DNA of 33,867 nucleotides from Thermotogae bacterium. Lineage in GTDB: Bacteria > Thermotogota > Thermotogae > Mesoaciditogales > Mesoaciditogaceae. Made by a program: the position numbers and the translations under genes. How positions within the stretch are numbered: the first letter of the stretch is position 1; the number at the start of each line of letters is the position of its first letter. The notes beneath the pieces are model-generated. The model did not search any database. It saw nothing but the letters and a program-made list of their open reading frames with translations, and was not told where the DNA came from. Of this stretch, positions 1 to 33,867 are shown in pieces. The DNA lies in the NCBI GenBank assembly GCA_026988035.1, contig JALSLY010000079.1, forward strand, positions 1 to 33,867. Direction: 5' to 3'.

Positions 1-46
1 CAAAGAAAAAAGTATAATCATAGTTGTTGGCACAATTCTTTGGGGT

Positions 47-70
47 TCCTTCCTTAGGGAAGGATTTTTT
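47..70 (+). terminator. Intrinsic terminator of an upstream gene
   Basis: A 7-bp perfect stem (TCCTTCC at 47-53, GGAAGGA at 58-64) with a four-base loop is followed directly by six T. It would end a transcript entering from the left of the window. Positions 1-46 hold no gene that I can see and are probably the 3' trailer of that transcript. Confidence 0.8.
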
Positions 71-96
71 ATTCTTCACCTAACTCTTTTTTACCA

Positions 97-105
97 TGGT
101 ATAAT
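97..105 (+). promoter_or_regulatory. Extended -10 promoter for the adh operon
   Basis: TGGTATAAT gives an exact TATAAT at 100-105 preceded by the TGn extension. Only a poor -35 match (TTCACC at 75-80, 19-bp spacer) is present, as is usual for extended -10 promoters. The first gene starts about 40 bases downstream. Confidence 0.6.
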
Positions 106-145
106 TAGTAAGGAAAACGTATTTTATAAAAGGGGGAGATCCTAA

Positions 146-1318
146 GTGAAAGGTCTAAAAGATTTTGAATATTTTCTACCAACGAGAATTATTTTTGGTG
201 TTGGCTCGATTGATAAGCTTGAAAAGCTTTGTGATCTACTTGGCAAAAAAGCCCTAATTGTAACGGGTAAACACAGTGCAAAAGCGACCGGATTGCTTGA
301 TAAAGTGTTAAGGATGCTTAACAACTCAGGAATAGAAAGTGTTGTTTTCGACAAGGTCATTTCAAATCCTCTTTCGACAACTGTTGACGAAGGTGTAGAA
401 CTTGCGAGAACTGAAAAGTGCGATTTTGTCATTGGAATAGGTGGAGGAAGTCCAATAGATTCGGCAAAAATGATAGCCATGGTTTCAAAATCCGGTGGGA
501 AATGTTGGGATTACACGAATATAGGGGGAGATAAAAGTCCAAGGGGAGCTCTGCCAATAATCGCAATTCCAACAACACATGGTACCGGAACGGAAGCTGA
601 TCCATTCGCAGTGATCACCAATCCGGAAACCCATGAAAAAGTAGGAGTAGGATTTGATGAGATCTTTCCAAATATCTCAATAGTTGATCCTGAACTTATG
701 GTTACGCTGCCTCCAAATCAAACAGCATCAACAGGGATGGATGCTTTTTATCATTCCATAGAATCTTATTTGAATGTGAACCATCAGCCTACGTCTGACC
801 TTCTTGCACTTGAAGCCATGTCTATTATAAATTATTATCTTCCTGTGGCTTACAAAAACGGAAAAGACATTGAAGCAAGGAATGCACTTGCTTGGGCGAG
901 TACAGCAGCTGGCATCTGCGAAACACTTTCTGGTTGCATTGCCAACCATTCGCTTGAACATCCTTTGAGCGGATATTACAACATCACTCACGGAGTTGGT
1001 CTGTGCGCTACTGGGCCAACACTTTTTGAGTATATCAGGCCACATGTCATAGAGAGACTTGCTAAGGTTGCAGTAGTCATGGGAGCACCCGAAAGGATCG
1101 AGGGTATCGATAAGCTTTCAGAAGTTGCGATAGAACTGATCAAGAGACTTCAGAAAAATGTTGACTTAGACCTCTCTCTTGAAAAACTGGGTGTGGAGCG
1201 TTCTAAATTAAGACTCCTTGCCGAAGTAGCAATGAAGACAATGGGAAAGCTTGTAGATGTGACACCAGGTAACCTCACAATTGACGATCTTGAAGAGATC
1301 TACAAAAGAGCCTTTTGA
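146..1318 (+). CDS. Iron-containing alcohol dehydrogenase
   Basis: This 390-residue protein is a group III (iron-type) alcohol dehydrogenase, an NAD(P)-dependent cytoplasmic enzyme interconverting alcohols and aldehydes or ketones. The Rossmann-like nucleotide motif GGGSPIDSAK lies at about residues 99-108 and the PTTHGTGTE loop at 142-150. The expected metal ligands D199, H203, H268 and H282 are all visible with the family spacing, so the enzyme should be active. The GTG start at 146 is preceded by AGGGGGAG. It is the first gene after an extended -10 promoter, and its stop lies 19 bases before the aldo/keto reductase, so the two are probably co-transcribed carbonyl reductases. Substrate cannot be told from sequence; butanol-type dehydrogenases are the nearest general description. 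Confidence 0.93.
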   Translation: MKGLKDFEYFLPTRIIFGVGSIDKLEKLCDLLGKKALIVTGKHSAKATGLLDKVLRMLNNSGIESVVFDKVISNPLSTTVDEGVELARTEKCDFVIGIGGGSPIDSAKMIAMVSKSGGKCWDYTNIGGDKSPRGALPIIAIPTTHGTGTEADPFAVITNPETHEKVGVGFDEIFPNISIVDPELMVTLPPNQTASTGMDAFYHSIESYLNVNHQPTSDLLALEAMSIINYYLPVAYKNGKDIEARNALAWASTAAGICETLSGCIANHSLEHPLSGYYNITHGVGLCATGPTLFEYIRPHVIERLAKVAVVMGAPERIEGIDKLSEVAIELIKRLQKNVDLDLSLEKLGVERSKLRLLAEVAMKTMGKLVDVTPGNLTIDDLEEIYKRAF

Positions 1319-1337
1319 GAAAGGAGTGACATTTTCT

Positions 1338-2342
1338 ATGAAGTATGTAAACTTAGGGGAAAGTGGTTTAAAAGTTTCCGAAGTTGCACTTGGAACCATG
1401 ACTTTTGGTCGTGAAACTGAGGAAAAAGACGCTGTGAAGATACTTGAAAAGTATCTCAACGTTGGCGGAAATTTCATAGATACGGCGAATGTTTACTCTC
1501 AAGGAAGATCTGAAGAGATTTTAGGGAGGGCTTTAAAAGGGAAAAGAGATGAAGTTGTTCTCGCAACAAAAGTTTTTTTCAGAATGGGTGAAGGCGTCAA
1601 TACCTATGGGGCCACAAGAAAACATATTCTTAAAGCGATCGAAGATAGCCTCAAGCGTTTGCAAACGAATTATGTGGATCTTTATCAAATACATTGTTGG
1701 GATGAAACAACGCCAATAGAAGAAACACTGGAAACGCTTGATTACCTCGTACACAAGGGTTATACAAGGTACGTGGGTGTATCCAATTTCACAGGATGGC
1801 AGATTTTAAAATCTTTGTGGATATCAAATGTACATGGATACGAAAAAATCATATCTGCTCAGATGCAGTACAGCCTTGTTGTCAGAGATATAGAAATGGA
1901 AGTTTTACCAGCCTGCCGTGATCAAAGTATGAGTATAATGGCATGGAGTCCACTTGGTGGAGGATTCTTAAGTGGAAAATACAAAGCTGGCGAATTTCCA
2001 AAAGAAGGTAGGATTGCCAGAGCTAAAAAAGACTGGGAAGAATCATGGAATAGAAGGGCAACTGAAAAGAACTTCAGAATACTTGCAAAAATTGAGGAAA
2101 TTGCTAAAAAGTATGGGAAAAGCGTTCCACAAGTGGCGCTAAATTGGCTTGTTAATCAAGATGGAGTTATACCAATTCTTGGTGCAAGAACTGTTGAGCA
2201 AATAGAAGATAATCTCGGTTCGGTAGGTTGGCTGTTGAATGAAGAAGATTTGAAAGTACTTGACGATGTGAGTCGTCCAAGTGATAAGTATCCTTACCGA
2301 TTCATAAAATGGGCAAATGACCGGGTTAAGAATGAGCAATGA
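1338..2342 (+). CDS. Aldo/keto reductase
   Basis: This is a 334-residue single-domain TIM-barrel aldo/keto reductase using NADPH to reduce carbonyl compounds. The complete catalytic tetrad is present: D48 and Y53 (in FIDTANVYSQG), K78 (ATKVF) and H119 (YQIHCWD). The cofactor-binding segment near the C-terminus reads IPILGARTVEQIEDN. It resembles the voltage-gated potassium channel beta-subunit/YghZ branch of the family. The ATG at 1338 is chosen over an upstream ATG at 1281 because AAGGAG at 1321-1326 serves it and the upstream one overlaps the preceding dehydrogenase. It lies between adh and a threonine aldolase; I recall the same reductase-aldolase adjacency in T. maritima (TM1743-TM1744). 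Confidence 0.93.
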   Translation: MKYVNLGESGLKVSEVALGTMTFGRETEEKDAVKILEKYLNVGGNFIDTANVYSQGRSEEILGRALKGKRDEVVLATKVFFRMGEGVNTYGATRKHILKAIEDSLKRLQTNYVDLYQIHCWDETTPIEETLETLDYLVHKGYTRYVGVSNFTGWQILKSLWISNVHGYEKIISAQMQYSLVVRDIEMEVLPACRDQSMSIMAWSPLGGGFLSGKYKAGEFPKEGRIARAKKDWEESWNRRATEKNFRILAKIEEIAKKYGKSVPQVALNWLVNQDGVIPILGARTVEQIEDNLGSVGWLLNEEDLKVLDDVSRPSDKYPYRFIKWANDRVKNEQ

Positions 2343-2374
2343 GCAAAATAGTGTATATGATGTAGGGTGATGTA

Positions 2375-3400
2375 ATGAGATATATAGATATTCGAAGCGA
2401 TACGGTTACTCTTCCAACTCGAAGAATGAGGCAGGAGATGTTTGAAGCCGAAGTTGGTGACGATGTTTACGGAGACGATCCGACTGTAAAAAAATTGGAA
2501 GAACTCGCCGCAAAGAAAATCGGGAAAGAAGCAGCACTATTTGTTCCATCTGGAACATTCGGAAATGAACTTGCTCTTTTTACTCATACAAGGCGTGGGG
2601 ATGAAGTGATTGTTGATAAGAACTCACACATAATGCTACATGAGGTTGGGGCCTCGGCTGTAATTGCCGGTGTGCAGTTACGCACGTATGATTCCAACAA
2701 CGGTATTCCTGATCCCGTTGAAATTAAGTCTTTGATACGTTCAAGCAATATTCATTACCCGCCTACTGCTTTAATTTGTCTCGAGAATCCCAGTGGAATG
2801 GGAACAGTTACAGATATGGATACTTTGAGAGAAATTCATGAAATTGCACACTCTTATAAAATACCAATTCATCTTGACGGAGCACGAATTTTCAACGCGG
2901 CTTGCAGCTTAAAAGTAGATGTCAAAGAGATAGCCATATATGCTGACAGTGTGATGTTCTGCCTTTCAAAAGGTCTTGCCGCACCAATAGGATCGATATT
3001 AGCTGGGACCAGAGAATTTATTGAGAAGGCTCGAAAGGGAAGAAAACTTATGGGAGGGGGTATGCGTCAAGCAGGCATAATAGCTGCTGCTGGCATAGTT
3101 GCTCTTGAAGATATGATCGACAGACTATGTGAAGATCATAAGAATGCCCGCCTTCTTGCTAAAAAACTTGATGGATTTAAAGAAATTGAAGTAATGAAGG
3201 AAAGGCTGCAAATAAATATGGTCTTCTTCAAATTAAAAAAAGAGATAAACGACAGTGCTTTCGTTTCTCATATGTTCCAAAACGGTGTAAAGATTAATCC
3301 TCCAGAGAGTGATGAGTACAGATTTGTTACCAACAAGGATGTTTCAAGAAAAGATTTGGATTTTGTTGTCAAAGCAGTTGGAGATTTTTTGGGTTATTAA
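2375..3400 (+). CDS. ltaE: Low-specificity L-threonine / L-allo-threonine aldolase
   Basis: This 341-residue PLP enzyme of the aspartate aminotransferase fold (beta-eliminating lyase family) splits threonine or allo-threonine into glycine and acetaldehyde. The N-terminal DIRSDTVTLPT signature, the PLP phosphate segment (SGTFGNELA, residues 59-67), D168 and R171 in HLDGARIFN, and the Schiff-base lysine K199 in CLSKGLAAPIG are all present. The released acetaldehyde could be a substrate for the upstream alcohol dehydrogenase and reductase, which is inference from context. A modest SD (GGGTGA) precedes the ATG. The stop codon TAA at 3398-3400 is overlapped by the left direct repeat of an inserted element, so the aldolase was probably once followed closely by the tricorn gene. 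Confidence 0.93.
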   Translation: MRYIDIRSDTVTLPTRRMRQEMFEAEVGDDVYGDDPTVKKLEELAAKKIGKEAALFVPSGTFGNELALFTHTRRGDEVIVDKNSHIMLHEVGASAVIAGVQLRTYDSNNGIPDPVEIKSLIRSSNIHYPPTALICLENPSGMGTVTDMDTLREIHEIAHSYKIPIHLDGARIFNAACSLKVDVKEIAIYADSVMFCLSKGLAAPIGSILAGTREFIEKARKGRKLMGGGMRQAGIIAAAGIVALEDMIDRLCEDHKNARLLAKKLDGFKEIEVMKERLQINMVFFKLKKEINDSAFVSHMFQNGVKINPPESDEYRFVTNKDVSRKDLDFVVKAVGDFLGY

Positions 3401-3475
3401 AATAACTCGCGTTGTGCGTGAGAGTAACGAAAAAAGGTTGGGATGTAACAAAGTTCATTGAAAACAGCATGAATG

Positions 3476-3505
3476 TTGAAAAATTGACAACAGCTCGTGT
3501 AAAAT
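3476..3505 (+). promoter_or_regulatory. Possible promoter inside the inserted element
   Basis: TTGAAA at 3476-3481 and TAAAAT at 3500-3505 are separated by 18 bases. It would drive a short transcript running into the hairpin at 3520-3552 or onward toward tricorn. In AT-rich DNA this match is only suggestive. Confidence 0.25.
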
Positions 3506-3519
3506 AATTTGAACAAACT

Positions 3520-3552
3520 AACTTCAAGGTTTCAAATCTCCCTTGAAGTTTT
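3520..3552 (+). terminator. Hairpin, possible terminator within the element
   Basis: A perfect 10-bp stem (AACTTCAAGG at 3520-3529 with CCTTGAAGTT at 3541-3550) with an 11-base loop is followed by a run of four T at 3549-3552. The stem is AT-rich and the T tract short, so termination may be weak. It is the only terminator-like structure between the aldolase and tricorn genes and lies inside the inserted element. Confidence 0.4.
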
Positions 3553-3592
3553 CATCAAGACATATGAGCTCGCCATCTGAAAGTTTACAAGA

Positions 3593-3663
3593 GTGAGGTT
3601 GAGAGACATAGGATGTGTCGAGAAAGCGAAGCACTCACGGATGAGTGTCTGAGCGTGCCTCAC
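3593..3663. other. Multi-hairpin structured segment
   Basis: An outer helix GTGAGG (3593-3598) / CCTCAC (3658-3663) can enclose two hairpins: GACATA/TGTGTC around a GGA loop (with one G-U pair) and CACTCA (3632-3637) / TGAGTG (3642-3647) around CGGA. The arrangement resembles a small three-way junction. It could be a folded RNA or simply the DNA structure of the element that contains it; no RNA family was recognised. Confidence 0.3.
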
Positions 3664-3710
3664 GATGTGAACTGGAAGATGGATAAACGAGCGAATCGGG
3701 CTTGATAAGA

Positions 3711-3795
3711 CTTCGAAAAAAATTCTTTTATCGCTTGAAAAGCGATGTTTATTTGACAAATTTTCATAGGTTGTAAAGTTGACGCACAACGTGAG
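3711..3795 (-). repeat. 85-bp dispersed repeat, copy 1
   Basis: Read on the minus strand this matches 28253-28337 with 78 of 85 identical positions and no gaps. It starts with CTCACGTTGTGCGTC, which is also the inverted end of the surrounding element, and contains a perfect hairpin ATCGCTT-TTC-AAGCGAT (plus-strand 3730-3746) followed by an A/T-rich tract ending in TCGAAG. It lies directly upstream of tricorn and may affect its expression. Confidence 0.85.
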
Positions 3796-3840
3796 TAAAA
3801 TAAATGGTTTTCTGAAATTTTTCAAAAAGGGGGAGCCATC

Positions 3841-6800
3841 ATGGCTAATCAAATTCAAGGTTATTATCGGTATCCTACAATTCACAACAATACAGTTGTT
3901 TTTGTGTCTGAGGACGATTTGTGGTCGGTGGAAGCAAGTGGAGGGCTTGCTCAAAGACTCACAGCGAACCTTGGCGAGGTCACGAATCCCTTCTTTTCAC
4001 CTGATGGTAAATGGATAGCATTTGTTGGTCGCGAAGAGGGACATTCTGAAGTTTACATTATGCCTTCTGTTGGTGGTGTAGCGAAAAGGCTTACTTATCT
4101 TGGCAGTGATCTTATAGTTGTTGGTTGGCGAGAATCAGAGATCGTTTTCGCGACAAACTACGCCCAACCATTCGTTCGAGCCTTTGAACTGTATACGGTG
4201 GATATAAATGGAAATACACTCAGAAAGCTCCCTTTTGGATTGGCGAGAAATATTAGTTTCGGGAAAAAAGGCATCGTTATAGGTAGAAATACGGGAGATC
4301 CTGCGAGATGGAAGCGTTACCGTGGGGGAACAGCTGGAGAAATATGGATAGATGAAAAAGGAAGTGGGAACTTTCATAAACTCGTAGATTTGAAAGGAAA
4401 TCTTGCCAACCCAATGTGGATTGGTGAGCGAGTGTATTTCATCTCCGACCATGAAGGTGTAGGAAACATTTATTCCTGTCTTCCAAATGGTGAAGATGTT
4501 AGAAAACATACAAATCACGAGGAGTTTTACGCCCGAAATGCTTCTACAGATGGTCATCGTATCGTTTACCATGCTGGTGCAGATATTTATATTTTTGATC
4601 CTGAAAATGGCAAAAACTTCAAGGTTCAAGTCGTTTACCGTAGTCCTGTGATTCAACGAAGCAGAAAGTTTGTGGATGCTGAAAAATATTTAGAAGACTA
4701 CTCGCTTTCACAAGAAGGTAAATCTCTTGCGATAGTCACCCGTGGGAAATCGTTCACATTTTACAACTGGGAAGGTCCTGTTATCCGACAAAACTTTGAT
4801 AATGGTGTAAGACATAGGCTAAGTCGCTGGTTGTCCGATCAAAAACGAATTGTTCTTGTCAGTGATGAAGGTGGGGAGGATCACCTCGAGATACATTGGG
4901 TAGATGGAACTAAGGAGCCCGAAAGATTGGTAGGTTTAGACATTGGAAGACCCTATGAAATGAAGGTTTCTCCTCAAAAAGACGAAGTAATTCTCTCCAA
5001 TCATAAAAACGAATTGATATGGGTTAATCTAAAAAAAAGGAAAGTTAAGAAAATAGATAGAAATGAATACGATCTTATCAAAGGATTTGATTGGTCGCCA
5101 GATGGTAGATGGGTTGCCTATTCCATGAATGTAAGTAGACTTTTGAGTGTCATAAAAATTTATGATACTCAATCCGGTGAAATTCAAAAAGTTACAAAGC
5201 CAGTCCTTCGAGATGTGGCTCCTGTTTTTGATCCGCAGGGCAGATACCTTTACTTTCTCTCTCACAGGATCTTTAATCCAATTTATGACAACATGCAATT
5301 CGATTTTGGATTTCCGAAGGGAATGAAACCTTATCTAATTACCTTGAAGAAGGACTTGAAGAGCCCGTTCATTTCACAACCTGAAAATCAGGAAAAAAGT
5401 AGTGAAAAAGAAAAAGATGAAAAGAAAGAAAAAAAGGAGTTAAAAGTAGAGATAGATTTTGATGGAATAGCAGAAAGACTCATTCCATTTCCGGTTGATG
5501 AAGGAATATACACTTCTATTGCAGCAACAAAAAATAAGATTTTTTATACTCTCTATCCGATTGAGGGAGTGAAAGATATCAATTGGCTTGCTAAGGAGGC
5601 GCCGGCGAAAGCAATTTTGAAAGTTTTTGATCTTGAAAAGCGTGAAGAATCCTCGTTTATGGATGGGATCACAAGTTTCAAATTGTCGGGGGACGGCGAA
5701 TATTTGGTAATCCGAGTTGGAAATCGCTTGCGTGTTGTTAAAACAAAGATCAATCCAAAGGATCTTCCAAAAGAAGATAAACCTTCAAGAAAAACAGGAT
5801 GGATAGCACTTTCTCGTGTAAAAGTTTTGGTTGATCCGCTGAATGAATGGCGTCAGATGTTTAGAGAAGCTTGGAGACTTCAAAGAGATTATTACTGGAT
5901 TGAGAATATGGCTGGCATTGACTGGAAAGGTGTCTTTGACAAATACTATCCTCTCGTAGATCGCGTTGCTTCGAGAAGTGAATTTTCTGATCTTCTTTGG
6001 GAAGTTCAAGGGGAACTTGGCACATCTCATGCATACGAATTGGGAGGGGATTACAGACCAAAGCCTGAATACAAAATAGGCTTTCTGGGTGCTGATTTTT
6101 CTTATGATTCGAAACGTGATGCTTACGTTATAACACATATAGTAAATGGAGATGTTTGGGATGACAGGTATGCACCGCCTTTAAAGCAACCTGGTGTTAA
6201 CGTAAAAGAAGGAATGTATCTTTTAGCGATAAATGGACAAAGGTTGAGTAAAACTCTTTCACCTGAAAAAGCGCTTGTAAATATGATTGATCAGGAGGTT
6301 CAACTTACTGTAGCAGAGGGCCCAAATACGACTCGGATCGTTACCGTTAAAACGGTTCCGAGAGAGTTTCCTTTAAGATACAGAGAATGGGTAGAAAGAA
6401 ACAGGGAATACGTTCACGATCTCACCAAAGGAAAAGTTGGATACGTGCATATTCCAGATATGATGGCAGATGGTTATGCAGAATTTCACAGATATTTTCT
6501 CGCTGAATTGGAACACGAAGGGCTGATTGTTGACGTTAGGTTCAACAGAGGTGGTGCGATCTCACAACTCTTGCTTGGAAAACTTGCCAGAAAACGCATT
6601 GGATACGATCTAACAAGATGGATGGGGCCGCAACCTTATCCCACTGAAGCACCTTATGGTCCTGTGATTGCTTTAACCAATGAATATGCTGGTTCTGATG
6701 GAGACATTTTCAGCCATTCATTCAAGCTTATGAAACTCGGAAAACTCTTTGGTCGTCGCACCTGGGGTGGAGTCATTGGAATATGGCCGCGAAATTGGTT

Positions 6801-7032
6801 GGTTGATGGAACGATAACCACTCAACCAGAATTTTCTTTCTGGTTTAAAGATGTTGGATGGGGTGTTGAAAATTACGGAACAGATCCAGATGTTGAGGTT
6901 GATATAACTCCTCAAGATTATGCTGAGGGAAAGGATCCACAATTGGATAAAGCTATTGAAGAAGTTCTAAAGGAAATTAGAGAAACTCCACCACTTAAGC
7001 CAGATTTCAGTAATATCCCTAAAAAGGGATAA
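3841..7032 (+). CDS. Tricorn-type serine protease
   Basis: A 1063-residue cytoplasmic protease of the tricorn family (S41 group), which in archaea degrades oligopeptides released by the proteasome. The N-terminal half has TolB/WD-like beta-propeller repeats (for example FSPDGKWIAFVG and WSPDGRWVAY). A highly charged lysine/glutamate linker lies at about residues 514-540, then a C1 region, a PDZ domain (about 750-840) and the C-terminal protease domain. The catalytic tetrad known from Thermoplasma tricorn is visible: S729-H730 (GTSHAY), nucleophile S952 (YAGSDGD) and E1010 (GVENYG). There is no signal peptide. The ATG follows AGGGGGAG. Tricorn is sporadic in bacteria, so transfer is possible. 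The three M42 aminopeptidases further right could finish its products, which is inference. Confidence 0.93.
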   Translation: MANQIQGYYRYPTIHNNTVVFVSEDDLWSVEASGGLAQRLTANLGEVTNPFFSPDGKWIAFVGREEGHSEVYIMPSVGGVAKRLTYLGSDLIVVGWRESEIVFATNYAQPFVRAFELYTVDINGNTLRKLPFGLARNISFGKKGIVIGRNTGDPARWKRYRGGTAGEIWIDEKGSGNFHKLVDLKGNLANPMWIGERVYFISDHEGVGNIYSCLPNGEDVRKHTNHEEFYARNASTDGHRIVYHAGADIYIFDPENGKNFKVQVVYRSPVIQRSRKFVDAEKYLEDYSLSQEGKSLAIVTRGKSFTFYNWEGPVIRQNFDNGVRHRLSRWLSDQKRIVLVSDEGGEDHLEIHWVDGTKEPERLVGLDIGRPYEMKVSPQKDEVILSNHKNELIWVNLKKRKVKKIDRNEYDLIKGFDWSPDGRWVAYSMNVSRLLSVIKIYDTQSGEIQKVTKPVLRDVAPVFDPQGRYLYFLSHRIFNPIYDNMQFDFGFPKGMKPYLITLKKDLKSPFISQPENQEKSSEKEKDEKKEKKELKVEIDFDGIAERLIPFPVDEGIYTSIAATKNKIFYTLYPIEGVKDINWLAKEAPAKAILKVFDLEKREESSFMDGITSFKLSGDGEYLVIRVGNRLRVVKTKINPKDLPKEDKPSRKTGWIALSRVKVLVDPLNEWRQMFREAWRLQRDYYWIENMAGIDWKGVFDKYYPLVDRVASRSEFSDLLWEVQGELGTSHAYELGGDYRPKPEYKIGFLGADFSYDSKRDAYVITHIVNGDVWDDRYAPPLKQPGVNVKEGMYLLAINGQRLSKTLSPEKALVNMIDQEVQLTVAEGPNTTRIVTVKTVPREFPLRYREWVERNREYVHDLTKGKVGYVHIPDMMADGYAEFHRYFLAELEHEGLIVDVRFNRGGAISQLLLGKLARKRIGYDLTRWMGPQPYPTEAPYGPVIALTNEYAGSDGDIFSHSFKLMKLGKLFGRRTWGGVIGIWPRNWLVDGTITTQPEFSFWFKDVGWGVENYGTDPDVEVDITPQDYAEGKDPQLDKAIEEVLKEIRETPPLKPDFSNIPKKG

Positions 7033-7056
7033 CAGATCTTTCAATCGATTTTAAGT

Positions 7057-7085
7057 AAAGGCGCGTTCAATGAAGACGCGCTTTT
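7057..7085. terminator. Terminator between convergent tricorn and GH1 genes
   Basis: The GC-rich stem GCGCGT (7061-7066) / ACGCGC (7076-7081) is extended by AAAG/TTTT pairs and followed by a T tract on the + strand. The last pairs overlap the GH1 stop codon at 7084-7086, so it may work in both directions, more strongly for tricorn. Confidence 0.75.
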
Positions 7086-8310
7086 ATAATTGGTTCGAAC
7101 AAATTTTTGAATAAAATTCCCCACTCTTTCTCAGTGTCCTTTTGAATGTTTTGAAATCTGTGTGGTACAATCCGAAACGTGGTTTGAATCCCTCTCGCCA
7201 CTCGAAATTGTCCATCAATGACCAGTGAAAATATCCTTTGAGTTTTACACCTTCTGACACGCTTATACTCAACGACTCAAGTATTTTCATTATATACTTT
7301 GTTCTTATTTTGTCTTCTTCATCCGCGACGCCATTTTCAGTAATAATAATGGGAATCCTGTATCTTTTCCACATGTTTTTAATGATATCTCTTATACCTT
7401 GAGGATATAGCTCGTATCCCATTTCTGTTTTTGGCAGATCACCAGAAGAAATCTTGGGAGTAAGACCAAAGCTTACCAAAAAGCGTGTATAATAGTTCAA
7501 TCCGATGAAATCAAGTTTTATTCCATTTGACAATGTGATTTTTCCAACAGGTAACCGTGCTTTCGCGTGGAAAACAGAATCAAGAAAAGCAAAATTGTAT
7601 TGATAATTTACTATTCTGGTCATAATAAGGTCCAAAGGACTTAACGTTTTTGGACAAAAAATTGCCGTGTTTATTGCCACTGAAACTTTTGCATTTGGTA
7701 TTTTGGAGTGTATGAGATCGTACGCTTTTGAATGTGCAAGAGCCATATTTGCAAGGACCTTTTTCATTTTTTTTCGATCTTTGATCTCAGGTGGCCAATA
7801 TCCTTGTAAGTATCCAAAGAAAGCATATACATTAGGTTCATTGATCGTTATGAAATATCTAACATCATCACCGATGATATCCAGAACTCTTTGTACATAC
7901 CTGAGAAAAAATGCGACGGACTTTTTTGAGCTCCATCCTCCAATTTTGGCAAGCCAAAGTGGGTTGGTAAAATGATGAAGCGTTACCATGGGTTCTATTC
8001 TGTTTTTTCGCATGTAGGACACCTCATCTGCATAGTGGCGTAGAACTTCTTGATCAAATTCTCCTTCTCTTGGCTCAATTTTGGCCCATTCCACTGAAAA
8101 TCTAAACGCATTGACATTTAAAGCCTTTGCGATTTCGATATCTTGGCGATATAGTTCATATGAATTGCAAGCCGTTCCTGAGCGTTCTCCGTTTTTTACT
8201 TTTCCTTCAGCTTCAAACTTCCACCAGTCACTATTTGTATTGTTTCCTTCGGTTTGATGTGCTGATGTTGACACTCCCCACAAGAAATCATCGTCGAAGT
8301 TGAATTTCAA
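7084..8310 (-). CDS. GH1 family beta-glycosidase
   Basis: A 408-residue glycoside hydrolase family 1 enzyme (retaining beta-glucosidase or beta-galactosidase type, TIM barrel), probably cytoplasmic since no signal peptide is present. The N-terminal FLWGVSTSAHQTEG signature binds the sugar (Q19). The acid/base is E158 (TINEPNV) and the nucleophile E325 (IITENG). E370 in WSLMDNFEW is the usual ligand of the sugar 4- and 6-hydroxyls. It is shorter than the usual 440-470 residues, so some surface loops are reduced. The start is TTG, supported by AAGGAGGG six bases upstream. It is transcribed alone, divergent from the ABC operon and convergent with tricorn. Preferred sugar cannot be told. Confidence 0.93.
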   Translation of the reverse strand: MKFNFDDDFLWGVSTSAHQTEGNNTNSDWWKFEAEGKVKNGERSGTACNSYELYRQDIEIAKALNVNAFRFSVEWAKIEPREGEFDQEVLRHYADEVSYMRKNRIEPMVTLHHFTNPLWLAKIGGWSSKKSVAFFLRYVQRVLDIIGDDVRYFITINEPNVYAFFGYLQGYWPPEIKDRKKMKKVLANMALAHSKAYDLIHSKIPNAKVSVAINTAIFCPKTLSPLDLIMTRIVNYQYNFAFLDSVFHAKARLPVGKITLSNGIKLDFIGLNYYTRFLVSFGLTPKISSGDLPKTEMGYELYPQGIRDIIKNMWKRYRIPIIITENGVADEEDKIRTKYIMKILESLSISVSEGVKLKGYFHWSLMDNFEWREGFKPRFGLYHTDFKTFKRTLRKSGEFYSKICSNQL

Positions 8311-8355
8311 CGTAAACCCTCCTTACTTTTGTAAAGTGAAGCAGTCAGTCTACTT

Positions 8356-8383
8356 TTAATATCGACTAATTTTCTGGAATCAA
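8356..8383 (-). promoter_or_regulatory. Possible promoter for the GH1 gene
   Basis: On the minus strand TTGATT (8378-8383) and TATTAA (8356-8361) are 16 bases apart and lie upstream of the GH1 SD. Both boxes are imperfect. Confidence 0.35.
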
Positions 8384-8397
8384 AAATGGAAAACTTT

Positions 8398-8431
8398 GAA
8401 GTGCCAAACTTCCTTTGCTGTGGTATATAAT
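8398..8431 (+). promoter_or_regulatory. Promoter with overlapping inverted repeat, ABC operon
   Basis: A -10 box TATAAT lies at 8426-8431 (within TGGTATATAAT, which also has an extended TGn). No good -35 is seen; in its place is the inverted repeat GAAGT-GCCAA-ACTTC (8398-8412), a possible operator. Transcription would start near 8438, which argues against the ATG at 8440 and for the one at 8470 as the first start codon. Confidence 0.5.
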
Positions 8432-8469
8432 AACTAAGAATGGCAAAAATAAAAAAGTTGGAGGAAAAC

Positions 8470-9222
8470 ATGAGTAAGATCGTGGTAGCCGAAAGACTCA
8501 GAAAGAATTTTGGAAATGTCGAAGCGGTGAAGTCTGTAAGCTTTCATGTGAACAGTGGCGAAATATATGGTTTTCTTGGTCCAAATGGTGCTGGGAAAAC
8601 GACGACTCTTCGTATATTAACAGGGGTTTTAAAACCGACAGACGGAAAAGTTGAAGTTTATGGAATGGACGTGTTCAAAAATCCGATAGATGTTAAATCC
8701 ATTATAGGAGTAGTTCCAGACGAACCTAAATTGTATGAAAATTTGACCGGGCGTGAATTTCTTGAATTTGTAGGCTCTGTTTTTTCTATGAAAAGAGTCG
8801 AAATGAATCAAAGAGTTTTGGAACTTTCTGAAGCATTTGGCGTTAATTTTCTTAGCAAGTTTATAGGCGATTACTCTCACGGAATGAGACAAAAACTCAT
8901 GCTGATATCTGTTTTGATGAGGAGACCAAAGGTGCTTTTTCTGGATGAACCGACAGTTGGGCTTGACGCCAAGAGTGCCAAAATACTCAAATTGCTCTTA
9001 AGAAAGTATGTTGATGAAGGAGTGGCAGTGTTCATGACCACTCATGTTTTGGAAATTGCCGAAAAGATGTGTGATAGGATAGGTATAATAAACGAAGGTG
9101 AACTCATAGCTGAAGGAACTCTTGAAGAGTTAAGAAGTTACTCGGGAAGAGAATCTCTTGAAGATATATTCCTTAAACTTACTGGCGGAGATGAAATAAA
9201 GGAGATAGTTGACAGTTTATGA
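8470..9222 (+). CDS. ABC transporter ATP-binding protein (ABC-2 exporter type)
   Basis: A 250-residue ATPase of the CcmA/multidrug-type ABC exporter group. Walker A GPNGAGKTT is at 37-45, the signature YSHGMRQK at 135-142, Walker B VLFLDEP at 155-161, the D-loop GLDA just after, and the switch histidine H192 in MTTHV. The start at 8470 is preferred over an in-frame ATG at 8440, because GGAGG stands just upstream of it and the promoter -10 lies so close that 8440 would have no leader. Its TGA overlaps the ATG of the permease, so the two are translationally coupled and form one transporter. Exported substrate unknown. Confidence 0.92.
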   Translation: MSKIVVAERLRKNFGNVEAVKSVSFHVNSGEIYGFLGPNGAGKTTTLRILTGVLKPTDGKVEVYGMDVFKNPIDVKSIIGVVPDEPKLYENLTGREFLEFVGSVFSMKRVEMNQRVLELSEAFGVNFLSKFIGDYSHGMRQKLMLISVLMRRPKVLFLDEPTVGLDAKSAKILKLLLRKYVDEGVAVFMTTHVLEIAEKMCDRIGIINEGELIAEGTLEELRSYSGRESLEDIFLKLTGGDEIKEIVDSL

Positions 9223-10820
9223 CGATTACAAAGGAATTGTGGATACTTTTAAAATACAAATTCTTGATGTGGAGTAATATTCCCAAAAGGCGCAGAAAGC
9301 GTTCTATACCTTCATGGCTTTATGTGCTTATAGTATTAGCTGTGATTGTCTCTTTTGGTTTACCAACGTATTTTCTAATGTTGAAAATGATTGCAAGTTA
9401 CGTTCAAATCTCGCTTGGAGGAATAGATCTTGCCAGCCTTTTTTTAGAAATATCCCTTCTTGGTATCTTGGGGCTCATCGTTTTGATAGACACACCAGCA
9501 GTGACATTGAATGTTTTCATGAGCGATGATGTGGGCTTTCTTTTGACATTGCCACTCTCTCAATCGGCGATCTTCTACTCAAAAATGATCGAAACACTCG
9601 TTGAAGGCACATTCCCGGCGTTGCTTTTTATACCGTTGCTTTTGGCTTATGGGAACGTTGTTGGAATGGCGTGGTACACGTTTATCTTTGTCTTCATAAT
9701 GTACGCATTTTATGTTTTGTTCTGTGCAGGAATTTCTGGATTGTTATCTTTAGTTATCTCAAAGTTTGCTTCAAAGTCAGGAATGCGCCGATTTATGATG
9801 CTAAGTAGCATGGCGACTATGATACTCGCTTACTTTATGATGAATATCATCAGTATGCCATCTTTTAGTTCCCAAAACATGCAAAGTGCCTTAAATGCAT
9901 ACGTATCTAAGGTAAACTTCTTTCTTTGGCCTTCTACTTGGTTTTTGTCTTCTATCAGGGGAAATTTGCTTGGAATGTTTGCGTTGATTGGAATAGCATC
10001 TGGAACCTTTGCTTTATCTTATTATATAGCTTCTAAAAATGTGCTCTCGGGTTTTTCAAACGTAATCAGTGCGGCGCGTAAAAAGAGAGGGAAAGAGAAG
10101 TACCGAACACATGGAATCTTCGGGGCTTTAATGGTAAAAGAGTTTAGAGCTTTTAGAAGAGAACCGTCGATCATGTTCTTTCTGGTGTATCCAGTTATCT
10201 TTCCTTTATTTATCATATTGACGAGTAGTCACAGAAAACCGGAAACACTGCTGATGGGAGAACTCACGGGTATTTTTATGGCATCGATGTATATAATTCT
10301 CGCTATGGCATCTTTGGTCTCGATAGATGTAAGAGTTGGATGGATACTAAAAACTATGCCAGTCAAGGAAACAAAACCACTTTGGGCTAAGGCTTTTGTG
10401 GTTACCGGATCGTTCATTGTTGTGATAGCAAGTGTATTCTTAACTTTTTCTGTGTTTTTTGGAGGTTTTCTATCAACAGTTCTTGTTGTGCTTTTATCCA
10501 TTCCGATTTTTCTGCTTTTATCTTTTTTTGGAGTGTATGCGGTTACAAAATGGCCAAATCCATCAGGTGGAACCAAAAGATCGCTGAGCACTACTGGAAG
10601 TCTGATCAGCATGCCAATGGGATTCATCGGAGCTGCCTGTGTTGGAGCACAATCTTTTTATTTTTTAAGTAATGGAAAAGTTTGGCATTTTTCTCTTCTT
10701 ATTTCAACGCTTTTGTTTATGATATTGCCGTTTGCCATAGAGTTCGCGCTAATGATATTTGTGAAGCGAATGATATCCAGAATAGATTGGAGTGAGCCGT
10801 TTGAAAATAGAGTTTCGTGA
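9219..10820 (+). CDS. ABC exporter permease
   Basis: A 533-residue integral membrane protein with about twelve hydrophobic segments. It starts with a basic cytoplasmic stretch (IPKRRRKRSIP, residues 21-31), followed by membrane segments and a central cytoplasmic loop around residues 285-310 rich in lysine and arginine. It is the membrane partner of the preceding ATPase, sharing ATGA with it (ATG at 9219). The length suggests two six-helix halves, so a homodimer is not required. It belongs loosely to the ABC-2 or YhaP-like permeases; the substrate is not recognisable. Its last 20 bases overlap the STAS gene. Confidence 0.8.
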   Translation: MTITKELWILLKYKFLMWSNIPKRRRKRSIPSWLYVLIVLAVIVSFGLPTYFLMLKMIASYVQISLGGIDLASLFLEISLLGILGLIVLIDTPAVTLNVFMSDDVGFLLTLPLSQSAIFYSKMIETLVEGTFPALLFIPLLLAYGNVVGMAWYTFIFVFIMYAFYVLFCAGISGLLSLVISKFASKSGMRRFMMLSSMATMILAYFMMNIISMPSFSSQNMQSALNAYVSKVNFFLWPSTWFLSSIRGNLLGMFALIGIASGTFALSYYIASKNVLSGFSNVISAARKKRGKEKYRTHGIFGALMVKEFRAFRREPSIMFFLVYPVIFPLFIILTSSHRKPETLLMGELTGIFMASMYIILAMASLVSIDVRVGWILKTMPVKETKPLWAKAFVVTGSFIVVIASVFLTFSVFFGGFLSTVLVVLLSIPIFLLLSFFGVYAVTKWPNPSGGTKRSLSTTGSLISMPMGFIGAACVGAQSFYFLSNGKVWHFSLLISTLLFMILPFAIEFALMIFVKRMISRIDWSEPFENRVS

Positions 10821-11145
10821 TAAAGGAAATTACATTGTAGCAAATTTGGAAGGAGAACTTGATATAGAAAGCTCATCTGATTTCAAAAAAAAGGCTGGGA
10901 TGGAGATCTCAAATGGACATTCGAATATGATCATCGATTTAAGTCAAGTCGTGTATGTAGACAGTTCTGGCCTGGGAGCTCTTATAGCTTTACAAAGAGA
11001 GGCTCGTTTGAATGGAGGAGCACTTGTGATCATTGGAGCGACCGAACAGATACGTAGAACTATGAAGATAACACACCTTGACAAACTTTTCGAGTTTTAT
11101 GATACGTTGGAGGAGGCAATAGATGAAAATAGCAATTGGAAGTGA
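10801..11145 (+). CDS. STAS-domain anti-sigma factor antagonist
   Basis: A 114-residue single STAS domain protein of the SpoIIAA/RsbV type. Such proteins bind and neutralise an anti-sigma kinase when unphosphorylated. The switch motif DLSQVVYVDSSGLGAL is intact, with S55-S56 at the phosphorylation position, so regulation by a serine kinase is plausible. The TTG at 10801 is chosen because GGAGTGAG (10789-10796) precedes it; a GTG at 10792 lacks an SD. It overlaps the permease by 20 bases and the rpiB gene by 23, so it is firmly inside the operon. No RsbW-like kinase or PP2C phosphatase is encoded in this window, so its partner lies elsewhere or it acts in another way. Confidence 0.88.
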   Translation: MKIEFRDKGNYIVANLEGELDIESSSDFKKKAGMEISNGHSNMIIDLSQVVYVDSSGLGALIALQREARLNGGALVIIGATEQIRRTMKITHLDKLFEFYDTLEEAIDENSNWK

Positions 11146-11560
11146 TCATGCCGGTTTTGAGCTAAAAGAGCACGTGAAGAATTATCTTGAGTTGAAAGGA
11201 TTTGAAGTGATCGACGAGGGCACAAATTCTGTAGATTCTGTGGATTATCCCATTTTTGCAAAAAAAGTAGCAGAAGATGTGGCAAGCAAGAAAACAGAAT
11301 ATGGGATCCTTATGTGTGGAACAGGGATTGGGATGTCTATAGCTGCCAACAAAATCAAGGGTGCTTACGCGGCGCTCTGTTTGTATCCAACAATGGCCAA
11401 ATATGCACGCCTTCACAACAACGCTAACATTCTTGTTATGGCTGGTCGGCTCATGGGTCTAACACTTGCAGAAGAAACGGTAGATATTTTTCTTTCAACA
11501 GATTTTAATGGTGGAAGGCATGAAAGAAGAACAAATGAAATAAAGGAGTTTGAGAATTGA
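11123..11560 (+). CDS. rpiB: Ribose-5-phosphate isomerase B
   Basis: A 145-residue RpiB/LacAB-family sugar-phosphate isomerase, converting ribose 5-phosphate and ribulose 5-phosphate in the pentose phosphate pathway. The N-terminal MKIAIGSDHAG has D8-H9, the active-site loop MCGTGIGMSIAAN contains C65 and T67, and H98 lies in ARLHNNAN. The length matches the family. The ATG is preceded by GGAGGAGG inside the end of the STAS gene. Its stop overlaps the TTG of the HAD gene by three bases (TTGA). Placement between regulatory STAS and a phosphatase suggests an operon serving carbon metabolism, which is inference. Confidence 0.95.
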   Translation: MKIAIGSDHAGFELKEHVKNYLELKGFEVIDEGTNSVDSVDYPIFAKKVAEDVASKKTEYGILMCGTGIGMSIAANKIKGAYAALCLYPTMAKYARLHNNANILVMAGRLMGLTLAEETVDIFLSTDFNGGRHERRTNEIKEFEN

Positions 11561-12381
11561 TAAGATTTGTTGGAATAGATCTTGATGGTACACTTTTAGA
11601 TTCTCAAAAACACATCTCTCAAGAAAATCTTGAAGCGATATATGAAATGGAACGTGACAATATAATGGTTACCTTCTTTACAGGACGAGCTTGGGTAGCT
11701 GCGAAAGACTATCTTTCATCTATTTCTTTCGATATTCCTGGTGTTTTTCAGAACGGAGCGTACATAGCAACTGTGAAAAGTCATAAAGTTCTGAGAAAGA
11801 TCGTTCTCGACCATGAAACGGCCATCAATGTTGTAAAGGCATCAAGAAAGTATGGACTCTTTTTCGTTTTGTTCACGAACTTTACGGACTTTCCGGATAT
11901 GGTGATTGAATCAGAACTACCGAGGAGCTCAAAGTATGTGCCGTACTTCGATAGAAATTCATATCGGATTTTCAAAGTCAAGGATGTAACAAGGTGTATT
12001 GGAGAATACGTGAGTGAGGTTGCTGTGGTTGGTTCAATCAAAGCGATAGAGAAGATGAATTCGGAGCTTGATCTTTCGAATTCTACTGTTATTTTAAATA
12101 CTCTTTTAGGTGAAGAAGGATTTGTTGAGTTTTTTGGACGTGAGTGTGGCAAAGAAAAAGCAATGGATTTTCTTCTCAAGCGTTTTGAAATCAAGCCAGA
12201 AGAAGCCTCGTTTATAGGAGATAATTACAACGATCTTAAGGTGTTAAAAAAGGTAGGTCATCCCATAGTTATGGGAAACGCTCCGGATACGCTAAAGAAA
12301 GTAGCACGTTTTATAACCTCAACTAACGACGAAAATGGTGTTGCGGTTGCAGTAAGAGAGTATATATCAAAAAACATTTGA
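11557..12381 (+). CDS. HAD-superfamily Cof-type phosphatase
   Basis: A 274-residue haloacid dehalogenase-like hydrolase of the Cof/IIB subclass, which dephosphorylates sugar phosphates, flavin or related metabolites. Motif I is D8-L-D10-G-T, motif II TFFTGR (T42), motif III the lysine in GKEKAMDFLL and motif IV GDNYND (D222, D226). The C2-type cap lies between motifs II and III (about residues 85-185). The start is TTG with AAGGAG nine bases upstream, overlapping the rpiB stop. The substrate cannot be assigned. Confidence 0.9.
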   Translation: MIRFVGIDLDGTLLDSQKHISQENLEAIYEMERDNIMVTFFTGRAWVAAKDYLSSISFDIPGVFQNGAYIATVKSHKVLRKIVLDHETAINVVKASRKYGLFFVLFTNFTDFPDMVIESELPRSSKYVPYFDRNSYRIFKVKDVTRCIGEYVSEVAVVGSIKAIEKMNSELDLSNSTVILNTLLGEEGFVEFFGRECGKEKAMDFLLKRFEIKPEEASFIGDNYNDLKVLKKVGHPIVMGNAPDTLKKVARFITSTNDENGVAVAVREYISKNI

Positions 12382-12409
12382 GAATCTTGAACTATCAGGG
12401 AGGATTTGT

Positions 12410-13189
12410 ATGATAAAAGAGCTTGGGATTTCAGATGCTGAGAAGCTACTTCCATTTTTGTATCGTGAAAAAGAGTTAAATCTGTTCATTATAGGGGACA
12501 TTGAAAATGCTGTACTCGATAATGAAAATGTGAAGCTTTTTGTTGACGAAGAAAGCGAAAAAATAAACGGGGTACTTTTGAAGTATTTCGATAGTTTTGT
12601 GGTGTATTCTCCTAAAACAATGGACTATAGAAGTGCAGCAAAATTGATATTAGAAGACCATGCGAAAATCGTGAGCGGGAAGGCCGAACATATAGAGGTG
12701 TTAAAGCCTTTTTTAGACGGAAATATTGTCAATGAGAAAATTATGTATTTTTCAAAACTCTTTGAACTCAAACCGTTCGAAAATGATGACGAAGTAGAAC
12801 TTGCAAGTGAAAACGATGCTCAGGAGATCCTTAAGCTGCTTTCCAAAATACCTGAATTTCGTCCACAAAGCGCTGAAGCTTTTATTACCTCCATGAGGAA
12901 TGGTTCATCTCGAAGGTATTTTATCCGTAAAGAGGGAAAGATCGTTTCAACCGCTTCAACTGCAGCGGAATGCAAAGAAATGGCAATGATCGTTGCCGTT
13001 GCTACAGATCCTAAATATAGAAAACGAGGATTGGCAACAAAGATCATGAACAAAATGTGTTTGGATCTTGTTAGAGAAAATAAAACTGTTTGCCTTTTTT
13101 ACGACAATCCTGAAGCAGGGAAAATATACGAAAGAATTGGCTTTCGTCAGATGGCTTTCTGGAAAATGATGTATCTAAAGACCTCATAA
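12410..13189 (+). CDS. GNAT-family acetyltransferase
   Basis: A 259-residue protein with a C-terminal GNAT domain (about 125-255): the acetyl-CoA loop is VATDPKYRKRGLAT, with R204-x-x-G207-x-A209, followed by FYDNPEAGKIYERIGF, typical of motif B. The N-terminal 110 residues look like a degenerate second GNAT-like half, as in the predicted acetyltransferases of COG3393. Target not known. GGGAGGA is seven bases before the ATG. It is the last gene of the ABC-STAS-rpiB-HAD operon, 28 bases after the HAD gene, and ends at a shared terminator. Confidence 0.88.
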   Translation: MIKELGISDAEKLLPFLYREKELNLFIIGDIENAVLDNENVKLFVDEESEKINGVLLKYFDSFVVYSPKTMDYRSAAKLILEDHAKIVSGKAEHIEVLKPFLDGNIVNEKIMYFSKLFELKPFENDDEVELASENDAQEILKLLSKIPEFRPQSAEAFITSMRNGSSRRYFIRKEGKIVSTASTAAECKEMAMIVAVATDPKYRKRGLATKIMNKMCLDLVRENKTVCLFYDNPEAGKIYERIGFRQMAFWKMMYLKTS

Positions 13190-13212
13190 AGAAGTATGTT
13201 TCGTTATTGATT

Positions 13213-13239
13213 GGGGCTGGCGTAAAAAGCCAGCCTTTA
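13213..13239. terminator. Terminator between GNAT and lipoprotein genes
   Basis: The 7-bp GC-rich stem GGCTGGC (13215-13221) / GCCAGCC (13229-13235) has the loop GTAAAAA and is followed by TTTACTTT on the + strand. The lipoprotein stop codon (13237-13239, minus) abuts it, so it also lies at the end of the convergent transcript. Confidence 0.75.
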
Positions 13240-15567
13240 CTTTACGATTAAAATTTGGTGCTTTTTAGAAGAGTTTCCCGAATTGTCTTTTGCTGTTACA
13301 TACACAGTATAAGTGGCGGGTTCTGTGGGAATGAACTGGACGATAAGATGATGTGGTGGATTTTCATAAGATTTTGAAAAAATTGGTAAGATGTTTGGAT
13401 ATGGTAGAGGAGCATTGGAGGAGTATATTTTTACTTTGACAAGTCTTACCCCACTTTCGGAATCGGATGTTGTGATATTAATTGGGATCTCCTCATTTGT
13501 TGAAGCAGTTGATGGGATCGAAATTGAGAGATAAGGTGGAGTTGAGTCTTTGAACACGCTGAAAGCAACTGTTGAGTATCCTTTATTTCCATAAGAGTCT
13601 ATAGCTTCTGCGGTAAGAATATGAGTTCCAACTTTAACAGCTTTCCAAGATAGTGTATATGGTGGATAGTAGCTTGAGCCGGCCAAGGAGTTATCTACAT
13701 AAAAATTGACCACACTTATTGGAGCGTAAGATTTCAAAACAGTGGCTGTGAATGTGATAGTCCCACCAAGATAAGTTGATTTGGGTGTGGTATTTACTGA
13801 TAATTTTGGAAGTTGACTTGGATAAACATAGAAATAAAAATCAGATGTTGCACACCTTTTGTAAATATCTTCAGCATAGACCTTGAATACATGAGTTCCA
13901 GTCGCATTGGCGATCCACTCTATTAGATACAATCCGGTTGAGGATTTGGATGGAGTTAAAGGTATGTTGTCTACCCACATTTTTACATTTACCAGATTTA
14001 CGCTATCCACAATACTCGCTGCTAATGTTATTCGAGAAGATTCTTTGATCATGGACCGAAAAACAGGATATATGATTGGAGCTCCATCATTTGCACGCTT
14101 CAAAAGCACTTTCACATTTACAATGGTCGCAGATTCCGTTTTGTTTGAATCAACAACTGTAATTAAAATTGGAACATTACCCGCTTCTCGCGGCATCCAT
14201 GATGTTGAATAAATTCCTTTACTTCCTGCTACGGTTTCTCCAATAAGTTTGGAAGATATCATGTCTATAAACGTTACTTTTTCTATCTTTGCATTTGGTG
14301 CTGTTGTGGTGGCGTAAACGCTGAGAATTTTTGCATCTCCAACGGTTGCTTTAGGTGTGAACTTGGTTGACACTATCGGGGGATATTTCTGAGGATCGAA
14401 TTTAACTGTAAAAGCTTTGGTTGCAGATGCTTCCTCTCCAAGTTTGTCTTTTGCATAAATTTTTATTGTATGTGCTCCATCAGAAGGAATAAATGTGTAT
14501 TTTATCGTATTGGTCGAAGAGGTGCTTTTTTTGACGTTGTCCACAAATAGATCCATCTTTTCGATTGGTGCGTAAGAATCATAAGCGATGGCACTTATGT
14601 TTAATTTTTCTCCATGAACCGGATTTTGCGGATCTATCCCGAGTATCACATTCAAATCTCCAGTTTGTGGAGACACTGGCAAATAATATGTTTTTTCGTT
14701 GTACCACCCTTTGAGAGAGTCGATCAATTTAACTTTCACGATATGATACCCTGCTACAACATCCCATGTTGCTGTGAAAGTATCGGTAGTTGAAGGTGCA
14801 CTCCCGACATCTAATTGTTTTCCGTCTACGGATATCATCGCGTAGAATCCATTAGGATCCGTTCCCGATACCTTGAAAATGACTGTTCGATCATTTAAAG
14901 AAGGATTTTGTGGTCTCCAAGTAAAGGAACGAATCACCGGTATTGGATAGTTGGATACGTCAAAGCTTATAGCGGTTGATGAAGTTGTTCCGAATTTGTC
15001 AGATACGGATATTTTGATTGTATGCTTTCCGGGGATCGCAACCCAGGTTGCAGAAAATTGTTCTGAACTTTTTTTGTTAACATTTAATGGATTTGAATCT
15101 ATTTGAAAGTTTGGATCTAATAACCCTATAATTGAAGTGGCATCGACTGTGAACGTCATCTGAACTCCACCTTTTGGTTGAATTGGAGACCATATAATTT
15201 TGTTTATTTGTGGAGGGTTTGGCTGGTTAACATTTAAAGTTTCGGTTGCTATTGTACTGTGTCCATAACTGTCTTTCACAGTGGCTACAAAGAGGTGTTT
15301 CCCTTTTACTGCGGTCCATGTTGCAATAAAGGTATCTCCTGATTGAATTCCTGGAATGTTAGAATTACCATCTATACTAAGTGTAGTTTGAGTGGTTGAA
15401 TAATCATCGTTTGATGTAACTTTGATTGTCACGTATTGTCCCGCCACAGGATTTGGAGGATTAAATGTGATCATTGGAATGCTTGGCGCTGGAATGTTAA
15501 AACATCCTGAGAGCAGAAGTATCACACTTGTTAAAGCAGCAGCAAAGGTAAATATCTTTTTTTTCAA
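13237..15567 (-). CDS. Surface lipoprotein of tandem Ig-like domains
   Basis: A 776-residue predicted lipoprotein. The signal peptide MKKKIFTFAAALTSVILLLSG is followed by lipobox cysteine C22 (LLSGC). The rest is about eight tandem beta-sandwich repeats of roughly 90 residues, each with a proline-rich opening (for example PNPVAGQYVTIKV), a strand near SIDG or FVDN, and a closing segment of the form ATW-A--G-H---V---D-YG. This is the pattern of bacterial Ig-like/PKD-like extracellular domains. No catalytic domain or S-layer anchor is visible, so a structural or binding role at the cell envelope or toga is likely, but this is inference. The start is TTG with GAGGTGAT upstream. It stands alone, convergent with the GNAT gene and divergent from ffh. 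Confidence 0.8.
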   Translation of the reverse strand: MKKKIFTFAAALTSVILLLSGCFNIPAPSIPMITFNPPNPVAGQYVTIKVTSNDDYSTTQTTLSIDGNSNIPGIQSGDTFIATWTAVKGKHLFVATVKDSYGHSTIATETLNVNQPNPPQINKIIWSPIQPKGGVQMTFTVDATSIIGLLDPNFQIDSNPLNVNKKSSEQFSATWVAIPGKHTIKISVSDKFGTTSSTAISFDVSNYPIPVIRSFTWRPQNPSLNDRTVIFKVSGTDPNGFYAMISVDGKQLDVGSAPSTTDTFTATWDVVAGYHIVKVKLIDSLKGWYNEKTYYLPVSPQTGDLNVILGIDPQNPVHGEKLNISAIAYDSYAPIEKMDLFVDNVKKSTSSTNTIKYTFIPSDGAHTIKIYAKDKLGEEASATKAFTVKFDPQKYPPIVSTKFTPKATVGDAKILSVYATTTAPNAKIEKVTFIDMISSKLIGETVAGSKGIYSTSWMPREAGNVPILITVVDSNKTESATIVNVKVLLKRANDGAPIIYPVFRSMIKESSRITLAASIVDSVNLVNVKMWVDNIPLTPSKSSTGLYLIEWIANATGTHVFKVYAEDIYKRCATSDFYFYVYPSQLPKLSVNTTPKSTYLGGTITFTATVLKSYAPISVVNFYVDNSLAGSSYYPPYTLSWKAVKVGTHILTAEAIDSYGNKGYSTVAFSVFKDSTPPYLSISIPSTASTNEEIPINITTSDSESGVRLVKVKIYSSNAPLPYPNILPIFSKSYENPPHHLIVQFIPTEPATYTVYVTAKDNSGNSSKKHQILIVK

Positions 15568-15699
15568 TTCGGATCACCTCTCCATATTATAATTCAATCA
15601 CAAGGATATTCATTCCTCATTGTACATCTAACCAACTTTTTAAAATTAGGCATAATCAAATTCTGTTAAGTGCAGATAGTTTTTCAAGTGTATTCGTTA

Positions 15700-15708
15700 T
15701 GGTACAAT
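15700..15708 (+). promoter_or_regulatory. Possible upstream extended -10 promoter of ffh
   Basis: TGGTACAAT at 15700-15708 is an extended -10 with one mismatch; it would give a leader of about 75 bases. No clear -35. Confidence 0.35.
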
Positions 15709-15738
15709 AGTTTTCATTAAATGTTTCAAATTCTTTAA

Positions 15739-15768
15739 TTGACTTGACTACATAGTGAGGGGTATACT
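15739..15768 (+). promoter_or_regulatory. Main promoter of the ffh-to-comEA gene run
   Basis: TTGACT (15739-15744) and TATACT (15763-15768) are separated by 18 bases. A second TTGACT at 15744-15749 is too close to the -10 to serve it. The start of transcription near 15775 leaves a leader of under 20 bases containing the ffh SD. Confidence 0.65.
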
Positions 15769-15792
15769 ACACACGCGGTCGGAGGTGTGTAA

Positions 15793-17118
15793 ATGTTTGA
15801 AAATCTTCAAGAAAGATTGTCGGAAGCATTCAAACTGTTGAAAGGAAAAGGAAAGATCACTGAAAATAATGTTCGAGAAGCATTGCGGCAAGTAAAAATG
15901 TCGCTTCTTTCTGCTGATGTTAATTACAAGGTTGTCAAAGAATTCATGGATAAAGTGACATCTAAAGCGTTAGGCGAGAAAGTTATAAAAAGCGTTACAC
16001 CAGATCAGCAGTTTGTGAAGATCGTTAATGATGAACTTATCGATCTTCTCGGCGGTAAAGAACATGGTCTTGATTTGAAATCGCGCCCTTCGATAATACT
16101 CATGGTTGGTCTTCAAGGTAGTGGAAAGACAACAGTTGCTGCAAAATTGGCTTTTTGGTTAAAGAAAAAGAGCGGGAGAAATCCACTCCTTGTAGCCGAT
16201 GATATATACCGACCGGCAGCCATAGAGCAATTGGAAATACTCGGGAAAAGTATCGATGTACCCGTTTTTGTGGGAGATCGGAAAGATTCATACAAAATTG
16301 CCAAAGAAGCCGTAAATTTTGCCACTATGAAAGGTAACGATGTTGTAATAGTTGACACAGCTGGACGTCTTCAGATAGATGAAGAAATGATGAAAGAAGT
16401 TGAAAAAATTGCCGATTTGACAAAACCAGATGAAATTTTGATGGTACTTGATTCTATGGCTGGGCAAGATGTTGTGAATGCTGCTGCAGAATTTGATAGG
16501 CGTCTAACTATTACTGGCTTTGTTGTTACAAAATTGGACGGAGACTCTCGAGGTGGAGTAGCGCTTTCTGCAAAATATGTCACTGGCAAATCTATTAAAT
16601 TTGTGGGCGTTGGCGAGAAGCTTGATCAATTGGACGTTTTTTATCCAGATAGAATGGCTTCAAGAATACTGGGAATGGGCGATGTTGTTTCTTTAGTTGA
16701 AAAAGTCCAGGAAAATCTTGATAAGAAAAAAATGGAAGAAATGGAGAAACGCCTTAGAAAGGCACAATTTACTTTTGACGATTTTCAAGAGCAACTCAAA
16801 CAAGTTAAGAAAATGGGTTCACTATCGTCAGTGCTTGAAATGATTCCGGGAGTGCCTAAAATGAAAAATATCAAAGTAGATGAAGATCAGCTTGTACACG
16901 TTGAAGCGATTATAAATTCCATGACTAAAGAAGAGCGAGCAAATCCTGGGATCATAAATTTCTCAAGAAAAAAGAGAATTGCTGCGGGAAGTGGTAGAAC
17001 CCTTTCTGAAGTTAGCAAATTGATAAAGAGTTATGAGAATATGAAAAAAATGATCAAACAATTTGGGAAGTTGGAAAAAAGAGGAAAATTGGGAAAATTT
17101 CCATTCCAATTTAAATAA
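15793..17118 (+). CDS. ffh: Signal recognition particle protein Ffh (SRP54)
   Basis: A 441-residue SRP54 GTPase that binds signal peptides and SRP RNA and delivers ribosomes to the membrane via FtsY. The N-terminal helical domain spans about 1-90. The G domain has G1 GLQGSGKTT (106-114), G3 DTAGR (188-192) and G4 TKLDGD (246-251). The M domain begins near residue 295 and contains the methionine-rich finger region and the RNA-binding SGRTLSEVSKLIKSYENMKKM segment. Family length and all motifs are complete. GGAGGTG precedes the ATG. The gene opens the ribosome-maturation block, as in many Thermotogota and Firmicutes. Confidence 0.97.
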   Translation: MFENLQERLSEAFKLLKGKGKITENNVREALRQVKMSLLSADVNYKVVKEFMDKVTSKALGEKVIKSVTPDQQFVKIVNDELIDLLGGKEHGLDLKSRPSIILMVGLQGSGKTTVAAKLAFWLKKKSGRNPLLVADDIYRPAAIEQLEILGKSIDVPVFVGDRKDSYKIAKEAVNFATMKGNDVVIVDTAGRLQIDEEMMKEVEKIADLTKPDEILMVLDSMAGQDVVNAAAEFDRRLTITGFVVTKLDGDSRGGVALSAKYVTGKSIKFVGVGEKLDQLDVFYPDRMASRILGMGDVVSLVEKVQENLDKKKMEEMEKRLRKAQFTFDDFQEQLKQVKKMGSLSSVLEMIPGVPKMKNIKVDEDQLVHVEAIINSMTKEERANPGIINFSRKKRIAAGSGRTLSEVSKLIKSYENMKKMIKQFGKLEKRGKLGKFPFQFK

Positions 17119-17153
17119 AAGAACTGTATAACATGGAGGTGTTGTGAAAGACT

Positions 17154-17432
17154 ATGGTGAAAATTAGACTTACTCGGATGGGAAAGAGGGGACAGCCTTT
17201 TTACAGAATTATAGTTGTTGATTCAAGAAAGGCTAGAGATGGAGCGTATATTGAATCATTGGGTTATTACAATCCCATGAGAAAACCTTATGAGCTAAGT
17301 ATAAGTGACGAAAGAGCGCTTTACTGGTTAGAAAAGGGTGCCCAACCAACAGACACGGTAAGATCCCTTCTTTCAAAAAACGGGATAATGAAAAAGTTAC
17401 ACGAAAGGAAATACGCAAAAACTGAGGAGTGA
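17154..17432 (+). CDS. rpsP: 30S ribosomal protein S16
   Basis: A 92-residue S16 protein, complete with the N-terminal [19 protein letters not shown] hallmark and the VDSRKARDG and LGYYNP segments. S16 is an early 16S rRNA-binding protein needed for 30S assembly. GGAGGTG is at 17135-17141, a rather long 12 bases before the ATG. It lies 35 bases after ffh and overlaps the downstream khpA reading frame. Confidence 0.97.
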
Positions 17433-17437
17433 GGGCT

Positions 17438-17671
17438 TTGGATCTGAGAGAGCCTTTGGAATTTCTCGTTACAGCTGTGTGTAAAGAACCAGATATAGTA
17501 AAGATTAATGAGAAATTTGAGGGCAAAAAGACGATTTACGAAATCTTTGCAGCTGATGATGATGTAGGACAAATAATCGGTAAATCTGGAAGGACGATAA
17601 AATCGATTGATCTGATTTTGAGGTCTTTGAAAAAAGGAAAGGGAGAATTCGAGCTAAAGGTGGTTCGGTAA
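17438..17671 (+). CDS. khpA: KH-domain RNA-binding protein KhpA
   Basis: A 77-residue single KH domain with the GxxG loop at IIGKSGRT (GKSG about 48-51). KhpA-type proteins bind RNA broadly, often with KhpB, and sit between rpsP and rimM in many bacteria. I favour the TTG at 17438, which has GAGGAGTGAGGG ahead of it and gives the family-like N-terminus MDLREPLEFLV. A GTG at 17429 in the same frame, overlapping the rpsP stop, would add three residues but has no properly spaced SD. The stop overlaps the rimM ATG by one base. Confidence 0.9.
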   Translation: MDLREPLEFLVTAVCKEPDIVKINEKFEGKKTIYEIFAADDDVGQIIGKSGRTIKSIDLILRSLKKGKGEFELKVVR

Positions 17672-18231
17672 TGAAAAAGGAATTTATCGAGATAGGAAAA
17701 ATCTTCACCACATTTGGATTAAAAGGTTGTGTGAAGGTTTATCCGTATTCCGATGATCGAACTTTTGAATCTTTCAAGGGAAAAGAGATATGGGTTGGCA
17801 CTGGTCAAATATTGATTAATGTGAAAATGAAAGACGTAAAGCGTGCCAACAAAAAGAGTTACTTAGTTAAATTAGATGGCTTTGATACGATTGACAAATC
17901 TAGAAAAATTGTTGGTAAAGCCATATGTGTTGAAGAGAAAGAGCTTCCCCCTGTTGGAAATGATGAGTATTACTTTTATCAAGTGATTGGTATGAGAGTT
18001 TATGATGAATCCAGCAATCTTCTTGGTGTTGTTAAAGATATAATTCAAACAGGTGCTAATGATGTTTTCGTTGTGAGAGGAGAGTCGTCAGTAGAAACAT
18101 CTCTTCCATTTTCCCAATCAAGGCAAGAGTCGCAAGACGAAGAAATTTTAATACCATCTGTGAAAGATTACGTTCTTGATATGGATTTCGAGAATTCACG
18201 TATGATTGTGAAGAGGATGGAGTGGTACTGA
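17671..18231 (+). CDS. rimM: 16S rRNA processing protein RimM
   Basis: A 186-residue RimM that helps mature the 30S head domain together with S19. The N-terminal beta-barrel starts IEIGKIFTTFGLKGCVKVYP. The C-terminal PRC-barrel-like domain carries YYFYQVIGMRVYDE and ends with the IPSVKDYVLDMDFENSRMIV segment. A polar stretch around residues 135-155 (rich in S, Q and E) is longer than in many homologs and probably a loop. Translation is coupled to khpA (TAATG overlap) and the stop abuts the TTG of trmD. Confidence 0.93.
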   Translation: MKKEFIEIGKIFTTFGLKGCVKVYPYSDDRTFESFKGKEIWVGTGQILINVKMKDVKRANKKSYLVKLDGFDTIDKSRKIVGKAICVEEKELPPVGNDEYYFYQVIGMRVYDESSNLLGVVKDIIQTGANDVFVVRGESSVETSLPFSQSRQESQDEEILIPSVKDYVLDMDFENSRMIVKRMEWY

Positions 18232-18972
18232 TTGAAGATCGAGGTTGTCACGGTTTTGCCTGATCTCTTCAAATCATTCGTACATTTGGGAGTTGTTGGA
18301 CGAGCCATTCAAAGTGGTAAGCTGGATTTTGATATTGTAAATCTTAGAGATTACGCACACGATGCTCATCGCACAACCGATGATTATGCTTATGGAACTG
18401 GCATAGGAATGGTTATGAAGCCTGAACCGATTTTTGAAATGTTTGATGATTACCTTTCAAAACATCCTCATCCGTGGGTTGTGTATCCTTCACCACAGGG
18501 TGAACGCTTTGATCAGAAAAAAGCATTTGATTTGTCAAAGCGAAAAGATGTGATGTTCATATGCGGACGGTACGAGGGAGTAGATGAAAGAGTCATGACC
18601 ATTGTGGATGAGGAGATCTCTATAGGTGATTTTGTTTTGAGCGGCGGGGAAACGGCTGTTATGATTTTTGTTGAGGCTATAGCGAGAATGATCCCGGGTG
18701 TCGTTGGAAAATATGAATCAGTCGAAAATGATTCTTTTTACAATGGTCTTTTGGATTATGGTCATTATACCCGTCCCTTTGAATATAGAGGGATGACTGT
18801 TCCTGAGGTTCTGAGGAGTGGAGATCATGCCAAAATAGGCAAATATCTTCTCAAAGATGCACTGTATCGAACTATGCTCAAGAGGCCTGATCTTTTTCTT
18901 GAACACGAACTAACCATTGAAGAAAAAGCAGCATTGCTCGAATTGTTCAAGGAGATGCAGAAAGGATGCTAA
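18232..18972 (+). CDS. trmD: tRNA (guanine-37-N1)-methyltransferase TrmD
   Basis: A 246-residue TrmD, the SPOUT-class SAM-dependent enzyme that makes m1G37 next to the anticodon and prevents +1 frameshifting. The trefoil-knot SAM site is visible as FICGRYEGVDERV (CGRYEG 111-116) and SIGDFVLSGGE (130-140). The linker DSFYNGLLDYGHYTRP contains the catalytic aspartate (about D167). The start is TTG directly after the rimM stop, with GGAGTGG upstream. It overlaps the next gene, another SPOUT methyltransferase, by seven bases. Confidence 0.96.
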   Translation: MKIEVVTVLPDLFKSFVHLGVVGRAIQSGKLDFDIVNLRDYAHDAHRTTDDYAYGTGIGMVMKPEPIFEMFDDYLSKHPHPWVVYPSPQGERFDQKKAFDLSKRKDVMFICGRYEGVDERVMTIVDEEISIGDFVLSGGETAVMIFVEAIARMIPGVVGKYESVENDSFYNGLLDYGHYTRPFEYRGMTVPEVLRSGDHAKIGKYLLKDALYRTMLKRPDLFLEHELTIEEKAALLELFKEMQKGC

Positions 18973-19565
18973 ACAATATTCACGTTGCTGTTCTGCATTA
19001 TCCCATGATCGGAAAGGATGGGAGAATAGTAACGACAGCAGTTGCAAATATGGATGTTCACGATATAGCACGAACTTGCAGAACGTACAATGTAAAACGA
19101 TACTATATTGTCAACAACCTTCCAATGCAAAGACAGATCGTCATGCGTGTTCTCAATTACTGGAAAAGTGGGTTTGGGCGTGAGTATAATCCTTCTCGTG
19201 CTGAAGCGTTAAAAATGGTAAAACTCGTCTCGTATTACGAGGACCTTATAGAAGATATTACAACCGAAAGTGGTGTTCCACCGTTGAAAATTTTTACTTC
19301 TGCGAAAATAAGAGAAAATACAGTTTCATACGAGAAAATGAGAAGAGTTGTTTTAGATGAAAAAAGACCCATACTATTTCTTTTTGGAACAGGTCGCGGG
19401 ATGCCGCTTGAAATTTCTGAAACCTGCGATTTTTCGCTTGAACCTATAAGGGCCAAATCCGATTTTAATCATCTTTCTGTTAGATCAGCAGTTGCGATCA
19501 CACTTGACAGAATTATTGGAGAAGACATTTATCAAGGAGGGAAACAAAATGGACCAATTAATTAG
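18966..19565 (+). CDS. SPOUT-class RNA methyltransferase (TM1570-like)
   Basis: A 199-residue protein of the TM1570 family (Methyltrn_RNA_4), SAM-dependent SPOUT methyltransferases predicted to modify tRNA. Characteristic segments are LHYPMIGKDG near the start, YNPSRAEALKMVKL in the middle, and the C-terminal knot LFLFGTGRGMP and LSVRSAVAITLDRI. The substrate is not established as far as I know. GGAGATG precedes the ATG, which overlaps the trmD end. Two adjacent SPOUT enzymes plus rimM and KhpA indicate a translation-quality cluster. The last 17 bases overlap rplS. Confidence 0.88.
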   Translation: MLNNIHVAVLHYPMIGKDGRIVTTAVANMDVHDIARTCRTYNVKRYYIVNNLPMQRQIVMRVLNYWKSGFGREYNPSRAEALKMVKLVSYYEDLIEDITTESGVPPLKIFTSAKIRENTVSYEKMRRVVLDEKRPILFLFGTGRGMPLEISETCDFSLEPIRAKSDFNHLSVRSAVAITLDRIIGEDIYQGGKQNGPIN

Positions 19566-19905
19566 AGCCGTTGAAATGCCTTACAAAAAAGAGCGGCCCA
19601 AATTAGCCATAGGCGATTTAGTTAAAGTTACCACTGCAGTTATTGAGGGTGGCAAGGAGAGAGAACAGATTTTTGAAGGTATTATTATTGCCATGTCCGG
19701 ATCATCTGGCGGAAGAACATTTACCGTTAGGAAAATATCGCACAATGGTATAGGAGTTGAAAAGATCTTTCCCTTCAACTGTCCTACCGTAAAAGCTATA
19801 AAAGTTGTGAGGCACGGTAAGGTAAGAAGGGCTAAACTTTACTACATTAGGGCACTGAAAGGTAAAAAGGCCCGAATAAAGGAAAGACGTGAACCCAAGA
19901 AATAA
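19549..19905 (+). CDS. rplS: 50S ribosomal protein L19
   Basis: A 118-residue L19 located at the 30S-50S interface. Family segments are IGDLVKVTTAVIEGGKEREQIFEGIIIA, SGGRTFTVRKIS, GVGIEKIFP-like GIGVEKIFPFNCP, and the basic tail KVRRAKLYYIRALKGKKARIKE. The ATG at 19549 has AAGGAGGG at 19534-19541; a longer in-frame version from 19492 would add 19 residues absent from L19 proteins and is rejected. It overlaps both the preceding methyltransferase gene and the lepB gene by 17 bases. Confidence 0.96.
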   Translation: MDQLIRAVEMPYKKERPKLAIGDLVKVTTAVIEGGKEREQIFEGIIIAMSGSSGGRTFTVRKISHNGIGVEKIFPFNCPTVKAIKVVRHGKVRRAKLYYIRALKGKKARIKERREPKK

Positions 19906-20704
19906 GGAAGCAAAAAGCGCGATCTACCAGAAGGCAAAGCATGAAGCTTTGGAATGGGCAAAGGCTTTCGTAGTAGCTTTCATTATCGCAATTGCCATAA
20001 AGCTTTTCGTACTTGATACGATGATCGTGCCAACTGGTTCAATGCTTCCGACAATTCAACTCAATGATAGACTTTTCGTTGATAAGATCACATGGCAATA
20101 TCAGAAGCCTTCTATTGGAGAAATAGTGGTATTTTGGACACCATTTGTAGATAAGTCGGCTCTTAGGATGTTAGGACCATTTGATAAGTTTATGGATGCA
20201 CTCAGTCCGGCAAAGTTTCATGGCCACGTGAAATATGTAAAAAGGTTGATAGCTTCAGGTGGAGATACATTGGAACTGGTACCGGCGCCGGGACATCCCT
20301 ATATGTATCATATAGAAGTTAATGGTAAGATTCCTAAGGCTCTAAAAAACAGGCTGTACTCAAAACAAGGAATATTTGCCGATCCAAAGTTTTACGACAA
20401 ATTGGCGCATCCAGAGAAGTATACTTATGATCCAAATTATAAAATACTTCTTTACTTTAACAGGGATACGGATTACACGCAGTATTACGATAGATCATCA
20501 CCCAAATGGGGAAAATATGTCTCTGTAGATGCATCTGGAAATGTCATTGTTCATGTTCCGAAAGGTTACTTCTTTGCTATGGGTGATAACACGACAGATT
20601 CTTTCGATAGCAGATATTGGGGATTCGTTCCGGACGAGAATATGGTTGGTGCGCCATTTTTGAGAATATGGCCTTTGAATAGGTTCGGGGCGGTAAAATT
20701 ATGA
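19889..20704 (+). CDS. lepB: Signal peptidase I
   Basis: A 271-residue type I signal peptidase that removes signal peptides from exported proteins at the cytoplasmic membrane. One transmembrane segment (about 24-42) is followed by the catalytic serine S51 (PTGSMLPTI) and the general base K118 (YVKRLIASGGD). The late box AMGDNTTDSFDSRYWGFV is present. Two extra stretches (about 86-112 and 145-205) make it longer than Gram-positive enzymes of about 180 residues. The GTG start sits inside the end of rplS behind AAAGGAAAG. Proximity to ffh joins protein targeting and maturation in one transcript. Confidence 0.95.
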   Translation: MNPRNKEAKSAIYQKAKHEALEWAKAFVVAFIIAIAIKLFVLDTMIVPTGSMLPTIQLNDRLFVDKITWQYQKPSIGEIVVFWTPFVDKSALRMLGPFDKFMDALSPAKFHGHVKYVKRLIASGGDTLELVPAPGHPYMYHIEVNGKIPKALKNRLYSKQGIFADPKFYDKLAHPEKYTYDPNYKILLYFNRDTDYTQYYDRSSPKWGKYVSVDASGNVIVHVPKGYFFAMGDNTTDSFDSRYWGFVPDENMVGAPFLRIWPLNRFGAVKL

Positions 20705-20753
20705 TGGATAGGGGCAATTCTGAATTGCGAAAAAGAATTTATTGTATCCATCA
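20702..20753 (+). other. Nested hairpins between lepB and rbgA
   Basis: An outer perfect 9-bp inverted repeat TGATGGATA (20702-20710) / TATCCATCA (20745-20753) encloses an inner hairpin GCAATT-CTG-AATTGC (20714-20728). The outer left arm contains the lepB stop codon. There is no T tract, so it is not an ordinary terminator; RNA processing, attenuation or transcript stabilisation are possible. It occupies most of the largest gap in an otherwise tightly packed run. Confidence 0.55.
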
Positions 20754-20778
20754 AATGACATAATAGAGGGGAAATGCT

Positions 20779-21579
20779 ATGGAAGTTTGGTATCCATCTC
20801 ATGTCGAAAAGGCTAAAAAAGCCATAAAGTCTTTAATAAAGACTGTTGGTGGCGTGGTGGAAATTGTTGATGCACGCGCTCCAATGGCTACTCGTCCAAT
20901 GGATATAGAGCCATACTTCAGCGACAAGATAAGGATGATTTTCTTGAACAAAACTGATCTTGCCAACCCAAGAATAACAAGCATGTGGGTTGAATCGCTG
21001 TCAAAAAACGAAGTGATAGTGGTATCAGGCTCTTTAAAAGAGATGAGAAATGTAAGAAGGATATTTGATCCTTTTAGAAGGCCTCGCGAGATTAACATTG
21101 CAATCGTTGGAATGCCTAATGTTGGAAAATCAACGTTGGTTAATATGATTAAGCGCAGAAGATCGGCTTCTATTGGTGATAAACCTGGGGTCACAAGGGC
21201 TGTTCAATGGATGAGAGTGGATGATCACCTCAAGGTTTTGGATACACCCGGGGTTACCTATCCAAGAATATACAACGATCTTCTTTATGCAAAACTGGGG
21301 TTGTGCAACGTTGTGGATATTGAAAAAGTCGATTTTGAAGCTTTGATATATTATGAGCTTGATCTCTTGTGCAAAACCCAACCTGCGGTGGTAGAGAAAA
21401 TAGGTGAAGGCTCATCGATAATGGAAAGGTTGGAAAACTATGCCAAAAAGCACGGTTTTCTCTTAAGAGGCGGGATTTTAGATATGAACAGAGCGCTTCT
21501 CACTGTTCATCGCGAAATCACACATGGAAAATTTGGAAGAGTCTCTTACGAAACACCAGATGATTACGAGCAAATCTGA
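20779..21579 (+). CDS. rbgA: Ribosome biogenesis GTPase RbgA (YlqF)
   Basis: A 266-residue circularly permuted GTPase needed for late 50S assembly. The permuted order is clear: G4 NKTD (57-60) precedes G1 GMPNVGKST (111-119), the G2 threonine T139 and G3 DTPG (155-158). The C-terminal RNA-binding (ANTAR-like) helical part follows from about 190. The ATG has GAGGGG upstream. It stands between lepB and acpP and follows the nested hairpins at 20702-20753. Confidence 0.93.
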
Positions 21580-21593
21580 GAGGAGGAAAAAGG

Positions 21594-21833
21594 ATGGAAG
21601 ATATTTTTGAAAAAGTGAAAAGTGTTATAGCAGATAAGTTAGGTGTGGAGGCTGGAGAAATCACTGAAACCTCTTCATTCATGGACGATCTTGGAGCCGA
21701 TTCTCTTGACGTAGTAGACATTGTTATGGCTTTCGAAGAGGAATTTGGTGTCAAGATCAACGATGAAGAGTTGGAGAAATTCTCAACGGTTGGCGATGTT
21801 GTCAAATATTTAAAAGAGAAAGTTCAAAATTGA
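21594..21833 (+). CDS. acpP: Acyl carrier protein
   Basis: A 79-residue acidic acyl carrier protein for fatty acid synthesis. The phosphopantetheine attachment serine is S37 in [11 protein letters not shown], and the acidic helix II ([14 protein letters not shown]) that docks with partner enzymes follows it. A strong GGAGG lies upstream of the ATG, fitting the usual high expression of ACP. No other fatty-acid gene is in the window; it is 14 bases after rbgA. Confidence 0.97.
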
Positions 21834-21866
21834 TTATAGCTTTGTTGAGGATAGAGAGGTGGGGCA

Positions 21867-22547
21867 ATGGGTAGTGTTGATTTGCGTATGACCAAGCGTG
21901 GTGTCGTACTTTTTGTAGAAAAGTACGGCGATCTCGCTCAACTTTTTGCAGATATCACCAACAAATTTTCGCAGCTAAATGGTTTTTTTACTCAAGGTGA
22001 CAAAATCTCAGTGATGATCAAAGATAGAGAAAAGTATTCTAAAGATATAACCGAGATAGTTTCATTCGTAGAAAAGATGGGATTCAAAGTTGGGGAAATA
22101 CTCGTTGGAGAAATGAACAAAAAAACACCAAATAAATTATCGGTAAAGCAAAAGATGAAAGTCGTTGAGAGCGAGAATTTCCAACAGCTCAATCCCACAA
22201 AAGTTGTTAAAAAAACCGTAAGATCTGGGCAAGCTGTCATACATGATGGCGATGTAATTCTCGTGGGAAATCTGAATTCTGGCGGAGAGGTCATTTCCGC
22301 TGGTAACGTAATGATTTTAGGGGAAGCTCGCGGAGTAATACGTGCGGGAGTCAAAGGTGATGAAGATGCGCTTATTTTTGCAATTACTATGTCTCCAGAG
22401 CTCATCCAAATAGCGAATCATGTCTCACATGTTCCGGAATCCATTGAAAATGCCATGGCATATGTTAGGAACGGAAAAGTCGTTGTGGAGAAGTACGACA
22501 ATATCAAGTTTGGTGTTGGGAGAGATCAAATTGGAAAAGAGCGCTGA
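21867..22547 (+). CDS. minC: Septum site-determining protein MinC
   Basis: A 226-residue MinC, the FtsZ-polymerisation inhibitor that prevents division near the poles. The N-terminal domain (about 1-105) is followed by a basic linker and the right-handed beta-helix domain (about 115-205) with GDVILVGNLNSGGEVISAGNV and IRAGVKGDEDALIFA, which binds MinD. MinD and MinE are not encoded nearby. GAGGTGGGG precedes the ATG. The end overlaps the first M42 peptidase by 17 bases. I recall minC next to M42 peptidase genes in T. maritima too (TM1047-TM1050). Confidence 0.94.
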   Translation: MGSVDLRMTKRGVVLFVEKYGDLAQLFADITNKFSQLNGFFTQGDKISVMIKDREKYSKDITEIVSFVEKMGFKVGEILVGEMNKKTPNKLSVKQKMKVVESENFQQLNPTKVVKKTVRSGQAVIHDGDVILVGNLNSGGEVISAGNVMILGEARGVIRAGVKGDEDALIFAITMSPELIQIANHVSHVPESIENAMAYVRNGKVVVEKYDNIKFGVGRDQIGKER

Positions 22548-23538
22548 ACTGCTAAAGAAATTGTCAAAGGCTTTTGGTCCATCAGGATATGAAAATGAAG
22601 TTATAGATATAATTGAAGAAGAGCTGGAAGGCGTGTGCGAAACACGAAGGTTAAAATCAGGATCTTTGTTAGCGATAAAAAATGGTGATGGCCGAGGAAA
22701 GTTAATGGTATCTACCCATATAGATGAAGTTGGACTTGTTATATCGAAAGTGAAAAACGGATATGGTCGTCTTGTTCCCATAGGCGGCATAGATCCCAAG
22801 GTTTTACCGTCTCAGGTTGTCAAAATAAAAACACGTGATGGATTTCAACGTGGTGTTGTTGGGATGCTTGCGCCTCATCTTCAAAAAGGAGAAAAGCAAG
22901 ATGTTGATTTTAATTCACTTTTTGTAGATTTGAGTTGTGCTCCTGCTGCGCAAGTTGGTGATATGGCAGTTGTGGACACCGTGGCTGAATGCATAGGGGA
23001 TGAACATTTCCATGGTAAGGCACTTGATGATCGTGCAAGTGTTGTAGCTCTTATTCTTGCGCTTAAGGAGCTTTCAAGGTTCAAGACACATGCCGATTTT
23101 TATGCTCTTTTTTCTTCTCGTGAAGAAGTAGGTATGGTCGGAGCAATGACGGGAACTTTTGAAGTCAAACCAGATCTTGGAATAGCAGTGGATGTGACTT
23201 TCGGAGATAACGATTCTCCTCATGCACCAAAAATAGAAATCAACAAAGGGCCTGCAATATCTATTGGGGCGGCTACTCATAAAAATTCTTACGATTTGGC
23301 CATAAAAGTTGCAAAACAATATGATATACCATATCAGATTGAACCCAGTCCCGGCCGTACCGGGACCGATGCAGATGCAGTTCAACTTGCGTATAGAGGG
23401 GTGCCTGTTTTGCTTTTTTCCATACCGGAATTTTACATGCATACACCAGTGGAAGTTGTTTCATTGAATGATGTGAAATGGACCGCAAGACTTTTGAGTG
23501 CTTTTGCAACGGAGTGGGGTGGCATCAATGCACATTGA
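22531..23538 (+). CDS. M42 family aminopeptidase (first of three)
   Basis: A 335-residue M42 (glutamyl aminopeptidase/TET type) metallopeptidase; such proteins form large tetrahedral dodecamers that trim oligopeptides in the cytoplasm. Metal and catalytic residues are complete: H63 (STHIDEVG), D166 (ALDDR), catalytic E198 and ligand E199 (SSREEVG), D221 (AVDV) and H304 (YMHTPVEV). The TTG at 22531 is chosen since GGGAGAG precedes it and homologs begin near the ELLKKLSKAFGPSG segment; an ATG at 22420 would extend far into minC. It overlaps minC and the next M42 gene. Confidence 0.93.
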   Translation: MEKSAELLKKLSKAFGPSGYENEVIDIIEEELEGVCETRRLKSGSLLAIKNGDGRGKLMVSTHIDEVGLVISKVKNGYGRLVPIGGIDPKVLPSQVVKIKTRDGFQRGVVGMLAPHLQKGEKQDVDFNSLFVDLSCAPAAQVGDMAVVDTVAECIGDEHFHGKALDDRASVVALILALKELSRFKTHADFYALFSSREEVGMVGAMTGTFEVKPDLGIAVDVTFGDNDSPHAPKIEINKGPAISIGAATHKNSYDLAIKVAKQYDIPYQIEPSPGRTGTDADAVQLAYRGVPVLLFSIPEFYMHTPVEVVSLNDVKWTARLLSAFATEWGGINAH

Positions 23539-24523
23539 AGAATTGTCCAACCTTCGCGGCACCTCTGGTTTTGAAGATGATGTTGTGGAGTATGTAAAAA
23601 AGTCGATCTCAAATAGAGTTTCAAATATGAAAGAAGATTTCATGCGAAATCTTATAGCCTTTATTCCTGGGAAAAGGCATGATTTTAAAATAGCACTTTT
23701 TGCGCATACTGACGAAGTGGGATTGATGGTTACGCGTGTGAATGACGATGGAACTCTTAAGTTTTCACCAATAGGTGGAGTTGATCCAAGAGTTCTCGTT
23801 GGAAAGCGTGTTAAAGTTGGCAAAGAAATAGAGGGCGTTATTGGCTTTAAACCAATCCATCTCCAACATTCAGACAAGGTGAGCCCCTCGTATGACAACC
23901 TTTCAATTTTTGTCGGAACTGATCATAAAAAAGTCAACATTGGGGATCCTGTGCACTTTACCACACAGTTTGAAGAACACGGAGATTTCTACGTTGGCAA
24001 AGCTTTCGATGATCGTGTTGGATGTGCAATATTGATAGAAATTATTCAAAGTATTTCAGAGTTTCCTTGTGACACGTATTTCGTCTTTGCCTCTCAGGAA
24101 GAGGTTGGATTAAGAGGAAGTGGGGTTGCTGCTGCCAATCTTGAAATTGATGCGGCATTGGTGATAGAAGGTACAACTGCAGGGGATAATCCGGAGCTTG
24201 AATCAGAGCATTGGGCTACTCATGTTGGAGATGGACCATCAATTGTTTCGGTTCATTCGGGCTATGTTGTGGATAAAGCTATTTTTGAAGCTTTGATAAA
24301 GGTTGCATCTGCTAACTCTATTCCTTTTCAGTTAAAGAGAAGGACCGCAGGTGGTACTGACGCCGCACGTATTGCAAGGACAGGCCGTGGAACTCCTGCA
24401 GGTGTAGTGGCCGTTCCTTCAAGGTACATTCATTCGCCAGTTTCTGTTATATCAAAATCTGATTTTCGTCATACTTTTGAGCTGGTCAAAGCTTTTGTTG
24501 AAAGCGGGGTGCTTTTAAATTGA
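23528..24523 (+). CDS. M42 family aminopeptidase (second of three)
   Basis: A 331-residue paralog in the same fold. H60 (FAHTDEVG), D161 (AFDDR), E191-E192 (ASQEEVG) and H302 (YIHSPVSV) are present. The ligand that is aspartate in its two neighbours is E214 here (LVIEGTTAGD), a substitution that may shift metal or substrate preference. It lacks the KAFGPSG-type opening of the other two and starts EELSNLRGTSGFED instead, so it is the most divergent copy. The ATG at 23528 has GGAGTGGGGTGG upstream and overlaps the first copy by 11 bases. The three may form mixed complexes, which is inference. Confidence 0.92.
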   Translation: MHIEELSNLRGTSGFEDDVVEYVKKSISNRVSNMKEDFMRNLIAFIPGKRHDFKIALFAHTDEVGLMVTRVNDDGTLKFSPIGGVDPRVLVGKRVKVGKEIEGVIGFKPIHLQHSDKVSPSYDNLSIFVGTDHKKVNIGDPVHFTTQFEEHGDFYVGKAFDDRVGCAILIEIIQSISEFPCDTYFVFASQEEVGLRGSGVAAANLEIDAALVIEGTTAGDNPELESEHWATHVGDGPSIVSVHSGYVVDKAIFEALIKVASANSIPFQLKRRTAGGTDAARIARTGRGTPAGVVAVPSRYIHSPVSVISKSDFRHTFELVKAFVESGVLLN

Positions 24524-25527
24524 ACACTGAAACTTTGAAAAAGCTCGTAGAGGCATTTGGTCCTAGTGGGCGGGAAGAAAAAGTAAGAAATATAATTATT
24601 GAGTTGATAAAAGACCATGTGGATGATTATAAAATTGACAGACTTGGTAATTTGATCGCCTGGAAAAAGGGAACGGGTCTCAACAAGAAAAAGATCCTTT
24701 TTGATGCACATATGGATCAAATAGGAGTGATTGTAACTTATAAGGACAAAAGGGGTTTTCTGCGTGTTGAACCCGTTGGTGGGATTACTCCTCAAGTGAT
24801 TTATGGAACACGTTTGAATTTTGATGGTGTAATTGGGGTTGTTGGAATTGAGCGTGAAACTGCTAATGCTTATAAAGATAACCTTAAAAATCTCGATTTT
24901 GACAAAATATATGTAGATATTGCAGCACCAAGTAAATTCGATGTTGGAATAGGAAGTTTTGGTGTGTACGACGCTAATCCCATATTTGTTGATACTAAAG
25001 TCATATCTCCAGCACTTGATGACAGGATCGGCTGTACCATGCTCGTTGAAACTTTGAGAAGCTTGGATTCACTTTATAACGATTTATATGTTGCTTTTTC
25101 GGTTCAAGAGGAACATAGTCTTGCTGGAGCAAGAGTAGAAGCTTTTGATATTAAACCAGATGTGGCAATCGCGGTAGATGTTACCGATTCGGCTGATACT
25201 CCCAAAGCAGATAAGCGTACTTCCATGGTTTTAGGGAAGGGGCCTGCTATCAAAGTGATGGATTCTTTGAGTGTGTCAAATTCATATGTTGTGGAGCTTT
25301 TGAAGAGAACGGCTGAGAAAAATAACATACGCTACCAGATGGAAGTTTTACATATGGGTGGAACTGATGCGTACGGTCTTGAAAGGACTGCTAATGGCAT
25401 TTCGACTGGTGCTTTATCTATACCTACTCGATATATTCATACTCCTTCAGAAGTATGTGAGTGGGGTGATGTAGAAGAAGGCATACAACTTATGAAACTT
25501 TTGATCAAGGAGGAGATCACATTCTGA
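24520..25527 (+). CDS. M42 family aminopeptidase (third of three)
   Basis: A 335-residue M42 peptidase with intact site residues H64 (DAHMDQIG), D167 (ALDDR), E197-E198 (SVQEEH), D220 (AVDV) and H307 (YIHTPSEV). After the catalytic glutamates it reads HSLAGA rather than VG-RGA. Its start is TTG overlapping the stop of the second copy (TTGA), with only a weak GGGGTG ahead, so translation is probably coupled. Closest of the three to the first copy by its AFGPSG opening. Confidence 0.92.
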   Translation: MNTETLKKLVEAFGPSGREEKVRNIIIELIKDHVDDYKIDRLGNLIAWKKGTGLNKKKILFDAHMDQIGVIVTYKDKRGFLRVEPVGGITPQVIYGTRLNFDGVIGVVGIERETANAYKDNLKNLDFDKIYVDIAAPSKFDVGIGSFGVYDANPIFVDTKVISPALDDRIGCTMLVETLRSLDSLYNDLYVAFSVQEEHSLAGARVEAFDIKPDVAIAVDVTDSADTPKADKRTSMVLGKGPAIKVMDSLSVSNSYVVELLKRTAEKNNIRYQMEVLHMGGTDAYGLERTANGISTGALSIPTRYIHTPSEVCEWGDVEEGIQLMKLLIKEEITF

Positions 25528-25529
25528 AA

Positions 25530-26537
25530 GTGGTTGACTTTTCTCCTGAAGCTGCCCAAATGCAGTCGATGGAGGTGTATCTTTTGGACAAGAAAAAGGA
25601 ATTGTCAGATCTTATCACTTCCATGTATCCAGGAAGAGAGATTCTTTATTTTTTGGATTCGAAAGTTAAGCTTTTTCACGTCGATGTAGTCGATGCGATG
25701 AACTCTTTTCCAATCTTTGCCGGAGAGCGTGCCAAGTCTGTAGTGGGTGTTATGGATGTTCAGAATCAATTGATAAATTCGGATTCGAAAGATCCTATTG
25801 TTGTTGTGATGGGAGGTGGCACGGTACTTGATACAAGTGGATTCGCACTTGCCACTTTTACAAAAAAGCTAAAAACAATTTTTGTGCCCACAACATTTAG
25901 TTCTCAACTTGAGGGGTTTTTCAAAGAAGATGTTTACATTAATTTTGATCGGGTTAAAGATGTAATGAAAGTTCGTTTTCAGCCTAATCTTTTGGTAAAT
26001 GTCATGGAATTCACAAAGACTCAGAGTTTTGAAGAAAAGAGAAACTCGTTTATTCATGCCGCTATAATAGGGCTCTCTCATTCAAAAAGGTTCTTTAGGA
26101 CAGCTTTCAAAGTGCTTACCTCCAATTTGCTCAGTAATGAAGAGATGATCAAATATATACTCTTCGAAAGCATCCAAATGCGGGCCAACACAAAGGGGAG
26201 ATTGGTAGGAGAAGAAAGTGCTCGAGCTTTGATCACAGCTTCAAAACTTGAAATGCCTTATTTGACGGCTTTACAATATGGAGTTTTGATAGAATCGTTT
26301 ATTTCCAATAAATTTGGCTTTCTTTCAGATGAATCTTTGAAAGAAGTTTATAATTCAGTGAGAATGTGTGGGAATGTGCATTTTGACTTATCAAGTGCTG
26401 TAGAAGAACTTTCATATCAGGAAGAACCTCTTAAAGTAAGACTTCCTATCAAAATAGGTAGTGCGATCGAATACCAGATCTTTCCCGGATTTTTAACCGA
26501 GATGATATATTCAGCACACTCTAAGGGCTTCATATAA
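25530..26537 (+). CDS. Dehydroquinate synthase-like protein lacking metal ligands
   Basis: This 335-residue protein has the dehydroquinate synthase/glycerol dehydrogenase fold. The NAD-binding GGGTVLDTSGFALATF and the following VPTTFSSQLEGFF copy the AroB segments GGG--D--GF-A and PTTLLAQ-D. Where AroB has GHTFAHA and LHGEAVA, this protein has GEESARA and LQYGVLI, so the zinc histidines are replaced by E, R and Q, and the usual E-V-I-K segment is not recognisable. It is therefore probably not a dehydroquinate synthase. Role unknown. The start is uncertain: GTG at 25530 is 13 bases after AAGGAGGAGA, whereas in-frame ATT (25521) or CTG (25524) are better spaced but rare start codons. Confidence 0.75.
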   Translation: MVDFSPEAAQMQSMEVYLLDKKKELSDLITSMYPGREILYFLDSKVKLFHVDVVDAMNSFPIFAGERAKSVVGVMDVQNQLINSDSKDPIVVVMGGGTVLDTSGFALATFTKKLKTIFVPTTFSSQLEGFFKEDVYINFDRVKDVMKVRFQPNLLVNVMEFTKTQSFEEKRNSFIHAAIIGLSHSKRFFRTAFKVLTSNLLSNEEMIKYILFESIQMRANTKGRLVGEESARALITASKLEMPYLTALQYGVLIESFISNKFGFLSDESLKEVYNSVRMCGNVHFDLSSAVEELSYQEEPLKVRLPIKIGSAIEYQIFPGFLTEMIYSAHSKGFI

Positions 26538-26566
26538 GAAAAACGGAACAAGGAGGGGATTAAAAA

Positions 26567-27274
26567 GTGGAAGAAAAATCTGAAATCTATTACAAAATAA
26601 GATTGGTAATACTTGTGGTGATTGTGGGTCTTCTGATTGCTACAATAGGATGGTTGGCAGGGGTAAATGGAAGGATGAATTCAGTAGAAAAACAGGTTAA
26701 CAATGAAAAGGTTGCTATTTCCTCGCTTACTACAGCGGTTGCGAGTCTTACGGCAAAGGTTGATGATCTCACACTTAAGGCTTCAAGATTATCAAGCAAT
26801 ATCAAAGTCAATCTTCCGACTCTCTCGTCCACATATGTCTCGATCCAGTCAATGAAATATACAACTATTCTAAGAAATGCACCTTTAACTATTCCTTCAA
26901 GCGCCACATTGGCTACCATATCTTCGACGGATATAAAAAGTTTCAACTCTATACTCGAAGGCACAAGAATTTATGAGATAACAGAGTTCAATGGAACGTA
27001 CAATCTTGCCTATCCAGCCAATTTTGGAATGACTTACTCTATTCAGCTTGTTTCGTCTCCATATCCTGACAGAGTGATGAATTTAGTGAAAAATTTGAGG
27101 AGCATTGGACAACCTGCATTTGAAATTAATTATGCTAATCAGTCTGGATTGTTTGTTGGAGTCTTCCCAACTTATTCACAAGCGAAAGAATATGTAAGTT
27201 CAATAGGATCAACATCTATTGTGTCAATAGTAGGCACAAAGCCACAAAACTGGCTACCAAGAAAGATACCATGA
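26567..27274 (+). CDS. Membrane-anchored coiled-coil protein with SPOR-like domain
   Basis: A 235-residue protein with one N-terminal transmembrane segment (about 12-32, short cytoplasmic tail), a heptad-like coiled coil (38-78, many L, V and S at a/d positions), a serine/threonine-rich stretch and a C-terminal SPOR-like domain (about 155-230: YSIQLVSSPYPDRVMNLVKNL then GLFVGVFPTYSQAKEYVSSI). SPOR domains bind peptidoglycan stripped of stem peptides at division sites. With minC upstream in the run, a role in envelope or division is plausible but not shown. The GTG start has AAGGAGGGG. Confidence 0.75.
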   Translation: MEEKSEIYYKIRLVILVVIVGLLIATIGWLAGVNGRMNSVEKQVNNEKVAISSLTTAVASLTAKVDDLTLKASRLSSNIKVNLPTLSSTYVSIQSMKYTTILRNAPLTIPSSATLATISSTDIKSFNSILEGTRIYEITEFNGTYNLAYPANFGMTYSIQLVSSPYPDRVMNLVKNLRSIGQPAFEINYANQSGLFVGVFPTYSQAKEYVSSIGSTSIVSIVGTKPQNWLPRKIP

Positions 27275-27288
27275 AGCAATGATAACAA

Positions 27289-27849
27289 ATGAAGACGAGA
27301 ACTCGGATCGTTTTGGGAGTAGCTTTTTTGTTGATTTTGACAGGAGCGTTGATTCTTTTCACGCCGTTTGGGAAGATCGCTAAATTAGAGAACAAAACGA
27401 TTCTTCTACCAACTCCTGCTAAATTTTCTTTGATAGATGTTAATAAAGCATCAATTAAAGATTTGGAGAAATTGCCCGGCGTAGGTCCTTCTAAAGCTCG
27501 AGCGATTGTTGAATATAGAGAAAAGAATGGAGCTTTTAAGCAAATTCAAGATTTACTAAAAGTATCGGGCATAGGGAAAGAAACGCTCAAAAGATTTTCT
27601 AACATGATCACAGGTTTTTCGTTATCGAATCAACCGTTGAAAAGCACGAATCTTGTGGATATCAACAAGGCAACTATTGACGAGTTCGAAAAACTCCCTT
27701 CAATTGGACCAACAAGAGCTAAAGAAATCGTTGAATACAGAAATTCACACGGCCCCTTTTCTAATATTGAAGAACTTTTGAAGGTTAAAGGTATAGGTCC
27801 CAAAACGCTTAACAAAATTAAAACATTGGTGAAAGTTGGAAAGAGTTGA
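27289..27849 (+). CDS. Membrane-anchored double ComEA (HhH) protein
   Basis: A 186-residue protein with an N-terminal transmembrane helix (about 8-26) and two successive ComEA-type helix-hairpin-helix domains: residues 48-107 (DVNKASIKDLEKLPGVGPSKA) and 124-183 (DINKATIDEFEKLPSIGPTRA). Each has the two hairpins (LPGVG and VSGIG; LPSIG and VKGIG) that bind the DNA backbone without sequence preference. ComEA is the DNA receptor at the outside of the membrane in natural transformation; most have a single domain. No ComEC lies in the window. There is no clear SD for the ATG, 15 bases after the SPOR gene, so translation may be by reinitiation. Confidence 0.88.
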   Translation: MKTRTRIVLGVAFLLILTGALILFTPFGKIAKLENKTILLPTPAKFSLIDVNKASIKDLEKLPGVGPSKARAIVEYREKNGAFKQIQDLLKVSGIGKETLKRFSNMITGFSLSNQPLKSTNLVDINKATIDEFEKLPSIGPTRAKEIVEYRNSHGPFSNIEELLKVKGIGPKTLNKIKTLVKVGKS

Positions 27850-27859
27850 ATGTTTTGTG

Positions 27860-27888
27860 TTGACTTTGATCGATTTAAGTGGTATGAT
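27860..27888 (+). promoter_or_regulatory. Promoter of the cold-shock gene
   Basis: TTGACT (27860-27865) and TATGAT (27883-27888) have a 17-base spacer. It gives a leader of about 40 bases before the cold-shock ATG, much shorter than the E. coli cspA leader. Confidence 0.75.
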
Positions 27889-27934
27889 GTGTTTGTGGCT
27901 GTAAGGCCATACGAATTTTAAGGAGGCAAGATGC

Positions 27935-28135
27935 ATGAAAGGTACTGTCAAGTGGTTTGACCCCAAGAAAGGCTACGGATTCATCACAATGGAGGACGGA
28001 AACGACATTTTTGTTCACTACTCTGCGATAACTATGGATGGATTCAAGACTCTTGAGGAAAATCAGAGAGTCGAGTTCGACATCACGGAAGGTCCTAAAG
28101 GTAAACAGGCTTCAAACGTGAGATTCGCAGACTGA
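27935..28135 (+). CDS. Cold-shock-domain protein
   Basis: A 66-residue single cold-shock domain, an OB-fold RNA/ssDNA chaperone. RNP1 is KGYGFITM (residues 13-20) and RNP2 DIFVHYSAI (about 25-33), with the usual [12 protein letters not shown] opening. It has a near-consensus promoter, AAGGAGG at 27920-27926 and its own terminator, so it is a monocistronic, probably highly expressed gene. An out-of-frame ATG lies four bases before the true one. Confidence 0.97.
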
Positions 28136-28163
28136 GTTAGTCAGATTGTCAAACTCGAGAGCA

Positions 28164-28189
28164 AAAAGCCCGGCATATGTCGGGCTTTT
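28164..28189 (+). terminator. Intrinsic terminator of the cold-shock gene
   Basis: The stem AAAAGCCCG (28164-28172) / CGGGCTTTT (28181-28189) closes on a short AT-rich loop and ends in T. It is 28 bases after the stop codon. Confidence 0.85.
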
Positions 28190-28252
28190 AATATACACGA
28201 TTAGAAGAACTCCCCATTTGGATTTCGTAAAAAACGAAGCTAAGAGATATAG

Positions 28253-28337
28253 CTCAAGTTGTGCGTCAACTTTACAACCTATGAGTATTTATCAAATAAA
28301 CATCGCTTTTCAAGCGATGAAGGGATTTTTTTCGAAG
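28253..28337 (+). repeat. 85-bp dispersed repeat, copy 2
   Basis: This segment is 78/85 identical, gap-free, to the minus strand of 3711-3795. It retains the hairpin ATCGCTT-TTC-AAGCGAT and the element end (CTCAAGTTGTGCGTC). The other end of the 392-bp element is not found here, so this is a partial copy. It lies between the cold-shock terminator and the importer operon. Confidence 0.85.
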
Positions 28338-28342
28338 ATGTC

Positions 28343-28363
28343 ATCCCGGACCTGATCCGGGAT
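28343..28363. repeat. REP-like palindromic hairpin
   Basis: A perfect 8-bp GC-rich palindrome ATCCCGGA (28343-28350) / TCCGGGAT (28356-28363) with the loop CCTGA starts six bases after the dispersed repeat. The sequence pattern is like intergenic palindromes of the REP type in other bacteria. No T tract follows, so it is not a terminator. Confidence 0.6.
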
Positions 28364-28364
28364 C

Positions 28365-28493
28365 TCACACTTGATTCAGCGTAGCAACTTGTTGCGGAAG
28401 TCATGCTATACTTGATACATTTGATAGAGTCTTAAACCGACAAGTCAGAAACGGCCTGTTGTTCTATGATTCTATTGAATGACGCAAGTGTGA
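28365..28493. repeat. 129-bp segment bounded by 9-bp inverted repeat
   Basis: TCACACTTG (28365-28373) is inverted exactly as CAAGTGTGA (28485-28493). The inner sequence contains GCAAC-TT-GTTGC (28384-28395) and no gene. It could be a second small mobile remnant or a chance pairing. Confidence 0.4.
28404..28412 (+). promoter_or_regulatory. Possible extended -10 promoter, importer operon
   Basis: TGCTATACT has a TGn extension and a TATACT -10; no good -35 is seen. It would give a leader of about 125 bases before the permease start. The inverted repeat GCAAC-TT-GTTGC (28384-28395) lies where a regulator could bind. Confidence 0.4.
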
Positions 28494-28544
28494 TCTGCAA
28501 TTAAATTATGGAGGTGAGAAACATGACAGGGGAGGTTTTCTCCG

Positions 28545-30227
28545 ATGAATCGGACAGTAGAAGTGAAAGGGAAATCAAGTCCCTTTTCCATTTACGATTT
28601 GGCGGTTCTTTCATTTATGCTCCTTCTTGCATATGGTGTAGGTTTGCTTGCCAAAAATTGGACAGGGCCTCTTGTTTACAAGACAAATATTTCTTTGGCA
28701 CCCACTGCATTGATTGGGTATACGTTTTTGTCCATGTCAAGAGGCTTTATGGCTTATGGTTTATCTCTCCTTTTTACATTCGTTTATGGTTACGTGGCGG
28801 CTCACAACAGGTATGCTGAACGTATTCTAATTCCCCTTTTAGATGTTTTTCAATCCATTCCAGTGCTTGGATTTCTACCTGGCCTCATCCTTGGAATGAT
28901 GGCGCTTTTTCCGCATAGTGTTATGGGTTTGGAACTTGCTTCGATATTGATGATATTTACTGGTCAAGTTTGGAACATGACCTTCAGTTTCTACCAATCT
29001 CTGAAGTCAATTCCTCAGGAATTGATAGAAGCTTCGAAGATCTATGGACTACCAAGATGGAAAATTTTTTGGAGTGTTGAGGTCCCCTTCGCTATGCCAG
29101 GACTCGTGTGGAATAGCATGATGTCGATGGCTGGAGGGTGGTTTTTTCTTTCCGTATGTGAAGCTTTTACACTCGGAGGTCAAGATTACAGAATTGCGGG
29201 GATAGGGTCCTATATGGCAACAGCTGTTGAGAATGGCTATGTTCCAGGAGAACTGTACGCGATCTTAGCGATGGTATTGATGATCCTCGCAATAGATGTT
29301 TTTTTCTGGCGACCAATTGTGGCATGGGCAGATAAATTTAAGTTTGAAGAAAGCACCTCAGAAGAAGAACCAACCTCTTTTGTGCTGGATGTGCTGAGAA
29401 ATTCTCATGTTCTTAGGTTTTTTAGAATCCTGTTCTCCTCAAAAAAACTCCCGAAGCGATATGTGAGATCCTTGCCGTTCAAAAATGAGCAACAAAGTAC
29501 AATTGGAAATATATTATTTTACACATCAATAGGGACAATAAGTGCCGTGATACTATGGCGGTTTTTTCTGTTTGTTGGAAATGTTAATTTAGGTGAGATC
29601 AAAACGCTTTTGTTTGGAGATGTTCTTACGGCTTTGAGAGTATATGCATCTGTTGCAATTTCGGTAGCATGGACACTTCCAGTTGGAATATTGATAGGTA
29701 AAAATCTTTCTCTTTCAAAGAAAGTACAGCCAGTAGTACAAATTCTTGCTTCCTTTCCAGCACCGATGATATATCCTTGGTTTGTTGCCATATTTCCAAA
29801 CTTAAATTATAGCTCTGTGCTTCTAATGCTGTTGGGAACTCAATGGTATGTTTTATTCAACGTGATTGCTGGTGCTTCTTCCATACCTAATCAACTCAAA
29901 GAAGCGGCCATGATTTTGAAATTAAGTAGATTCAAAACTTGGGTAACTCTTTATATTCCTGTTGCATTTCCATATCTTATAACAGGTATGATAACAGCTG
30001 CAGGAGGAGCTTGGAATGCAAGTATAGTCACCGAATACATGAATTTTAATCACAAGACTATAGAAGCGAATGGTATAGGAGCGCTTATAAACAATGCCAC
30101 AATATCAGGTAACATGTCGCTTTTAGTCCTAAGTATTGTTATAATGTCACTGAGTGTTGTAGCGATAAATCGTTTGGTATGGAGACCTCTTCAAGGGCGA
30201 ATCATGGAAAAGTTCAGTTTGAATTGA
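28545..30227 (+). CDS. NitT/TauT-type ABC importer permease, two fused domains
   Basis: A 560-residue membrane protein made of two binding-protein-dependent permease domains in tandem, each with its own cytoplasmic EAA loop: ELIEASKIYGLPRWKIFWSV near residue 158 and QLKEAAMILKLSRFKTWVTL near residue 449. About twelve membrane segments are present, with a charged linker at about 275-320. Fused double permeases of this sort belong to the nitrate/sulfonate/taurine importer group. The following ATPase is its partner, but no substrate-binding protein is in the window. The ATG at 28545 has AGGGGAGG nine bases upstream. The start region can fold into two mutually exclusive hairpins and is overlapped by another reading frame from 28523. 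Confidence 0.9.
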   Translation: MNRTVEVKGKSSPFSIYDLAVLSFMLLLAYGVGLLAKNWTGPLVYKTNISLAPTALIGYTFLSMSRGFMAYGLSLLFTFVYGYVAAHNRYAERILIPLLDVFQSIPVLGFLPGLILGMMALFPHSVMGLELASILMIFTGQVWNMTFSFYQSLKSIPQELIEASKIYGLPRWKIFWSVEVPFAMPGLVWNSMMSMAGGWFFLSVCEAFTLGGQDYRIAGIGSYMATAVENGYVPGELYAILAMVLMILAIDVFFWRPIVAWADKFKFEESTSEEEPTSFVLDVLRNSHVLRFFRILFSSKKLPKRYVRSLPFKNEQQSTIGNILFYTSIGTISAVILWRFFLFVGNVNLGEIKTLLFGDVLTALRVYASVAISVAWTLPVGILIGKNLSLSKKVQPVVQILASFPAPMIYPWFVAIFPNLNYSSVLLMLLGTQWYVLFNVIAGASSIPNQLKEAAMILKLSRFKTWVTLYIPVAFPYLITGMITAAGGAWNASIVTEYMNFNHKTIEANGIGALINNATISGNMSLLVLSIVIMSLSVVAINRLVWRPLQGRIMEKFSLN

Positions 30228-30237
30228 GGTGATTGCA

Positions 30238-31515
30238 ATGGCTATTCCGATGATAAATTTGAAAAATGTCAATATGCGTTTTAAAATGCCAGGTGGGAAT
30301 TATTTTACAGCTCTTGAGAATATAAACCTTTTTTTAGATTCCGGGAAAATAGCAGCTCTACTCGGACCTTCTGGATGTGGAAAATCCACTTTACTAAGGA
30401 TAATAACGGGTCTTTTAAAACCATCTTCAGGAGAAGTTTACTATAAGGGAAAAATTCAAAACGGTGTAAACGACAAAATGGCGATGGTTTTTCAAAACTT
30501 TGCGCTTTTTCCGTGGAAAACAGTGAAGGAAAATATAGAACTTGGGATAAAAGACGGTAGTAATCCAGAAGAACGGGAAAAGATCATTGAACACATCATA
30601 GATGTTGTGGGCTTAGAAGGATTTGAAGATGTTTACCCAAAAGAGCTATCTGGTGGAATGAAACAGCGTGTAGGAATTGCAAGAGCATTGGTTTCCAATC
30701 CGGAAGTTCTTTGCATGGACGAACCATTCAGCGCGCTTGACGCTTTAACATCTGAAAATCTTCGTGAAGAAGTGCTTGATTTTTGGTCTGAAGGCACTAC
30801 TGGGTTATCAAATATATTGATTGTGACTCATAACATAAACGAAGCAGTGTACATGGCAGACGAGATATTCATACTTGCTTCTAATCCGGGAAGTATAAAA
30901 GCCATATATCATAACTCCTTGCCTTTTCCCAGAGACCAAAAATCGTCTGAATTTCTAAATACAGTCGATATAATATATAACATACTAACTCAAAATATAA
31001 TGCCAGACGTGCCAAAGGCCAAGATATACGAGAAGATTGCTCCTATACCTTTAGTTAGTGTAAGCGAAATTATTGGGTTGCTTGAAGTCCTGGATGACAA
31101 TAAAGGAAGGCTTGAATTGTTTGAGCTGTCCGATCGTATAAAGCGGGATTTCGGAAGGACTATTTCCATAGCTTTAGCAGCAGAGATGCTTGGTTTTGTT
31201 GACACTCCTCGTCATGATGTAATATTCACCGTCCTTGGGAAAAAATTTCTCAATGCAGATGTTAACGAACGAAAACTTATATTTAAGGATCAAATGCTCA
31301 AAATTCCTATCATAAAGGCCGTTGTAGAGCTCGTGAATCAAAGCGAAGATGGCGTGATTACGCGTGAGGTTTGTGAGGAATTCTTAGCAGATAAATTGCC
31401 AAATGAGCGCCCTGAGGATCTTTTTGAAACCATCGTTAACTTTACGCTATACGCGGAAGTTCTGGACTATGATTCAAGAGATGAAGAACTATCTCTGATA
31501 ATGGAAAATGTTTGA
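30238..31515 (+). CDS. NitT/TauT-type ABC ATPase with C-terminal extension
   Basis: A 425-residue ATPase. The nucleotide-binding domain (1-260) has Walker A GPSGCGKST (43-51), Q86, signature LSGGMKQR (137-144), Walker B VLCMDEP (157-163) and a switch histidine in IVTHN. Residues about 280-420 form an extra domain resembling the AAA-associated C-terminal domain found in some nitrate/sulfonate importer ATPases; it is probably regulatory. The ATG at 30238 is preferred over GTG at 30229 because GAGGTGAT lies just ahead of it. It is 10 bases after the permease and 13 before S-adenosylhomocysteinase. Confidence 0.9.
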   Translation: MAIPMINLKNVNMRFKMPGGNYFTALENINLFLDSGKIAALLGPSGCGKSTLLRIITGLLKPSSGEVYYKGKIQNGVNDKMAMVFQNFALFPWKTVKENIELGIKDGSNPEEREKIIEHIIDVVGLEGFEDVYPKELSGGMKQRVGIARALVSNPEVLCMDEPFSALDALTSENLREEVLDFWSEGTTGLSNILIVTHNINEAVYMADEIFILASNPGSIKAIYHNSLPFPRDQKSSEFLNTVDIIYNILTQNIMPDVPKAKIYEKIAPIPLVSVSEIIGLLEVLDDNKGRLELFELSDRIKRDFGRTISIALAAEMLGFVDTPRHDVIFTVLGKKFLNADVNERKLIFKDQMLKIPIIKAVVELVNQSEDGVITREVCEEFLADKLPNERPEDLFETIVNFTLYAEVLDYDSRDEELSLIMENV

Positions 31516-31528
31516 AGGAGGTATTCGT

Positions 31529-32737
31529 ATGGACATAGGAAGTGCAAAGTTGAACTGGGTTGCCCAGAGAATGGGAGTAATAAATGCATTGGTTGAGAAG
31601 TATAAAGACAGCCAGCCTTTAAAAGGTGTTAAAGTTGCGGTTTCTGTACACTTAGAAGCCAAGACAGGATATCTTGCTCTTTCCATTGCCAAGCTTGGTG
31701 CAGATGTTTCTGTTACAGGATCAAATCCACTTAGCACGCAGGATGAAATAGTTGAAGAACTAAAACGTCGGGGACTCAGGGTAAACGCACAGCGCACACA
31801 TGATATGGACGTGTATGAAAAAAATTTAAATGCGACACTTGAATTTGAACCAAATGTCATTGTAGATGATGGCGCCGATCTCACCGTAGCACTTCATGAG
31901 AAAAGAAAAGACTTACTAAAAAATGTATGGGGAGTGTGTGAAGAAACAACAACAGGCGTAAAGAGGATCAAGGCACTTGAAAAATCTAAGAAATTGCGTG
32001 TTCCAGCCATAGCAGTTAATGATGCCAAAACCAAGCACTTATTTGATAACCGGTATGGAACAGGCCAATCAGTTTGGGATTCGATCATGCGGAACACAAA
32101 CATGAACATCTCGGAAAAGCTTGTTGTTGTTTCTGGCTATGGTTGGTGTGGGAAAGGTGTAGCTATGCGTGCGAAGGGACTCGGCGCGCGTGTGATAGTT
32201 ACCGAAGTTGATCCGATCAAATCTTTGGAAGCTATTATGGATGGATTTAACGTTATGCCCATGAAGAACGCAGCACAAATTGGTGATATATTTGTGACTG
32301 TCACGGGAAATACATCTGTGATACGCGAAGAACATTTCAGAGTGATGAAAGATGGGGCCATTCTCTCCAACGCTGGTCACTTCAATGTAGAAGTTTCTGT
32401 TGCTGATCTTGAAAGAATAGCAGAATCTAAGCGCGAAGTTAGACCGAACATAACTGAATACATGGTAAATGGGAAAAGACTTTATCTAATAGCTGAAGGT
32501 AGGCTTGTCAATTTGGCAGCTGCAGATGGACACCCAGTTGAAATAATGGATCTATCCTTTGCCGTACAGCTCCTCAGTGTTATGAAAATCGTTCGTGATC
32601 ACGAACGTATGGAACCTAAGATGTACGCAGTTCCAAGCGAAATCGATGACGAAATCGCATCAACCAAACTTAAACTCATGGGGATCAATATCGATTCACT
32701 GACTGAAGAACAAAGAAAATACTTACAAAGTTGGTGA
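31529..32737 (+). CDS. ahcY: S-adenosylhomocysteinase
   Basis: A 402-residue SAH hydrolase, splitting S-adenosylhomocysteine to adenosine and homocysteine and so relieving product inhibition of methyltransferases. Visible site residues: H41 (SVHLEAKT), D114, E139 (EETTTG), K168 and D173 (NDAKTKHLFDN), NAD loop GYGWCGKG (203-210), E226, H284 (NAGHF) and H335 (DGHP). It is the short type found in archaea and Thermotogota, lacking the insertion and the KPDHYRY end of eukaryotic enzymes. The ATG at 31529 is served by AAGGAGGT; an ATG at 31508 overlaps the ATPase. Co-transcription with the importer suggests a link to sulfur or nucleoside supply, which is inference. Confidence 0.95.
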   Translation: MDIGSAKLNWVAQRMGVINALVEKYKDSQPLKGVKVAVSVHLEAKTGYLALSIAKLGADVSVTGSNPLSTQDEIVEELKRRGLRVNAQRTHDMDVYEKNLNATLEFEPNVIVDDGADLTVALHEKRKDLLKNVWGVCEETTTGVKRIKALEKSKKLRVPAIAVNDAKTKHLFDNRYGTGQSVWDSIMRNTNMNISEKLVVVSGYGWCGKGVAMRAKGLGARVIVTEVDPIKSLEAIMDGFNVMPMKNAAQIGDIFVTVTGNTSVIREEHFRVMKDGAILSNAGHFNVEVSVADLERIAESKREVRPNITEYMVNGKRLYLIAEGRLVNLAAADGHPVEIMDLSFAVQLLSVMKIVRDHERMEPKMYAVPSEIDDEIASTKLKLMGINIDSLTEEQRKYLQSW

Positions 32738-33601
32738 TCAAACAGTTTCCCATGTGCCTGGAATGTCCGAATTTCTGACTTTTCCTGTTTTCTCAAGAAA
32801 TTCCAAAACGGAGCTCACAAAGGATCTAAAAAGGTAAAAAGTTCCTGCATTAAGGGAAACTGACATTTTTTCTGAAACTTTTGCACATAATGTTTCTATA
32901 TATCCAGGTTCTTTGAGTGATTCGAGAACGGCGTTTACAAAATTTTGGACAGCCGTTCTCGTTCTTTCAATATCAGGGTGTGGATCAGATGTTGGCTTTC
33001 CATGAGAGGGGATATATAACTCAGCGTTTAATCTTTCTAAAGTATCAAGTGAATCGAGAAATTTTTTTACATCTATGAGGTAAGGATATGAATATTTTTC
33101 CAACACATTTGACCCAAAATAAGCATCACCACAAAAGATCACACCGTTTATCTTTATTGCGGTCATACCAAGAGAATGTCCAGGAAGTGGGATCAGATCG
33201 ATCTCCGAACGAACGTCAAGTTTGTCAAAAGGTACAGCATATGAAGGTTTAGCTTTGTAAAAACTTAAGCGAAGTGCTTTCGGTGGATTTGCCCCATAAA
33301 GATACAAAGTTTCAAGTAAGGGGTTTCGAATGAACGGAACTTCCAGTTCACTCGCATATATCTTGGCTCCATTTTTTTCAAAGAGATAATTTCCCTGGAT
33401 ATGATCAGCATGAGAATGGGTGTTTAAAACCGCTTTTTTCCCATTATCCATTTCGGAGAGTAACTCTTTAGCAAATTTTATGCTGGAGCCGGTATCGATT
33501 ATATATGTGATATCTCCAATTTTAGCCACTCCCACGTTAGTATTTGCAAGTTTTATCCAAATTCCGTCTTTTATCGGTTTCGTGTAGATCCCCTCCCATA
33601 T
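32738..33601 (-). CDS. Metallo-beta-lactamase-fold hydrolase
   Basis: About 285 residues with a complete MBL-fold metal site: HSHADH (first His codon near 33418), then LPGHSLGM, FCGDAYFG and IPSHGKPTS further on. The opening DGIWIKL, then VAKIGDITYIIDTGSS, is the usual first beta-sheet. Substrate unknown; glyoxalase II-like or other thioester and phosphoester hydrolases are possible. The start is unclear. Coding features reach back to WEGIYTKP (about 33598) but no ATG, GTG or TTG is in frame between there and the tRNA; the first in-frame GTG is at 33535. The end given here is the in-frame ATA before that segment, an arbitrary choice. The stop codon abuts that of ahcY. Confidence 0.8.
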   Translation of the reverse strand: MWEGIYTKPIKDGIWIKLANTNVGVAKIGDITYIIDTGSSIKFAKELLSEMDNGKKAVLNTHSHADHIQGNYLFEKNGAKIYASELEVPFIRNPLLETLYLYGANPPKALRLSFYKAKPSYAVPFDKLDVRSEIDLIPLPGHSLGMTAIKINGVIFCGDAYFGSNVLEKYSYPYLIDVKKFLDSLDTLERLNAELYIPSHGKPTSDPHPDIERTRTAVQNFVNAVLESLKEPGYIETLCAKVSEKMSVSLNAGTFYLFRSFVSSVLEFLEKTGKVRNSDIPGTWETV

Positions 33602-33603
33602 AA

Positions 33604-33627
33604 CAAAAATGCCCTCTTTGTGAGGGC
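33604..33627 (-). terminator. Terminator of the tRNA-Gly gene
   Basis: On the minus strand GCCCTC-ACAAA-GAGGGC is followed by ATTTTTG, immediately after the tRNA 3' end. It also separates tRNA transcription from the downstream MBL-fold gene. Confidence 0.8.
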
Positions 33628-33629
33628 TT

Positions 33630-33705
33630 TGGAGCGGCCAACGGGACTCGAACCCGCGACCCTCAGCTTGGGAAGCTGATGCTCTACCAACTGAGCTATA
33701 GCCGC
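33630..33705 (-). tRNA. tRNA-Gly (anticodon CCC)
   Basis: A 76-nt complete tRNA read on the minus strand. The acceptor stem is GCGGCTA/TGGCCGC, the D arm GCTC...GAGC, the anticodon stem TCAGC/GCTGA with loop TTCCCAA (anticodon CCC), and the T arm GCGGG-TTCGAGT-CCCGT. The discriminator is T, as expected for glycine, and CCA is encoded. Confidence 0.95.
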
Positions 33706-33714
33706 ACATCCTGA

Positions 33715-33744
33715 ATTTTACCACAAAGGTAATTTGTAGATCAA
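33715..33744 (-). promoter_or_regulatory. Promoter of tRNA-Gly
   Basis: On the minus strand TTGATC (33739-33744) and TAAAAT (33715-33720) are 18 bases apart, with a TGn extension before the -10. It lies just upstream of the tRNA 5' end. Confidence 0.65.
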
Positions 33745-33769
33745 ATTAAATACAGATGGCAATTGATTC

Positions 33770-33799
33770 TTGACAAGTATGAAAGACTTAAGGTATAAT
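33770..33799 (+). promoter_or_regulatory. Consensus promoter of tRNA-Val
   Basis: An exact TTGACA (33770-33775) and exact TATAAT (33794-33799) with an 18-base spacer; the strongest promoter match in the window. It reads away from the tRNA-Gly promoter, so the two tRNA genes are divergent. Confidence 0.85.
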
Positions 33800-33813
33800 G
33801 CAGTCGTGGTGTT

Positions 33814-33867
33814 GAGTGCGTAGCTCAGTGGGAGAGCGCTTCCTTGACGCGGAAGAGGTCGCAGGTT
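33814..33867 (+). tRNA. tRNA-Val (anticodon GAC), truncated by window end
   Basis: The first 54 nt of a tRNA: acceptor 5' strand GAGTGCG, then TA, the D arm GCTC...GAGC, and anticodon stem CTTCC/GGAAG with loop TTGACGC (anticodon GAC, valine). The variable region and the start of the T arm (GCAGGTT) run into the window edge, so the acceptor pairing cannot be checked. Confidence 0.85.

Follow-up and report, generated by a model that had tools for sequence, protein, structure and literature searches.

A frame resembling 3-dehydroquinate synthase (DHQ synthase, AroB) follows three M42 peptidase genes in the genome of a Thermotogae bacterium, raising the question of whether it still encodes a shikimate-pathway enzyme, serves the peptidases beside it or has been turned to some other use. 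The window, by which we mean the whole 33,867-nucleotide stretch of DNA analysed, comes from a 2.04 Mb assembly (97.6% complete). Three named relatives were found, at 72–88% identity: a Mesoaciditogaceae, a Mesoaciditoga and a metagenome genome of an uncultured Thermotogae. We propose that the product, here called psAroB, would be an AroB-derived pseudoenzyme that probably binds NAD(H) and works with a SPOR-like envelope or division protein, a reading to which we assign a probability of about 0.45.

An extra dehydroquinate synthase homologue

The psAroB frame occupies positions 25,530–26,537 of the forward strand and encodes 335 residues, intact and with no internal stops. At its 5′ end the ribosome-binding sequence GGAGGAG is followed by CTG AAA GTG, with the CTG some ten bases past GGAGG; the same codon is CTG in the window and in loci L033–L037 (six of the nine loci printed) and TTG in L038–L040. 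Because this CTG is common to the window and L033–L037, translation probably begins there, at 25,524, which would extend the gene to 25,524–26,537 and have it overlap the stop codon of the third M42 gene as CTGA (25,524–25,527).

The N-terminal domain is recognized by PF01761 at 44.5 bits, above the cut-off of 24.2, and the C-terminal profile PF24621 gives no match at E 0.01, versus a score of 105.5 for the genome's own AroK-AroB fusion. An hhalign comparison of 55 psAroB copies with 23 AroB-type rows, one of which is a wrong-frame ORF (aroKB_L115), returned E 3e-52 over 343 columns, and profile A2, built from 19 psAroB orthologues, aligned with the DHQ synthase structure 3CLH over positions 15–333 of 341 (E 4e-31). 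Judged from such profile alignments, psAroB is a full-length homologue of DHQ synthase. The stricter AroB profile TIGR01357 (cut-off 305) scores psAroB at 63.2 bits and the AroK-AroB fusion, likewise below, at 279; the fusion also stays under the NF010556 cut-off (378 bits vs. 560). A plasmid search matched 42 records, the ten listed being AroB-like at 20–27% identity.

Within the same genome, a PF01761 search finds two loci: psAroB (47 bits) and the AroK-AroB fusion, a 482-residue protein encoded on contig C31 (116 bits) directly adjoining aroC. The fusion carries intact GHTIAHA and SHGHAVA motifs with all three zinc ligands, and its existence makes psAroB an extra copy. The initial annotation had asked for a genome search for a true aroB and had regarded the absence of any other, together with growth without aromatic amino acids, as evidence against a pseudoenzyme; a true aroB is present.

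Across the class, psAroB does not track the shikimate pathway. Thirteen of its 56 carriers have no TIGR01357 match besides psAroB itself (G011, G012, G021, G023, G035, G051, G061, G062, G070, G071, G072, G077 and G078), and 11 of these 13, three of them 99% complete, have no aroC match either. The argument from pathway loss does not extend to the other two, which lack a further aroB match yet retain aroC in whole or in part: in G012 a fragment of the gene lies where a contig ends, and G061 (locus L118; 91% complete) has a whole aroC and, as its only aroB match, a psAroB whose NAD motif is broken too. In G005, a fourteenth carrier, AroB is represented solely by a shortened 241-residue frame (L119, 1,736–2,458; matched in two pieces, at 90 and 84 bits) and aroC by no match; psAroB is intact in this genome, whose shikimate pathway may be decaying. 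Naming psAroB a 3-dehydroquinate synthase from PF01761 alone would thus wrongly fill a pathway gap in genomes lacking aroB and aroC, such as G021.

Metal, substrate and NAD sites

DHQ synthase is described as requiring a divalent metal and binding NAD+ (PMC7144000), with the metal acting as a Lewis acid in the first step (PMC5760197). The three zinc ligands are Glu, His and His in all 23 AroB-type sequences compared. In the window these positions hold H176 (26,055–26,057), E228 (26,211–26,213) and Y244 (26,259–26,261; all forward strand), and among the 55 psAroB copies Glu persists at the first in one and His at the second and third in none (E194, H271 and H287 in Aspergillus nidulans numbering); the third position is Tyr in 34 copies, Phe in 14, Asn in 6 and Ile in 1. 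The pocket was judged from these alignments, a predicted structure based on four close orthologues having been discarded at a mean pLDDT of 35. The initial annotation was right that both zinc-binding histidines are gone and that GHT.AHA has become GEESARA, with E228 at the histidine. Its second alignment, LHGEAVA to LQYGVLI, is out of register, since AroB SHGHAVAIGM aligns with PYLTALQYGV and the ligand His with Tyr244, and it missed the remaining ligand, a Glu replaced by His176. The copy in L052 (G013, family f5; positions 3–3,057) keeps Glu at the first position, with Arg and Tyr at the second and third, and is possibly an early-diverging form of psAroB.

Conservation was further compared at the 37 positions where at least 22 of the 23 AroB-type controls agree; a first alignment and site table held 37 psAroB rows, the final table 55 psAroB and 23 AroB-type rows. 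Residue names, numbering and roles (D146, K152, N162, K197, K250, R264, N268, H275 and K356) follow the A. nidulans enzyme. In psAroB the known sites split sharply into an NAD side, kept in 45–55 of 55 copies, and a metal and substrate side that is mostly lost. Equivalents of D146, K197, R264 and H275 are kept in no copy, and those of K152, N162, K250, N268 and K356 in 12, 20, 4, 2 and 4 of the 55, respectively. In the window psAroB the equivalents of D146, K152, K197, N268, H275 and K356 are changed, N162 has become Asp and K250 Arg, and the R264 equivalent falls within a deletion at the RxxLN region. Sugar phosphate sensing, one of two roles floated by the initial annotation, is accordingly not favoured, as most substrate- and phosphate-contact residues of AroB are gone, the equivalents of K152, K197, R264 and K356 among them.

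The NAD side reads very differently. The segment G65-E66-x-x-K69 (25,722–25,736), which we take to be a dinucleotide-contact motif, keeps G, E and K in 45, 46 and 54 of 55 copies; the NAD pyrophosphate motif G95-G96-G97-xxx-D101 (25,812–25,832) keeps its glycines in 55, 54 and 46 and its Asp in 48; P120-T121-T122 (25,887–25,895; all forward strand) is kept in 55, 46 and 52; and the K161 equivalent persists in 45. All three motifs are present in the window protein, including the longer GGGxxxDxxGF, so that the GGG--D--GF and PTT reported earlier from the sequence are indeed there. In iron-type alcohol dehydrogenases the GGG motif is reported to contact the NAD(P) pyrophosphate (PMC5125639). GGG is degenerate in 9 of the 55 psAroB copies, L118 and L098 included, with Tyr (7) or Asn (2) for the third Gly, and the L118 copy reads GDN with Asn in place of the motif Asp; NAD binding therefore cannot be essential in every lineage. 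For the window protein itself, the complete motifs make NAD(H) binding likely. The other role floated at the outset, NAD sensing, thus stays plausible for the window, but the motifs it would depend on decay in some relatives.

Descent, selection and gene neighbourhood

A search with profile A2 found psAroB in 56 of 103 genomes of the class. Counted over the listed genomes, it occurs in 10 of 10 in family f1, 3 of 3 in f3, 1 of 1 in f4, 1 of 2 in f5, 3 of 3 in f6, 21 of 21 in f7, 1 of 1 in f8 and 16 of 17 in f9; in G019 (f5, 71% complete), G069 (f9, 78%) and every listed genome of f2, f10 and f11 the matches are of AroB type or absent, and 14 genomes without a match, 7 of them f10 or f11, stand outside the list. 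The locus set covers 55 of the 56 carriers, G049 being detected by profile with its locus left out. In a tree of 25 psAroB and 23 AroB-type rows, whose omitted copies include L052, L098 and L118, psAroB forms one clade (100/100), and every psAroB family with at least two rows is monophyletic. An earlier tree, which included the wrong-frame control row aroKB_L115, grouped all of its 28 psAroB rows (96/98), with L052 and L118 flagged as long branches. The single clade and monophyletic families make vertical descent from one event the simplest reading.

Synonymous divergence of psAroB was estimable for two pairs, the window with L033 (dS 1.43, near saturation) and with L035 (dS 0.76), for which dN/dS is 0.040 and 0.080. 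These values are close to those of MinC (0.049 and 0.083) and, for the L033 pair, not above those of the second and third M42 genes (0.064 and 0.089); the SPOR-like gene has 0.155 and 0.079, and comEA 0.200 in the L033 pair. By this measure, psAroB is under strong purifying selection. Its earlier description as an intact gene, pseudo-dehydroquinate synthase in identity and with another role, is well supported (metal- and substrate-site residues kept in 0–4 of 55 copies, K152 and N162 apart; dN/dS 0.04 and 0.08), and we regard the window protein as almost certainly a pseudo-DHQ-synthase on these sequence grounds. In L129 (G065) psAroB is broken into 264- and 64-residue frames (6,345–7,330), and the neighbouring frames are of normal length.

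In the window psAroB lies in a forward-strand run that begins with minC (21,867–22,547; NF010598 204 bits, cut-off 183) and continues with three M42 peptidase genes at 22,420–23,538, 23,498–24,523 and 24,520–25,527 (PF05343 234, 265 and 257 bits), the first of which overlaps minC as a frame and probably has a later true start. psAroB is then followed by a gene for a SPOR-like protein (26,567–27,274) and one for a ComEA-like helix-hairpin-helix protein with an N-terminal hydrophobic segment (27,289–27,849). The genome also encodes MinD, and a fourth M42 peptidase gene lies on contig C52 (2,347–3,177). Across the other loci, SPOR, ComEA, M42 and MinC labels come from small iterated profiles built over these loci, without outside calibration.

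With this labelling, the SPOR-like gene directly follows psAroB in 54 of 55 loci, overlapping it by 4 bases in 23 of the 54. The exception is the f5 copy L052 (G013), where psAroB borders the end of a contig and precedes different genes, recognized by eye as histidine-degradation frames. The upstream side is far more variable: an M42 gene directly precedes psAroB in 27 loci, minC in 5 and some other frame in 21, namely the 20 loci of f7 and the single locus of f8, with none found in 2. No M42 match was found in five of the ten genomes of the window's own family (G001, G005, G006, G008 and G009; 83–96% complete), all of which keep psAroB, a sixth has a single M42 copy elsewhere, and among the 20 loci examined in f7 there is no M42 gene adjoining psAroB. 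Conversely, 15 sampled comEA loci include seven psAroB-negative ones (L086, L087, L088, L089, L091, L092 and L095), from families f2 and f11, which we guess are Thermotogales, where the order is minC, three M42 genes, SPOR-like and comEA and the peptidase genes run directly into the SPOR-like gene (five junctions were read). As for the remaining sampled loci, L096 reads M42c, SPOR-like, comEA, L098 has psAroB, and six carry too few labels (L090, L093, L094, L097, L099 and L100). The M42 peptidases thus seem neither needed nor sufficient for psAroB, whose link to them looks incidental; to call the gene attached to the peptidase cluster, as the initial annotation did, is true of the window and misleading as to function. 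The SPOR-like gene, in turn, does not need psAroB, since it follows the peptidases directly in the seven negative loci, and these, otherwise keeping the gene order, offer a natural comparison. What emerges is a gene spread through the class and tied to one partner gene.

That partner is named SPOR-like because its PF05036 score falls just under the cut-off of 21, at 19.0 bits (E 0.0017) in the window, 17.6 in L053 and 14.9 and 15.2 in L038. The downstream proteins begin with an N-terminal segment and one hydrophobic helix, the latter present in all 53 that were checked (every locus but L052 and L136). A variable region then leads to a C-terminal domain whose pattern is common to 16 aligned sequences. 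At L136 the part labelled SPOR falls into two frames, of 126 and 75 residues. A plain search with the window's protein reached 14 of 61 genomes, and orthology beyond those 14 rests on position, shape and small iterated profiles. In genus g2 (L038–L041; G003, G006, G008 and G009), where the psAroB locus contains no M42 gene, psAroB is followed by a tandem pair of SPOR-like genes, and a third lies elsewhere. psAroB in the window has an N-terminus that is not strongly hydrophobic and a highest 19-residue hydropathy of 1.57, starting at residue 92, which would fit a soluble protein; as the same measure rises above 1.6 in 19 of 55 copies, its solubility is an assumption.

Proposed role, alternatives and known systems

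SPOR domains have been reported to bind denuded septal glycan (PMC6895207). That many related bacteria retain psAroB next to the gene of a probable cell-wall-binding membrane protein suggests an old enzyme that is now regulatory or structural. We consider a functional partnership between psAroB and the SPOR-like protein slightly better supported than not, bearing in mind that adjacency of genes does not equal interaction. In such a partnership psAroB would be soluble, would bind NAD(H) in the cofactor cleft inherited from AroB while turning over no sugar phosphate, and would serve the SPOR-like protein as regulator or scaffold on the inner side of the membrane, contacting it presumably at the septum. 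A plausible role would then be to tune septal or envelope assembly to the redox state, as KidO, an oxidoreductase homologue that binds NADH, does for FtsZ in Caulobacter, although control of division by a redox signal is in itself doubtful. Equally speculative is the wider scenario in which a DHQ synthase would have become a pseudoenzyme early in the history of the class and, by binding NAD(H), would report the redox state to the septal wall machinery through its SPOR-like membrane partner and so form a metabolic checkpoint on an AroB fold.

Two alternatives concern what the rewritten pocket does. psAroB of the window's family could be a re-purposed active enzyme in which H176, E228 and Y244 bind another metal, or one that carries out metal-free NAD oxidoreduction of a small substrate. 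His, Glu and Tyr are all able to bind metals, the H-E-Y set is found in 9 of the 10 copies of this family, where the NAD motifs are complete, and an unusual metal site may exist there; moreover, none of the 18 copies from f1, f3, f4, f6 and f8 has lost R/K218 or E228, which argues that the pocket is under a constraint of its own. Against catalysis, however, the tenth family copy (L035, 86% identical) has Gln in place of His176 and reads Q-E-Y, the first ligand position is mostly hydrophobic outside the family, the second and third vary across the class (Glu, Thr, Met and others; Tyr, Phe, Asn or Ile), and most substrate- and phosphate-contact residues are lost, so that we hold an active enzyme to be unlikely. 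The opposite possibility, a pure structural scaffold in the complex of the SPOR-like protein with the NAD motif as a folding relic, would account for the nine copies with a degenerate GGG, L118 and L098 among them, two loci at which the SPOR-like gene still follows; but GExxK, GGG, D and PT persist in 45–55 of the 55 copies within a pocket that is otherwise rewritten, more conservation than a relic would need, and we hold this possibility to be likewise unlikely.

The other alternatives fare worse. psAroB could regulate or assist the three neighbouring M42 aminopeptidases, as its CTGA overlap with the third gene and the M42 gene upstream in 27 of 55 loci would allow, but its retention in the five family genomes without an M42 match, from which we reject an M42 subunit, the f7 loci and the seven negative loci with all three peptidase genes make this improbable. 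A working or back-up DHQ synthase has in its favour the above-threshold PF01761 match and is rejected: every zinc ligand is replaced along with most catalytic residues, TIGR01357 gives 63 bits against 305, a true AroK-AroB is present and 11 genomes keep psAroB without other aroB or aroC matches, leaving it a negligible chance. A decaying pseudogene, as the broken frame in G065 might suggest, is scarcely credible for a gene that has no stops in the window, has dN/dS of 0.04–0.08 in two pairs and is retained in 56 of 103 genomes, and we reject it for the window on the dN/dS values. We therefore return to an AroB-derived pseudoenzyme working with the SPOR-like protein as the preferred reading.

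Among the matches listed from a mostly open-access literature we found no earlier description of an AroB-derived pseudoenzyme and recognized no link of the AroB fold to division; the match for dehydroquinate synthase and pseudoenzyme concerns a colourless ochrophyte, and matches for three or more of DHQ synthase, Thermotog-, M42 and MinC are unrelated by title. Among known systems, AroB (TIGR01357, PF01761/PF24621) shares with psAroB its full-length homology and the GExxK, GGGxxxD and PTT motifs, whereas psAroB has no zinc-ligand identities, has lost most substrate and phosphate contacts, carries a deletion at the RxxLN region, and goes unrecognized by PF24621. The sugar phosphate cyclases (sedoheptulose-7-phosphate cyclase, DOIS, TIGR04425) belong to the same superfamily, but the cyclase control L122 keeps the E-H-H ligands, unlike psAroB, which scores 56.4 bits against the TIGR04425 cut-off of 400. 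Iron-type alcohol, glycerol and glycerol-1-phosphate dehydrogenases (PF00465, PF13685) are described as having a related fold and the GGG motif (PMC5125639); compared by profile score and this motif, psAroB stays below the PF13685 cut-off (17.1 bits vs. 28). The closest parallel in working, rather than in descent, would be KidO and GdhZ of Caulobacter, described as regulators of division that stem from metabolic enzymes and bind NAD(H) (PMC7083601): like them, psAroB as proposed would be a relative of a metabolic enzyme that binds NAD(H) and acts in division, a role that in its case is suggested by gene context.

Follow-up and report, generated by a model that had tools for sequence, protein, structure and literature searches.

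The 85-bp repeat at positions 28,253 to 28,337 of the window (the whole stretch of 33,867 nucleotides analysed here) appears to be the left end of a gene-less MITE with terminal inverted repeats (TIRs) of the form CTCA..TTGTGCG. We consider it probable, at about 85%, that this MITE has an IS4/IS701-like parent and, as the less certain part, that the fold of its interior is kept for the element's own life as DNA. What sets the family apart is its structured core, whose function we infer. MITEs with folding interiors are known, but one can seldom test if such a fold serves the element or its host. The present fold is found many times over, in several genera and within differing ends, with fixed loops and with stems that have been replaced across three families, and thus provides a natural mutational series. 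With resident copies decaying and lineages remaining foldable, the series lets one ask directly if a transposon retains a DNA hairpin to help itself spread.

The original prediction rested on a pair of sequences. The plus strand of the repeat matches the minus strand of positions 3,711 to 3,795 at 78 of 85 bases without a gap, exactly as had been counted, and the hairpin ATCGCTT-TTC-AAGCGAT is the same in both copies, as had been claimed. In a search of the 2.04-Mb genome from which the window comes, this pair scored E = 2.1e-29, and chance is excluded as its source. The same search returned 41 matches, of which two adjoin, and the repeat thus occupies at least 40 places rather than two; this is a lower bound, as 40 of 58 candidates were scored. 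Because so many places match, the pair belongs to a family. Many contig ends of G000 (for example, C5, C19, C40, C59, and C66) have a copy no more than a few hundred bases away, and the family therefore probably breaks the assembly, the real copy number being higher. Both window copies are intergenic. Strings of the element sequence were sought in literature text, and none was found.

What is the 85-bp unit? Its 5' edge coincides with the tip of the TIR and its 3' edge with the point at which the interiors of the two elements diverge. The unit is some 50 bp of transposon end followed by the opening 35 bp of a palindromic cassette of about 207 bp inside the element. The suggestion that the unit was itself the mobile core accordingly gives way to one IS-like end plus the beginning of a larger conserved cassette.

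Reading the copies together with their flanks revealed that nearly all start at a CTCA..TTGTGCG-like end preceded by an AT-rich flank, and that complete elements have a right end 110 to 704 bp downstream, which is of one of two types, R1 (CACGCACAACGTGAG) or R2 (GTTCGTGCACAATCTGAG). The target duplication is AT-rich and 7 to 8 bp long. Exact duplications of at least 6 bp (6 to 8 bases) flank 15 of the 25 listed elements of the window's own genome, as against 0.8 expected, and 12 of 29 elements in a second genome, G004, as against 0.63; the expected values come from shuffled right flanks, and a few elements were listed in both orientations. In a further genome, G002, the gap between the cold-shock gene (csp) and the permease gene has no element, and the gap between the aldolase and tricorn genes holds another, short element of a different type, type B; this is a comparison of gaps, as the flanks have diverged and the empty sites are not exact to the base. 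Thus the proposed spread, as that of a mobile family, is supported by at least 40 copies, TIRs, target duplications, a parent insertion sequence, and orthologous sites without the element. The gap between the aldolase and tricorn protease genes, with a type-A element in the window and a type-B element in G002 (L341), has evidently been struck independently by two element types. We also observed a left end in which no cassette could be recognised (L043) and a TIR-like match lacking the 85-bp body (L126), each possibly representing a further element subtype.

The two window copies differ in their state (Table 1). Copy 2 is complete, with both TIRs and a target duplication on either side, and the aldolase upstream of it is closest to solved L-allo-threonine aldolases, those of Thermotoga; the lineage of the genome looks like Thermotogota. 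For copy 1, the original prediction that only one end of the element is present was correct: no right end was found within 1,300 bp. Its interior resembles that of other copies as far as ..ACCGACA, entering a REP-like palindrome on the way. Since it lacks a right end and the family resemblance is then lost, copy 1 is a dead, one-ended remnant. Neither window copy contains an open reading frame of the size of a transposase.

Table 1. Coordinates of element features and tRNA genes in the window
Feature	Positions	Strand	Remarks
Copy 2, complete 390-bp element	3406..3795	-	both TIRs; target duplication on either side
Copy 2, target site duplication, one side	3398..3405		8 bp, TAAAATAA; overlaps stop codon of upstream aldolase gene
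Copy 2, target site duplication, other side	3796..3803		TAAAATAA
Copy 2, right arm including TIR	3406..3523	+	from parent IS 5' end; 82% over 119 bp (L124)
Copy 2, promoter-like site in IS-derived arm, directed into element	3476..3505	+	TTGAAA-18-TAAAAT; 10/12 consensus match only
Copy 2, palindromic cassette, full length	3541..3747	-	covariance model match, 223.5 bits
Copy 2, hairpin P1	3730..3746	-	terminator-like score on + strand
Copy 2, apical hairpin P2	3632..3647	-	CACTCA-TCCG-TGAGTG
Copy 2, apical hairpin P3	3605..3619	-	GACACA-TCC-TATGTC
Copy 1, left end	28253..28337	+	~50 bp IS-like terminal part and first ~35 bp of cassette; 78/85 to copy 2
Copy 1, terminal inverted repeat	28253..28269	+	CTCAAGTTGTGCGTCAA
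Copy 1, hairpin P1	28302..28318	+	ATCGCTT-TTC-AAGCGAT
Copy 1, rest of interior	28338..28447	+	right half and right TIR missing; end approximate, from other copies
Copy 1, REP-like palindromic module	28340..28367	+	GTCATCCCGGACCTGATCCGGGATCTCA; similar modules inside many other copies
tRNA gene	33633..33705	-	
tRNA gene	33814..33867	+	truncated by window end

A search with the TIR located the putative parent. At one locus (L099) the TIR adjoins a truncated DDE transposase gene and at another contig end (L124) the apparent start of a gene of the same kind. The transposase beside the TIR matches Pfam DDE_Tnp_1; a DDE_Tnp_1 transposase with a Y..R...E......K-type motif (YMNRWKIEVFFKSAK) is a point of likeness to IS4/IS701-like insertion sequences. 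A full-length relative of 376 amino acids, with the same TIR, is encoded in G007; the best NCBIfam models are IS4 (E 4e-32) and IS701 (E 3e-29), and Pfam DDE_Tnp_1 is matched above its cut-off. Because both NCBIfam matches fall below the equivalog cut-offs of these models, we regard the parent as probably a distant IS4/IS701 member. In the arm that makes up its right end, the element has 82% identity, across 119 bp, with the 5' end of the insertion sequence (L124), and at the opposite end its first 17 bases agree with the 3' end of that sequence. No intact parent was found in the own-genome assembly, in which its ends sit at contig ends. The element thus has ends in common with IS4/IS701-like insertion sequences of its own genome and, unlike them, has no transposase; since its ends match, we classify it as a MITE. 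There is good support for a MITE family with a parent of the IS4/IS701-like kind, and the DDE transposase would cut and paste the MITE.

The cassette is more widely distributed than the ends. Relatives from the same family conserve only positions 51 to 85 or so of the 85-bp unit, which form the start of the palindrome. Among at most 40 candidates scored per genome, we found 59 cassette stretches in G000, 42 in G001, 58 in G002, at least 42 in G004, 36 in G007, and seven in G005; four other relatives had none. A strict pattern for the apical part had 154 matches in G004. With a covariance model, the cassette was detected in 10 of the class's 103 genomes, among them two from family f6 and two from family f7. 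The outer ends around it differ, being CTCATGTTGTGCGTGAAC in type A, GGTTCTCATCAGTTT..TGTGGGTAA in type B (about 380 bp), and of a third type in G005 and G007. No autonomous type-B insertion sequence was found in the 30 loci examined. Three elements (L219, L208, and L144) are hybrids that have the cassette between a left end of type B and a right end of type A, which suggests recombination between cassettes. Plasmids yielded no cassette match; one viral contig matched a gapped pattern, but on reading its hairpins were absent. The left end, when compared with named genomes other than its own, matched three contigs once each, from unrelated phyla. Many copies in G000 and G002 contain further palindromes in mid-element, including GTCATCCCGGAC..GGATCT, and many of these modules read (C)GTCATCC..GGATCTC. 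At three loci of G001 (L131, L132, and L342), cassette parts are accompanied by arrays of further palindromic modules of the form GTGGGA..TCCCAC, which contain inner hairpins and occur in both orientations.

Fifteen cassettes from six genomes fit a common fold of 63 pairs in which 94.3% of cells are paired. Double changes occur in 30 of the 63 pairs as compared with 11.8 in shuffles, none of 500 shuffles reaching the observed number, and when the alignment was slid the proportion of paired cells fell to 34-45%. In the apical part, represented by ten sequences from families f1, f6, and f7, 13 of 16 pairs have double changes (again, none of 500 shuffles). Both apical TCC loops are invariant across these three families while the stems turn over. 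Among all fetched copies, 63 P2 and 59 P3 hairpins adjoining the TTCGCTTT spacer have a TCC or TCCN loop. That the loops and spacers do not vary suggests that something recognises them.

The original prediction held that conservation of the P1 stem hints at a selected structure, and the answer depends on the scale of comparison. Within the genome the stem does not behave as a selected one: of 41 P1 stems (two spurious matches having been dropped by eye), 25 are intact, two have a G-T pair, one is compensated, and 13 are broken. Across genera the idea stands, as the cassette as a whole covaries strongly. Indeed, the ratio of compensated to broken cells is 20:73 within G004 and 48:34 between genomes. 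Since compensation is seen between genomes and decay within them, the fold is kept in lineages and not in resident copies. This pattern does not by itself identify a cause, as both element-level selection and correction templated by the opposite arm would yield retention of the fold in lineages.

The functionless alternative is that the arms of the palindrome template each other by template switching during replication, the cassette being passive cargo. Swaps from one Watson-Crick pair to another with few G-U intermediates are what such copying would produce, and the P1 loop is inverted (TTC to GAA) in two own-genome copies, a mark of hairpin processes. The loops and spacers, however, are unprotected by arm copying and yet are the most conserved letters across families, and we consider this explanation rather unlikely. 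Alternatively, the cassette could be a strand-specific structured RNA, regulatory or small, riding in a MITE in the manner of BOX or Correia transcripts. The strong covariation and the constancy of the TCC loops and spacers amid changing stems would fit an RNA, and in copy 2 the promoter-like site aims at the cassette, with P1 terminator-like on that strand. But if an RNA were under selection, G-U pairs should be favoured on its strand, and the stems have no excess of G-U over A-C (22 versus 23 cells, or 44 versus 59 in a larger set; two mostly G-U pairs were left out, and the counts are of a few dozen cells), which lowers the RNA reading. In addition, compensated changes are scarce among resident copies, the terminator-like P1 is missing in the one G004 copy scanned, orientation to flanking genes shows no preference in a crude count of open reading frames, and Rfam 15 found only tRNAs in the window and no match for 13 cassette loci at E up to 1. 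The loop is closed by an A-T or a G-T pair, and this asymmetry between the strands leaves some room for an RNA; on balance we think one unlikely. A special case starts from the complement of the RTCC(N)T loops, which fits the A(N)GGA hairpin-loop motif of CsrA/RsmA: copies that keep the promoter, such as copy 2, might transcribe the GGA-loop strand, end at P1, and bind CsrA like CsrB/RsmZ. The element would then spread a regulator sponge through the genome. The csrA gene is present in nine of ten tested genomes with elements and in one of three without, which is compatible with a link to CsrA and not decisive; weighed down by the strand comparison and by the lack of a terminator-like P1 in the scanned G004 copy, such a decoy seems highly improbable.

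Two further explanations make the hairpins a unit apart from the MITE or a service to the host. A mobile hairpin unit, REP-like and moved by a single-strand HUH enzyme, could have entered IS4-type MITEs; this would account for the cassette being found inside type-A, type-B, and G005/G007-type ends and for the REP-like modules inside copies. No free cassette with a footprint of its own was found, though, and hybrids with a left B end and a right A end (L219) also fit recombination between cassettes, so that we hold this to be improbable. That the hairpins are transcription terminators or insulators serving the host at insertion sites is very unlikely. Terminator-like matches do occur at P1 and P2, and both window copies lie between genes; against this, copies in gaps between divergent genes (12) outnumber those between convergent genes (three) by a rough count in the own genome, the stems decay in place, and the T-run is 8 to 10 bases away from P1 on the cassette strand.

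The balance of evidence suggests upkeep at the level of DNA and of the element rather than a host regulatory RNA. In the explanation that we favour, the interior of the MITE contains a cassette that folds as a single long, imperfect palindrome, with P1 at its front and a pair of apical TCC-loop hairpins; the cassette travels within elements of differing ends and stays foldable between genera. Less certainly, while the element lives the fold may act as DNA, as a cruciform or a hairpin in a single strand, and some protein may read the TCC/GGA loops and the spacers. Selection would act on spreading copies, and resident copies would decay neutrally.

Finally, we compare the family with known systems. 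BOX elements are composed of the boxA, boxB, and boxC sequence modules of streptococci. BOX of Streptococcus pneumoniae is a small intergenic MITE with fixed ends, variable middle modules, and IS-like TIRs (PMC3049150). The present elements resemble it, in architecture only, in their modular interior, predicted fold, and TIRs resembling those of a host insertion sequence (PMC3049150); unlike BOX, they occur in another host phylum and have a core cassette that is common to differing ends and is conserved between families with turnover of its stems. Correia/NEMIS, ERIC, and other bacterial MITEs, which have been reviewed (PMC10969869), are likewise gene-less, TIR-flanked, target-duplicating, AT-rich insertions between genes that fold into stem-loops, a likeness of features. 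REP elements, short palindromes with a CGTC tag at one end, have been reported in Thermotogae as well (PMC3733652), and by eye the GTCATCCCGGAC..GGATCT modules inside many copies resemble them. Unlike CGTC-tagged REPs, in which the palindrome is the defining unit, the REP-like modules here are passengers.
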